Assembly (NCBI GenBank): GCA_030041335.1
Contig: JASHOB010000048.1
Location: 1 to 51,595 of the forward strand
Reading direction: 5' to 3'
DNA: 51,595 nucleotides
Source of the DNA: Alphaproteobacteria bacterium
Lineage (GTDB): Bacteria > Pseudomonadota > Alphaproteobacteria > ATCC43930 > CGMCC-115725
The notes beneath the pieces are model-generated. The model did not search any database. It saw only the letters and a program-made list of their open reading frames with translations, and had not been told where the DNA came from. A program made the translations under genes and the position numbers. Shown here piece by piece: positions 1 through 51,595 of this stretch. Position 1 is the first letter of the stretch; each line of letters opens with the position of its first letter.

Positions 1-945
1 TTCGCATTGCTTTTGGTAGCCGATGGCAAGGACCCCGTGCGCGCCTATGGCGATACGCTGGTTTACGTGTTCGGCAACGCCTATGGCTTTTCCGAGTTGC
101 TGGTGCGGATGACGCCGCTCTTGCTGACTGCGGTCGCGGTGGCGCTGCCCACCCGGCTTGGGCTGATCAATGTTGGCGGCGAGGGGCAACTCTACATGGG
201 CGCCGTGGCCGCGACCGCCGGCGCCCTTTACTTCAGTAATTGGCCGGCATGGTTGCTCCTGCCCCTGATGGTCGTTTTGGGCTTCATCGGAGGCGGATTT
301 TGGGCGGCAATTGCCGGCGTCATGCGCGCGGCAAAGCTCGTCAACGAAACCATCTCGACGCTGCTGCTCAACTATATCGCGCCTCTGATCGTTAGCTTTC
401 TGATCTTCGGTCCGTGGCGAAGCCCGGAAAGCTCGTCGTATCCGCAATCGCCCGCCTTCGTACCGGCGGCCCGCCTCCCCAGTTTCTTCGGCACGCGCAT
501 CCATCTCGGCCTGGTCTTCGGGCTGGTGTCGCTGGTGTTGTTCAGTCTGCTGATGAGCCGGACGCGTTGGGGGTTGGAGATGCGGGCCATCGGCGGCAAT
601 GCCGAGGCCAGTTTGCGGCTCGGGATTCCGGTTCCGGCTTATCTGATCGTGGCGATGACCATGGCAGGCGGCGTCGCGGGGATCGCCGGAATGGCCGAAA
701 TATCGGCGATCCAGGGCCGTCTCGTTGCGCAAGTGTCGCCCGGATACGGCTTCATGGGATTTCTTGTCGCCTGGCTCGCCGGCGGCAGCGCCCTCGGCAT
801 CCTGGCGATGGCCTTCCTCTTCGCCGTCGTCAGTTCGGTCGGCGACGTTCTTCAAATCACGCAGGGCGTGCCGTCAGCGGTGGTGAACCTGCTGATGGCG
901 GTGATCCTCTTCATCGTGCTTGGGCAGCGGCGGGGCGCGCGATGA
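1..945 (+). CDS. BMP-type ABC transporter permease (5' partial)
   Basis: Inner-membrane permease of a nucleoside/BMP-type ABC importer (BPD_transp_2 family). The frame is already open at base 1, so the start lies outside the window; the first in-window start-like codon is TTG at 7. The family landmark GLINVGGEGQLYMG is present, followed by many hydrophobic segments and the typical RWGLEMRAIGGNAEA loop (about residues 190-205). The stop overlaps the next permease start (ATGA at 942-945), so the two are translationally coupled. The ATP-binding gene expected for this family is probably just upstream, outside the window. Family assignment is firm; the substrate is inferred only from the amidase genes downstream. 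Confidence 0.9.
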   Translation, partial: FALLLVADGKDPVRAYGDTLVYVFGNAYGFSELLVRMTPLLLTAVAVALPTRLGLINVGGEGQLYMGAVAATAGALYFSNWPAWLLLPLMVVLGFIGGGFWAAIAGVMRAAKLVNETISTLLLNYIAPLIVSFLIFGPWRSPESSSYPQSPAFVPAARLPSFFGTRIHLGLVFGLVSLVLFSLLMSRTRWGLEMRAIGGNAEASLRLGIPVPAYLIVAMTMAGGVAGIAGMAEISAIQGRLVAQVSPGYGFMGFLVAWLAGGSALGILAMAFLFAVVSSVGDVLQITQGVPSAVVNLLMAVILFIVLGQRRGAR

Positions 946-1814
946 CGATGCCGTTCGCCGCCGCGGTCGTATCCGGCTCGATCCTGTTGGGCACCTCGCT
1001 GTTGTACGCGACGCTGGGTGAGCTCGTCGGCGAGCGCGCCGGCATCGTCAATCTCGGTCTTGAAGGAATCATGCTGATCGGCGCCGCCACCGGGTTTGCC
1101 GCTACTTTTGTCACTGGCAACCCCTATCTTGGCATCGCCGTTGCGGCCCTGGCCGGCATCGCCGCCAACATGATCTTCGCCTATATCGTGATCGGTCGCG
1201 GCGCCAATCAGCTCGCGGCCGGCTTGACTCTGATGTTCCTGGGGTTCGGTGCCAGCGCCCTGATCGGAAAGCCCTATGCCGGTGCGATCATCAACGGCCT
1301 GCCGCAATACGGCGGCTTCGACACGCTGGTCTGGCTCGGTGCGCCGCTGGCGGCGATGCTGTGGTGGCTGTTGTTCCGCACCCGCTGGGGTTTAGCGCTC
1401 CGCGCGGTCGGCGAGGACCCGGCCGCCGCGTTTGCCGCCGGGAAGAGCCCGAGCGCCCTCCAATACCAGGCTCTTGCGATTGCCGGGTTCCTCGGTGCGA
1501 TCGGCGGCGCGCACCTTTCGGTGGCATACGCGCTCAGTTGGGATGAAGGGATGACCGCGGGACGGGGCTTCATCGCCATCGCGTTGGTGATCTTCGCGAA
1601 GTGGAATCCGCTCTGGGCGGTGGCGGGCGCGCTGGTTTTCGGCGGCGCCGATGCGCTGCAACTCCAATTCCAGGCGCGCGGCGCTGACCTGTCGCCGTTC
1701 ATCATGAACATGATTCCATATCTGCTGACGTTGGCGGTTCTGCTGGCCTGGGGCTGGAACCGGCGCAGCGCGGCGCCTGCGGCACTGGGCCGCAATTTCT
1801 TCGGCGTGGAGTAG
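942..1814 (+). CDS. BMP-type ABC transporter permease, second subunit
   Basis: Second membrane subunit of the same importer, 290 residues. The reading frame is open back to 414, but the real start is the ATG at 942 that overlaps the previous stop; from there the protein begins with a hydrophobic segment and carries the landmark ERAGIVNLGLEGIMLIGA (about residues 30-47). The loop RTRWGLALRAVGEDP mirrors that of its partner, as expected for paired permeases of the YufP/YufQ (NupB/NupC) kind. It is 29 bases upstream of the binding-protein gene in the same operon. Confidence 0.92.
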   Translation: MTMPFAAAVVSGSILLGTSLLYATLGELVGERAGIVNLGLEGIMLIGAATGFAATFVTGNPYLGIAVAALAGIAANMIFAYIVIGRGANQLAAGLTLMFLGFGASALIGKPYAGAIINGLPQYGGFDTLVWLGAPLAAMLWWLLFRTRWGLALRAVGEDPAAAFAAGKSPSALQYQALAIAGFLGAIGGAHLSVAYALSWDEGMTAGRGFIAIALVIFAKWNPLWAVAGALVFGGADALQLQFQARGADLSPFIMNMIPYLLTLAVLLAWGWNRRSAAPAALGRNFFGVE

Positions 1815-1843
1815 AGCACGGCGATGCGGAGGAGGGGTTCACG

Positions 1844-2911
1844 ATGACGAAGCTTCGATTGCTTCTTGGCGCTTGCCTTCTTTTGTTCGCGGCACTTCCG
1901 GCTCAGGCCGCGAACACCCTGACGGTGGGCGCGATCTATGTCGGAAATGTCAACGACTACGGCTACAACCAGTCGATGCATGACGGCCTCGCGGCGATGA
2001 GGGCGGCGCTGCCCGGCGTCACCCTGTTGGAGGCCGAGAACGTGCCGGAAACCGCGGAGTCCGAACGCGTCATGGAAGGCATGATTCAACAAGGGGCGAG
2101 ACTGATCTTCGCCACAAGCTTCGGCCATCAGCAATTCGCGTTCAATCTCGCCAAGAAACATCCGGACGTTTATTTCGAACATGCGGGCGGGTGGATGCAG
2201 GCGCCCAACTTCGGGAACTTCTTCGGCGCCACCCAGGCGGCGTGGTATCCGATGGGTGTCGCCGCTGGGCTGATGACCAAGTCCAAGACGCTGGGCTTCG
2301 TCGCGGGCGTGCCGATCGGCTACGTGGTCGGCAATATCAACGCGTTCGCGCTCGGCGCGCGTTCGGTCAACCCCGAGGTTCAGGTTCGCGTCGTGGTGAC
2401 CGGCGGATGGTCGGATAAAGCCAAGGAAGCGGCCGCGACCAACGCGCTGATCGACCAAGGCGCCGACGTCGTCACCATGCATGTCGATTCTCCCGCGACG
2501 GTGATCCGCGTCGCGGAAAGCCACGGGGTCTACTCCATCGGCTTCCAATCGCTCGCGGCGAAGGCGCTGGCCCCCAAAGGCTGGATCACGGGGCTTGGCT
2601 TTACTTGGGGTCCGTTCATGACCGCGACGGCAAAGAGTGTCATGACCGGCACCTTCAAGCCGGCAATGGTTCGCGAAGGATTGGGGCAAGGAATGTTGGC
2701 GATCGCGCCCTTCGGTCCGGCCGTGCCGCAGACCGTTCAGGCCCAAGTAAAAGCCGCAGCCGACAAGATCGCCAGCGGCTTCAACCCCTTCACCGGTCCG
2801 ATCGTGGACAACACCGGCGTTGTCCGCATCAAGGCCGGCGAGGCGTTGGGTCCCGACAAGATGGGCAATTTCGACTGGTACGTCGCCGCCGTAATCGGCA
2901 AGGTCAAGTGA
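1844..2911 (+). CDS. BMP family ABC transporter substrate-binding protein
   Basis: Periplasmic binding protein of the BMP/PnrA family, 355 residues. It starts with a clear signal peptide: Lys/Arg at 3-5, a Leu/Ala-rich core, and a likely cleavage after the AQA near residue 22. The mature part opens with VGAIYVGNVNDYGYNQ, the typical BMP start, and contains FATSFGHQQF around 90-100. BMP proteins bind purine nucleosides and related compounds. It is placed between the two permeases and the amidase genes, with only one base between its stop and the next start. The ligand is therefore likely a nucleobase derivative or ureide that the downstream enzymes break down; this is inference. Confidence 0.92.
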   Translation: MTKLRLLLGACLLLFAALPAQAANTLTVGAIYVGNVNDYGYNQSMHDGLAAMRAALPGVTLLEAENVPETAESERVMEGMIQQGARLIFATSFGHQQFAFNLAKKHPDVYFEHAGGWMQAPNFGNFFGATQAAWYPMGVAAGLMTKSKTLGFVAGVPIGYVVGNINAFALGARSVNPEVQVRVVVTGGWSDKAKEAAATNALIDQGADVVTMHVDSPATVIRVAESHGVYSIGFQSLAAKALAPKGWITGLGFTWGPFMTATAKSVMTGTFKPAMVREGLGQGMLAIAPFGPAVPQTVQAQVKAAADKIASGFNPFTGPIVDNTGVVRIKAGEALGPDKMGNFDWYVAAVIGKVK

Positions 2912-2912
2912 C

Positions 2913-3113
2913 ATGGCCGATGCGTTCGACCCCGAAGCCTATGTGCCACAGGCCGCGGCCGCGTTGGGCTTGCCAATCGCGCCATCCGATCTCGGCGACG
3001 TCCTCGGCGCCCTCGCCATCCTGGCGCGCGTCGCGGGCGTGGTGATGGCGTTCCCGTTGCCAGAGGAGATAATCGCGGCCGCCGTCTTCACGGCCGAAAA
3101 GGGCGACGCGTGA
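2913..3113 (+). CDS. atzG: AtzG-like small amidase subunit (DUF4089)
   Basis: A 66-residue protein of the DUF4089 family. The family's AtzG (HpxX in the oxalurate cluster) is a GatC-like partner needed for the fold or stability of the AtzE amidase. The sequence has the two-helix plan, with PSDLGDVLGALAILARVAGVV in the first half and the conserved LPEEIIAAAVFT end (residues 49-60). The start ATG follows the binding-protein stop by one base, and the end overlaps the GTG start of atzE (GTGA at 3110-3113), which fits two subunits made together. The protein is short and could be missed by gene callers. Confidence 0.88.
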   Translation: MADAFDPEAYVPQAAAALGLPIAPSDLGDVLGALAILARVAGVVMAFPLPEEIIAAAVFTAEKGDA

Positions 3114-4501
3114 CCTGCGCCGGCATCGGCCAAATCGCGGCGGCGGTGCGCGGTCGCGAGCGCAGCGCACAGGAGGTTCTGCGCGGGACGCTTGCCGACA
3201 TCGCCAGAGGCAACGGTGCGATCAACGCCTTCACCGCGGTGACGGATCGGCGTGCCGTCGCGGCGGCGGCGGCGGTCGACACCGCGATCGCGGCGGGACA
3301 CGATCCCGGCCCGCTCGCCGGGGTGCCGTTCGCGGTCAAGAATCTTTACGACATCGAAGGATTGCCAACTCTCGCCGGATCGAAGATCGATCGCGACCGG
3401 GCGCCGGCGGCGCGGGACGCGGCATTGGTGCGACGGCTTACGGCGGCGGGCGCGATTCTGGTCGGCGCGCTCAATATGGACGAGTACGCCTACGGCTTTT
3501 CGACGGAGAATAGCCATTACGGGCCAACGCGAAATCCGCACGACACGACACGAATCGCCGGCGGCTCGTCCGGTGGCGCGGCCGCAGCGGTCGCTGCGTC
3601 GTTCGTCCCTTTGACCCTCGGCTCCGACACGAACGGCTCGATCCGCGTCCCCGCGGCGCTCTGCGGTGTGTTTGGGATAAAGCCGACCTATGGGCGGCTG
3701 AGCCGCTCGGGTCTGCGATTATTTGCCGCGAGCCTCGATCATGGCGGCGCCTTTTGTCGATCCACGACCGATCTCGCCGCCGCCTACGACGCCATGCAAG
3801 GTCCCGATCCCGAAGATCCGACCTGTAGCGAACGGGCACCGGAACCCGTTGCCGGATTGCTGACCCGCGGTCTCGACGGCATTCGCATCGGCGTTGCGGA
3901 CGGTTACTTCAAGAACCAGGGCGTACCTGAGGTTTTTCGCGCGGTCGAGAAGGCCGCGGCCGCGCTGGACATTACCCGTCAGGTCGAGATTCCCGCCGCC
4001 GGCGTCGCCCGCGCCGCCGCCATGATCATCACCTCGGTCGAAGGCGCCGAACTGCATCTGGCCGATCTGACCACACGCGCCGGCGATTTCGACCCAATGA
4101 CTCGGGCGCGGTTTCTCGCGGGGGCACTGGTGCCCGCTCCGTGGTATGTGCACGCGCAGCGCTTCCGCCGTTGGTATTGCGCGCAACTGGTGCAACTGTT
4201 CCGCGACGTCGATGTCATCATCGCGCCGACGACACCCTACCCGGCGTTTCCCATCGGCCAGGCGTCGGTCCAGCTCGACGGCCAACGCCTCCCCGCCGCG
4301 GGCAGCCTCGGCATCTTCACGCAGCCCCTATCCTTCGCCGGTTTGCCGGTGGTGGCGGCACCTGTCGCCGGTGCCGGTCCATTGCCGATCGGGCTACAGA
4401 TTGTCGCGGCACCGTGGCGCGAAGACCTGGTACTCCGCGTTGCGGCTGCCGGTGAAGCACTCGGCCTGTTCGCTGCCGCTTCTCCTCCAAGCCTGTCTTA
4501 G
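3110..4501 (+). CDS. atzE: AtzE-family amidase (1-carboxybiuret/ureide amidohydrolase)
   Basis: Amidase-signature enzyme, 463 residues, start GTG overlapping atzG. The Ser-cisSer-Lys triad is visible: Lys77 (FAVKN), cis-Ser153 (GGSSGG) and nucleophile Ser177 in GSDTNGSIRVPA. The Asn before the Gly of that motif is, as I recall, typical of AtzE rather than of general amidases, which have GSDTGGS. AtzE hydrolyses 1-carboxybiuret in cyanuric acid breakdown; the close relative HpxY works in oxalurate/purine catabolism. No cyanuric acid hydrolase (AtzD) is in view, so an oxalurate-like or other ureide amide is at least as likely a substrate. The AtzG-AtzE-HpxZ order supports the family call strongly. 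Confidence 0.9.
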   Translation: MTCAGIGQIAAAVRGRERSAQEVLRGTLADIARGNGAINAFTAVTDRRAVAAAAAVDTAIAAGHDPGPLAGVPFAVKNLYDIEGLPTLAGSKIDRDRAPAARDAALVRRLTAAGAILVGALNMDEYAYGFSTENSHYGPTRNPHDTTRIAGGSSGGAAAAVAASFVPLTLGSDTNGSIRVPAALCGVFGIKPTYGRLSRSGLRLFAASLDHGGAFCRSTTDLAAAYDAMQGPDPEDPTCSERAPEPVAGLLTRGLDGIRIGVADGYFKNQGVPEVFRAVEKAAAALDITRQVEIPAAGVARAAAMIITSVEGAELHLADLTTRAGDFDPMTRARFLAGALVPAPWYVHAQRFRRWYCAQLVQLFRDVDVIIAPTTPYPAFPIGQASVQLDGQRLPAAGSLGIFTQPLSFAGLPVVAAPVAGAGPLPIGLQIVAAPWREDLVLRVAAAGEALGLFAAASPPSLS

Positions 4502-4510
4502 GAATCGTCA

Positions 4511-4927
4511 ATGCTTGAGATCAACATCCCGGCCGTCGTCGCCGAAGTCACCGCCGCCTTCGAACGATATGAAAAAGCGTTGGTGACGAACGATGTGGCG
4601 ACTCTAGACGCAATCTTCTGGCGCAGCCCCCATTCGCTGCGCTTTGGCATCAATGAGAATTTATACGGCTACGACGCGATCGCGAATTTTCGGGGCAATC
4701 GACCCCCGATCAATCTGGCGCGGGCGCTGATGAACACTACCATCACCACCTATGGCCGAGATTTCGCCACCGCCAACACCGAGTTTCAGCGGCCGGGTGC
4801 GCCGTTAAGCGGACGGCAAAGCCACGTTTGGGTGCGGACCGACGAAGGTTGGCGCATCGTGGCGGCGCATGTCAGTCTGCTGATCCCCCCTGGTCAAACG
4901 ATATCTCAACCATCAACTCGGCCATAG
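4511..4927 (+). CDS. hpxZ: HpxZ/AtzH-like protein (DUF3225, NTF2-like fold)
   Basis: 138-residue member of the DUF3225 family: HpxZ of the oxalurate cluster and AtzH, reported to be a 1,3-dicarboxyurea amidohydrolase in a Pseudomonas triazine pathway. Landmarks are [13 protein letters not shown] near the start, then [14 protein letters not shown] and a C-terminal [16 protein letters not shown]. The gene begins 9 bases after the atzE stop and closes the operon. It probably processes the product of AtzE or prevents a dead-end side product. After it lie about 220 bases without a gene or clear terminator, then a convergent gene. Confidence 0.88.
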
Positions 4928-5150
4928 CGTCGTGGGCGTCGATTTGGGTGACGCGCCGCAACGGTAGCTTTCGGGGGTTCCCAGGCGCGGCATCGGAAAT
5001 TGGCGGTCATGGAAGCATCGCCCCAGTGCCGCGGGTGGGAGCCGAGGATCTTCTCATTAGCGCGATTTCGCCAGCACCGTCGGTTTGCCTCGCCGATCGC
5101 GATGCAGCTTGGGGGTAGCGAATTCAGTCGGAAACCCTGAAGAAACCGGG

Positions 5151-5894
5151 TCAACCTGTCGATTGACTACGACTCAGATCGTTTGGCGTCGTATCTCCAC
5201 GTGACAGACTTGCGATGAGGACGGCCAAGATCCCAGCAAGGAATATCCCATCGAAGGTGCCCGCCCCTCCGATCGATGCCACCGGAGCGCCGAGCTGCTG
5301 AATGTCGCCAAGATTGAGAAGATCCGCGCCAATCAGTGTACCGAGACTGCCGCTGATGTAAGCGAGAGGCGCGGCCTGTCTGCGAGAGAGCAACACAGAA
5401 ACAAGCCCTGCCGCCAATCCCGGAACGAATACCGGCAAGGCGATCCCCAGGCCAGCGATCGGGTGCGCAAACATGTTGGACACCGCCGCTACGCAGGCCG
5501 TCCCGATAAATCCCTTGATCCACAGCTCGTGTTTAGCAAGCAAATAGAGAGACACCGCTCCCGGCACCAAAGCCCCACCGACATTGACCGCGATGATCGT
5601 GCCCGACCAATCCACGATCACGGGGATCGAATACTGCATTCCATAATAAGAAATGATCTCATGGCCGATTTCCGGCGGCCGTCCGGGTAAATCAGCGATC
5701 GGGATGTTGAAGTAGCTTCCGATCAGCGACGCGAGTAACAGCACGAGCGCCATGCCAGGTCGAATGCCAAGCCGCACGTAGGCGTAGCTCAAAATACCGA
5801 CCTGAACCAACAATACCACCAGCAGGAACAACCCGACCAATCCCAAATAGAACGGAAGGGTCAGTGGTAAATAATGAAGATGCGTTACGTGCAT
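5151..5894 (-). CDS. DUF1614 family membrane protein
   Basis: 247-residue polytopic membrane protein of the DUF1614 family, function unknown. It begins with MHVTHLHYLPLTLPF, has an N-terminal transmembrane span at about 13-35, and several more up to residue 235. Recognisable parts are GSYFNIPI, VNVGGALVPGAVSLYLL and GADLLNLGDI, the last followed by SIGGAGTFDGIFLAGILAVL, typical of the family's C-terminal half. It stands alone, convergent with the ureide operon and not obviously linked to a neighbour. Confidence 0.85.
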   Translation of the reverse strand: MHVTHLHYLPLTLPFYLGLVGLFLLVVLLVQVGILSYAYVRLGIRPGMALVLLLASLIGSYFNIPIADLPGRPPEIGHEIISYYGMQYSIPVIVDWSGTIIAVNVGGALVPGAVSLYLLAKHELWIKGFIGTACVAAVSNMFAHPIAGLGIALPVFVPGLAAGLVSVLLSRRQAAPLAYISGSLGTLIGADLLNLGDIQQLGAPVASIGGAGTFDGIFLAGILAVLIASLSRGDTTPNDLSRSQSTG

Positions 5895-6069
5895 TTCGTT
5901 GCGCTTGATCTAATTCCTGCGCTGTGTGTGGGGCATTCTACCCCAGGCGAGCGACGGGCGCGCTTCCCGGAATGTTGTCACGTGAGAGCTTTTGACTGAG
6001 TCGGGCATTTGCTGGCGGCCTCGATAGTTTAGAGCGCAGGGTGCGGTGATTGGAAGAGAGCCCCGGTGT

Positions 6070-6360
6070 CAGGTGAGCCAGGGCCACCCTCGCGATGCCA
6101 GCGGCAAGGTTGAGACCGGTGTTGCCCCCGATTGTCAACGGCTGCAAAGAAATCGGGTTGCTGGAGCCGCCAACCGGTGCATGCGCGCCGGCGGCATAGC
6201 CGACGCGGGATGTCATGGAAGCGCGCATATGTCATCCTGCGAAGCTGCGTGCCGGGGGGATCGTCGCCACCCGGCGCGAGGCGTACGTGACTGGTTCGCC
6301 GGTCCGGGGGCGAAGGCCGTGATGCCGAGCTTGACGGCGATCTGTCGTCGCCCGGCCAAA
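6070..6360 (-). pseudogene. Relic of a DUF992 family protein
   Basis: Three frames of the minus strand together resemble the C-terminal half of DUF992 proteins, small exported proteins common in alphaproteobacteria. From 6360 downward one frame gives AVKLGITAFAP, matching the family's 'GVTGG..WAVFAP' region. Another gives PPGTQL, and after a shift and an in-frame stop the frame beginning at 6228 gives VGGSSNPISLQPL and TGLNLAAGIA, the most typical DUF992 segment. The N-terminal half, including the signal peptide, is absent. At least two frameshifts and one stop mean it cannot make a normal product. The match is from memory of the family pattern, not a search. Confidence 0.55.
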
Positions 6361-6383
6361 TCTTGCCGGCGGAGAAGACGGAG

Positions 6384-6730
6384 ATGAAATTGAAAGCGAC
6401 GGACCCCGAGAATTTGAAGCGCCTCCTCGGCCAGGGCAAAGCGCTTCTCGTGGACGTGCGCGAAGTCGGGCCAATACGCCCAAGAGCAAATCGAAGGCGC
6501 AGCTCGTTCCCTTGTCGCGCTTCGACAGCGAGGATTTCGGCGTTGACCGCCCAGGCGGCGGTGTTCGATTGCCGGAGCGGCCCACGCACCGGTTCAACGC
6601 CGGGCTTTTGGCATCGCAGAGTTTCCGCGAAGCCGATGAGCTGACAGGCAGCATCATGGATTGGAAGAGGGCGGGCTTGCCTATCCACACGGGCGCCGGC
6701 CGCAAGCAGCGCTTCGGCTGGCTGTTCTAG
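6384..6730 (+). pseudogene. Relic of a rhodanese-domain protein (several frameshifts)
   Basis: Reading across frames rebuilds a whole small rhodanese. The start ATG at 6384 gives NLKRLLGQGKALLVDVRE (the CH2A region). One shift later YAQEQIEGARS appears from 6475; a second frame gives FDSEDFGVDR from 6521. The original frame then holds the active-site loop VFDCRSGPRT with the catalytic Cys, and the last frame gives FNAGLLASQSF, ELTGSIMDWKRAGLP and the stop at 6728-6730. At least three frame changes in about 350 bases show decay (or, less likely, many sequencing errors). It lies just upstream of the intact TauE/SafE gene; rhodanese plus TauE pairs are common in sulfur metabolism. Confidence 0.75.
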
Positions 6731-6758
6731 CCACCACGGGCGTCCCGCGACGGGCTCG

Positions 6759-7529
6759 ATGCAGGACATTCTCGCCATCCTGTCAGGCAGTGCGGTGGGC
6801 TTTTCCCTCGGTCTGATCGGCGGCGGCGGCTCGATCCTTGCTGTGCCGCTGCTGCTCTATGTGGTCGGTATCCGCGACGTTCATGTCGTCATCGGCACCA
6901 GCGCATTGGCGGTGGCGGCCAACGCCTTCATCAACTTCTTCGGCCATTGGCGCGCCGGCACGGTCAAGTGGCCGTGCGCCATTACCTTCGCGGCTGCGGG
7001 GATCTTGGGTGCCGCGATCGGTTCGACCCTCGGCAAAATGGTCGACGGTCGGCAGCTGATCTTTCTGTTCGCGCTGGTCATGATCGCGGTCGGCGCCGCA
7101 ATGCTGCGGCCGCGCGCCGCCGGCGGCGATCCCGATGTCCGTATCACGCTCGCGATCGCGCTGCGCCTGATCGCGATTGGGTTGCTGGTTGGCGCCGCGT
7201 CGGGATTTTTCGGTATCGGCGGGGGCTTTCTGATCGTTCCCGGGATCATGGCGGCCGCAGGCATGCCGATCATCAATGCGATCGGGTCGTCCCTGTTCTC
7301 GGTCGGCGCTTTCGGCATCACTACCGCGACCAATTACGCGCTATCCGGCTTCGTCAATTGGGGGATCGCCGCGCTCTTCATTGCCGGCGGGGCCGGCGGC
7401 GGCATCGCCGGTACGCGCGCCGCGCTTCGCCTCGCAACCGATCGCCGGACGCTGACCCGTGTCTTTTCCGCTGTCATCTTCGCGGTTGCGATTTATATGC
7501 TGGTCCGCACCAGTTTCCTCTCCACATGA
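6759..7529 (+). CDS. TauE/SafE family permease (putative sulfite/sulfoacetate exporter)
   Basis: 256-residue membrane protein with the two-fold repeat typical of TauE/SafE. The first half has GFSLGLIGGGGSILAVPLL (residues 14-32) and the second the matching GAASGFFGIGGGFLIVPGIM (about 146-165). About eight transmembrane segments are visible. Members export sulfite, sulfoacetate or related anions. The gene follows the rhodanese relic by 28 bases, and rhodanese-TauE pairs usually act on sulfur compounds, so the permease may have lost a partner enzyme here. Substrate unproven. Confidence 0.88.
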   Translation: MQDILAILSGSAVGFSLGLIGGGGSILAVPLLLYVVGIRDVHVVIGTSALAVAANAFINFFGHWRAGTVKWPCAITFAAAGILGAAIGSTLGKMVDGRQLIFLFALVMIAVGAAMLRPRAAGGDPDVRITLAIALRLIAIGLLVGAASGFFGIGGGFLIVPGIMAAAGMPIINAIGSSLFSVGAFGITTATNYALSGFVNWGIAALFIAGGAGGGIAGTRAALRLATDRRTLTRVFSAVIFAVAIYMLVRTSFLST

Positions 7530-7757
7530 TCAAAAGTGCACGAGACGCGCGCACCTTTGGCAAAGTCCTGCGGTACGGCGAAGCGTTAGAAGTTCACGAT
7601 TTTGCGATTAAAAGCGCAATCATGGCTTGACCTACGCAAAATCAAGGAAGGGGACCGGATAACGCGCTTCTTGGCGCGCTCGATTCTGAGTTGCTCGCCC
7701 GCGTCCCATCCGTTTAACCTTGGCTGGCTTTTGTTTTAACCCGATACGGAGGGAGTG

Positions 7758-8510
7758 ATGACGAACACTTCTTTCTCCACAAGCCGTCGGGAGTTCATCG
7801 ACCTTCTGACGGTCGGGCTCGCCCTGGCTTCGGTCGCCGCTCCCCGCGCCCTCGCCCAGGCGTCCAGCTTGTCCTCGATAAAGATTGCCACCATCGGGGC
7901 CGGCCGCGAAGGCGGCGCGCTCGGCACGCTATTCGCCAAGATGGGCCATCCGGTGCTGTTCTCTTCCCGGCATCCAGAAACGCTCAAGGACTTGGTCGCT
8001 GCGGCGGGTCCGACCGCGCGGGCCGGGACGGTCGCCGATGCAGTCGCGTTCGGCGACGTAATTTTGCTCGTCGTGCCCTACACGGCGGTCGAGCAGATAG
8101 GACGGGATTTCGGCGCAGCCCTCGCTGCCAAGCCGCTTATCCTCGACGTGTCTAACCCAATCCCGGCGCGCGACGGCCAGGATCTTGTGAATCGAATCGC
8201 CAGCGAGGGCGGGCCGGGCCTCGTCACCGCAAGGCTGCTCAAGGGGGCTCGGATCGTCAGGGCCTTCAATGCGATCAACTACGCGTCGCTGGAGAAGCTC
8301 GCGCATCGGCCCGGCGAGCCGGTTGGAATTCCCATTGCCGGCGACGATCCGTCGGCGATTGCCCTTGCAAGCCGTCTAATCCAGGAGGCGGGCTTTGAAC
8401 CGGTGCTCATCGGAGGTTTGGCGAAAGGCAAGTATCTGGTCCCCAGGACGCCGCTCGCTGGCGTACATACGCCAGCGGAAATTCGTCAAATCGCGGCAAC
8501 GTTGGGGTAA
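7758..8510 (+). CDS. Tat-exported NAD(P)-binding protein, F420-dependent NADP reductase-like
   Basis: 250 residues. The N terminus has a twin-arginine signal, TSRREFIDLLTVG, followed by a hydrophobic stretch and ALAQA as likely cleavage site. The mature part is a Rossmann fold with IKIATIGAGREGGALGTLF, then FSSRHPETLKDLV, the pattern of NADPH:F420 oxidoreductases (NADP_oxidored, COG2085) and relatives. A GTG at 7755 is an alternative start; GGAGGG at 7748-7753 fits either. Export of this fold is unusual, since known NADPH:F420 reductases are cytoplasmic. A full F420 locus lies 34 kb away, but many COG2085 proteins do not use F420, so cofactor use is unproven. Confidence 0.8.
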   Translation: MTNTSFSTSRREFIDLLTVGLALASVAAPRALAQASSLSSIKIATIGAGREGGALGTLFAKMGHPVLFSSRHPETLKDLVAAAGPTARAGTVADAVAFGDVILLVVPYTAVEQIGRDFGAALAAKPLILDVSNPIPARDGQDLVNRIASEGGPGLVTARLLKGARIVRAFNAINYASLEKLAHRPGEPVGIPIAGDDPSAIALASRLIQEAGFEPVLIGGLAKGKYLVPRTPLAGVHTPAEIRQIAATLG

Positions 8511-8742
8511 GCAAATGAGGGTGCGCGGTGGGGGGACGGCTGCACCACACCAAAAAGATGTCGCGAGCGCCGGCAGATACCGGATGTCCAAGGGGAGGGC
8601 ACCGTCTCCGGCGCGGCGGCCGAAGTCCTATTCTGTCGCAGGGCAAACGAGCCTCAAAACCGTACCGCGATTCTGATTCGCGCCTGCGGGCCGGCAGCGC
8701 CCCGGTTGCACGGGCGAGACCTCTTTCTATCGGGGCGGCGCG

Positions 8743-9687
8743 CTAGCGTAAACCTGCCACCCATTCCTTCAAGGTCGCGACATAAAGCGCCGGGTCGATC
8801 CGGTGCATCGCGTGACCCATTTGCGGGAACGAGCGGTAAGCGAACCGCTGACCGGAACCCTCGATGAGGGCACGGACTCGACTGATCTGCAGGTCCGAAA
8901 TTGCGCCTTGAAGCACGCCATTGGCCTCTTCGACCCGACGGAAATGATGCGTGAACAGCACCGGCACTTTCACGGTTCGCAACATCTGATCGTGATCGCA
9001 GCCAGCCGTGCCGGTACCGGTCCAAAAGGCCCGGGCCCACTCGGGATCGTATTCCTTCAGGTTTTGCGAAGGCTCCTCGCCGAAACCCGCCATTGCTAGC
9101 GCTTCCTTGGGCAGGACCGATTGCGCCGCCGCAACCAGGCCTTTCCAGTCGCCAACCGACCATTGATCGCCGAGATATGCCGAAAAGAGCCGGAAGATGT
9201 TGCCGATAGCGCTCTGCCGGATCGATTGCCCGCATGCCGGCCGGACCTCGGACGCGTAGAGCGGTGGGTCCTCGTAGTAGGCCGCGCGCAGCAGACCAGG
9301 CGGGGCGTAGGCGGATAACCACGCCGTCAGCACACCACCAGAGGATAGGCCCGCGACAATCGCCGGACGCTTGATGACGAGTTGAATGAAGCGAACAAGA
9401 TCGTTACCCCAGTTGTCGAGCGAGTATCGTCCGGGCGTGCGGCTGGAGCGGCCTTGGCCACGCAGATCGACCGCATAGGCCCGAAAGTCCGGCGCGAGCA
9501 ATTTCATGGCTTGCTCGTAACCCCACCAGGATTCGGTTTGTCCCGGGATGAGTAGGAGCGGTTGAGCGTCGGTCGACCCCGCCACCGCATAATTCATCTG
9601 GATTTCACCGAGATCGGCGAGCTGTTCGGGGTAATCGTGCGGGACATAGGTCGCGTCCGGATAGTCCGGGCCGAAGCGATAAGACAT
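8743..9687 (-). CDS. Alpha/beta hydrolase
   Basis: 314-residue single-domain alpha/beta hydrolase. The start is placed at MSYRFGPDYP because AGGAGG lies five bases before that ATG; the frame extends six codons further without a better site. The oxyanion region is LLLIPGQTESWWGYEQ, the nucleophile elbow is GLSSGGVL (GxSxG, Ser), and the catalytic His is probably in QMGHAMHRIDP near the C terminus. YAVDLRGQGRS is the usual strand-4 segment. There is no signal peptide, so it is cytoplasmic. The substrate cannot be told from sequence; the next minus-strand gene upstream is the amidohydrolase at 10081. Confidence 0.88.
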   Translation of the reverse strand: MSYRFGPDYPDATYVPHDYPEQLADLGEIQMNYAVAGSTDAQPLLLIPGQTESWWGYEQAMKLLAPDFRAYAVDLRGQGRSSRTPGRYSLDNWGNDLVRFIQLVIKRPAIVAGLSSGGVLTAWLSAYAPPGLLRAAYYEDPPLYASEVRPACGQSIRQSAIGNIFRLFSAYLGDQWSVGDWKGLVAAAQSVLPKEALAMAGFGEEPSQNLKEYDPEWARAFWTGTGTAGCDHDQMLRTVKVPVLFTHHFRRVEEANGVLQGAISDLQISRVRALIEGSGQRFAYRSFPQMGHAMHRIDPALYVATLKEWVAGLR

Positions 9688-10080
9688 TGTTTCCTCCTGA
9701 ATCACTTTCCTGCTTGCGCGTCACGGCGCAAAGGCAAGCTGCTGCCACTGAAAAGCACCGCGAAGCCGGATGAAAATCGATGCAACGACCGGCGCGATCG
9801 AAAGGGGCAGGTCGATGCGGGTGATTTGACGAAAAGCCGCTTCCGACCACCTGAAGCAGGTTCCCGCCAATGCCGACCGAATATCCCCGCCGCTTCATCG
9901 CGGACTCGCCGCGAGCGGTGGCGCGGTCATCGTTGCGTCCCCGACATCCCGCGCGAGCGCGCCGACCGGCCGACTGCATCATGATCCCGCCAATCTTGGA
10001 AGATGTTTGAAGGAAACCCGCGTGATAGGCGCCAAATCCGGCACGGCAATTCGAGATCCCGCCCGTGGAGGCACCGGTCC
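9688..10080. other. Gene-free stretch
   Basis: No convincing gene on either strand. The only longer open frame runs on the minus strand across the start of the alpha/beta hydrolase and has no family resemblance. It contains the ribosome-binding site and presumably the promoter of that hydrolase at its left end. No hairpin with a T-tract was seen below the amidohydrolase. Confidence 0.6.
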
Positions 10081-11037
10081 TCATAGCTTGAGCAGGCGCT
10101 CGGCGTTGCGGTAGCACACCGCCTCGCGCTCGACCGCGCTCAACGGCGCCGTCTCGATGAATTGGGCGGCCTCGTCGCTGTACTCGAGCGGGTAGTCGAC
10201 CGAGAACAGCACGCGGTCGAGGCCCAACGCGTCGATCGCGCAGCGGAGCGGCTCGGGTGAGAAGACACCGGAGGTGGTGACGGCGATGTTCCGGCGGATG
10301 TACGCGGACGGCATCAGGCGCAGCGATACCCTGGGCTCGTTGATCTTGAAGCGGCTATCGATGCGCCAGAGGTAAAAGGGGAGCGCCTCGCCCATATGGC
10401 CGAGGATGATCGTGAGCGACGGAAAGCGGTCGAAGAGCCCGGAGAGCACCAGCCGCAGCGCATGACCGCCGGTCTCGGCTGCCCAGCCGAAGATCGCCTG
10501 CGCGAGCCCGGGATAACCCTCGAACGCCGCCGGAATCGTCATCGGGTTCGCCGGGTGAATGTAGATCGGCACGTCGAGCGCCGCGACGCGCTCCCAGAAC
10601 GGCAGGCAGCCGGCATCGTCGAGATAGACGCCCCGGGTGTGGCCGTTGACGAGCGCGCCCTCGAAGCCGAGCTCTTTCACCGCGCGCTCGAGCTCGTTGG
10701 CGGCTTCGCGCGGGTCTTGCAGCGGCACCGCAGCGAAACCGCGGAAGCGCGCGGGATGCTTGGCGATCCTCTCCGCCAGCCTATCGTTGACCGTCTTTGC
10801 CTTGCGAATCGCTGTCGCGGTGTCGCGCTCACCCTGGATCCCCGGCTGGAAAAGCGATAACACCGCGATATCGATACCGGCCTTGTCCATGGCCTCGAGA
10901 CGCAGCGCGTCGATCTCCGGCAATCGCTCGGCCGCCTCGCGGCGGAATGCGGCTGCCGCCCCGCTACCCTCGGGGCGCTCCATGTTGGCGAACCCTTCAA
11001 CAAGAAAATGCTCCTCCAGTGCGATCTTCCGGGTCAT
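10081..11037 (-). CDS. Amidohydrolase-family decarboxylase, gamma-resorcylate/5-carboxyvanillate type
   Basis: 318-residue metal-dependent TIM-barrel protein of the ACMSD/LigW branch of amidohydrolases, which decarboxylate aromatic or aminomuconate acids without oxygen. Metal ligands align with gamma-resorcylate decarboxylase: Glu8 and His10 in LEEHF, His161 in IYIHPANP, His214 in LGHMGE and Asp281 in SVDYPLEY. Length is normal for the family, whose members run about 320-330 residues. The gene stands alone, with the alpha/beta hydrolase downstream on the same strand across a gap. A role in aromatic acid catabolism is likely, but the exact acid is unknown. Confidence 0.85.
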   Translation of the reverse strand: MTRKIALEEHFLVEGFANMERPEGSGAAAAFRREAAERLPEIDALRLEAMDKAGIDIAVLSLFQPGIQGERDTATAIRKAKTVNDRLAERIAKHPARFRGFAAVPLQDPREAANELERAVKELGFEGALVNGHTRGVYLDDAGCLPFWERVAALDVPIYIHPANPMTIPAAFEGYPGLAQAIFGWAAETGGHALRLVLSGLFDRFPSLTIILGHMGEALPFYLWRIDSRFKINEPRVSLRLMPSAYIRRNIAVTTSGVFSPEPLRCAIDALGLDRVLFSVDYPLEYSDEAAQFIETAPLSAVEREAVCYRNAERLLKL

Positions 11038-11482
11038 GTGTCGCTCCCTTCCGCCGCATCGACGATAGCATGCCGGCTCGATTCTAATGTGGGTTTGCGA
11101 TCCTGGACCTGGGAGGACGGTCCACGGCGAATCTTTTCCCCCGCCCGGCGAAGGTCTCTTGGGCCGATCCGCAACGCTCGCGCCCAGAGCGGACGGCGTT
11201 GCGTGGCAGGGCGGTCAGTGGGCGCCGATACTCCGCGGTGCGTGCGGATTCATTTTTCGCTCCGTTCGGCCGGATATTCGGGATGAAGCGTGGCCGTCGA
11301 TGCCGACGCCACGCGATATTGAGTGCTGCGAGACGCCGTGCGCCCGCGCGACCCAAAAGCAGATTGAGCGGGATCGCGACGCTGTTTGTTCGATCGAATG
11401 ATGTCCGTTTCCGACCTTCGGGGGCCGAGATCTTCTGTGCGGCTTTCGGCTGCCGTCGCACACTTCTAATGTGCGGCGGACG
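11038..11482. other. Gene-free stretch
   Basis: About 445 bases between two minus-strand genes. Open frames on both strands are Arg- and Ala-rich with no family features, as is usual for shadow frames in GC-rich DNA. I see no hairpin terminator, repeat or RNA gene. Confidence 0.55.
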
Positions 11483-12685
11483 CTAATCGTCGATGGCGGC
11501 GTAGGCCATCGTCCAGAAATCCTGGTGCACCGCGGGCGGCGTCGGCGAGGTGAATGAGGCCTGCGTCATCAAGATGCCGATGAGCCCCTCGGCCGGGTCG
11601 TTGGCCCACGACGTGCCGAAGCCGCCGGCCCAGCCGTACCGACCGACCGCGCCCAGATCGGTGCGCCGTGTCTGCACCGCCATGCAGAAACCCCAGCCCT
11701 GATCGTCGAAAAAGCCGGGAATGAAATAGGCGGACGCTTTCTGCGCCGGCGTCAGCTGGTCGCAGGTCATCAGCGCCACCGCCGGCCGCGACAGGAGGCG
11801 CATCTCTCCGTGCCGTCCCTCATCCAGCAGCATCTGCGCGAACTTCGCGTAATCGTCGACCGTCGACACCAACCCTGCGCCACCGAGTGGCAGGGTCGGC
11901 GGACGGCTCCACTGGCCGGCTCCGGGATCGTCGTGCAGCGACAACGAACCGTCGGCGAAGCTGGTCCGATAGGCGGCGGCGAAGCGCTGCTGTTTTGTCG
12001 GCGGAACGAAGAACGCAGTGTCGGACATGCCCAGCGGTTCGAACAACCGCTCCTGCAGCACCGTCTCGAACCGCTGCCCGGTCGCGCGCGCGACCAGTAC
12101 CCCTAGCAGGTCTGCGCCGGTATTGTACATCCACGCTTCACCGGGTTGATGCATCAGCGGCAGGGTGCCCAGACGGCGCAGCCATTCGTCGGGCGGCGGC
12201 ATGCGCCCCGGCTCGGGCGGGCCCATGCCGATCTGCAATTCCGACGCGGCTTTTGCGATCGGATATTGGTCCGGTGGCGCCATGATCTGACCGAACCCAA
12301 GGCGGAAAGTCAGCAGATCGCGCAGCGTGATCGCGCGCTTTGCCGGCAACGTGTCTTGAAGCGGCGCGTCGAGCCGCGACAGCACCCGGCGATTGGCGAG
12401 CTCGGGCAGCCACAGCTCGACCGGTTCGTCGAGCCTAAGCTTGCCTTCTTCCACCAGGATCATCGTCGCCGCAGCGGTAACGGGCTTTGTCATCGATGTG
12501 ATGCGGAAAATGGTGTCGCGGCGCATTGGGGCGCCGCCGACTGCTTGCGCGCCGACGGTCTCAACATGCATTTCGCCGCCGCGGCTCAGAAGCGCGACCA
12601 GTCCGGGCACCGCCGCGCGCGCGACATGACCCGCCAGCGCCGCGCGCCATCGGCCAAGCCTGGCTTGGGAAAATCTCGCGCTCAT
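11483..12685 (-). CDS. Serine hydrolase, class C beta-lactamase/esterase family VIII
   Basis: About 400 residues. The start is placed at MSARFSQARLGRW (12685); the frame stays open to 12754 without conserved sequence. The active-site SxxK is SMTK, in the segment IFRITSMTKPVTAAA; the second motif is the YNT of MYNTGADLLG, with the Tyr in the position of the YxN/YxS Tyr. The third, KTG-like, motif is probably GWAGGFGTSW. No signal peptide is visible, so a cytoplasmic esterase is more likely than a true beta-lactamase. It lies divergent from the S10 peptidase. Confidence 0.88.
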   Translation of the reverse strand: MSARFSQARLGRWRAALAGHVARAAVPGLVALLSRGGEMHVETVGAQAVGGAPMRRDTIFRITSMTKPVTAAATMILVEEGKLRLDEPVELWLPELANRRVLSRLDAPLQDTLPAKRAITLRDLLTFRLGFGQIMAPPDQYPIAKAASELQIGMGPPEPGRMPPPDEWLRRLGTLPLMHQPGEAWMYNTGADLLGVLVARATGQRFETVLQERLFEPLGMSDTAFFVPPTKQQRFAAAYRTSFADGSLSLHDDPGAGQWSRPPTLPLGGAGLVSTVDDYAKFAQMLLDEGRHGEMRLLSRPAVALMTCDQLTPAQKASAYFIPGFFDDQGWGFCMAVQTRRTDLGAVGRYGWAGGFGTSWANDPAEGLIGILMTQASFTSPTPPAVHQDFWTMAYAAIDD

Positions 12686-12955
12686 GCGGGGGGTTGGATA
12701 GCAATCGGGGGCACCGCTTTCAAGCGTGCGGTCGAGATCCCCGACGGTCTGCACTATTAGTCGCGGCGCCCCAACCGACGAAAGCCTCCGAAACTGGCTC
12801 TTAGATAGCCGAAGCGCGCGAGCTAATGTACTGATTGGTTCCGCCGACGGACACCGCCAAGGGCGCGGTCGAAAGCGAGCATCGTGACCATCAGTAGAGA
12901 ACTCACATTAGCGATCAACCAGTCGGTGCTGAAGCCGAACCGGATCGTGTCAACA

Positions 12956-14509
12956 ATGCAGTTACCAAAGTGGGGCTTTGTGGTTGTGGCGGTATGCGCG
13001 GCGTTGGCATTGAGCCTCGCGGCGCAAGCCCAAAACAAAGACGCGCCGCCGGCGAGCCTACATCACGCTGCAGCGCCGCAGGCGCGCGAGCATGGTGAGG
13101 CCGGAAATGCCGCTGCCGCCAATCCGCTAAGTCTCCCGACCGACACCGTCACGCAGCACAAACTGAATTTGGCCGGCCGAACGCTAAGCTTCACGGCGAA
13201 GGCGGGGACCATCAAGCTTATGACGGAACACGGCGATGAGTTGGCCGCCGTTGCCTATATCGCTTATCTGCTCGACGGCAGCGACCCGACTACACGGCCG
13301 GTGACTTTCGTCTTCAACGGCGGTCCGGGTGCGGCCTCGGCCTGGCTGCAACTAGGGGCGCTCGGACCATGGCGCTTACCGCTAAATGACGGCAAGACAT
13401 TTCCTTCGGCATCGCCAGCGCTGATCAACAATGACGACACGTGGCTCGATTTCACGGATCTCGTTTTCGTCGATCCGCCTGGCACCGGCTACAGCCGGAT
13501 CGTCGCGCCAGGAGAAGACGCCCAGAAGCAGTTATGGTCGGTGCAAGGAGACATTCAAGCCTTGGCCGTGGTGGTGCGCCGGTGGCTTGCCGAGAACGGG
13601 CGAATGCTGTCGCCGAAATTCATCGTTGGCGAAAGTTACGGCGGGTTTCGGGCTCCGCGCCTCGCTCAGGCACTCGCGGAGGATGAGCAGGTTGGGATCA
13701 GTGGCCTGGTGATGATCTCGCCGTTGCTCGACCGCGCCGCCTTTGTCGGCGCGGACGATCCGCTACATTGGGCGATCTGCCTTCCCACCTATGCAGCGAC
13801 CATGCGTGAAAAGGCGGGGCCGGTGACGCGCGCGCAGCTCGCCGATGTCGAGCAATACGCTGCCGGAGACTATGTCCGCGATTTCCTGCGGGGCCCTGGT
13901 GACACGGCAGCAGTGGCGCGCATGGTAGCGAATGTGACGTCCTTGACCGGACTGGATGCAACGCTTGTGAAACGGCTCGTCGGTCGCATCGGTAAGGACA
14001 CCTTCCTGCGTGCGGTCGACCGCGCGCAAGACAGAATTGTTTCCTCCTACGACACAACGATCGCCGCCCTCGATCCGCATCCGCATGCCGAGCATAGCCA
14101 GTGGCTTGACCCGGTGCTGCCCGGCTTCGAGGCGCCGTTTGGAAGTGCCATGGTCAGTCTCTATGCGCGCGAACTGGGCTGGCGCATAGAGAACCGCTAC
14201 GAAATCCTTAACCGTCGCGTCTCGCGTCAATGGGAGTGGGGACGGGATTTCACATCTCTCAGTGACATTCGCTACCTGCAACGGATGCTAGCGCTCGACC
14301 CTCAATTCCGCGTGCTGGTCATCGCGGGACTAACCGATCTTCAGATTCCCTACTTCGGCAATTTCCTGTTGCTCAATCAAATCCCCGCCTATGGCGGGCA
14401 TGGGCGCATCACCTTCAAGGTCTATCGTGGCGGCCACATGACCTACACCAATGATGCATCGCGCAAAGCAATCCGTGAGGATTCGCGTCACCTGATTGAG
14501 TGGCACTGA
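12956..14509 (+). CDS. Secreted serine carboxypeptidase-like protein (peptidase S10)
   Basis: About 517 residues. The start at 12956 gives a good signal peptide, MQLPKWGFVVVAVCAALALS, ending near AAQAQ; the frame is open to a GTG at 12884, which would bury the signal peptide. S10 landmarks: oxyanion region VFNGGPGAASAW, FVDPPGTGYSR, nucleophile Ser in GESYGGFRAP, Asp in GLTDLQIPY and His in GGHMTYTND. Exported bacterial S10 proteins of this size are common but poorly studied; they cut C-terminal residues from peptides. Monocistronic, divergent from the beta-lactamase-like gene. Confidence 0.9.
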   Translation: MQLPKWGFVVVAVCAALALSLAAQAQNKDAPPASLHHAAAPQAREHGEAGNAAAANPLSLPTDTVTQHKLNLAGRTLSFTAKAGTIKLMTEHGDELAAVAYIAYLLDGSDPTTRPVTFVFNGGPGAASAWLQLGALGPWRLPLNDGKTFPSASPALINNDDTWLDFTDLVFVDPPGTGYSRIVAPGEDAQKQLWSVQGDIQALAVVVRRWLAENGRMLSPKFIVGESYGGFRAPRLAQALAEDEQVGISGLVMISPLLDRAAFVGADDPLHWAICLPTYAATMREKAGPVTRAQLADVEQYAAGDYVRDFLRGPGDTAAVARMVANVTSLTGLDATLVKRLVGRIGKDTFLRAVDRAQDRIVSSYDTTIAALDPHPHAEHSQWLDPVLPGFEAPFGSAMVSLYARELGWRIENRYEILNRRVSRQWEWGRDFTSLSDIRYLQRMLALDPQFRVLVIAGLTDLQIPYFGNFLLLNQIPAYGGHGRITFKVYRGGHMTYTNDASRKAIREDSRHLIEWH

Positions 14510-14625
14510 GCCGCGCTTTCCCAGCGTTACCTAGATGCCCCTACGCGAACGCGCGTGTCGGGAGCCGGAAAACCCATGAGGGGCCATGCCGGGTCGACGT
14601 CACCGGCATCGCCTCCAGCTAAGGC

Positions 14626-15015
14626 TCAGGCGACGAACTTCGCCAGCGGCTCCCAGTACATCTTATGCCAGCCGCCTTCGAGCATCTGTTCGCTGCCGTC
14701 GGGGGCGCCTGAATGATCGAGCACCAGCTTGGTGCCGCTGCTCACCTCGGCGAGCTCGAACTTGACGATGGAGTGAATGCCCTCGGGCCAATTCCCGGCG
14801 CGCCACGCCTGAACGATGCGCTTTCCCGGGACCAGCTCGACATTGACGCCGGTGATCATGCCGCCGAACGCGTTGAGCGCGCCACCGATCTTGGCATCGA
14901 TGGTCGCAGGCGCGCCGGTAAAGGCCGCGAACGACTTCGAATTGAGCAAGGCGTCATAGACCTTCGCAGGTGGCGCCTTGAACATCACTTCCTGATGAAT
15001 CGTCTTCGCCGACAT
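14626..15015 (-). CDS. SRPBCC (AHSA1-like) domain protein
   Basis: 129 residues from MSAKTIHQEVMFKAPP; the frame runs 17 codons further upstream but that part overlaps the operator. It has the START/Bet v1-like pattern: APPAKVYDALLNSKSF, a Gly-rich GGALNAFGGMITG turn and a final Trp/Tyr-rich GGWHKMYWEPL. Such proteins bind small hydrophobic ligands or act as Hsp90 activator-like domains. It is divergent from an ArsR-SRPBCC pair, and both sides share one palindromic operator in the 57-base gap. Confidence 0.88.
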   Translation of the reverse strand: MSAKTIHQEVMFKAPPAKVYDALLNSKSFAAFTGAPATIDAKIGGALNAFGGMITGVNVELVPGKRIVQAWRAGNWPEGIHSIVKFELAEVSSGTKLVLDHSGAPDGSEQMLEGGWHKMYWEPLAKFVA

Positions 15016-15035
15016 GCTTGCCCCGCTGTTGTAAT

Positions 15036-15055
15036 ATTTAACTGAATGGTTTAAT
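15036..15055. promoter_or_regulatory. Palindromic operator, probably for the ArsR regulator
   Basis: ATTTAAC-TGAATG-GTTTAAT forms an inverted repeat with 7-base arms that match except for one position. It sits in the 57-base AT-rich gap between the divergent SRPBCC and arsR genes, a place from which one bound dimer could control both. TTAAC/GTTAA dyads are usual upstream of ArsR-SRPBCC pairs. Binding is inferred. Confidence 0.65.
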
Positions 15056-15072
15056 GTTGTCACCATTGACCG

Positions 15073-15423
15073 ATGCCGTCAAGCGCCGTCAAACGAATCG
15101 CTGCCGAAGACCGGCTCGACCGTCTCTTCCATGCGCTGTCCGACCGGACGCGCCGTGCGCTGCTGAGGCGGCTCGAGGCGGGACCAGCCATGGTGACGGA
15201 GCTTGCCGGGCCGTTCCGTATGTCGCTGCCGGCGGTATCGAAGCATCTGCGCGTGCTCGAAGCGGCAGCGCTGATCGAGCGGCGCGTCGACGGCCGCATT
15301 CATCGCTGCTCGCTCAACGCCGCGCCGCTGGAGGAGGCCGAACACTGGCTCGAGCGCTATCGCGTCTTCTGGACCGACCGGCTGGCGGCGCTGACGCGCT
15401 ACGTCGAGGGCGAGGAGCGATGA
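15073..15423 (+). CDS. ArsR-family winged-helix regulator
   Basis: 116 residues with a classic ArsR wHTH: LFHALSDRTRRALLRRLEAG (helices 1-2), MVTELAGPFRMSLPAVSKHLRVL (helix-turn-helix, about 38-60) and the wing ALIERRVDGRIHRCSLN. There is no Cys metal-binding motif, so it is the SRPBCC-linked branch, not a metal sensor. Its stop overlaps the next gene's start (ATGA at 15420-15423), so regulator and SRPBCC protein are co-translated. Probably an autorepressor. Confidence 0.93.
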   Translation: MPSSAVKRIAAEDRLDRLFHALSDRTRRALLRRLEAGPAMVTELAGPFRMSLPAVSKHLRVLEAAALIERRVDGRIHRCSLNAAPLEEAEHWLERYRVFWTDRLAALTRYVEGEER

Positions 15424-15878
15424 GCGATCTGATTCTGATCGTGCGGCGGACCATCCGCGCCGCGCCCGAGCGTGTTTTTTCGGCGTGGACCGAACCGGCG
15501 CAACTCCGGCGCTGGTGGGGACCAGTGCAAGTCGAGTGCCCGGTCGCCGAGGTCGATCTCCGCGTCGGCGGTCGCTATCGCCTCGCCAACAAATTCCCCG
15601 ACGGCAGCGTCTGGTGGATCACTGGCACGTACGAGGCGATCACGCGTCCACGCCTCTTGATCTATTCCTGGGAATTATCAGCGGGCGAGATCACGCTCGG
15701 CGGTTCGCCGCCGCCGGCACAGGCGCCGGAGCGCGTCACGGTGCGGTTCGAGCCAAAGGGCGACGCGACCGACGTGGTGGTGACGCATGAGCGCATCGCC
15801 GACCAAACTGCGCGCGGCAGCCACGAGCGAGGCTGGCTCGGCTGTCTCGACGGGTTAGTGGAATTTCTCCGCGCCTGA
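15420..15878 (+). CDS. SRPBCC (AHSA1 family) protein, co-translated with ArsR
   Basis: 152 residues, starting MSDLILIVRRTIRAAPERVF at the ATG overlapping the arsR stop. AHSA1 landmarks are FSAWTEPAQLRRWWGP, VGGRYRLA and a C-terminal RGSHERGWLGCLDGLVEFL. ArsR-AHSA1 pairs of exactly this layout are widespread; the SRPBCC protein is thought to bind a small ligand or to have some enzyme-like role. After it lie about 210 bases without a gene before the toxin gene. Confidence 0.92.
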   Translation: MSDLILIVRRTIRAAPERVFSAWTEPAQLRRWWGPVQVECPVAEVDLRVGGRYRLANKFPDGSVWWITGTYEAITRPRLLIYSWELSAGEITLGGSPPPAQAPERVTVRFEPKGDATDVVVTHERIADQTARGSHERGWLGCLDGLVEFLRA

Positions 15879-16091
15879 TTTCCGATGGCCGTCCAGCTGA
15901 CGGCTTCGCAAGCGTCATTCTTGTCGCGCGCTGGTCACGTATCAGATTCGGGCCGAACGTGCCAACACCCGTCGTTGGCTGAAATCGAGCGACAGCCGCT
16001 CCATGCCGAAAGGCATTAGAAGTGGCAGTCGAGGCCGACCGACGAGTCCGCGCGCTGAGCGTATTTCTTCCGGTCGACGATCTTCGGGGTT

Positions 16092-16517
16092 TCAGGAAAT
16101 TATACGCAGCGCGTGCACGCGCGAGAAGTCACGGTCATGTGTCGCCAGGGCGGCGGCGTTGATCGCCAAGGCGCTCGCCGCTTGAACAGCATCCGCCAAC
16201 TTGAGCCGGAGCGACGCACGCAACCTTGCCGCGCTCTCCGCGATGTCTACATCGAGGGCGATCGGTTGCCACGATTCGAAGATCGCACGGTATCGCCGCG
16301 CGAGGGCGTCATCTGCCGCTTGCAGCGGGCCAGTCAGCACCTCGGCGATGGTCATTGTCGTCACGGCAAAGCGCAGCTGCCCGGCTGCGTGGAGTTCGAA
16401 TAACGGCCTGAAGCGCGGCCCGTATTTCGGATGTCCCTCTAGGAAGTAGATGATGGGTGCCGAATCGATCAGAACCAGGGCCCTTTCCGGCAGGTCGCTG
16501 AGATCTAACGGCTCCAT
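16092..16517 (-). CDS. vapC: PIN-domain ribonuclease toxin (VapC family)
   Basis: 141 residues. The four acidic residues of the PIN active site are visible: Asp18 in VLIDSAPIIYFL, Glu59 in TIAEVL, Asp109 in LKLADAVQAA and Asp128 in ATHDRDF. The family cuts tRNA or rRNA. Its start overlaps the end of the antitoxin gene by 13 bases, the usual toxin-antitoxin arrangement. All catalytic residues are present, so it should be active. Confidence 0.92.
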   Translation of the reverse strand: MEPLDLSDLPERALVLIDSAPIIYFLEGHPKYGPRFRPLFELHAAGQLRFAVTTMTIAEVLTGPLQAADDALARRYRAIFESWQPIALDVDIAESAARLRASLRLKLADAVQAASALAINAAALATHDRDFSRVHALRIIS

Positions 16518-16759
16518 TCATCACGTAACTTTCGAAGGGTGCGGCCACTGTCCCGTCCCCACAACCCGCGACCGGATCCGGCGACCGGCACCAGCGGCTG
16601 CTGGCGTACGGCGGAACCGTACACATCGATGGGCACCAAGGCGGCAACGGGACGGCCATGCCGAGTAATAATCGTCGACCTGCCCTTCTCGGCCGCCGCG
16701 AGAAGGTCCGGAAGCTGATTGCGAGCTTCCTCCGCGCCTTTGCGTAACATGCGGCACAT
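16505..16759 (-). CDS. Phd/YefM-type antitoxin
   Basis: 84 residues from ATG 16759: EEARNQLPDLLAAAEKG followed by STIITRHGRPVAALVPID is the Phd/YefM DNA-binding fold; the C-terminal part, ending LRKLRDEWSR, should wrap the toxin. A longer frame starts at 16789, but that ATG is inside the palindromic operator, so 16759 is preferred. Antitoxin first and toxin second, overlapping, with the operator directly upstream is the standard autoregulated layout. Confidence 0.9.
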   Translation of the reverse strand: MCRMLRKGAEEARNQLPDLLAAAEKGRSTIITRHGRPVAALVPIDVYGSAVRQQPLVPVAGSGRGLWGRDSGRTLRKLRDEWSR

Positions 16760-16786
16760 AACCCCGTGATCGGATTGATCAGTGCA

Positions 16787-16810
16787 CAACTGTACAGCAC
16801 TGTACAGTTG
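16787..16810. promoter_or_regulatory. Perfect palindromic operator of the toxin-antitoxin operon
   Basis: CAACTGTACAG and its exact reverse complement CTGTACAGTTG are separated by CA, giving a 24-base dyad with 11-base perfect arms. It lies 27 bases upstream of the antitoxin ATG. Phd/YefM antitoxins bind such palindromes containing TGTACA cores, with help from the toxin. Confidence 0.8.
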
Positions 16811-17060
16811 GAGTCAATGGCGTCCGCGCCTGATCCGTGCGGGCCTCCGCCGCTGCTGTCGGCCTTGCACTGGGATTTCCAACCGACCGGATTGTCAGGC
16901 CGCATTCGATCCGAAAGATGATGGCTGTCGCCTCTCCTACCCATTGTGCTCGAGGCCAAACATGAGCAAACTCGGCCGCAAGACAGGCCAAGGCAAGGAA
17001 TGGCGCCTCAGGCGCATGTCGCCTCGATCATTCTCACGCCGGCACTTTTAGGCGGACGTC

Positions 17061-17525
17061 ATGTATATCGCGACCGTCGCGTTATTATTAATCGTATTTC
17101 CAGTCGCGTCCATCGTTGCCGATAAAGCCATCGCGCACACCGCCGCACCGTGGCTTGCGCTCTTAGGAAAATGGTCCGTGTTTTGGATCGTGGGCGTTCG
17201 GCTGATCGCGGCCGGGCTACGCCAATTCTTTCAACCTCGCTTCACGGCCAAGAAAATACTGGCCATCGATAGCGACGACGCGCTGCCTGTGGTCCAGGAG
17301 CTGGGCATTGCGAACTTCTCGGCGGGCGTTGTCGCGGCTTTGTCTCTTGTCTTTCCCCGATTCGTCCTGCCGATGGCGATCGCAGGCGCGCTCTTTTACG
17401 GCATCGCCGGCATCCGGCATTTGCGCGACGCGCATCGCAACGCGAATCAGAATTTTGCGATGGTGACCGACCTGTTTGCCGCCGCTGTGCTGGTCGTCTA
17501 TATCGCTTACATTGCCGCAGCATGA
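17061..17525 (+). CDS. Small membrane protein, DUF6790-like
   Basis: 154 residues with about four transmembrane segments (1-20, 35-52, about 85-115 and 135-153). The segment FYGIAGIRHLRDAHRNANQN, followed by FAMVTDLFAA, matches what I know as DUF6790. The start ATG at 17061 is the first in frame. Function is unknown. It stands alone, convergent with the AI-2E-type gene. Confidence 0.8.
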   Translation: MYIATVALLLIVFPVASIVADKAIAHTAAPWLALLGKWSVFWIVGVRLIAAGLRQFFQPRFTAKKILAIDSDDALPVVQELGIANFSAGVVAALSLVFPRFVLPMAIAGALFYGIAGIRHLRDAHRNANQNFAMVTDLFAAAVLVVYIAYIAAA

Positions 17526-17611
17526 CGTGAACCTTCAGCGGGGGAACGGCGCCGCGCCTTCTGGCTCGATTCCGCTCCTCGCGCGTGATTCGACGTTACC
17601 GCAAGGTCGCA

Positions 17612-18646
17612 TTAGCCGGCTTTCGTCCGCAGTGGACCTCCGAAGAGATCGGCAATCCATCGGGTCGAGGGATAGTGGCCGCAGAAGGTAAGCGCCGCGA
17701 TGACGATCGGCACACCGATGAAAGCGCCGTATAGCCCCCAGATGTAGGCCCAGAAGAAAACCGCCAAAAAAACGACGACGGGCGAGATCGCCAACACCGC
17801 GCCGGAGACGCGCGGCTCGACATAGCTGCCGATGACGAACTGGATGACATTGAGGCAGACGAAGATGCCGAACAGGGCCTCCCAGGTCGTGAACTGCGCC
17901 ATTTCGAGCAGCGTCGGGACGAGCGTCGCGACGAAAGGGCCGATGAACGGGATGTAGTTGAGCGCGAATGCGATGACGCCCCACTCAATCGGGAAATTGA
18001 GCCCGACCGCCCAGGCGAACAGACCGACGAGCACTCCCGTTGCCAGGCTCATCTCGGTGCGAACGACCATATAGGCGCGAAACTTGCGGGCCGTGTCTGC
18101 GGTCGCCGACAGGAAAGCCTTTGCCACGTCAGGTTCGACATACGTCTGCAATTTCCGGCGCATATCGTCGACCTCGGTAAGGCCGAGTGTGACGTAGAGC
18201 AAGGTGATTACCCAGAAACTCAGCGTCGTCTTGACGCGGCTTGTCACCTGTTGTGCCCACCCAAGCATCCGGCTCACGTTAACGTTCTCCGCCCACACGC
18301 CGGCAATCGACACGCCGTGACGGTCCAGCCAGGCGACCGCAATGTTGTAGATCTCCTGATAGCGAGCCGAGTCGGAGATCAAGGCGGTGCTTACCCGTGC
18401 AAATCCCCAAACAATCAGCGACGCGAACGCGACGACAACGACAATCGTCGCCGTCACGACGATCGCGAGCGCGGCGAGCTTGGGCATCCATCGTTGCAAC
18501 CTGTCTTGGACGGGCCAGACGAGCGCGATGATGAACAAGCCAAGCGTCAGTGGCGCAAAGACCGCCTCCGCTTGGTAGGCGGCGACAGAAATGGCAATCG
18601 CCGCGACCAGCGTCACGGAGACCCTAAATGTCTGGGCGCGAGTCAT
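17612..18646 (-). CDS. AI-2E family transporter (PerM/TqsA-like)
   Basis: 344 residues from MTRAQTFRVS; the frame has ten further upstream codons without a better start. Two N-terminal hydrophobic helices (about 10-50), a third at about 60-85, a soluble region, then a C-terminal membrane block with the family signature ALNYIPFIGPFVATLVP and the loop SYVEPRVSGAVLAISPVVV. Members export AI-2 or exchange ions such as sodium/protons; which applies here cannot be told. Confidence 0.9.
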   Translation of the reverse strand: MTRAQTFRVSVTLVAAIAISVAAYQAEAVFAPLTLGLFIIALVWPVQDRLQRWMPKLAALAIVVTATIVVVVAFASLIVWGFARVSTALISDSARYQEIYNIAVAWLDRHGVSIAGVWAENVNVSRMLGWAQQVTSRVKTTLSFWVITLLYVTLGLTEVDDMRRKLQTYVEPDVAKAFLSATADTARKFRAYMVVRTEMSLATGVLVGLFAWAVGLNFPIEWGVIAFALNYIPFIGPFVATLVPTLLEMAQFTTWEALFGIFVCLNVIQFVIGSYVEPRVSGAVLAISPVVVFLAVFFWAYIWGLYGAFIGVPIVIAALTFCGHYPSTRWIADLFGGPLRTKAG

Positions 18647-18912
18647 CGCAGCGCCTCTCGTCGTAACCCGCCGCACACGCGCCTCACAGTGAATCTCCTA
18701 AGTCTACGGCTGCCTCGCGCCCGTCGACGGCTGTCCTGCGTCGTCGAACGCCGTGTCGAAGCGCCCGCCGGGCTCCTCAGAAGGCGCATGTTATCGTGCA
18801 GTCGAAAACACGCCTACATCCTATCTTTTTCCGCTCCCGGATGGCGGATCGCGGCGCCAGCGCGCGGTTGGCGAAGCCGCCGATGGCGACGTCTAGGGAG
18901 GGTCGCGATATA

Positions 18913-19851
18913 TCAGTTGCGGCGCGAGGATTTGGCCTTAGCCGTTCCGAACAGCGCATAAATCGCCGCGCGGAACCACCGATGGCCTTGATCGTGGTGG
19001 ACGCGCTCGTGCCAGAACTGGCCGATGTCGATGCGCGGGAGGGGGAGCGGCGTCGGAAAGACGACCAAGCCCAGCCTTTCGGCAAGCGGTTCCGCAAGCC
19101 TCGCCGGAAGGGTGCCGACCGCATCGGTGCAACTCGCGATAAATGCGCTGGTCACGAAGCTCGGCACGCGAACGTGGGCCCGGTCAGAATCAAGCCGCGA
19201 ATTGAGCACCTGCTCAAGCATGCGATGCGCCGCGTGCCCGGTGTGTGAGGAGGTGACGACGATATGACGCTCCCCCAGAAAGCAGTCTGCGCGGTGCAGC
19301 TTTTGTAACTGCGGATGGGTGCGCCGGGCGACGCTCACATACTGGTCGGTATAGAGCCGCTGCCGTCGGGTGTTGGGGGCCATCCCCGGAAATGCTCCCA
19401 ACGCGAGGTCCGCCTCTCCTGCCTCGAGACGTGCTTCCACTTGGCGCGAATCGAGCGGCACCGCCTTGAGCCGCAAGCCACGGCCCTCGCGCTCCAAATG
19501 CGCGATGATCGGCGGGATCATTTGGATCATGCCGACTTCGGTCACGATGATTGAAAACTCGCGTGTCGACGTACGCGGATCGAACGACGCGGCTGACGCG
19601 CGCATGGCCGCCGAATGCGTCAACAGCTCCTTCAAAGGCTGAGCTAGCCCCACCGCCTTCGGGGTCGGATGCATTGCCAGGCCGACACGCACGAACAGCG
19701 GATCGCCGAAGTGCGCCCGCAGCTTGGTCAGTATCTTGCTGATCGTCGGCTGCGTGGTGTTGAGGATCTCAGCGGCCCGCGTGAGGCTGCCGACCTCGAG
19801 CAGCAGGGTGAGTACCCGGAGATGGCGCAGGCTGACGTCGTCATCTTCCAT
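18913..19851 (-). CDS. LysR-family transcriptional regulator
   Basis: 312 residues. The N-terminal HTH is clear: LRHLRVLTLLLEVGSLTRAA, then EILNTTQPTISKILTKLRAH (about 9-48), followed by a LysR effector domain with REFSIIVTEVG at about 97. It is divergent from the binding-protein-like gene at 19992, which it probably controls in response to that pathway's substrate. A short dyad lies in the gap next to its start. Confidence 0.92.
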   Translation of the reverse strand: MEDDDVSLRHLRVLTLLLEVGSLTRAAEILNTTQPTISKILTKLRAHFGDPLFVRVGLAMHPTPKAVGLAQPLKELLTHSAAMRASAASFDPRTSTREFSIIVTEVGMIQMIPPIIAHLEREGRGLRLKAVPLDSRQVEARLEAGEADLALGAFPGMAPNTRRQRLYTDQYVSVARRTHPQLQKLHRADCFLGERHIVVTSSHTGHAAHRMLEQVLNSRLDSDRAHVRVPSFVTSAFIASCTDAVGTLPARLAEPLAERLGLVVFPTPLPLPRIDIGQFWHERVHHDQGHRWFRAAIYALFGTAKAKSSRRN

Positions 19852-19868
19852 GATCCATCTCTAATTCC

Positions 19869-19884
19869 GACATCGAATAATGTC
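19869..19884. promoter_or_regulatory. Short dyad, candidate LysR site
   Basis: GACAT-CGAATA-ATGTC is an inverted repeat with 5-base arms, 17 bases upstream of the lysR start, inside the 140-base divergent gap. A second perfect palindrome, GCCAATTGGC, lies at 19914-19923. LysR proteins bind T-N11-A dyads in such gaps; the first is close to that form. Weak evidence on its own. Confidence 0.4.
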
Positions 19885-19991
19885 CATTCCAATGTGCCTG
19901 TGGTGCCCGGCGCGCCAATTGGCATAGATATTCCTCGCGCTTCGCCAACGGGAGCGCGAGTGCGAACGCAGCCAACCGAACGGAGCATGTA

Positions 19992-20891
19992 ATGGATATC
20001 GAGCTGAAGAAGCGGGGATTCGTCATCCAGCCGCATTTCCGGCTGCAGGAATGGGTGGCCGAGGAAAAAGGCTACTTTCGGGACGAAGGCCTCGACTACG
20101 TGTTCGAGGAGACCGTCCGGTCGACGGAGGGCAAGTCGCACGACCAGGATGGCAGGAAATCCGGGGCATTTCAGACATTCGAGGAAGGTCGCACCTCCGA
20201 CGTGAGCTGCGCCTGCCACTGGACGGTGAACGTGGCCGCGTCCAAGGGCCACGGCAAGCTTTGGGCCGATATATATTCGGTGGCGCCCGGCGCGATCTTC
20301 GTCCCCGCGGACTCGCCCATCACGCGGCCGCAGGACCTCGCGGGAGTTCCGGTCTCGGTCGGCTATCAGTCCGGCAGCCACTATTCGAGCATCCAAGCAC
20401 TCGAGCAATATCTGCCGCGCGACCGGATCAACCTGACGTTTTCGGAAGGCATGCTGTTTAAGCGTCTCGACAATTTGCTCGAAGGCAAGTCCCAGGCCTC
20501 GACGCTGTTCAGCGGCCCCTACTACCTGGCGGAGCAGCTCGGATACCGCAAGATCATCGACACCACCTTTATGATTGCATCGATGATCACCGGCGACCCC
20601 GCCGAAGAGGATCTCAGGAAGTTCTACCGCGCCTTGAAGCGCGCCCAGCGCGATATCGATCTGCGCCCCGACCTCTACACGCACTACTACAGAAACGAGT
20701 TTCCCACGCAATATCACGCGATCATGGATACCGGCCGCTGGGGTCCGGGCGAGCGCATCGTTTTCGAGCCGTACACCGAGGCGGCCTTCTCGCAGTCGCG
20801 CGACTGGATCGCCGAGCGGGAGATTTTCGAGGGGGGAAAACCAGCGATGGGCTCCGACAGCTACAAGGACGTGGTCATCCGGGTTAACTGA
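19992..20891 (+). CDS. Periplasmic-binding-protein-like (NMT1/SsuA type) protein without signal peptide
   Basis: 299 residues with the NMT1/THI5-like fold: FRLQEWVAEEKGYFRDEGLD near the start, then QDLAGVPVSVGYQSGSHYSS at about 115-135. It begins MDIELKKRGFVIQPH and has no signal peptide or lipobox, and no upstream start would add one. No permease or ATPase gene is next to it. Cytoplasmic members of this superfamily can be enzymes (4,5-dihydroxyphthalate decarboxylase, Thi5), so a catalytic role is possible. An SCACHW segment near residue 74 is noteworthy but has no assigned function. Probably controlled by the divergent LysR. Confidence 0.75.
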   Translation: MDIELKKRGFVIQPHFRLQEWVAEEKGYFRDEGLDYVFEETVRSTEGKSHDQDGRKSGAFQTFEEGRTSDVSCACHWTVNVAASKGHGKLWADIYSVAPGAIFVPADSPITRPQDLAGVPVSVGYQSGSHYSSIQALEQYLPRDRINLTFSEGMLFKRLDNLLEGKSQASTLFSGPYYLAEQLGYRKIIDTTFMIASMITGDPAEEDLRKFYRALKRAQRDIDLRPDLYTHYYRNEFPTQYHAIMDTGRWGPGERIVFEPYTEAAFSQSRDWIAEREIFEGGKPAMGSDSYKDVVIRVN

Positions 20892-21093
20892 GGAACCAGT
20901 TGGACGACGACCCGGAACCGGTGCGAACACAACACCCTCCAAGGTTCAGACCGAAGACGCCGCCATCGTTTGAGACCATAGGGGGCCCATTCTGCTGATG
21001 ATTCCGGGCGATCGCGCCAACCGCTGTTCTGGCCCACTCCCTCGAATGGCCCATTGTTGTTGCCGGCGTGCTCCAATCGGCCGCGTCAAAGGC

Positions 21094-21120
21094 AAAAAAA
21101 GGGGGCAGCAAGGCCCCCTT
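21094..21120 (-). terminator. Rho-independent terminator of urtA
   Basis: On the minus strand AAGGGGGC and GCCCCCTT form a perfect 8-base stem around a 6-base loop, followed directly by a run of seven T (A on the plus strand at 21094-21100). It begins 24 bases after the urtA stop, so urtA is transcribed alone. Confidence 0.88.
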
Positions 21121-21143
21121 AGTTTCATGCTCACCTTCGCTTG

Positions 21144-22433
21144 CTAAAAATCGGCGTATTTCGCGGCGGTGCAATTGCCGCAACGCCACGGATAGGACCA
21201 GTCGGCGACCTTGCCTTTGTCCTCAGGAAGATAGGTGCTCCAGGGCTGTGGCATCAGCGCGGTCTTGCTCTTGAACACGATATTGAACTGACCGTTGGCC
21301 TGGATTTCACCGATCATCACCGGCTTGGTCAGGTGATGGTTGGGCTGCATCACCTCGACGAACCCCGAAGGCGCCTTGATCTTTTGCCAGATCATCGCTT
21401 GACGTACCGCGTCGACGTCGGTGGTGCCGGCCTGCTCTACCGCATGCGCCCACATATGGAACAGGATATATTCGGCCTCCATCGGATCGTTGGTGACGCG
21501 CTTCGGATCGCCGGTGTAGGCGTGCCACTTGGAGACGAACACTTTGTTCTCCGGCGACTTGACCGACTGGAAATAGGCCCAACCGGCAAGATGGCCGACC
21601 AGGTTCTTGGTGTCGATGCCGGCCAGTTCCTCCTCGCCCATCGAGAAGCCGATGACGGGGATGTCCGTCGCCTTCACCCCTTGATTGGCAAGCTCCTTAT
21701 AGAACGGCACGTTGGCGTCGCCGTTGATGGTCGAGATAACCGCCGTCTTCTTTCCGGCCGAGGCGAACGCCTTGATCGCCGCGACTTCGGTCTGCCAATC
21801 GGAGAAGCCGAAGGGCGTGTAATTCTCACGGATATCGGCATCGCTGAAGCCCTTTGCGTGCAACACCGCGCGGATGATCTTGTTGCTGGTGCGCGGATAG
21901 ACATAATCGGTGCCTTCGAGCACCCAACGCTTCACTGCACCGCCTTCGGAGCTCATCAGATATTCAACCGCGGGCACTGCCTTATTGCTTGGCACCGAGC
22001 CGCCATAGAAGACGTTGTACGACGCTTCCTCGCCTTCATATTCGAGCGGGTAGAACAGCAAACCGTTGAGTTCCTCAAACACCGGCAGCACGGACTTCCG
22101 CGACACCGAAGTCCAGCAGCCGAACACCGCGGCGACCTTGTCCTTGGTCAAAAGCTCGCGCGCCTTCTCGGCGAAGAGCGGCCAGTTCGACGCGGGATCG
22201 ACCACGATCGCCTCGATCCTTTTGCCGAGGAGCCCACCATGCGCGTTCAGTTCGTTGATTTGCATGATCATCTGGTCTTTGAGAATGGTCTCGCTGATCG
22301 CCATGGTGCCCGACAGCGAATGCAGAATCCCGACCTTGATCGTGTCCTCGGCCTGCGCCGGCATCGCGCTGGTGCCGCCCAGGGCGACTAGCCCGATGGC
22401 GGCGAGGAACCAGGAACGGCGTAAAAACCTCAT
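21144..22433 (-). CDS. urtA: Urea ABC transporter substrate-binding protein UrtA-like
   Basis: 429 residues; exported, with the signal MRFLRRSWFLAAIGLVAL ending at AQA near residue 28. The mature part has the UrtA pattern: IKVGILHSLSGTMAISE, VFGCWTSVSRKSVLPVFEE, LFYPLEYEGEE and the C-terminal SYPWRCGNCTAAKYADF. The ribosome-binding site is an almost ideal AAGGAGGTGA a few bases before the ATG. No urtBCDE genes follow; a strong terminator does. It is either a stray copy serving a transporter elsewhere or a binding protein for a different amide or for sensing. Confidence 0.93.
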   Translation of the reverse strand: MRFLRRSWFLAAIGLVALGGTSAMPAQAEDTIKVGILHSLSGTMAISETILKDQMIMQINELNAHGGLLGKRIEAIVVDPASNWPLFAEKARELLTKDKVAAVFGCWTSVSRKSVLPVFEELNGLLFYPLEYEGEEASYNVFYGGSVPSNKAVPAVEYLMSSEGGAVKRWVLEGTDYVYPRTSNKIIRAVLHAKGFSDADIRENYTPFGFSDWQTEVAAIKAFASAGKKTAVISTINGDANVPFYKELANQGVKATDIPVIGFSMGEEELAGIDTKNLVGHLAGWAYFQSVKSPENKVFVSKWHAYTGDPKRVTNDPMEAEYILFHMWAHAVEQAGTTDVDAVRQAMIWQKIKAPSGFVEVMQPNHHLTKPVMIGEIQANGQFNIVFKSKTALMPQPWSTYLPEDKGKVADWSYPWRCGNCTAAKYADF

Positions 22434-22681
22434 AAATCACCTCCTTGTCATCCAGCTCCCGCCCTTGGGAACCGAAGAGCGCGCGGCGCTCGACTAACGG
22501 TGACACTGCGCGCCGCTCCCATTTCCGCAAAGAGCCGCGCCGCAAAAATGGGATGGCGCCAGCGGCCAAGCCGGATTCCGACCGGCCGCCCCCTGCCCCG
22601 CCCGCGCTGTAATCAGAAAATTCATATTTTGAGCGGGCCTTGCTTGCGAAACAGGCAGACGCCCACGCTTCGATACTTCAA

Positions 22682-22723
22682 TGGAGCCAGTTGTCTCCGA
22701 ATTCGTGGGGCCAGTTCTCGCCG
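22682..22723 (+). promoter_or_regulatory. Tandem direct repeat upstream of the MocR gene
   Basis: TGGAGCCAGTTGTCTCCG (22682-22699) and TGGGGCCAGTTCTCGCCG (22706-22723) are 18-base direct repeats with three differences, 24 bases start to start. They lie in the 427-base gap between divergent urtA and the MocR-type gene, about 140 bases before the latter. MocR/GntR-aminotransferase regulators (PdxR, GabR, TauR) bind direct repeats in their own promoter regions, so this is a good operator candidate. The rest of the gap shows no gene. Confidence 0.6.
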
Positions 22724-22860
22724 CCGGGACAGGCAGGAGCCCCTGGTTTCTTGTTTCAGTGCTTGGCGGATACTTGGGGAGGCCCGAATTCCCCGATTTT
22801 TCGCGCGGCATCGCGCTTGCAGGGGCCAGCTGGAACCATGGCCCGGCAGCAGCACGGTAA

Positions 22861-25512
22861 ATGCAAATCCCGGTTCTTCTCGATCGCTCGCAAAACGCCT
22901 CGCTGACAGAGCAGCTGGCGGAGCAACTGCGCAACGCCATCCGGCAGGGGCGCATTGCGTCGGGCACGCGCCTGCCGTCCTCGCGTCAACTGTCCGAGCA
23001 GCTCGAAATTTCGCGCAACACTGTGGTTCGCGCCTACGAGCAGCTCACCATGGAGGGCTATGTCGATTCCCGGCCGGCGTCCGGGATGTTCGCCGCGTTG
23101 CATCCACCCGATGAGCTGACGCGTCCGCGCGACGGCGCCGCCGATCCACCGCCGCAGGGCGGCCGCGCCGTCGACATGCCGATGCCGTTGTTGACGCCGC
23201 GCGCGCCGGTGTTGGCCGCGCAGCACCGCGGCCGCATTTCGTTCGATTTTTTTCCCGGGCGCCCGAACGCGGCGCTGTTTCCGATCAAGACTTGGCGGCG
23301 GCTGATCCACACCGCGCTATCGCATGGTGGGGCGCTCGGCCTGTCGGATTACGGCGATCCAGGCGGGCTGCCGGCGCTGCGCTCGGCACTCGCACATCAT
23401 CTCGCCGCCGCGCGCGGCGTCATCGCCGATCCGGCGCAGATCGTGATCGTCGCCGGCATTCAGGAAGGCATCAACATCGCCGCGCGTTTGTTCCTGGCGC
23501 CGGGCACCGTCGCCGCGGTGGAGACGCCCTGCTACCAGGGCGCCGCGTTCGCGTTCGAGGCGGCCGGCAGCACGCTCGCCAGCGTGCCGGTCGACGAAGA
23601 CGGGCTGATCCCCGACGACCTACCGAAGCGGCCGGCAGCCTTGCTCTATCTCACCCCATCGCATCAATATCCGACCGGCCACACTTTCTCTCTCGCGCGC
23701 CGTCACGCGGTCACCGCCTGGGCGCGGCGCACCGGCTGCTACATACTCGAGGACGACTACGACAGCGATTTCCGCTATGAGGGTTCGCCGCTGCCCGCGA
23801 TTGCCGGCATGGCGCCCGACTGCACCATCCACCTCGGCACGTTCTCGAAATCGCTCGGCGCCGGCTTGCGGCTCGGCTACATGGTCGTCCCGGCGCATCT
23901 GGCCGAGGCGGCGCGCCAGGTCAAAATGCTGTTCAACAGCGGCAATCCGTGGCTAGAGCAAGCGGCGCTGGCCGAGATGATCCGCAGCGGCAGTTACGCG
24001 GCGCATCTCACCCGCATTCGCGCGCATTATCGGGAAAACCGCGATTGCCTCCTCGTATCGCTGCACCGTCATTTCGGCGAGGTCGCGATCAGCGGCGACG
24101 CGGCCGGCCTCCATGTGTTTTGGGAGCTGCCGCCCGGCGTGCCCGACGCTGCAACGCTTGAGGGCTTGGCGCGGCGCGCTCGGGTCGGCATCTATTCGCT
24201 GCGTTCCGCTGCCGCGCATGAGCCGCAACCCTCGGCGCTATCGCGGCGCGGCATCGTGCTCGGCTATGCATCGCTGACGCCGCGCCAGATCGAGCAGGGC
24301 GTCGCGCGCCTGTCGGACGCGATCGACGAGACCCTCGACAACGAGCCGGCCTTCTTGAGCGAGCTCTTGGTCAACGCGCCGATCTCGTTGCGCGCACTGG
24401 CGCGACCGTCGGTCGCGCGACGTCCGCATCTGGCCCCTCAACTTCGTCAAAGACCGGCTCTACACGCCGTCCCCCCACGTCAGGCACCGTCATGGGCGAA
24501 CGTCACCGCAGCAGGCGGCATCGGCATGACCATCGTGTCCGGGATCTATCGCTACCCGATCAAGGGGCTCAGTCCGCAGCCGTTGCCGGGCATTGCACTG
24601 GAGGCGGACAAGCCCTTTCCGTTTGACCGCGTCTTCGCGCTGACACGTCCGGGCGTGCCGATCGACCCCGACGAGCCCAAATGGGCGAAGAAGGGCCTGT
24701 TCATCATGCTCATGCTCGAGGAGCAATTGGCACAGGTGCAGACCCGTCTCGACATCGACACGATGCACCTTACCATCGCCGCCAATGGGACGCAGCTGCT
24801 CGCCGCCAATCTCGACAGCGAGGCGGACCGCGCCGAGGTCGAGCGCTTCTTTCAGCGCCTCGTGGCGAAGCTGCCGGTGCCGCCTCGGTTGGTGCGGGCT
24901 CGCCGCGGGCATTTCATGGATAAGCCCGACAACGTGATGTCGCTAATCAATCTCGCGACGGTGCGCAGTCTCGAGGAATTATGGGGCTGCAAGATCGATC
25001 CGCTGCGCTTTCGCGCCAATTTCTATATCGACGGCGCCAAACCATGGCAGGAGTTCGACTGGATCGGCAGCGACATCCGGCTCGGCGATGCCGTATTCCG
25101 CGTCGACCGCCGCAACGGGCGATGCAGCGCCACCAATGTCGATCCGCTCACCGGCGTGCGCGATCTCGATATTCCCGGCTCGCTCCGCGCCTCGTTCGGG
25201 CATAAGGATCTCGGCGTCTATCTGGTGGCGCGCAAGGGCGGCAAGGTCGTGGTCGGCGATCCGGTCCATTACCCGAACGATGCCGTTCCGGGAGAGACGG
25301 CGCCGCCGCGCGCCGCGACGCCGGTCGTCGGGAATCGCACACATATTTGCCGCGGCTGTTATTTCATCTACGACGAAGCGCAGGGCGTCTCGCAGCAATC
25401 GATTCCAGGGGGGACCCCGTTCGCCGCGCTTCCCGACACCTGGCGCTGTCCCGACTGCGGCACCGATAAATCCACCTTTCGCCCACATCCTCTCAATGGC
25501 TCGTCCGCTTAA
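22861..25512 (+). CDS. MocR-type regulator in frame with MOSC-rubredoxin protein
   Basis: One uninterrupted frame of 883 codons. Residues 1-75 are a GntR wHTH (LPSSRQLSEQLEISRNTVVR). About 110-494 is a class I aminotransferase-like domain with LEDDYDSDFRYEG and the PLP Lys in TFSKSLGAGLR: together a MocR/PdxR regulator. After a 60-residue Arg/Pro/Ala-rich linker, an internal Met at 556 (24526) begins a MOSC_N and MOSC protein (MTIVSGIYRYPIKGLSPQPL). A rubredoxin with Cys830, 833, 863 and 866 (CRGC, CPDC) closes the frame. It may be translated as two proteins: GGCGG lies near the internal ATG. MOSC domains handle molybdenum-cofactor-type sulfur transfer or reduction; rubredoxin would supply electrons. 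Confidence 0.75.
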   Translation: MQIPVLLDRSQNASLTEQLAEQLRNAIRQGRIASGTRLPSSRQLSEQLEISRNTVVRAYEQLTMEGYVDSRPASGMFAALHPPDELTRPRDGAADPPPQGGRAVDMPMPLLTPRAPVLAAQHRGRISFDFFPGRPNAALFPIKTWRRLIHTALSHGGALGLSDYGDPGGLPALRSALAHHLAAARGVIADPAQIVIVAGIQEGINIAARLFLAPGTVAAVETPCYQGAAFAFEAAGSTLASVPVDEDGLIPDDLPKRPAALLYLTPSHQYPTGHTFSLARRHAVTAWARRTGCYILEDDYDSDFRYEGSPLPAIAGMAPDCTIHLGTFSKSLGAGLRLGYMVVPAHLAEAARQVKMLFNSGNPWLEQAALAEMIRSGSYAAHLTRIRAHYRENRDCLLVSLHRHFGEVAISGDAAGLHVFWELPPGVPDAATLEGLARRARVGIYSLRSAAAHEPQPSALSRRGIVLGYASLTPRQIEQGVARLSDAIDETLDNEPAFLSELLVNAPISLRALARPSVARRPHLAPQLRQRPALHAVPPRQAPSWANVTAAGGIGMTIVSGIYRYPIKGLSPQPLPGIALEADKPFPFDRVFALTRPGVPIDPDEPKWAKKGLFIMLMLEEQLAQVQTRLDIDTMHLTIAANGTQLLAANLDSEADRAEVERFFQRLVAKLPVPPRLVRARRGHFMDKPDNVMSLINLATVRSLEELWGCKIDPLRFRANFYIDGAKPWQEFDWIGSDIRLGDAVFRVDRRNGRCSATNVDPLTGVRDLDIPGSLRASFGHKDLGVYLVARKGGKVVVGDPVHYPNDAVPGETAPPRAATPVVGNRTHICRGCYFIYDEAQGVSQQSIPGGTPFAALPDTWRCPDCGTDKSTFRPHPLNGSSA

Positions 25513-25683
25513 GCTCTACTGGGAGCCTCAGCCAGATCTATATCTAAATGTTCAAGCACTTGACTGCGAAACCGGAGTTGCATGGTCGAATGGGTCGCAA
25601 GGGCGCGTCGGGAAGCGCGCATAAAGGCCACGGCGCATCGGGGAATCGTTCGTATAGCCCATCACGGATTGCGGTTCGTCGGT

Positions 25684-26097
25684 TTACTCGATCATCGCGA
25701 TCATCTCGATCTCAACCATCGCCTCTGGCTGAGCGAGACCGCTGATCTGGATCGTCGTGCTGGTCGGACTGGCTGCGCCGAAGTAGCGCATGCGCATGTC
25801 GGAGCAACGCAAGAACGCCTGAATGTCGGTGACGAAGGTGTTGGTCTTGACAACATCGGCCCAAGTCGCACCGGCGGCTTTGAGGCAGGCGTCGAGGTTC
25901 TTGAAGGTCTGTTCGAGTTGCGCCCGCATGTCGCCCGGGCCGACGATGTTGCCCTCGGCGTCGCGGGCCAGTTGACCGGCGATGTAGATCATCTTACCTG
26001 GGCCTGTGACCGTCACGACGTGCGAATAGGCGGGCTTCCCCTGCTGCAGGCGGACGTTCACGCCCGCAGGCTGGATCCGGTCAATCTTCATGGTCAT
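25684..26097 (-). CDS. RidA family protein (YjgF/YER057c/UK114)
   Basis: 137 residues from MTMKIDRIQPAGVNV; GGAGAAG three bases before that ATG decides the start. Typical RidA parts: MIYIAGQLARDAEGNIVGPG, QLEQTFKNLDACLKAAGATW and a C-terminal PEAMVEIEMIAMIE. RidA proteins hydrolyse reactive enamines/imines, and one branch includes 2-aminomuconate deaminase. The usual RidA arginine is replaced in the TSTTIQISGLAQPEA segment, so it is a divergent member. It is the last gene of a minus-strand run with a DsbA-like protein and two HAAO-like cupins. Confidence 0.9.
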   Translation of the reverse strand: MTMKIDRIQPAGVNVRLQQGKPAYSHVVTVTGPGKMIYIAGQLARDAEGNIVGPGDMRAQLEQTFKNLDACLKAAGATWADVVKTNTFVTDIQAFLRCSDMRMRYFGAASPTSTTIQISGLAQPEAMVEIEMIAMIE

Positions 26098-26251
26098 GTT
26101 CTTCTCCGGTCGCAAATGTTCATAGCGCCGAGGGTGCCGCCACGATCGCGACTATTGCAATCGGGCAAAGTTGCCCACGTTCGGCATCCCCCAAAGGTTC
26201 GAAGCCGGGCACCGGACGCCGTCCCGTGGCTCAACTCCGGTTGCGTACCCC

Positions 26252-26806
26252 TCATATGCCCAGGCGCGATAGCCAATCGGCCACCGGATCGCCGCTGCTT
26301 ATGTCGGCCCGAACCAGCCCGTCGACCATGAAACTTGGCGAAACGTGGATCCCGTTCTGGCGGGCATATTTGCAGTGCCATTTCACCTCTCGGTCGAGGT
26401 CGGGGATGGCGAAGGCCTCGGCAACCTTCACACCACTGTAGCGCTCGATCCGCTTGATGATGTCATTGGGCGTAGCGTCAAGATTCGCCCCCCTGCAATG
26501 GCGATCGAATTCGAACTCCTCGCGATGGGCGGCTACCGCCGCCATGACGGATTTCGCTGCTGCCTTGCCGCTTTCGAGAGTCGAGGCGGCCAGGATAGAG
26601 CGCACGATCACGCCCGAATACATGTGCCAAGGCTGCGAGTGAAGGCGCAGCTTGACGGTGATGCGGTCCTCGCCCGCTTGGCCGAGCAGGTCGTCGAGTT
26701 TGCCGAACGCCTTGACCGAAAATGGGCAAGTCGGTTCGAGGAACGCCTCGAAGACGATAGGCCCGTGGCCCCAGACAAGCGGATCAGCACGCCATTCATT
26801 CTTCAT
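26252..26806 (-). CDS. DsbA-family thioredoxin-like protein, cytoplasmic
   Basis: 184 residues, thioredoxin fold with a DsbA-type helical insertion. The active-site position reads EPTCPFS, so only the first Cys of the CxxC pair is kept; the cis-Pro loop is HVSPSFMVDG. There is no signal peptide. With one Cys it cannot be a standard oxidase; it may act as an isomerase or glutathione-dependent enzyme like the related 2-hydroxychromene-2-carboxylate isomerases, or as a monothiol reductase. Same strand as the cupins upstream, separated by 470 bases. Confidence 0.82.
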   Translation of the reverse strand: MKNEWRADPLVWGHGPIVFEAFLEPTCPFSVKAFGKLDDLLGQAGEDRITVKLRLHSQPWHMYSGVIVRSILAASTLESGKAAAKSVMAAVAAHREEFEFDRHCRGANLDATPNDIIKRIERYSGVKVAEAFAIPDLDREVKWHCKYARQNGIHVSPSFMVDGLVRADISSGDPVADWLSRLGI

Positions 26807-27277
26807 GCGATTTTCCCTCCCTCAACTGTGTCGCGCAGGGCGAGGACCCTAAGGCGATGGGCCGGTTATCGTACCGCTCTCAGAGCGCCATCAACGGCGC
26901 ATCTCCCATAGCTTATCCTAGGTCCTCCGGAAGGGAGACCCAAGATAAGGATGCTCGCTAACGCTTCTCCAAATCGGATTCTTGGCCTCCTGCGGAAAAA
27001 AATAGTGCTGCAACCCTGCGATCCCCGCCACAATGCCCGGGGATGAGCGGCTTTGGATCGTGCATGGGCGATGCTCCCTGCAGATGCGGAAACGCACAAA
27101 GCTTGACGGTGAGCGTGGCAATTCGGACGCGCGCAGTACTGCGTACCAGTGCAGATCCCGTCAGGCCCAAAATTCCTGTCGCCCAATCGCCGTCGCGCGG
27201 GGCGCATCGCCGAATCGTAGGTTCCTGATACGCAAAATCGATGGCCGGCGCCGCCATCCTCCACTATGGCGTATTTG
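26807..27277. other. Gene-free stretch, possible short relic
   Basis: No intact gene. The minus-strand frame between about 26920 and 27120 ends with NPIWRSVSEHPYLGSPF, which looks more protein-like than the surrounding frames, and LQHYFFPQ precedes it. It could be the end of a decayed gene in the cupin run, but I do not recognise the family. Confidence 0.35.
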
Positions 27278-27856
27278 CTACGCCGAAGCCTTGGCGCGTT
27301 CTCGGGTGTTTTCTTCCTTGAGCAGTCGCGCGACATCTTCCCAGCGGAACGGGCCGAGATCGATCTCGGCATGGACAGAGCCGCACCTCACGCAGGTGCG
27401 GCGTTGCGGATCGGCGCTGAAGGCCCGCGCAATGCGCGAGTAGGCTTCCTGCGCCAGCTCTTGCTTGAGCTCCCACACTTCTCGGTAGAGCTCGTGGCCA
27501 CAGCTCTCGCAATACCACGCGACGGCTTCCAGTTCCGATTCCGGCAACTTGTATCGGTACTGGATCGTCTCGCTCGTCGGTACGATCCGGTGCGGCACCC
27601 CGGCGGGCACATAGAGGTGGTCCCCGACCGTGTAGGAATGACGTCGCACGGAAGCGTCCTTGTATTCGACCTGACCCGAGCCCGAGAGGGCGAACAGCAC
27701 GGTGTCGTGCTGGCAGATGAGATGGAACGGCTGCGGCACGGCGTTCTTGCTTAGATGGATTTGCAGATCGAGGCTATCGGGCAGCATCGGCCGCTCGTCA
27801 TACGGGCCGGCTTTTGCCGCCTCGGCGAAGGTGAAAACCATGAGGTTGCGCGCCAT
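27278..27856 (-). CDS. 3-hydroxyanthranilate 3,4-dioxygenase-like cupin A (altered active site)
   Basis: 192 residues. The C-terminal part strongly resembles bacterial 3-hydroxyanthranilate dioxygenase (HAAO): AVAWYCESCGHELYREVWEL, then a second Cys pair in RRTCVRCG; Cys116/119/155/158 would hold the second, rubredoxin-like iron. In the cupin part, His45 and His89 (YVPAGVPH) match the metal ligands, but HAAO's Glu ligand is Asp51. The two substrate-binding arginines (four before the first His, four after the second) are Pro. The fold and metal site are therefore kept while the substrate differs. It starts one base after the stop of cupin B, so both are made together. Confidence 0.8.
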   Translation of the reverse strand: MARNLMVFTFAEAAKAGPYDERPMLPDSLDLQIHLSKNAVPQPFHLICQHDTVLFALSGSGQVEYKDASVRRHSYTVGDHLYVPAGVPHRIVPTSETIQYRYKLPESELEAVAWYCESCGHELYREVWELKQELAQEAYSRIARAFSADPQRRTCVRCGSVHAEIDLGPFRWEDVARLLKEENTRERAKASA

Positions 27857-27857
27857 A

Positions 27858-28571
27858 TCAATGCTCCCCCGTTCCGCCGGGGCCGTCCTGCGGTGGCGGT
27901 GCGGTACGCGCGGTTTGCATCGCTGTTAGACTGCGGCGGGCGATCTCGGCCTGGCTCGCGTAAACGTCCCAAGCCCAGGATTCGATCGGGAAGGGCGGGT
28001 TTTCATGGCCGCAGTGTTTGCATTTCCGTGCGGCCTCGTCTTCATTGAAGCGCTTCGCCGCCTCGAAACTTTCGAGGATGGTGAGGAAGGTCGTGGCGCC
28101 CTCGCCTCTCGACGTCCCACGCTTCGGCGGCGTGGCATCGTACTCCATGATGAAGAGCCGCCGATCGCACTTCTCGCAGACGAAGCGGACTTCCTCGCGC
28201 TGCTCCTTCGCAATCGACTGACGCTGCGTGATGACACTGATACCCATCGAATCCTGATCGTCAGGGTCTTGAAGCGGCCCCGCCACCATGTGCAGCTTAG
28301 GCCCGACTCTGACGAGGCCCGAACCGCGGGTAAGTTGGCCGACGCCGCCGAACATCACGAACACTTCATCTACCGTGTTGAAATGCTGAAATCGGCCGTA
28401 GCGCTTCCGCGGTCCGCCGCGAAAGCTGGCAACGCAGGGGACGATGGAGCCCTCGTCGAAATAGGGAAAGAGGGGAGCGAGTGCGGTCGTGGCGGTCTGC
28501 GCGAACCAGTAAACGTTGGTTTTGAGCGGCGGGCGATCGGGATCAGGTCGCGGAATGGTGAGGTCGGTCAT
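27858..28571 (-). CDS. HAAO-like cupin B with zinc-ribbon-type Cys pairs
   Basis: 237 residues. The cupin core has His63 and Glu69 (QHFNTVDEVFVMFGG), the HxxxxxE spacing of 3-hydroxyanthranilate dioxygenase. The position of the second metal His falls in GPLQDPDDQ with no His; the nearest is His94 in KLHMV. Cys132/135 (CEKC) and Cys184/187 (CKHC) repeat the C-terminal iron/zinc site. It differs strongly from cupin A, and the two incomplete sets of active-site residues suggest a heteromer or one catalytic and one structural subunit. Its start overlaps the stop of the TAXI-like gene (28568-28571). Confidence 0.75.
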   Translation of the reverse strand: MTDLTIPRPDPDRPPLKTNVYWFAQTATTALAPLFPYFDEGSIVPCVASFRGGPRKRYGRFQHFNTVDEVFVMFGGVGQLTRGSGLVRVGPKLHMVAGPLQDPDDQDSMGISVITQRQSIAKEQREEVRFVCEKCDRRLFIMEYDATPPKRGTSRGEGATTFLTILESFEAAKRFNEDEAARKCKHCGHENPPFPIESWAWDVYASQAEIARRSLTAMQTARTAPPPQDGPGGTGEH

Positions 28572-29533
28572 GGAATCACCTTTGCGTCGCGATAGTAACG
28601 TTCGGCGCCGGCGTGGAGCGGGAGGCTCGTGCTGGCAATCTTTGCTGGAACCAGCGGATAAGTGACGGGACTGTCCTTCGGCGGAATATGCCGGTACTGG
28701 CTTTCAAGCAGGCCCGGCGTTTCGCACAACACCGCCGCGATCGTGTAGGCGATGTCCTCGGGAAAATCGTCGCGGCAGAAGAGCAGGAAGTCCGAGAAAT
28801 CGAGGGCTTGGAAAGCCACCGTCAGGCCTGGGAACCGATCCGACGGAACGTCGGCGCGGCGCCAGGCGAAATCGCGCTCGACTTTTGCCAGTGCGTCGTC
28901 GTCGAACGGAATGAATTTCATCCTCCGCTTCGTGCACAGCTCTTTCCAGTGGGCCGTCATCACCGCCTCGAACAGCACCGCGTCCGCCTGCCCGCTGGTG
29001 ACAAGCGGGATCGTGTCCCACGGCCCTTCGCCGAGCAGCATCTTTCCGCCCCAGGATTGAATGGCCGCCGCCGACACACCTTCGGCCTCAAGCATGCGAT
29101 GCGCGGCGAAGCCTGTCATGTTAACGCCGTCGTCGTGCCCGGTCGTCAGGCGCAGCTTCGGCTTGTTGGCGCGCAGTTCGGCGAAACTGCTGATGCCGTA
29201 ACTCGCGTCGACCGCCAGTACCAGCCGATCGTCCTGGGGCAGCGTACCAAGCGCGCGCAACCGCTCGACATCGGGCCGACGTACGATGCCCTTCCGTTCG
29301 AATACGGTGCGCCCGAAGCCGGCCGGCACGAACAGCGCGATGTGGACATCGCCATCGAGGACCGCCGCGACCGCATCGCTTCCGCCGCGTCCCGCCCAGA
29401 TCGCGAATTTCGATCCCGCCGGCGATCGGCGCCATAGCTCAGCGCTGATCCAGCCGCAGATACGATGAAGGTTGGCGATGCCCCAGTCGCCCATCATGTG
29501 AAGGGTGATCTGACGATCGAGGCGAGCTTCCAT
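28568..29533 (-). CDS. TAXI-type TRAP solute receptor-like protein without signal peptide
   Basis: 321 residues from MEARLDRQITLHMMG; AAGGAG six bases upstream decides this start. The TAXI (NMT1_3) pattern is visible: WISAELWRRSPAGSKFAIWA early, DAVAAVLDGDVHIALF at about 60-75, and a C-terminal YPLVPAKIASTSLPLHAGAERYY. TAXI receptors are normally exported, but no signal peptide is present and no TRAP permease is nearby. Its stop overlaps the start of cupin B, so it is translated with two cytoplasmic enzymes, suggesting a cytoplasmic ligand-binding or enzymatic role. Confidence 0.78.
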   Translation of the reverse strand: MEARLDRQITLHMMGDWGIANLHRICGWISAELWRRSPAGSKFAIWAGRGGSDAVAAVLDGDVHIALFVPAGFGRTVFERKGIVRRPDVERLRALGTLPQDDRLVLAVDASYGISSFAELRANKPKLRLTTGHDDGVNMTGFAAHRMLEAEGVSAAAIQSWGGKMLLGEGPWDTIPLVTSGQADAVLFEAVMTAHWKELCTKRRMKFIPFDDDALAKVERDFAWRRADVPSDRFPGLTVAFQALDFSDFLLFCRDDFPEDIAYTIAAVLCETPGLLESQYRHIPPKDSPVTYPLVPAKIASTSLPLHAGAERYYRDAKVIP

Positions 29534-29862
29534 TCGCGGCTCCTTGTGCACGAGAGGCGCAAGCTTATCGCCTAAATTAGCAGCGCCCCAGTCCGGCGGA
29601 GCACATCAGCAAGGTGCCAGACCCACGCCACCCGCCGAAGAGGCGCCCGCCATCGGTTGACACCCGCTCCACGACATGTTTATCACGCCGGCAATTTCGA
29701 CGTGTTCGCTTAACGCATCAGCGGCCGGCTTCAGAATAGGCATATTGAACAGCCATTAGAAGAGGTTCCTGCACCGCGGCAGCATCCAAATCTTCTCGAT
29801 CCCGATCATGATCTTCCCATCCGCGTCTTACCACGGTCAAAAGGCCCTATAATTTCCGCACC
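29534..29862. other. Divergent intergenic region
   Basis: Holds the promoters of the TAXI-like/cupin operon (minus) and of the threonine aldolase-like gene (plus). No gene, operator-like dyad or hairpin was recognised. Confidence 0.5.
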
Positions 29863-30894
29863 ATGGCAATCAAACATTCGTTCCTTGATGACTACTCCGA
29901 GGGCGCCGACCCACGGATATTGAAAGTGCTCGAGGACACTAATCTCGCGCAGGAAATCGGATACGGGAACGACAGACTCTCGCATGAAGCGGTTCGTCTT
30001 ATAAAGCGAAGGCTCCGAGCTCAGCACGTCGACGTCCACTTTGTTTCCGGGGGGACACAAGCGAACCTCATTGCGCTTGCAGCGATGCTCAAACCCTATG
30101 AGTCCGTTATCGCCGTCTCGTCGGCTCATATCAACATCCACGAAGCTGGTGCAGTCGAAGCGACCGGGCACAAGATCAATGCCGTTGAGGGCACGGATGG
30201 AAAACTCACGCCAGCCGCCATCCAAAGGACTGTTGCACAACACACCGACGAGCACATGGTAAAGCCGCGCGCTGTATTCGTCTCGCAGGCAACAGAACTT
30301 GGCACCGTCTACTCGAAGGCGGAGCTCGGAGAGATTTTGAAGACCTGCAGGCGGGCCGGACTTTATTTATACCTTGATGGAGCCCGCCTGGGTTCCGCAA
30401 TCGTCTCCAAGGCTTCCGACCTCAACTTCGCCGACCTACCGCTTCTCACTGACATATTTTATATCGGCGGCACCAAGAACGGAGCACTTCTCGGTGAGGC
30501 CCTGGTGATTGTGAACCCTGTACTCAAGGAGAACTTCCGCTTCTATCTCAAGCAACATGGCGCACTCCTTGCCAAAAACAGAGTGCTCGGCGCGCAATTC
30601 GTAGCGCTCTTTAAAGATGGCCGTTACCTAGACCTGGCGCGGCACGCGAACCTGTTAGCGGCAAAACTATCGGAGGGCATCAAGACAAGCGGCTACGGGT
30701 TTTTGAGTCCGCCCACAACTAACCAGATATTCCCGATTCTTCCCGACGCCGTCATCGATCGCCTCAGAAGAAAATACGGGTTCCATGTCTGGGCACCTGC
30801 AGGCGATGGGCATTCCGTAATTAGGCTGGTGACTTCCTGGGCCACGAAAGAAAAGGCTGTCGAAGAATTCCTTCGAGATTTGCCCCGTGCTTAA
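29863..30894 (+). CDS. Low-specificity threonine aldolase-like PLP enzyme
   Basis: 343 residues, fold-type I PLP enzyme of the beta-eliminating lyase/threonine aldolase family, which cleaves beta-hydroxy amino acids to glycine and an aldehyde. Landmarks: FLDDYSEGADPRIL, FVSGGTQANL (residues 60-69), LYLDGARLG with the PLP-binding Asp, and the PLP Lys in YIGGTKNGALLGE. AT content and codon use are visibly higher in A/T than neighbours, and the usual alphaproteobacterial branch differs, which may point to recent acquisition. Stands alone on the plus strand. Confidence 0.9.
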   Translation: MAIKHSFLDDYSEGADPRILKVLEDTNLAQEIGYGNDRLSHEAVRLIKRRLRAQHVDVHFVSGGTQANLIALAAMLKPYESVIAVSSAHINIHEAGAVEATGHKINAVEGTDGKLTPAAIQRTVAQHTDEHMVKPRAVFVSQATELGTVYSKAELGEILKTCRRAGLYLYLDGARLGSAIVSKASDLNFADLPLLTDIFYIGGTKNGALLGEALVIVNPVLKENFRFYLKQHGALLAKNRVLGAQFVALFKDGRYLDLARHANLLAAKLSEGIKTSGYGFLSPPTTNQIFPILPDAVIDRLRRKYGFHVWAPAGDGHSVIRLVTSWATKEKAVEEFLRDLPRA

Positions 30895-31061
30895 TGGCTC
30901 GGCCGGGTCCGGCCTCTACATTCCAGCTTGGCTCCGACCTGGAGTTCGTTCGCCATCCCCCGACAGATGTTCGAGGGATCTCCAGTTGATTGCAGAACCG
31001 CGAGCGAATGGTCGATAATCGAAGATTCATGGAAAGCTCGAAAAATCAAGGGAGGATTAAG

Positions 31062-31790
31062 ATGGCCAATATTGTTCTGGTTCACGGCGCCTGGCACGGT
31101 GCCTGGTGTTACCGTCAAACTGCGGCGGCACTGCGCAAGATGGGACATGAGGTGTTCACGCCGACCCACACCGGCGTCGGCGAACGTGCTCATCAGGCGG
31201 CCGAAAGCATTACCCTTGAAACGCACATTCGCGACGTAGCAGGCTGCATCGAAGCCGAAGAAATCAAGGACATTATTCTCGTCGGCCATTCCTACGGTGG
31301 CATGGTGATTACCGGGCTGGCCGACCGTATGTCCGATCGAATCAAGGCGCTGGTTTATCTTGATGCCTTTGTTCCGGGTCATGGTGAGTCGTTGATTGCG
31401 TTGCTCGATAAAGCGCTCGAACCGCCGGTGGCGGCACAGTTCATCAGCGGCTTCCGGGGCGCGGCATCGGAAAGGAATAGCGGAAAGACCAATCCGATAC
31501 CGGCCGAAATGTTCAACGTCTCCGCCCAGAATCGTGAATGGGTGGACCGACGTTGCGTGCCGCAAGCGCTCGCCACCTTCGAGATGCCTGTCTTGCTCTC
31601 CGGCAAAATCGAGAACGTGAGACGCCGACTCTATATCCTGGCGGATGCCTGGGACCCGAGCCCGTTCCGTTATTTTGCCAAGAAATATACCGGGGCACCC
31701 GGATGGGAAGTCATCAAGATGACAAGTGGCCACGATGTCATGGTCGATCAGCCGAACGAGCTGGCCTCGGCCGTCGCAAAACTAGCGTAA
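31062..31790 (+). CDS. Alpha/beta hydrolase, EstC/methyl-esterase-like
   Basis: 242 residues from MANIVLVHGAWHGAWCY; GGGAGGA six bases before this ATG supports it over the longer frame at 30990. HGAWHGAW is the oxyanion region, GHSYGGMVITGL the nucleophile elbow, and SGHDVMVDQP holds the catalytic His. The pattern is that of the plant methylesterase/hydroxynitrile-lyase-like group found in many bacteria (EstC). Cytoplasmic. It ends just before a strong hairpin. Confidence 0.9.
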   Translation: MANIVLVHGAWHGAWCYRQTAAALRKMGHEVFTPTHTGVGERAHQAAESITLETHIRDVAGCIEAEEIKDIILVGHSYGGMVITGLADRMSDRIKALVYLDAFVPGHGESLIALLDKALEPPVAAQFISGFRGAASERNSGKTNPIPAEMFNVSAQNREWVDRRCVPQALATFEMPVLLSGKIENVRRRLYILADAWDPSPFRYFAKKYTGAPGWEVIKMTSGHDVMVDQPNELASAVAKLA

Positions 31791-31804
31791 CGAATGAGCC
31801 AGGG

Positions 31805-31842
31805 CGGCCTTGGCGGGGTTTGGTTCGATCCCGCCAAGGCCG
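31805..31842 (+). terminator. Perfect hairpin between convergent genes
   Basis: CGGCCTTGGCGGG (31805-31817) pairs exactly with CCCGCCAAGGCCG (31830-31842) around a 12-base loop. It begins 15 bases after the esterase stop, with the convergent beta-helix gene on the other side. There is no T-tract on either strand, so it may work with Rho or mainly protect transcript ends. Confidence 0.6.
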
Positions 31843-31960
31843 GGCCCAAGCGTGCGAGACAAAGGCTCTCCGGTTTCGGTCGTGAAAGGCTGGGAAACGT
31901 TCGACCGAGGCAATCAGCGACATCAATCTCCGCGTTAGCGCAACAAGTCGGTCCGCGACG

Positions 31961-33331
31961 TTATTCGGCCAGAGCCTGCGGCGGCTGCGGCAGGAATGGC
32001 GTCGAGACGACGTCGGGCCCGGATACGCTCGAACAGCCGGTGGTGCCGGGACCGCCCTGACATCCCCACCAATTCTCCGCCGCAAAGACGAGTCCGGGAA
32101 GGCTCATCGTGATGGGATTCGGCAGATTGGCGATGCCATTGCCGTTACCGGTCAAGGCGTTGAGGGAGACATCCGTCGAAGCGCCAAAGTTCGTGATGAC
32201 GATGTCCGTGCTTTCCTGCTCGATCCAATTCTGCGTAATGATCAGACCAGTGATCGGCGACACGCCCAAGACGCTGATGCCGGTCGGAACCTGCTGGTCG
32301 CTCGTGGTCTCCACGCCGCCGTCAGGACCATTTCCGGCGATATAATTGCCGATGACGACGTTGTTGCTGAGGTTGATGTTGTTCGTGGGCGCATGATTAT
32401 GAATCGCGACCCCGGGCAGGCCGTTGTCAGTCAACGTGTTCCCGCTGACGACGTTGCCGTAGGTCTGGTTTAACGGGCCCGGCGCAAAGAGGCCGACCCC
32501 GGCCCCGGCGCCGGGAAGACCCGTACCGTTATGGTGCGAGATGTTGCCCGCGATCGTGTTGCTGTATACGCCGAAGGGCGGCGGCGATCCGGTGACGAAT
32601 GGAGTCGGCGCCACGGGATGCGAGGCCAAGGTGATGCCGCAATCGTAGGCGTTGTCCTCCACCGTGTTGCCTTCAATCAGATTGTCGTGCGTCGGCCCGG
32701 TCTCGTCTGTCAGCAGCATGCCGCCCGAATTGCCGTAGCTGTTGTTCCCAATGACGGTCGCATGGTCGACGGCGATGAGATGAATGCCCTCGCCGCAATC
32801 GTCGCCTTCGTTGGTCTCGAATGTAGGCATGCCTGGGCAGGCCTCGGTATTGCTGTTCTCGGCGGTTGGGAGCTGCAGGCCCATGTCGTTTTTCGTGACA
32901 TTGTTCTGCTGCAGCGTGACGAAAGAGGCGTTCGCAACGAGAATGCCTTCGAAATTCGCGTTCTCGATCGTGAAGCCCGTGACTGTAACTTGAGCGAGCG
33001 TGTTGGTGCCAGGCGTTACCACGCCAATTCCGACGCCGCCATCGATAAAGATCCCGTTAGGCAGGCCCGTTGCGTTGATCACTGGCTGCGTGTGAGCGGC
33101 GGCCACAAGCGAGAGCGGCTGGGTAATGTGCACATCCTCGCGATAGACGCCCTGCAAGACGACAATCGTTGCGCCCGGGGTCGCCGCCGCCACCGCGGCG
33201 CCGATCGTCCCATAGCAACCGGGTAGTGAAACTTGGCTCACACACAGATTTGCTGCCGACGCCCGATCGGCGCCGGCCCCTATCACCGCGGCGATCGCCA
33301 AGGGAAAAAAGGCATACAGGAAACGCGCCAT
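31961..33331 (-). CDS. Secreted right-handed beta-helix protein
   Basis: 456 residues. Signal peptide MARFLYAFFPLAIAAVIGAG, cleavage near ASA at residue 26. The body consists of repeated short units such as IENANFEGILVANASFVTLQ, VIGNNSYGNSGGMLL and NTLTDNGLPGVAIH, the PbH1/NosD-type parallel beta-helix with Asn ladders. Four Cys pairs are likely disulfides (one near the start, CVSQVSLPGC). No polysaccharide lyase catalytic residues could be assigned. Likely a surface or periplasmic carbohydrate-binding or structural protein. A good GGGAGGA precedes the ATG. Confidence 0.85.
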   Translation of the reverse strand: MARFLYAFFPLAIAAVIGAGADRASAANLCVSQVSLPGCYGTIGAAVAAATPGATIVVLQGVYREDVHITQPLSLVAAAHTQPVINATGLPNGIFIDGGVGIGVVTPGTNTLAQVTVTGFTIENANFEGILVANASFVTLQQNNVTKNDMGLQLPTAENSNTEACPGMPTFETNEGDDCGEGIHLIAVDHATVIGNNSYGNSGGMLLTDETGPTHDNLIEGNTVEDNAYDCGITLASHPVAPTPFVTGSPPPFGVYSNTIAGNISHHNGTGLPGAGAGVGLFAPGPLNQTYGNVVSGNTLTDNGLPGVAIHNHAPTNNINLSNNVVIGNYIAGNGPDGGVETTSDQQVPTGISVLGVSPITGLIITQNWIEQESTDIVITNFGASTDVSLNALTGNGNGIANLPNPITMSLPGLVFAAENWWGCQGGPGTTGCSSVSGPDVVSTPFLPQPPQALAE

Positions 33332-33673
33332 GGTGATCCTCCCTAGAAATTTTCTACACTCTATAGCGGCTCCTCGTTCCTACCAAGAGATTTCGCTACA
33401 ATATATCGGTATTTCACTATGTTTAGTTGAGTAAGGCTGCGCCTAGAGCGGCCGCCATTTTCTCGCGGCGTTTTCCGCACCTGACTGGCGCGCGTGCGGT
33501 TTTGCTAGGAGTCCCGAATGCGGCGTTTGCGAACGGACGGTCAGACGGTGCCGTCGGCCGCCATTCGTGAGTCGAAGAGCAGGAAGGCCCCCGAAAGAGC
33601 GCTCGACCGCTAATGCTCCCAGGGTCACTGCGAAAGCAGAACCCGGCCGCTTCGCGCGATCACCGGAAGTGTC
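33332..33673. other. Gene-free stretch
   Basis: About 340 bases between two minus-strand genes. The part next to 33332 is AT-rich and likely carries the beta-helix gene's promoter. No gene or repeat recognised. Confidence 0.5.
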
Positions 33674-35914
33674 TCATTTCACTCTAATCGGGACCATGTT
33701 CGACGAGCATTCGGCCAGCATCGCCTTCGCGGCAGGATCGTTCGGGAACGCCGCTACGATTTCTCGATAGCGACGGGCAGCGTCGTCAAAATCGCCGTCT
33801 TCGAAGGATTTCGATGCAACCCAGGTCATCTCGCTCAGCTTTTTGTCCTGTGGTCGAACTTCGATCTCCGGATCGTCGCTCTTTCTGATTCCGAGCAGCT
33901 CGTAGACGATGAAGTCTTGCTTGCGCCCCTTCACCTGAACGTGCCGCAACGGTCGCGCGACAATTTCCGATGCAACCGCGTGGAACACGCTGTCGCTGAT
34001 GCAGATCGTCGTGCCGAACGTCTTGTTCACGCCTTCGAGCCGGGACGCTACGTTCACGCCGTCGCCCATCACCGTATAGCTGAAGCGCTCGGACGAGCCG
34101 ACGTTGCCAACCAGCACGTCCGCAGCGTTGAGTCCGATCCGGACGCGCAGCTGCGGTTTTCCCTCAGCGCGCCATGCCGCGTTGACGCGGTCCATTCGAC
34201 GCACTGCCCGCAACGCCCCGGCGCACGCGCGCAGCACATGGTCGGGTAACCCGACAGGGGCTCCCCAGAACGCCATGATGCCGTCGCCGATGAACTTGTC
34301 GACGGTTCCCTGTTCGTCCGAGATTGCGCCCGAGACCTGCTGGAAATACACCGACATCTGCTCAAGCAGCGCATCTGGCGTCGATTGTTCGGCAAGCGTC
34401 GAAAAATCTTCGAGATCGGAAAAGAGGATGGTCAGATTGCGCTTTTCCACGCCGAGGGCGAGCGGAATTCCCGACCGGATCAGACCTCTGACCAACTCTA
34501 CCGGCGCAAACGACGAAAACGATTGGAGCGAGTTGCGCAGCAGGGCAGTCGCGGACTGCAGCTGTGCAATTTCACGGACCTTGGAGGGACGGTTCGCGGG
34601 GTGCTCGAAGTTGAGGCTCTCGATGGATTTGAGTTCGTGCGAGATGTTTTCGATCGGCTGCGACAGGCGGCGGGATAGAACATAGATCAGAAGGAGCTCG
34701 ACGGTCGTCAGAACGATGATGATCACGACGATCTGCTGGTTGGTCTTTTCGAGCCGCCCGATGAAATCGTTCGTGGGCGTAATGATAATGGCTTCCCACG
34801 GGTGTCCGTAGCTCTTCGAAAAGCGCATGAAGGAGGCGCTCAGCTCTCGTCCATCGCGGGGCGAACGGAACAGGAAATCGTTCTGATTCGTCTCCGTCCG
34901 CAATCGATAGGCCTCGCGCACATCGTCATCGGCGATGTTCGCCAGGCGCGCGACCTCGAGCTTGCCGCCCGCCAATCGGACGCCCTTGTGTCTCTCCGAC
35001 ACCGCGATGATCTTGCCGACGGACGGGTCTGCAATGATGGTCATGCTGTGCGGGCTGGCTCGGTGAGTTGCCAGAAAGCGCGACAGAACGTCTAACGTGA
35101 TATTCGCGGACGCGCAGCCTATGAAGTTGCCGTTGTGAAGGATCGGAACTCTGACAGAAAGAATGGGGTAGCCAGTATCGGGATTGATCATTGGCTCAGT
35201 AACGACAAGCGCTCTCGTGGCCTTCGCTTCCGGATATCCGGGCAAAGAGCGAATGTCCATTGTAGTGGGGACGCTATATGCGCCGACGACATGGTCCCAA
35301 GTATCGAAGAATGTGCGGTGCCGGCTGCGCTTTTCGCCGGCGGAGAAGTCATCTATGAAACTCGAATGCCAGTTGGCAGTTGCTGGAATTTTTGGATCAG
35401 AGCGCCTGCGATCATCATCGATCCGAGTTACGACTCGATGGAAGCCATCTTCGAAGCTCACGTAGGCGGCGTCTATCTGGGGGGCCGACGTGACCGCCTT
35501 ATGAAGAATATCGCGGCTCGTTTCGTTTCTGAAGAAATCAGGATCGGCGCCTGCCACCTGAGCAAGTAAATTAAGCGTGCCGGCAACGCCTCGGATCATC
35601 CCCTCGGTATTCTCTATGCTGGTTTGGCGCGTTTTGGCGACTTCGTCCCGCAACGTTGCGATGATTGCTTCCGATGTCCTTTGGTAATTGTAAAACAAGA
35701 TGAAAACCAGGACCGGAATACTCAGGCAGACGAACAAACCGGCCATGATCGCGCTGAACTTCGGCTTTTTTGCCGCAAGCTCCAGGCGACGACTGATCCA
35801 GCGGTAGGCCGACCACAGCAGAATTGACCCAAATATCAGCAGCGCCACACCAATAAGCGCCGAAGTCAGCCCACCGGAAATCAATGGCCAGTGCATAGCG
35901 ATCGCAGTCTTCAA
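33674..35914 (-). CDS. Membrane adenylate cyclase with Cache sensor and HAMP (class III)
   Basis: 746 residues. Two N-terminal transmembrane spans (about 12-35 and 55-76), an extracytoplasmic Cache-type sensor to about residue 390, a third span in QQIVVIIIVLTTVELLLIYV, a HAMP-like region, then a class III cyclase domain. Metal-binding Asp residues lie in LTILFSDLEDF and the DGIMAFWGAP loop; the Lys of DKFIGDG and Asp of YTVMGDGVNVASRLEG are the adenine-specifying pair, so cAMP is the expected product. A short helical, TPR-like tail follows. Alternative start at Met7 (35896). It links an external small-molecule signal to cAMP. Confidence 0.9.
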   Translation of the reverse strand: MKTAIAMHWPLISGGLTSALIGVALLIFGSILLWSAYRWISRRLELAAKKPKFSAIMAGLFVCLSIPVLVFILFYNYQRTSEAIIATLRDEVAKTRQTSIENTEGMIRGVAGTLNLLAQVAGADPDFFRNETSRDILHKAVTSAPQIDAAYVSFEDGFHRVVTRIDDDRRRSDPKIPATANWHSSFIDDFSAGEKRSRHRTFFDTWDHVVGAYSVPTTMDIRSLPGYPEAKATRALVVTEPMINPDTGYPILSVRVPILHNGNFIGCASANITLDVLSRFLATHRASPHSMTIIADPSVGKIIAVSERHKGVRLAGGKLEVARLANIADDDVREAYRLRTETNQNDFLFRSPRDGRELSASFMRFSKSYGHPWEAIIITPTNDFIGRLEKTNQQIVVIIIVLTTVELLLIYVLSRRLSQPIENISHELKSIESLNFEHPANRPSKVREIAQLQSATALLRNSLQSFSSFAPVELVRGLIRSGIPLALGVEKRNLTILFSDLEDFSTLAEQSTPDALLEQMSVYFQQVSGAISDEQGTVDKFIGDGIMAFWGAPVGLPDHVLRACAGALRAVRRMDRVNAAWRAEGKPQLRVRIGLNAADVLVGNVGSSERFSYTVMGDGVNVASRLEGVNKTFGTTICISDSVFHAVASEIVARPLRHVQVKGRKQDFIVYELLGIRKSDDPEIEVRPQDKKLSEMTWVASKSFEDGDFDDAARRYREIVAAFPNDPAAKAMLAECSSNMVPIRVK

Positions 35915-36302
35915 GCCACGGCAGTCGTTCCATGATTGTAGCCGAAGCCGGTCTGCCGATCACCTGATCGAACAGACCGCCGTCACCGCCAGCGACACGG
36001 CGGAACCACGATTGCCGCGGTTTGACGTCTCCTGTCCCTGGCGGACATTGATCAGGCAAGCTTGAATGACCGGAATGGGCGCGATTCGTTGACATGGCGA
36101 ACAGAATCGAACCGCGGGTCGGGCCGCGAAAAGCCTGAGCGCCGGATCTAGGGGGCGTGACGCCGCGGGGATGTGCCGAGGGCTATCGGCGCCGAGCAGC
36201 GATGAACCATTTCGCTACTGCTTGCGCTGAATCAGGTTGCCGTGACAATGCCGATCGGCGTCAACATAGCAGGTTCGAACGGGAGCTATCGGGACGTCCA
36301 AA
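35915..36302. other. Gene-free stretch
   Basis: No family resemblance in any frame; it separates the cyclase from the peroxiredoxin-like gene. No hairpin with T-tract was found. Confidence 0.5.
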
Positions 36303-36884
36303 CTAAACCGCTTTTGCACGCTTGTTCCATCCATGGAAGGTCGAAAAGTCGCCCGCGTTCCAGGCGTCGCGGAGTCCGGGAGCGCTCAGATCCCAGTCGG
36401 GACGGATTTCGCTCGTCACCGCCCGGAGGTCGTGCCAGAGGTCGACGACAGACGGCCGTCCCCAGAACCAATAGCCGTTATAGATCGTGTGGATGATCAG
36501 TCCTGGCTTCAGCACGAGCGTGTGCGGAATCATCGGATCATGCTCCGGATCGGTATACTCCGCGATGTCGAGGTCCTTTTGAACCCTCCGTTCGGGGTCA
36601 GAGAGGAAGATCCACTGCGCGCCCACCGACGCTCGAAATTCCTGGAGCGTGTGGTGGTCATCGGTGGATATCGTCGCAAGCTGGGCATAGCCTACGGCGA
36701 TCTTTGGATAGAACGCCGCAAGATCTAAATGCTGCTGGTGTTCTTTCGGGCAATAATGGCCGCGCGCCAGCGTCAGGATCAGGGGATCATCGCCTTGAAT
36801 TTCGCCGAGCCTGCGAGGCACGCCCGTGTGATCGGGCAGCTGAAAGTCGGGAAAAGGGGCTCCGGTTACGAGGTCAGAGCGCAT
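36303..36884 (-). CDS. Peroxiredoxin-like (AhpC/TSA/redoxin) protein
   Basis: 193 residues, thioredoxin fold with FPDFQLPDHTGVPRRLGE at the start. The active-site loop is LARGHYCPKEHQQHL with a single Cys; the peroxidatic PxxxTxxC motif is not complete, as in the RGxxCPxC 'peroxiredoxin-like' branch that here also lost the second Cys. Conserved later parts are FLSDPERRVQKDLDI and PHTLVLKPGLIIHTIYNGYW. Cytoplasmic. Peroxide reduction is likely but not certain because the motif is altered. Confidence 0.85.
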   Translation of the reverse strand: MRSDLVTGAPFPDFQLPDHTGVPRRLGEIQGDDPLILTLARGHYCPKEHQQHLDLAAFYPKIAVGYAQLATISTDDHHTLQEFRASVGAQWIFLSDPERRVQKDLDIAEYTDPEHDPMIPHTLVLKPGLIIHTIYNGYWFWGRPSVVDLWHDLRAVTSEIRPDWDLSAPGLRDAWNAGDFSTFHGWNKRAKAV

Positions 36885-37095
36885 GATTGGATTCCTTTCG
36901 CAGTTGCAAGTCAGTCATACCTCGGGACGCTTAGGCGCGAGGCTTATTGCCGTCGTCGAAACAGCCCAGGTAAAGCGGCTCGATTGGTGCTTGGCGGCAT
37001 CACCCGTTTCGCTGAACGCATTGGCTCGGCCACGTTCGCCCCTCGAACGGATCTCCAATACATTGCGTCTTGCCTTCGCCGAACTTCATAAGACC

Positions 37096-37318
37096 CTACT
37101 GTGTATGCGGGCCGTGGTAGCTGATCTTGTACTCCGTGGTTGAGATGTCATCTTTTCCGAGAATTCGCTTGGCGTTGAAACCCGCTGGTCTGCCCGGATC
37201 ATGACGCCGCCAGGCCGCCTGTCTGAGGATAGTCGCTGCATCGTCCATAAGTATCGTCCGCCGCGTCGGCATCGCCAGCTGTCGAGGCATGCCAGTGTTT
37301 CTTCAGGGTTTCACGCAT
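37096..37318 (-). pseudogene. Relic of an NTF2/SnoaL-like protein
   Basis: The minus-strand ATG at 37318 opens MRETLKKHWHASTAGDADAA and DYPQTG, the usual start of small SnoaL/NTF2-like proteins ('HW..T..GD...A...Y....DYPQSGER'). The frame then breaks, and the next frame continues with HPGRPAGFNAKRILG-like sequence (HDPGRPAGFNAKRILGKDD) and TEYKISYHG before a stop at 37096. The C-terminal third of the family is missing. A frameshift plus truncation show decay. It begins 20 bases after the end of the aldo/keto reductase relic, so the two were probably an operon. Confidence 0.6.
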
Positions 37319-37337
37319 TTGTTCCCTTTCATGATTA

Positions 37338-37610
37338 TCATCTGCCTTGACGAAGGACGCCGTACTGCCGGTCCGCACTACTTCATTGAACCTCCGTCTG
37401 GTTTCAATTCGATTGATTTCTTCAAACGCATCTTCCGGAAGCGCGGAGACGTTGAAATTCTCGCGCGCACGCGCTGGGGTCGTCGGGGATGGCAAGCAAA
37501 GCCGTGCCACGATGTACCGCCCATGGCAACGGTACCTGCGCTGGCAGCTTACCTACTTGGGCGGCAATTGCCGAAACGACCGGATCCTCGACCGGCCTCG
37601 GCCTTATGCC
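37338..37610 (-). pseudogene. Relic of an aldo/keto reductase (C-terminal part)
   Basis: One frame gives EDPVVSAIAAQVGKLPAQV and PWAVHRGTALLAIP, the late TIM-barrel strands of aldo/keto reductases ('K.PAQVLLRWA.QRG...IPK'). After a one-base shift near 37490 the next frame continues TTPARARENFNVSALPED and INRIETRRRFNEVVRTG, the typical C-terminal helix. The catalytic N-terminal half (Asp/Tyr/Lys/His) is absent. Clearly a broken gene remnant. Confidence 0.7.
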
Positions 37611-37777
37611 ATGACTCAACGCGCCTCGCCCACCGCACGTTCGTTCGAGACTATCACCGCGGCAATCGGAACCATCCTCGACAGCTTTAGATCCCAGGAA
37701 TGTCGAAACTATCTCGCCAACTCAGGGTGCCAACAGACGGGTAATCATCACGCTCTAGGCGGAACGTCGCGGAACTC

Positions 37778-39649
37778 CTACAAAACGCCCTTTGCGGCCT
37801 CAACAATGTGGCGTGCAGAAATTCCGAACGCATCGACAAGCTCATCCGGTTTGCCGGAATGCGGCATACCGTTGACGGCGATCAGTTTGAACTTCGTTGG
37901 TGCCGCGCCTGCGGCAACCAAAGCATGCAAAACAGCCTCGCCCAATCCACCTTCCGGCCAATGATCTTCCACGGTCACCACCCGCCCGCCCGTCGCGCCG
38001 ACTTCTGCAGCCAACGACTGGCCATCCAGAGGCTTCACGCAGTAGAGATCGATCACGCGAGCCGCGACTCCCGCTGCTTTCAATTGATCCGCCGCCTTCA
38101 ACGCTTCGTGCAGCGTCACGCCAGCGCCGATGACCGTCACCTTGTCTTCCGCACTTTTGCGCAGCACCTTGAAACCCGGAATCGGGAATTTCTCGTCGTT
38201 CGAATAGAGAATGGGCATTTTCGGTCGCGAAGTACGCATGTAGTTGATGCCCGCGCGCTGGGCCATCGCCTCCGTCAGACGCTCGGCCGAGACCGCATCG
38301 CTCGGATACAAGACAGCCGAGCCATGCACCGCGCGGAACATGGCGATATCCTCCAGCGCCATCTGTGATGGACCGTCCTCACCGATCGAGACACCACAAT
38401 GCGATCCGCACAGATTGATGTTCGCGCGGCTGATGGCCGCCATTCTCACATTGTCGTACGCGCGCGATAGGAAACAGGCAAACGTGTCGGCGAAGGGCAC
38501 CTTGCCGCGCGCCTGCAATCCTACCGCGACGCTCACCATATTCTGTTCGGCGATATATCCTTGCCAGAATTGGCCCGGGTACGCATCGCCAAATACTTCC
38601 GAAAACGTCGAGTTTTTCACGTCGCCCGATATAGCCACGACGTGCGGGTTCGCAGCTCCCAGCCGCTTGAGCGCGAAGCCGTAAGCCTCGCGCGTCGCCA
38701 CCTTCGCATCTTTGGCGTAGTCCGGCGCGCCGGGAGGAGCGCATTCAGGCGGCTTCGGCAGTGGCGTTCGCTCGAACGATTTTCCCGGATCCGGGGGCAC
38801 CGTCGGTCCGCCGCCCATCTCCTTAATCGCGGCAGCAAGCTGTTCGCTCGAGAACGGCCTGCCGTGCCAGTGCAGTTTGTCGGCGACTAGGCTGAAGCCG
38901 TGGCCCTTGATCGTTCGCGCCACAATGGCTTGCGGCCGCCCCTTCACGGTCTTGGCACGATCGAGCGCGGCGAGTACCGCGGCCACGTCATGTCCGTCGA
39001 TCACTTGCGTATCGAAGCCTTCCGACTCGAATTTCAACCGGTAGGGCTCCATGTCGTGCTGGTACATCGTCGGCTCGCTCTGGCCGAGCCGGTTGATGTC
39101 GGCAATCACCGTCAGATTGTCGAGGTTATAATGCGCGGCGAACGCGGCCGCTTCCCAGATCTGCCCTTCCGCCAACTCGCCGTCGCCCGTAAGCACGTAC
39201 ACCCGCGTCGGACTCTTATCCATTCGCGCGCCAATCGCGAGGCCTGAGCCTACCGAGAGTCCTTGGCCCAACGACCCTGTCGCGGCATCCACGCCGTGAA
39301 TCCGGGGGGTTGGGTGGCCCTCCAGCTCGCTGGCAAACTTCCGCAGGGTCATTACCCGCGAAACCGGAAAGACGCCCGCCTCCGCCAGCGCGGCGTAGAG
39401 CACCGGGGCAGCGTGGCCTTTCGAAAGCACGAAGCGATCAACATCATTCGAGTTCGCATTCTTCGGATCAAACTTCATTGCGTGAAAAAATACCCCGGCC
39501 ACCAGTTCGGCGGCAGACATGCATGAAGTCGGATGTCCCGACCCTGCGGCAGTCGTGGCCATCATCGAATAGATTCTCAACAGCTTGGCTTTTTCCTCGA
39601 TGGCATTTACAGCGGCGACGGAAGGTCCTGCGGACGAAGGCTGGCTCAT
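37778..39649 (-). CDS. tkt: Transketolase
   Basis: 623 residues, full-length single-chain thiamine-diphosphate enzyme of the pentose phosphate pathway. Landmarks: AAGSGHPTS (residues 35-43), VLSKGHAAPVLYAAL, the ThDP motif GDGELAEGQIWEAAAFA with ADINRLGQS, the middle-domain GYIAEQNMVSVAVGL (catalytic Glu) and CGSHCGVSIGEDGPSQMALEDIAMFR in the pyrimidine domain. The protein is closer to the shorter animal/archaeal-like type (about 620) than to the 660-residue E. coli type. It is alone here, with decayed genes below and gene-free DNA above. Confidence 0.93.
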   Translation of the reverse strand: MSQPSSAGPSVAAVNAIEEKAKLLRIYSMMATTAAGSGHPTSCMSAAELVAGVFFHAMKFDPKNANSNDVDRFVLSKGHAAPVLYAALAEAGVFPVSRVMTLRKFASELEGHPTPRIHGVDAATGSLGQGLSVGSGLAIGARMDKSPTRVYVLTGDGELAEGQIWEAAAFAAHYNLDNLTVIADINRLGQSEPTMYQHDMEPYRLKFESEGFDTQVIDGHDVAAVLAALDRAKTVKGRPQAIVARTIKGHGFSLVADKLHWHGRPFSSEQLAAAIKEMGGGPTVPPDPGKSFERTPLPKPPECAPPGAPDYAKDAKVATREAYGFALKRLGAANPHVVAISGDVKNSTFSEVFGDAYPGQFWQGYIAEQNMVSVAVGLQARGKVPFADTFACFLSRAYDNVRMAAISRANINLCGSHCGVSIGEDGPSQMALEDIAMFRAVHGSAVLYPSDAVSAERLTEAMAQRAGINYMRTSRPKMPILYSNDEKFPIPGFKVLRKSAEDKVTVIGAGVTLHEALKAADQLKAAGVAARVIDLYCVKPLDGQSLAAEVGATGGRVVTVEDHWPEGGLGEAVLHALVAAGAAPTKFKLIAVNGMPHSGKPDELVDAFGISARHIVEAAKGVL

Positions 39650-40502
39650 GTCGGCTCCTTTTGAATTACGTTTTGATCGAATAAGGCGGTGCTGCGGGAC
39701 ACGTCATGACGGCCGGAAACGTAGAAACGCCTCATTGAGATCCTTGACAATATTCGAGCAAGTGCCACTCCGGTAGATACGGACGGGCTTCGAACCTCTA
39801 CGATCGCCGGCTTGATTCGCGCGGCTTCAGCCATCTCTTGCCGTTCATCCAAACTAGCACTTGATAGGTCGATTGTCTTTCACAGCCCTCGTCCACCGCG
39901 CTTCAACGGGTGGTACGTCTCAACGAGGAGCAGGCGCGTTATCCGGCGGATCAATACCGTCGCTTCTATTGAAATTGGAATAGTCAGCATCGGCTTATTG
40001 CCTTTCTTGTGCCGATACTCTGCAGACCGGGTGAATGCATTCAAGGACACATTCCGCTGGCCAACCCGACTGTAAGACGGTGCTCCGAGAACGATCCACG
40101 CATTCGAAAGCGCGTCGGATCGATGGCAAGTCTACGTCAATGGCGTTCGGAGGTACGTCCCAGCTCGCGCGTGGTGCGAGCGAGGAAATGCTGCCTATCG
40201 TCGCAAATGTTTCGATCCGCTTGCCGTTGCGCCATGTGCGCACCCCTATGTGGCAACGGGGATGCAGCTCATCTGTGCGTCGGTAACGATCCTTGACGAC
40301 GCGGAAGCGGCGGGACTACCAGGTCGACGGCCACCGTTCAGTTCGATCATTTAACTTGCGGCAGGGCCTGCGGCCCCGGCCCGACGGGCGCAGGGTAATC
40401 AGTAAGTGCCGCCGTCCGAGGCGGAGTGCCTGATCGTTCGGCTTCATCGGCGGGAACTTCGCTGTTGGCCCGTGCTTTCAATCATCGGGCCGGGTGTCAG
40501 GT
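39650..40502. other. Long gene-free stretch
   Basis: About 850 bases without a recognisable gene. Short open frames on both strands (for example minus 39995-40243) show no family features. Given the relics just to the left this may be a decayed region, but I could not rebuild any protein from it. Confidence 0.45.
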
Positions 40503-40931
40503 TTATCGTGTCGAGTTCCGCGGATCGTCCTCTGCGTCTCTATATTCCAGTCCCAGCGGACCGATGGCAGTCACTTGGGTCACGTATTCCCCCGATTTCG
40601 CCCAATGAAAGTGAAAGGTATCGCCGGGTAGGACCAGGACGCTGCCAGGTGGATACGCCTTCACAGCGTCGCCATCGAACTCGGTGCCCAACCCGATATA
40701 AAATACACCCGACATTACCGTGTAGACTCTGTCCTCCGGATGCTTGTGCGGCATCAACTTCACGCCGAAAGGCACTTTGACCCGGATAACATAGGGACCT
40801 GGTTTCGAGGGTTCGCCCACCAGTACAGCGAGGCGCACGGAGGATGGAAATGCGGGAAATGGCTTCCATTCGATGTCTTCAGGCAGGATTGCCCTGAAAG
40901 CACTTTCGCCTAGTCCGTCGGATCGGCTCAT
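40503..40931 (-). CDS. Cupin-domain protein
   Basis: 142 residues from MSRSDGLGESAF; the frame is open 18 codons further. Single cupin domain: motif 1 is MPHKHPEDRVYTVMSGVFYI (His-x-His with a Glu) and motif 2 is PGSVLVLPGDTFHFHWA, giving a likely metal site of His, His, Glu and His. The family includes lyases, dioxygenases and sugar-binding proteins; the substrate is not evident. Cytoplasmic and monocistronic. Confidence 0.85.
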   Translation of the reverse strand: MSRSDGLGESAFRAILPEDIEWKPFPAFPSSVRLAVLVGEPSKPGPYVIRVKVPFGVKLMPHKHPEDRVYTVMSGVFYIGLGTEFDGDAVKAYPPGSVLVLPGDTFHFHWAKSGEYVTQVTAIGPLGLEYRDAEDDPRNSTR

Positions 40932-41494
40932 TAGGATAACGTCCCTTCCGGTGGTGTGAGCACCATCTGTCCTGCCAATTCGCATCCAAGCAAAACCGGA
41001 TCAGATCTACGTCGAGACAGCGAAAAATCCCATTGGAGGATGGTATCAATTACCCCCGGCGATCCAAGCAGCGCCACCGGCACGTGTGCGACTGATGTCG
41101 CCGGACCGGCAGCAGACTTCACCGTCCTTTGTTCGTGCTGACTTGCTCCGGCGGGCCGCCACTTCTATCTCACCGATGCAAGCTCGCAAGCCGACTCGAT
41201 CTAGACGCTGGTCACCACACCCATCGATCGCCACTCGACAGTTCTCGTAGGTCCACGACCCCCGTTGGACGGAGTCACGATCCCATGCAGAGCTTGATTC
41301 GGCAGTGCGTATCGCCGCCGTGATCGGGACGAACAATTCGGCGGTTCGGTGTCGAAGAATCGGGCGTGGCACGTCTCATTTCCTCCGCACGATTGAGGAC
41401 CTAACAGCGATGCCGGCGTCGCCAGTTGAATGCCGCCCTCCCTGTCGATCCTTCCCTGCGCGACGTGATCGTCGGGCGCCGAGAGGCGTGACGA
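40932..41494. other. Gene-free stretch
   Basis: About 560 bases between the cupin promoter side and the end of the F420 operon. Open frames on both strands lack family features. No terminator with a T-tract was seen after the LLM gene. Confidence 0.45.
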
Positions 41495-42370
41495 TCACCA
41501 GGTGGCGGGCGCCAGCCTCGCCAGCAACCCTTCGTCGGGCCCCGGCCGCCCGGGGCCTAGCGCATGGAGGCAGACATGGTCGGCGCCGGCCGTCCAATGT
41601 GCTCGGATGCGCGCGCGAATCGTCTCCTCGTCGCCCCATGCGACCAGCGCGTCGACCACGCGATCGGCGCCGCCATCCGCCAACTCGGCCTCGCTGAAGC
41701 CGAGGCGCAGCAGGTTGTTGCGGTAATTGTCCAGTTGCAGGTACCGGGTCAGCGTCTGCCTGGCCGCGGCACGCGCCTTGGCCGGGTCCGGTTCGAGCAG
41801 CACCTTGTGCTCCGGGCAGAGCCATTTGCCGTGACCGAGGATGGCGCGGGCCCGGGCCGTGTGTTCGGGCGGCACCAGATAGGGGTGGGCTCCGTCGGTC
41901 CTGGCAGCGGCCAGCTCCAGCATGCGCGGCCCTAGCGCGGCCAGGACGATTCGAGGTTTGGTCGTGGCCGGCGGTGCACTGTATGACGCACGCGCCATCG
42001 CCGCGAGATAGGCCTCCATGGTAGCGACAGGTTTACCGTAGTGATGGCCTCGCAATCCTTCGACCATTGGCGCGTGCGATACCCCGATACCAAGCAGGAA
42101 GCGGCCGCCGGACTGCTCGTTCAACCCCGCCGCCGCACTGGCCATCGCCTGCGCATCGCGACCATAGATGTTGGCGATTCCGGTGGCTACAATCAGCTTC
42201 GTGGTGCGGGCCAGCAACCAGGCGGAATGAACCAGTGCGTTCCGGCCACGCGCTTCCGGAATCCACAGGACACGATAGCCCCAGGCCTCGACGCGACGGG
42301 CGAAATCAGCGGCTTCAACCGAGGTCATCGCGTCGGTCGACTGCCAGACGCCGAGCCTGCCCAGTTCCAT
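41495..42370 (-). CDS. LLM-class F420-dependent oxidoreductase (TIGR03620-like)
   Basis: 291 residues from MELGRLGVWQSTDAM; the upstream extension to 42451 is not conserved-looking. Luciferase-like monooxygenase TIM barrel: ADFARRVEAWGYRVLWIPEA, LIVATGIANIYGRDAQAMA, GRFLLGIGVSHAP and a C-terminal ADHVCLHALGP. The branch is the one annotated as 'F420-dependent, MSMEG_4141 family', close to known F420H2 reductases. It is the last gene of the operon fgd-cofE-cofD-cofC, 87 bases after cofC, and is a probable user of the cofactor made there. Confidence 0.88.
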   Translation of the reverse strand: MELGRLGVWQSTDAMTSVEAADFARRVEAWGYRVLWIPEARGRNALVHSAWLLARTTKLIVATGIANIYGRDAQAMASAAAGLNEQSGGRFLLGIGVSHAPMVEGLRGHHYGKPVATMEAYLAAMARASYSAPPATTKPRIVLAALGPRMLELAAARTDGAHPYLVPPEHTARARAILGHGKWLCPEHKVLLEPDPAKARAAARQTLTRYLQLDNYRNNLLRLGFSEAELADGGADRVVDALVAWGDEETIRARIRAHWTAGADHVCLHALGPGRPGPDEGLLARLAPATW

Positions 42371-42457
42371 GAATCCTACCCCCGTTTTCGCGGCGCGGGT
42401 CCGCAGCATAGCTGGCCGTCCAGGCGCGCGGAACGGCGACGATCGGGGCAACCGGAA

Positions 42458-43153
42458 TTACCGCTTAGGACGGACGCCGCGGAGATTTTCCGGGCCGTGT
42501 GGTGTAAGTGCGACGCCGGCCAGAAACGCGGTGGCGTGGCGCGGCAAGCCAAGCGCCAGGAAGCGCGTGAGATCGGCGGGCGAATCGATATCCAGGCCGA
42601 TCCCCGCCAGGGTCAGCTGCACGGCTTCGACTCCGGCCCGGCGCGCCCCGGCCAGATGCGGCAGGAAGCTGTCGTCGCCGAACTCAAAGGGGATCAGGTC
42701 GGGCGGCGACACCAGCAGCGCGTTGGAGCCGCGGCGGTCATGGGCCGGCACTATCGTCACCGCCGGTGCCGGCAGGTGGACGCGAAGCACCTCATCGATC
42801 TCGGCCGGTGTGACCGCCGGGATATCGCCGGGCACGGTCAGCATGCCGCCAATCCCTTCGCTTCGCAGCCGAGCAGCAGCAGCAGCGACCGCGCCGCGCT
42901 GCCCTTCGCGGGCGCGGTCGACGATGATCTTGGCGCCATGCGACCGCGCCAGCCGCCCGGCCGCGGGATCGACGGTCACCACCGCGATCCCGGCCAGGCC
43001 CGACGCCCCAGAGAGGGCGTCGAGGACATCTTCGAGCATCGCCAGAGCGAAGCCCGGGCGGAGCTTGGGCGGAACGGATTCGGCCAGGCGCTGCTTGGCC
43101 CCGGCCAGCTCCTTGACCGGCACGACGGCCCAGATCTCCTGTTCGGCCGTCAT
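42458..43153 (-). CDS. cofC: CofC/FbiD, phospho-(enol)lactate guanylyltransferase
   Basis: 231 residues of the CofC family, which activates 2-phospholactate, phosphoenolpyruvate or 3-phosphoglycerate with GTP for F420 tail attachment. Landmarks: IWAVVPVKELAGAKQRLAES (nucleotide-binding, residues 7-26), MLTVPGDIPAVTPAEID with the metal Asp, DRRGSNALLVSPPDLI and the C-terminal LDIDSPADL. Its start overlaps the cofD stop (ATGA at 43150-43153). Which of the three acids is used cannot be read from sequence alone. Confidence 0.92.
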   Translation of the reverse strand: MTAEQEIWAVVPVKELAGAKQRLAESVPPKLRPGFALAMLEDVLDALSGASGLAGIAVVTVDPAAGRLARSHGAKIIVDRAREGQRGAVAAAAARLRSEGIGGMLTVPGDIPAVTPAEIDEVLRVHLPAPAVTIVPAHDRRGSNALLVSPPDLIPFEFGDDSFLPHLAGARRAGVEAVQLTLAGIGLDIDSPADLTRFLALGLPRHATAFLAGVALTPHGPENLRGVRPKR

Positions 43154-44097
43154 CGGGCCAGCGTCACCGATTGGGCGACGTCGAGTGTTCGTGCCGCCAA
43201 CGCGGTTTTTTCGGCCAAAGTGGTCATCAGCGTGTCGGTTACGGCCATGTGGGCGCCGTAGGCGCCAGGGTCGGCGGCATCGACCGGATCGACGATCACC
43301 GCGTCCAGCAGCCCGTCATAGTGGGCCAGTGCGGTCGCTGCGCTGGGAACAAGTCCAAGCTCAGCCATGATCTTGGCGATCGGTCCCTTCACCGCACGCC
43401 CGCCGATAATCGGCGAGACCGCCACCACCGGGGCCGCGCAGGCGGCAATTGCCTTCCGCATGCCCGGGACGGCCAGGATCGGGGCAATGCTGAGCCACGG
43501 GTTGGACGGGCAAACGATCACCGCGCGCAACGCCGGGTCATGAAGTGCCGCCAAGATGGCTGGATTGGGCCGCGCCTGCTCGGCGTCGTGGTATTCCAGA
43601 CGGATCACCCGTGGTTCGCAGTGGCGGCGCACGAAATAGTCCTGGAAATTCAGCCAGCCCTCGTCCGTTTCGAGCCGCGTGCGAATCGGGTCGTCGCTCA
43701 TCGGCAGCACCGTGACGCCGAGTCCGAGCGCCTTGCACAGATCAGCAGTCACCTGGCTAAGCGGAGTGCCTCCTCGCAGGCGGCGGGTGCGTTCCACATG
43801 TACGGCCAGATCGCGGTCGCCAAGCCGGAACCAGCTTTCGCCGCCGAGACGGTCGACCATGGCCATGAAGCCCCAGCTCTCGCCAGCCAGGCCCCAGCCT
43901 TGCGCTTCGTCGGCCAGCCCGGCCAGCGTGTACATCAGCGTATCGAGATCGGGCGAGATCGCCAGGCCGAGATGTTCGAAATCGTCGCCCGTATTGGCCA
44001 CCACCACCAACTCGTGCGCGGGCAGGATCCGGCTCAGCCCGAGCGCTAGCTTGGCCCCGCCAATGCCGCCCGACAACGCCACCACCCGGCCGGTCAT
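43150..44097 (-). CDS. cofD: CofD/FbiA, 2-phospho-L-lactate transferase
   Basis: 315 residues; transfers the phospho-acid from its GDP-linked form to FO, giving F420-0 or dehydro-F420-0. It has the family start [18 protein letters not shown] (residues 5-22), [20 protein letters not shown] (binding of FO and metal) and [17 protein letters not shown]. The C-terminal [17 protein letters not shown] is also typical. Overlaps cofE upstream and cofC downstream by four bases each, so the three are co-translated. Confidence 0.95.
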
Positions 44098-44879
44098 CGG
44101 AACAGATCTTCGGCTTCGGGACGAACCAGGGCGCTCGCCGAGTTCTCGCCCTCGCTCCAGATGAGGCCACGCACCAATACCACCGGGCGGCTCTCGGCAG
44201 CTTGGCCCATCAGCAGCGAGGCCGCCGCCGCGACCTCGTCGGCGAAGCCGATCTCGGTGACCTGCAGGGGTCGGCCGAACAAGTCTGGGTGGCCGCGCTG
44301 GTCCCGCAAGCTGGGTAGGCCCGCCGCTCCGAGCGCAACACCGGTGGTGCCTCGCCGCCAGGGCCGGCCAAAGCTGTCATTGACGATCACCGCCAGCCGG
44401 CAGCCGAAACGGTCCTGCCAACCCGCCCGGAGACGCGCCGCGCTGGCGTCACTATCGAGCGGCAGCAACAGCACCCGTTCGCATCCGTCGTCGCCTCCGA
44501 CATTCGATCGGTCCACGCCCGCATTTGCCATGATCCATCCGCAGCGATGCTCAACGATCAGAATGCCGCGTCGGGCCCTGACCACGCTGCGCGACTCCGA
44601 CAATACCACCTCGACGAAGCGCGGGTCCTTGGCAACTTCGGCGGCGAGAGCGGTGGCAGCGGGGGAGGGAACAATCTTGGCGAGGTCGACAAAGCGGTCC
44701 TCGGCCTTCGACACCACTTTCTGCGCCACGACCAGGATATCGCCGTCTATCGGCGTGATTCGGGCCGCCACCATCGCCGCCGCGACCAGTTCGGCCAGAT
44801 CGTCGCCGGGTCGGATTATCGGCAGGCCGGGAATGGCGATCAGCGCAAGATCGGGCTTGATTTGCTGGGCCATCGACAT
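44094..44879 (-). CDS. cofE: CofE, F420-0:gamma-L-glutamyl ligase
   Basis: 261 residues; adds gamma-linked glutamates to F420-0 with GTP. Landmarks: [20 protein letters not shown] (residues 46-65), [32 protein letters not shown], and [21 protein letters not shown] with the metal- and nucleotide-binding residues. It is only the ligase domain; the nitroreductase-like C-terminal domain of actinobacterial FbiB, which reduces dehydro-F420-0, is absent. Follows fgd by 18 bases. Confidence 0.95.
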
Positions 44880-44897
44880 GGTATCTGCAACGCCGCC

Positions 44898-45902
44898 TCA
44901 CCCGAAGGCGCGCCGAAGCCTGGGCAGGACTCGTTGGCCATAAAGCGCGAGGAAGCGTTCCTGGTCCGGCCCGGGCGCGTGAAACACGAGGTGACGAAAG
45001 CCCATCTCGACGTAGGGCCGGATGTGTTCCACCTGCTCGTCAGGGTCATCAGACACGATCCACCGCGAGGCGGCGCGCTCGACTGGCAGCGCATCGGCCA
45101 GCCGCTCCATCTCAAGCGGATCTTCAATCGCGACCTTCTCCTCGGCGGTGAGCGCCAGCGCCGCCCAATGCCGAGTGTCGTCGAGCGCGCGGGTACGGTC
45201 GGTGTCGAACGAGACCTTCATCTCGATCATCTTGTCGACGCTGTCCGGCGACCGGTTGGCCGCTTCCATCCCGGTTGTCAGGTTGGGCAGCAGCTCTTCC
45301 GTATAGAACGGGCGGGGTTTGCCACTTGTGCAGATGAAACCGTCTCCGGACCGCCCCACGAATCGCGACACGACAGCCCCGCCGGCGCTGATATAGATCG
45401 GAACAAGCGTTTCCGGTCGGTCGTAGATCGTCGCATTCTCTGTGCGGTAGAACTCGCCGGCGAAGGTCACCCGCTCTTCGCTCCACAGCCGGCGGATCAG
45501 CGCCACCGCTTCCCGCAGCCGGCCGAAGCGTTCCTTGAAGGCAGGCCATGCCGCCCCGGTCGCCGGGACCTCGTTCAGAGCCTCACCGTTGCCGAGACCC
45601 AGGATGACCCGGCCGGGGAACAGGCAGCCCAGCGTGCCGAAGGCCTGAGCGACGATTGCAGGATGATAGCGGAACGTCGGCGTCAAGACGCTGGTTCCGA
45701 TGAGCACCCGCGAGCTACTGGCGCCGAGCGCGCCCAGCCACGCCATCGAAAACGGCGCATGTCCCCCCGTGTGTCGCCAGGGCTGGAAGTGATCGCTGAT
45801 GAACACCGAATCAAAGCCATGCCGTTCCGCCGCTACGGCGAAGCGCAGCAGCTCGCCCGGCCCGAACTGTTCCGCCGATGCCTTGTACCCAAGTCTAAGC
45901 AT
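44898..45902 (-). CDS. fgd: F420-dependent glucose-6-phosphate (sugar-phosphate) dehydrogenase
   Basis: 334 residues, LLM-type TIM barrel close to mycobacterial Fgd1 along its full length: [57 protein letters not shown] and [15 protein letters not shown]. Catalytic His38, Trp42 and Glu107 match Fgd1 His40, Trp44 and Glu109, and the phosphate-binding Lys195, Lys256 and Arg280 match Lys198, Lys259 and Arg283. The enzyme should therefore oxidise a 6-phospho-sugar and make F420H2. First gene of the minus-strand F420 operon. Confidence 0.93.
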
Positions 45903-46080
45903 GATGCCGTCCCTCGTTGGGTCGATGTCTTCCGCCGCGCCCTACGCCGTTGGGGTAGCACTGGCGGCCGCCAATTTCCATGCGTTCTCGACGACCGGGC
46001 CCGTTCGAGCGACATCGACTGGGACGAATGGCAACCCCTTGCAAGAGGGGGATTGCACGTCGGGGAACATTCGTGATGCG
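45903..46080. promoter_or_regulatory. Divergent promoter region of the F420 locus
   Basis: The 178-base gap between fgd and fbiC must hold both promoters. A short hairpin, CCCCTT-GCAA-GAGGGG (46035-46050, five pairs plus one G-T), lies 30 bases before the fbiC ATG and could affect its translation. No protein-binding dyad was recognised. Confidence 0.5.
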
Positions 46081-48513
46081 ATGGTAGCCATGATTAACGA
46101 GCGATTCGGGAATGCCCTGGCGCGCGAGGGCGGTTACCTGGCGGATGAGGCGGCGCTGTCCCTCGCCGCGTTCAGCGACCTGGACGCCCTGATGGCGGCT
46201 GCTGCGGAGCTCCGCGACAGCGGTCATGGCGACCTGGTCAGCTATTCGCGCAAGGTGTTCATTCCGCTGACGCATCTGTGTCGGGACACCTGCCACTATT
46301 GCACCTTCTCCAAGGCGCCGCGCCGCGCCGGCCCCGCTTTCCTCGGTCGCGACGCGGTACTGGCCATCGCCCTGGCCGGAGCCCAGGCCGGCTGCAAGGA
46401 GGCGCTGTTCACGCTGGGCGACAAGCCGGAGCTCCGCTACGCGGCGGCGCGCGACGCGCTCGATGCGTTGGGCCACCGGACCACGCTGTCCTACCTGAAC
46501 GAGGTGGCAGCGCTGGTGCGCAAGGAGACCGGCTTGCTGCCGCACATCAATGCCGGCGTGATGGATGCCGAGGACATCGGCCGGCTGCGGCAGGTCTCCG
46601 TTTCCCAGGGGATCATGCTGGAAACGGCGTCCGAGCGGTTGTCGCGGCGTGGCGGCCCTCACTACGGTTCGCCGGACAAGCTGCCGGCCGCGCGCCTCGC
46701 CACCATCCGCGCCGCCGGCGAGCTGCGCGTACCCTTCACGTCGGGAATCCTGATCGGCATCGGCGAGACCCGGGCCGAGCGAATCGAGGCGCTGCTGGCC
46801 TTGCGGGCGCTCCACCGGGAATTCGGTCACATCCAGGAAATCATCATCCAGAACTTCCGCGCCAAGCCGGGAACCCGTATGGCCGGGTCCGCGGAGCCCT
46901 CGCTCGAGGAGCAACTATGGACCGTCGCCGTTGCCCGCCTGCTGTTCGGGCCGTCGATGAACATCCAGTCGCCGCCGAACCTGCGCCCGGATGCGCTGGC
47001 GGCGCTCCTGGGGGCCGGGATCAACGACTGGGGTGGTGTTTCCCCGGTTACCCCAGACCATGTCAATCCCGAGGCGCCCTGGCCGGAGATCGACGCTCTT
47101 GGCCGCGCCAGCGCCGCCGCCGGCAAGCTGCTGGTCGAGAGGCTGGCCATCTATCCCGCCTATGCCCTCGCCACCGGTTGGGTCGACGACGGTCTGCGCG
47201 CGCCCTTGTTGGCCCAGATGGACGGCGGGGGCTTTGCCCGCCCGGATGGCTGGGTCGCCGGGTCGACCGGCGAGCCGCCGCTCCGTCCGGACTGGTCGCG
47301 CGCGGCGCCGCGTCGCAACGACGGGCTGACGGCGATCCTCGATCGCGCTCGCGACGGGAGCGAACTCGCCGAAGCCGAGATTGTGCGGCTGTTCCAGGCG
47401 CGCGGCGCGGATTTCGATCGCGTCTGCGCCGCCGCGGACCAGGTGCGTGCCGAACGGTGCGGGACCATGGTTCGCTACGTCGTCAACCGCAACGTCAACT
47501 ACACCAACGTCTGTTATTTCCGCTGCAAGTTCTGCGCCTTCTCGAAGGGCAAGCTCTCGGAAAACCTGCGCGGCAGGCCTTACGATCTGGGCCTTGACGA
47601 GATCCGTCGCCGGGTCAAGGAGGCCTGGGCGCGGGGCGCGACCGAGGTCTGCCTCCAGGGCGGCATCCATCCCGACTATACCGGGGCGACCTACCTCGAC
47701 ATCTGCCGGGCGGTCAAAGAAGCGGCGCCTGCAATCCACGTCCACGCCTTCTCGCCGCTCGAGGTCTGGCAGGGCGCGGCCACCCTGGGTATGCCTCTGG
47801 CGGAATTCCTTGCCGCGCTGAAGCAGGCGGGCCTGAGCTCCCTTCCCGGAACCGCCGCCGAAATTCTCGACGACGAGGTTCGGGCGGTGATCTGTCCCGA
47901 CAAGATCAGCACCGCGCAGTGGCTGGCGGTGATGGAGACGGCGCATCGCGTCGGTCTGCGCAGTACCGCCACCATAATGTATGGCCATGTCGACGCGCCG
48001 CGCCACTGGGCGCACCACCTGCTGCACCTTCGGCGGCTCCAGGCCCGCACCGGCGGCTTCACCGAATTCGTGCCACTGCCTTTCGTCCCAATGGAGACAC
48101 CGCTGTTCCTGCGTTTCGGCGCAAGGCGCGGTCCCAGCTGGCGCGAAGCGGTTCTCATGCACGCGGTGGCGCGTCTGGCCCTCAACCCCCTGATCGCCAA
48201 TATCCAGGGATCATGGGTCAAGCTGGGTCCCGAAGGGCTGGCGCAATGCCTGCGCGCCGGCGTCAACGATGTCGGCGGCACCCTGATGAACGAGACCATC
48301 ACCCGGTCCGCCGGCGCGATGTTCGGACAGGAGCTCTCGCCGGCTGCCCTCGACGCGATCATTCGCGCCGCCGGCCGCGAGCCCGGCCAGCGAACCACCC
48401 TTTACGGCACGCCACCATCGGAGCGCATCGAGGCTTCTTACCGCGCCGCTCCCCTGGTCGAACCCGTGAACACCCCGGCACGCCGCTTCGAGCGCAAGGC
48501 CGCGGTCTCCTGA
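46081..48513 (+). CDS. fbiC: FbiC, bifunctional FO synthase (CofG-CofH fusion)
   Basis: 810 residues with two radical-SAM halves. The first (CofG) has Cys67/71/74 in LCRDTCHYCTF; the second (CofH) has Cys478/482/485 in CYFRCKFCAF, followed by YDLGLDEIRRRVKEAW. Together they build the deazaflavin FO from tyrosine and the ribityl-diaminouracil of riboflavin synthesis. The frame is open from 45799, but the part before 46081 overlaps fgd on the other strand and has no conserved sequence. The fusion form is typical of Actinobacteria and of the bacteria that acquired F420 from them; archaea use two proteins. Confidence 0.95.
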   Translation: MVAMINERFGNALAREGGYLADEAALSLAAFSDLDALMAAAAELRDSGHGDLVSYSRKVFIPLTHLCRDTCHYCTFSKAPRRAGPAFLGRDAVLAIALAGAQAGCKEALFTLGDKPELRYAAARDALDALGHRTTLSYLNEVAALVRKETGLLPHINAGVMDAEDIGRLRQVSVSQGIMLETASERLSRRGGPHYGSPDKLPAARLATIRAAGELRVPFTSGILIGIGETRAERIEALLALRALHREFGHIQEIIIQNFRAKPGTRMAGSAEPSLEEQLWTVAVARLLFGPSMNIQSPPNLRPDALAALLGAGINDWGGVSPVTPDHVNPEAPWPEIDALGRASAAAGKLLVERLAIYPAYALATGWVDDGLRAPLLAQMDGGGFARPDGWVAGSTGEPPLRPDWSRAAPRRNDGLTAILDRARDGSELAEAEIVRLFQARGADFDRVCAAADQVRAERCGTMVRYVVNRNVNYTNVCYFRCKFCAFSKGKLSENLRGRPYDLGLDEIRRRVKEAWARGATEVCLQGGIHPDYTGATYLDICRAVKEAAPAIHVHAFSPLEVWQGAATLGMPLAEFLAALKQAGLSSLPGTAAEILDDEVRAVICPDKISTAQWLAVMETAHRVGLRSTATIMYGHVDAPRHWAHHLLHLRRLQARTGGFTEFVPLPFVPMETPLFLRFGARRGPSWREAVLMHAVARLALNPLIANIQGSWVKLGPEGLAQCLRAGVNDVGGTLMNETITRSAGAMFGQELSPAALDAIIRAAGREPGQRTTLYGTPPSERIEASYRAAPLVEPVNTPARRFERKAAVS

Positions 48514-48686
48514 TCGACGAGCCCCCCGACCCGCGCCACCCGGACGGCGTCGATGCTACGGACCGCACCCTGTCTTCTCCGCGGGATCCGGGACTAGTAT
48601 GATCGAAATCGGTCGTTAGGCCTGCCTGCTGCGGCAACAGCGCAGGCCCGGCCGGCGACAGATGCGGTTCATAGGGAGTGCAGATC

Positions 48687-49157
48687 ATGACAGAGGCCCA
48701 GCCCGCGCCAAACCTGCCGCAATGGATGCGCGACCATATCGCCCGCTACCTGGCCAGCGGCGGCACTGATGGCCACATGTACACGATTACGCTGCCAAAC
48801 CTCCCGCCGAAGGCGATCCCATCCCTGCTGTTGACCACGACCGGCCGCAAATCGGGGCAGAAGTACCTGTTCCCCTTGTTCTATGGGCAGGACGGCGACA
48901 GCTACTTCGTGATCGCCTCCAAGGGCGGCGCGCCCGAGCATCCCGGCTGGTATCGGAACATCCTTGCCAACCCGGATGTGGAGATCCAGGTCGGGACCGC
49001 GAAGATGCGGGCCCGGGCACGAACCGCCAGCGGCAAGGAGCGGACGCGGTTGTGGTCCAAGGCGATCGAGTTCTGGCCACCCTACGACGAGTACCAGTTG
49101 AAAACGGGCGGGCGAGAGATTCCGGTTGTCGTCCTGGATCCGGTTGGCCGGACCTGA
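48687..49157 (+). CDS. Deazaflavin (F420)-dependent nitroreductase family protein (Ddn-like)
   Basis: 156 residues of the split beta-barrel DDN/Rv3547 family. Landmarks: LLLTTTGRKSGQKYLFPLFY (F420-binding), YFVIASKGGAPEHPGWYRNI and LANPDVEIQVG. AGGGAG eight bases before ATG 48687 decides the start over the GTG at 48678. Family members use F420H2 to reduce quinones, nitro compounds or others. Placed 173 bases after fbiC on the same strand, it is a probable consumer of the cofactor. Confidence 0.92.
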   Translation: MTEAQPAPNLPQWMRDHIARYLASGGTDGHMYTITLPNLPPKAIPSLLLTTTGRKSGQKYLFPLFYGQDGDSYFVIASKGGAPEHPGWYRNILANPDVEIQVGTAKMRARARTASGKERTRLWSKAIEFWPPYDEYQLKTGGREIPVVVLDPVGRT

Positions 49158-50002
49158 GGCTTGATGGTCGAAGACCCATCACCGAACCCATGTCCGTTTT
49201 CGAATTTCCGGCTGGGCTCTGAAGCTTTCGATGCCTGCTCCGGCCTAGCGCGCCAAAGACTGCGGATACGGCTGCCCGCCTGCCCGTCTCGAGCCGGCCG
49301 GTAGCTATGGTCGACACCATGTCAACACGTGGACAGCCGCGCATTTTGTTCAAAGTCGAGCGTCTGCGTGCGCGATCATCCCTATTTTCAAATATTTTTG
49401 TGCCCCGACGCAAAAGTCACACCCCTGGACCGAAGCCCTCCGCTTAGACATGAGAGGCGGGACAGGTCTGGAATCGTTACTTGTTTTCCGATGGCGCAAG
49501 ATCCTCGTCTCCGGGAGCCACGGTAGCAGCAGTACCAGCATAAGCTGACGTGACGAGCAGTCTCGGTCTGCTGACCTCCGACCGCCGTGCACCAGGATAG
49601 AATCTTCTTTTGCGACGAAACGGCCCCTAATGCCGCATAGCTTGAACATCCGTTCCCGACCTCAATCCCGCCGATCCTCCAGGGCCGACGTTGCCGGGCA
49701 TTCCCGGGTAACCGTGAGACGTATCATCAAAACCCCCAGCGCCGGGTTCTTGATAGAGTTCCCGAGCGACGGCGACCCTGCACCTTTGCGACGTCGGCGC
49801 CAATTCTGGGAGGCCGCTCGTGAAGGCACCGACCGCTGCTGGTGGCGGAGACGATCCGTGACCGCCGTTGATCCCAACGAGGGCTTGGGTCAACTCGTCC
49901 GCGACGGTCCTTTCGCGACCATGGCCAGTTCACTGCGCAAGCGTCGTGGCATGCACGGCCGGCGTGGGGAGAGACGGCAATGCGCAACGATGTCAATCGG
50001 CA
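49158..50002. other. Long gene-free stretch
   Basis: About 845 bases with no recognisable gene. The frame of the MFS gene stays open upstream to 49868, but that part is not membrane-like and is judged non-coding. No repeat, RNA gene or relic could be identified. Confidence 0.45.
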
Positions 50003-51298
50003 ATGAGTGCTGAAATCGCGGCCGAAGGCTCCAAGATTCTGCCGGGCGGCGCGCGCTGGCGAATTTTCTTCTATCTCAGCGCGCTTATTTTTCTGTTGGC
50101 CTTCGCCTCGCCATCAGGCGGGTTGATCGACATTCCGATCAGCTTCCTGCTTAAGAACAAGCTGCACCTGACGGCGGTGCAGGTCGCGCAATTTCGGCTG
50201 ATCGCGGGCCTGCCTCTCTTCTTCTCCTGGATTTTTGGCTTCCTGCGGGACGTCTGGAGTCCCCTAGGCATGCGCGATCGCGGCTTTTTGCTGCTGTTCG
50301 GGGCCGCGAGCGCGGTTCTTTACTTCTTCTTCGCCTTCACCCCCGTCGCGTACGCGACGCTCCTCGCCGCGTTCGTCCTGCTGACTTCCGCCTTCCTATT
50401 CGTGGCGAGCGCGCAGAACGGCCTCACTGCAACAATTGGCCAGCAGCATGTGATGTCCGGCCAGATCAGCGTGGCGTTGAATGTCGTGGGCTCGCTGACC
50501 GCCGTGGCGGCACTCCTCGTCGGCGGCCATCTCAGCGACGTGCTCGAACTCATGAATATCCACGACGCGGCGCGGATCCTGTTCCTCTTCGGCGCCGGGA
50601 TCATGGCGCTGGTGGCGGTCTACGGCGCTTGGCGCCCCGCTGTGGTCTTCGACAATGTCCGCGACGAACACCGTCAGCGCGAGCGGCCCCGTGAGAATAT
50701 CACGCGCCTGCTAAGGCATTGGCCGATTTATCCGGCGCTCCTTATCTGGTTGCTGTGGAACTTCGCGCCGGGATCGGCGACGCCGCTTCAGTATTACATG
50801 CAGAACACGCTGCACGCTAACGGTGCGGACTGGGGCAAGTGGAACGCGGTCTTCGCCGCCTCTTTCATTCCGACGTTCCTCGCCTACGGCTATCTCTGCC
50901 GGCGATTCTCGCTGCGCCCGCTGCTCTGGTGGGGAACGGTAATCGCCGTCCCGCAAATGGTGCCGTTGCTCTTCATCCATTCGATCGCGGCGGCGCTGAT
51001 CGCGGCGGTGCCGATGGGCCTGATGGGCGGCATCTCGAGCGCCGCCTATATCGATCTCCTCATCCGCTCCTGTCCCCGCGCACTCCAGGGGACGACGCTG
51101 ATGATTTCGAGCACGCTTTTATTCATGGTGACACGGTTCGGCGATCTTCTCGGAACCGCGCTCTACGACCGCTTCAGCAACTTCACCGTCTGCGTAATCG
51201 CAATCACCGTGGTCTATGCGCTGATCTTGCCAACGCTCTTGTTCGTGCCGAAGCACCTCACCGCAAGCGCCGATGGGGAGGCACTGCAGCGCGACTAA
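50003..51298 (+). CDS. MFS transporter
   Basis: 431 residues from MSAEIAAEGSKILPGG, the first Met before the first transmembrane span; about twelve spans follow. The loop after span 2-3 reads FGFLRDVWSPLGMRDR, related to the MFS A-motif region, and the middle loop (about 215-240) is charged. The second half has YMQNTLHANGADWGKWNAVF, a pattern of the BT1/folate-biopterin-like MFS group, but the substrate is unknown. Ends in a clear hairpin. Confidence 0.85.
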   Translation: MSAEIAAEGSKILPGGARWRIFFYLSALIFLLAFASPSGGLIDIPISFLLKNKLHLTAVQVAQFRLIAGLPLFFSWIFGFLRDVWSPLGMRDRGFLLLFGAASAVLYFFFAFTPVAYATLLAAFVLLTSAFLFVASAQNGLTATIGQQHVMSGQISVALNVVGSLTAVAALLVGGHLSDVLELMNIHDAARILFLFGAGIMALVAVYGAWRPAVVFDNVRDEHRQRERPRENITRLLRHWPIYPALLIWLLWNFAPGSATPLQYYMQNTLHANGADWGKWNAVFAASFIPTFLAYGYLCRRFSLRPLLWWGTVIAVPQMVPLLFIHSIAAALIAAVPMGLMGGISSAAYIDLLIRSCPRALQGTTLMISSTLLFMVTRFGDLLGTALYDRFSNFTVCVIAITVVYALILPTLLFVPKHLTASADGEALQRD

Positions 51299-51320
51299 GC
51301 GGAGGACGTAGCCCCGCGAC

Positions 51321-51342
51321 CGAAGGCGGTCGACCGCCTTCG
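51321..51342 (+). terminator. Hairpin terminator after the MFS gene
   Basis: CGAAGGCGG-TCGA-CCGCCTTCG, a perfect 9-base stem, 22 bases after the MFS stop, followed by TGTCTTTC with a weak T-rich tail. Confidence 0.7.
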
Positions 51343-51492
51343 TGTCTTTCGGCCCTCTCCAACCCCTGGCCTGGAACGCATTGGCCTGCAAGGCCATAAA
51401 CCACCGAGACGCCGACGCGCAGCAGATCGACGATGTGAAGCGTCCTATTGCAGGCAGGCCCCCCCAAGTCGCGTGGGCGCTTCTCCTATCTC

Positions 51493-51595
51493 GTGGCCCC
51501 TGCAAGAGTGCGGGCGATCGGCGAGAACGCGAACGAGCGCATTCCCGAAACCCCCGGGCTATTTCTCGACAAGGTCAAGGCGCGCGGCGCGACAT
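51493..51595 (+). CDS. Start of an unidentified gene cut by the window end
   Basis: A frame open to the last base; it reads through ARVRAIGENANERIPETPGL and FLDKVKARGAT, which looks like genuine protein with a helical pattern. A GTG at 51493 is a possible start, though the frame is open further upstream without an ATG. The family is not recognised from about 34 residues. Confidence 0.35.
   Translation, partial: MAPARVRAIGENANERIPETPGLFLDKVKARGAT

Follow-up and report, generated by a model that had tools for sequence, protein, structure and literature searches.

The window, i.e., the whole analysed stretch of 51,595 nucleotides, carries three closely packed genes on its minus strand. The first (28568..29533) encodes a signal-less TAXI-like protein of 321 aa (PF16868) with a periplasmic-binding fold, identified by its ORF, a profile match and a structural model. 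It is followed by CupA (27858..28571, 237 aa), a probable catalytic cupin subunit with a Cys4 site (C132/C135/C184/C187), and CupB (27278..27856, 192 aa), a cupin resembling 3-hydroxyanthranilate dioxygenase (HAAO) with a degenerate metal site, which is probably the structural partner of CupA. Read directly from the sequence, the TAXI stop and the CupA start share an ATGA at 28568..28571, and the single base 27857 lies between the end of the CupA stop codon (27858) and the start of the CupB ATG (27856), confirming in every coordinate the overlapping, nearly touching arrangement described in an earlier note on this DNA. Probable ribosome-binding sites were likewise read on the minus strand, namely AAGGAG (29540..29545) for the TAXI-like gene and GGGGGAG (27864..27870), lying within the end of CupA, for CupB. 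The AAGGAG at 29545-29540 makes the ATG at 29533 a likelier start of the TAXI-like protein than the GTG at 29551.

Related loci were collected by CupA or CupB search, so that CupA is bound to be present and the finding lies in the genes that accompany it. There is overlap among the class, phylum, family and order samples; seven Phaeobacter plasmid records represent one lineage and were counted once, and two loci each come from G1441, from a Bradyrhizobiaceae metagenome-assembled genome (MAG) and from the genome of the window. For L077-L084, the gene ends in the alignment rows derive from tblastn stretches, not gene calls, and weak CupB matches of 25-32% identity were left out of the counts. 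A Lysobacter locus (L025) was rejected as a relative, since its match to CupA is confined to the Cys tail (86 residues, 27% identity) and RidA-, amidohydrolase- and kynureninase-like ORFs, judged by eye, lie alongside; it looks like an ordinary HAAO locus and remained uncounted.

In the alignment, H63, E69 and H94 of CupA (codons at 28383..28385, 28365..28367 and 28290..28292, minus strand) are invariant in 15/15 copies, as is the Cys4 site. With its HAAO-like H-x5-E spacing, this putative triad resembles in its residues the metal ligands of HAAO. Overall resemblance to HAAO is weak: CupA is recognised by no profile over cut-off, scores 19.8 bits (cut-off 220) and 13.9 bits (cut-off 145.95) against the curated HAAO profiles, and matches over 22 residues of its Cys tail (E 6e-4), with a profile-profile match to HAAO with an E of 6.5e-6 and a probability of 85%. 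The CupA sequence gave no match in the PDB, and its profile gave two at chance level; a match to DmmA-like_C had an E of 0.1. CupB is closer to HAAO (NF009763, E 3.7e-12, below threshold; PDB HAAO, E 6e-7), with 46.6 and 41.7 bits against the same curated cut-offs of 220 and 145.95. The first metal ligand is not conserved in this HAAO look-alike: among 14 copies, position 45 is occupied by His in 6, by Phe in 7 and by Tyr in 1, position 89 by Cys in 3, and the complete Cys4 site is present in 12. The earlier description of two HAAO-like cupins thus holds for CupB, while the similarity of CupA is slight, and the wording hides that the metal triad is kept in CupA only.

CupB adjoins or is fused to CupA in every one of the 15 CupA loci (a fragment among them), a pairing that goes beyond chance. 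The fusion, in the order CupB-CupA, occurs in two loci of a single MAG, and in the AlphaFold model of the fused cupin from L024, whose first matches are human 3HAO and bacterial HAAO, the CupB half is good and the CupA half poor. Since the triad is kept in CupA only and the two cupins can be fused, they are probably one heteromeric oxygenase with a single active site, in which CupB would have retained the fold and lost the metal site as the structural or regulatory half. The CupA and CupB trees concur on the window and a MAG of the same family (G016) and differ in their deeper branches, which counts against our preferred explanation set out below. HAAO/NbaC (PF06052, NF009763) shares with CupB the fold and Cys4 tail and with CupA the H-x5-E...H pattern and Cys4 tail; however, it is encoded by one gene instead of two, whereas in the pair CupA alone retains the ligands, CupA and CupB score far under the HAAO family cut-offs, and part of the CupA/CupB family has redox partners. 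Human HAAO and bicupins carry two cupins per chain, as does the fused L024 protein, yet they are the product of a single gene, whereas CupA and CupB mostly occupy two. Another parallel in architecture is the two-subunit hydroquinone 1,2-dioxygenase, described in a passage of PMC10306065 as a heterotetramer of two different cupins with one working metal site. Compared by this description, the ligand conservation in CupA/CupB would fit a single metal site as well; the passage is silent on HAAO kinship and Cys4 sites, and among the PDB matches of CupA and CupB there was no chain named hydroquinone 1,2-dioxygenase.

The TAXI-like protein exceeds the cut-off of PF16868 (50.3 bits, cut-off 27) and stays below that of TIGR02122 TRAP_TAXI (39.9 bits, cut-off 84.35). 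By hydropathy, on which our export-signal calls are based rather than on SignalP, neither the window protein nor the nine nearest relatives examined have a hydrophobic leader; the highest Kyte-Doolittle mean (11-residue window, first 45 residues) is 0.83 for the window protein, compared with 2.07-2.50 in four permease-linked TAXI receptors. A TAXI-TRAP permease (TRAP_fused) over cut-off is missing in three of four genomes checked (the host, Actinomadura and G784), and the best host candidate, a single match, reaches 82 bits against a cut-off of 320.65 on a different contig. The earlier characterisation as a TRAP-receptor-like protein devoid of signal peptide and permease partner is therefore borne out. 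The structural model (pLDDT 71) retrieves the TAXI fold by Foldseek (E 2e-18), with Thi5 among the matches, and in a second fold search TAXI-TRAP solute-binding proteins reach Z 21.6-24.9, with the next entry at 14.2. While the fold is shared with VcGluP and TtGluBP, the TAXI-like protein differs from these in the absence of a leader and an adjoining permease gene, in an extra HIPPxxSPVTYPL-type loop, and in a GDWGxANxHR motif (residues 15-24) that replaces their tyrosine motif. GDWG..N.HR is found in 10/10 members of the signal-less clade and in 0/4 permease-linked TAXI proteins.

Transporter genes lie beside the TAXI gene in three loci (MFS in G016, TRAP DctP/DctQM in L024, ABC ATPase and permease in L084), which would suit a protein that senses or regulates uptake from the cytoplasm, or a transporter accessory reaching the periplasm by another route. 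We consider such a role improbable, as the transporter type varies by locus, the TRAP system of L024 has its own leader-bearing DctP, the leader is missing in ten clade members, and most of the genomes checked are without an over-cut-off permease. On the Phaeobacter plasmid, a TAXI receptor with fused permease does lie ~7 kb from the leaderless TAXI gene, which, like the transporter genes of the three loci, speaks against our preferred explanation.

A signal-less TAXI gene accompanies CupA in 10/15 loci, one of them decayed, in genomes spanning Alphaproteobacteria and Actinomadura relatives. The exact order TAXI-CupA-CupB is restricted to 2/15 loci, the window and G016, so that in terms of conservation the wider set recurs and the three-gene order as such hardly does; elsewhere TAXI is divergent, kilobases off, decayed or absent. 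The earlier note had proposed a ring-cleavage complex including a TAXI subunit, and a TAXI-like protein that binds ligand in the cytoplasm, as a subunit of the cupin enzyme or as its carrier, would indeed agree with the gene overlap in the window and G016 and with the linkage in 10/15 loci. However, TAXI and the cupins are divergently arranged in three actinobacterial loci, no TAXI gene is present within the stretches around four cupin loci (L080-L083), G177 has TAXI and no CupA match, and Phaeobacter has a second copy that sits next to other ring-cleavage genes, 10 kb away from the cupins. Of the proposed complex, the partnership of the two cupins is probable in view of their fusion, and the TAXI linkage stands; the three-part assembly finds no support in this distribution, and we regard a TAXI subunit as very unlikely. 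The TAXI-like protein is separable from the cupins, and we think that it acts as a cytoplasmic enzyme in its own right. The downstream DsbA-like and RidA genes were rejected as further unit members, since tblastn at E 1e-3 found none in L020, L021, L023, L024 and L025, and this weakens a reading involving an aminomuconate deaminase; in G016, a distant RidA-family gene was observed at L021:18598-19065, 4.6 kb past the TAXI gene. A role in defence was rejected, as PADLOC matched none of the three proteins, and so was an origin from phage, as no phage record matched CupA.

The neighbouring genes are of aromatic type, including 3-hydroxybenzoate 6-monooxygenase, cupin, FAH, Rieske and amidohydrolase genes, with names such as gentisate dioxygenase in L023 read from Pfam domains and neighbours. 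Kynureninase was found at none of the annotated or Pfam-scanned CupA/CupB neighbours, whereas it is present in two of three plasmid HAAO loci examined. Furthermore, a ferredoxin or reductase gene lies directly after the cupin pair in 6/14 intact loci; three loci have a ferredoxin plus ferredoxin-reductase set directly behind the pair, and Sphingobium AntQ-1 has a complete reductase at this place. The remaining 8/14, window included, have no such gene at this position. Together, these features lead us to favour, tentatively and at not quite an even chance, a horizontally spread aromatic-acid catabolic module with two activities, a CupA/CupB oxygenase and a separate TAXI-like enzyme. The oxygenase would be a heteromeric non-heme iron enzyme from the HAAO branch of cupins, with iron bound by H63, E69 and H94 of CupA, which would also carry a rubredoxin-like Cys4 site. 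Its substrate, to be oxidised, would be an aromatic (hydroxy)carboxylic acid, and at least some members of the family would receive electrons from a dedicated ferredoxin. Several observations count against this explanation: no redox gene lies beside the cupins in the window and G016, no clear aromatic pathway adjoins the window locus, and in L023 and L028 the ring could be cleaved without the cupins, by VOC-type dioxygenases encoded there.

The same loci may instead encode a self-sufficient, ring-cleaving HAAO-type dioxygenase, a possibility we take seriously without expecting it, in which ferredoxins only re-reduce oxidised iron and the TAXI-like protein serves the pathway as an enzyme or carrier. 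XylT, for instance, re-reduces the oxidised iron of catechol 2,3-dioxygenase. The sequence kinship to HAAO, the H-x5-E spacing and the loci without an immediately following redox gene agree with such a dioxygenase, while the ferredoxin and reductase sets and the complete AntQ-1 reductase exceed what reactivation should require. Ring cleavage as suggested earlier is possible, and the redox neighbours raise a competing chemistry. In a bolder reading, which appears rather unlikely to us, CupA/CupB would be a ferredoxin-fed terminal oxygenase, with electrons passing from ferredoxin via Cys4 to a 2-His-1-Glu iron, and the TAXI clade would comprise new binding-fold enzymes acting on its product.

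According to the favoured two-activity module, the TAXI-like protein would derive from a receptor and, its export signal lost, act as a separate cytoplasmic enzyme on the neighbouring step, most likely the removal of a carboxyl group, comparable to the leaderless 4,5-dihydroxyphthalate decarboxylase. In AntQ-1, a homologue of the latter (PDB 9jp7, E 6.5e-87), leaderless and binding-protein-like, holds the TAXI position before cupA. Nevertheless, 9jp7 belongs to PF12974 and the TAXI-like protein to PF16868, so that finding one in the place of the other may be coincidental among aromatic operons; any kinship would be at fold level at most. Sequence comparison indicated no kinship (four PDB matches, E up to 1, 9jp7 not included), and the decarboxylase is absent from the best 50 fold matches listed in both searches of the TAXI model.

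In the mostly open-access literature on signal-less TAXI proteins, HAAO heteromers, two-subunit cupins and cupins with ferredoxin reductase, judged by titles, abstracts and passages, no description of this set was found; passages of PMC6362003, PMC9836352 (the word 'cupin' is nowhere in its main text), PMC10306065, PMC11574862, PMC11705938 and PMC13040137 were among those covered. Annotated records list both cupins as 'hypothetical protein' and the TAXI-like protein as part of a transporter, labels that mask what is probably an enzyme system. Should CupA/CupB require a ferredoxin, this would be an unusual oxygen activation on a cupin and the cupin counterpart of Rieske oxygenases; it would also test the role of the HAAO-type Cys4 site and provide a function for the rubredoxin-like site in relatives of HAAO. 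Should the TAXI-like protein prove catalytic, it would add one more family, in aromatic degradation, to the few binding-protein folds turned enzyme, such as Thi5 and, by record titles, 4,5-dihydroxyphthalate decarboxylase. Found in scattered, unrelated bacteria among aromatic-acid genes, the trio is probably an undescribed piece of aromatic-acid digestion.

The three genes under study lie on the minus strand and encode a TAXI-like protein (28568-29533, 321 residues) and the cupins CupA (27858-28571, 237 aa) and CupB (27278-27856, 192 aa). They are as tightly packed as the earlier note had read them, with an ATGA overlap between the TAXI-like gene and CupA and a single base between CupA and CupB. 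The TAXI-like protein matched PF16868, with TRAP_TAXI below its cut-off, CupB matched models of 3-hydroxyanthranilate 3,4-dioxygenase (HAAO) below cut-off, and CupA matched no Pfam or NCBIfam family above its cut-off. The individual folds are known already, but the open-access literature searched yielded no description of their combination, and none of a leaderless TAXI clade or of a split enzyme resembling HAAO that has redox partners. The three-part ring-cleavage complex proposed in the earlier note survives in part: judging from sequence, the two cupins, which are fused in one MAG, probably form one enzyme, and the TAXI-like protein, rather than being a subunit of it, is probably an enzyme in its own right located in the cytoplasm.

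Profile and tblastn searches found 15 CupA loci. Two belong to the host genome (the window and contig C55, L009/L020), one to a Rhodospirillales MAG of the same family (G016, L022), one to Actinomadura sp. OS1-43 (L023) and two to a Bradyrhizobiaceae MAG (L024, L084). Two are on plasmids, pGal_C110 of Phaeobacter gallaeciensis (L028, with seven plasmid records taken as one) and pANTQ-1 of Sphingobium sp. AntQ-1 (L029), and the remaining seven come from six genomes of the family to which the Actinomadura genome belongs (L077-L083). Conservation of the gene order is partial: CupB adjoins or is fused to CupA in 15 of 15 loci, including a truncated remnant of both genes (L083, 9544-10307, genome G1446), a TAXI gene is found in 10 (window, G016, C55, L023, L024, L028, L077, L078, L079 and L084), and G016 alone repeats the exact order seen in the window; there the start of the TAXI gene is overlapped by an MFS gene, and a distant RidA gene is also present. 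The sequence retrieved around L080, L081, L082 and L083 gave no TAXI match, and AntQ-1 has a different protein at the TAXI place. The C55 TAXI copy is decayed, with frameshifts and one stop (L020, 9902-10835; 76-79% identity to the window protein over the first 180 residues, 63-68% after) and sits across from an intact cupA-cupB-flavoprotein set; in C55 the cupins outlive the TAXI gene. At L077 (8688-10684, G1318) one CupB lies between two CupA copies. A small protein resembling SCO4226 (PF14026, slightly below threshold; L023 12873-13157, L009 497-775) is encoded directly before TAXI in the actinobacterial loci L023, L077, L078 and L079, and before cupA in C55.

Within the cupin pair, H63, N65, E69, H94, Q116, Q118, E126 and four cysteines of CupA are invariant in the alignment of 15 copies, and the H63-x5-E69 spacing equals that between the first and second of the residues that bind iron in HAAO. 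Among 14 CupB copies D51 is constant; at residue 45, the candidate first ligand, 6 copies have His, 7 Phe and 1 Tyr, and at residue 89 His occurs 11 times and Cys 3 times. On this conservation, the cupin that databases recognise as HAAO-like has a predicted broken site, whereas the unrecognised CupA keeps the putative ligands. Both loci of the Bradyrhizobiaceae MAG encode fused cupins, CupB first, in ORFs of 439 and 475 aa; the top fold matches of a fused model were human 3HAO and bacterial HAAO, with the CupA half poorly predicted. Trees of CupA and CupB (seven rows each) agree on the window and G016 and disagree on deeper branches, and thus add no evidence of strict co-inheritance.

In 6 of 14 intact loci a redox gene directly follows the pair. 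In L024 and L084 it encodes a Rieske ferredoxin, and in AntQ-1 an oxidoreductase that has Fer2 and FAD domains and matches NAD domains weakly; L080, L081 and L082 have a Fer4-type ferredoxin of 65-70 residues and then a Pyr_redox/Reductase_C reductase. These genes give the strongest hint, and no more than a hint, that the cupins are something other than a plain dioxygenase. Ten further neighbours scanned in L080-L082 included no P450 or Rieske oxygenase to claim the reductase; L080 has two FAD hydroxylases about 4 and 5.5 kb away. Downstream of the cupins, C55 and L079 (G1270) have an acyl-CoA-dehydrogenase-like flavoprotein instead, and L078 (G1307) has an ORF that looks similar by eye; neither redox gene nor flavoprotein follows the pair in the window and G016.

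The model of the window TAXI-like protein (pLDDT 71) matched TAXI receptors at Z 21.6-24.9, the next entry reaching 14.2. The leaderless clade comprises ten members (window, G016, L023, L024, L028, L077, L078, L079, L084 and a second Phaeobacter copy), nine of them cupin-linked and the tenth on the same plasmid as the cupins. In the alignment all ten share D16, W17, N21, H23, R24, E189 and F246-S247-D248, whereas D16, W17, H23, R24 and E189 are absent from four of four permease-linked receptors; the Phaeobacter receptor also has N21, F246 and D248, and that of Aromatoleum S247. One alignment places H23 and R24 on YY of the Loktanella receptor, presumably VcGluP Y45-Y46, and P70, also found in the Phaeobacter receptor, on its QSD, presumably Q93; a second shifts this by one residue. 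Y45 and Q93 matter most for glutamate in VcGluP, according to PMC11574862. The pocket entrance therefore looks rebuilt, with an exact residue correspondence that shifts between alignments. Known phthalate importers include TAXI-TRAP (PMC13040137), which makes it plausible that the pocket of this fold accommodates an aromatic acid.

In agreement with the earlier note, the protein has no evident permease partner: no TRAP_fused permease scored above cut-off in the host, Actinomadura or G784 genomes. One is present in the Bradyrhizobiaceae MAG, on a different contig, and the Phaeobacter plasmid carries one with its own TAXI receptor. Distant TAXI-like relatives without an adjacent CupA gene (genomes G177, start uncertain, and G152, Aminobacter and Hymenobacter) keep E189 and the FS motif in four of four. 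That of G177 (L043, 7993-9168) adjoins Rieske oxygenases, one VanA-like, and an FAD aromatic hydroxylase; G177 gave no CupA match, and in that genome sample CupA matched only the window's genome. Elsewhere in the window, the leaderless product of a gene at 19992-20891 (plus strand), next to a LysR gene (18913-19851, minus strand), weakly matches NMT1/THI5 and is possibly another cytoplasmic binding-fold protein. In an 883-aa ORF (22861-25512, plus strand) a MocR-type regulator, made up of GntR and aminotransferase parts, is fused with domains of the MOSC_N, MOSC and rubredoxin types, an unusual fusion unless a sequencing artefact.

The AntQ-1 gene before cupA encodes a leaderless binding-protein-like product matching PDB 9jp7 (E 6.5e-87), titled 4,5-dihydroxyphthalate decarboxylase, and the order decarboxylase-CupA-CupB-reductase resembles a phthalate operon in which the cupins stand where the oxygenase would be. 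PMC9836352 reports that pht2345 is up-regulated on anthraquinone in AntQ-1 and gives pht3 as sphantq_4492, five tags from btuB (sphantq_4487); by tag count, pht3 could be the reductase gene beside cupB. Actinomadura, L077, L078, L079 and Phaeobacter all have an FAD hydroxylase, a cupin and FAH genes among the neighbours; the Phaeobacter annotation calls them 3-hydroxybenzoate 6-monooxygenase, cupin and FAH. Such a gentisate-type route would offer an entry point for a decarboxylated hydroxyphthalate, and from this chain we infer that the TAXI-like protein may act as a decarboxylase.

In overlapping genome samples, CupA was found only in the window's own genome for the class (1 of 385) and the phylum (1 of 398), and in that genome and one other for the family (2 of 39) and the order (2 of 43). 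The family of the Bradyrhizobiaceae MAG yielded 1 of 371 genomes, the MAG itself, and the family of the Actinomadura genome 7 of 298, this genome among them. When 84,980 species genomes were scanned narrowly with two patterns, four loci were confirmed, including the HAAO-like Lysobacter locus L025, which is not counted. Together, a rare module common to Alphaproteobacteria and Actinomadura relatives, and partly carried on plasmids, points to horizontal spread.
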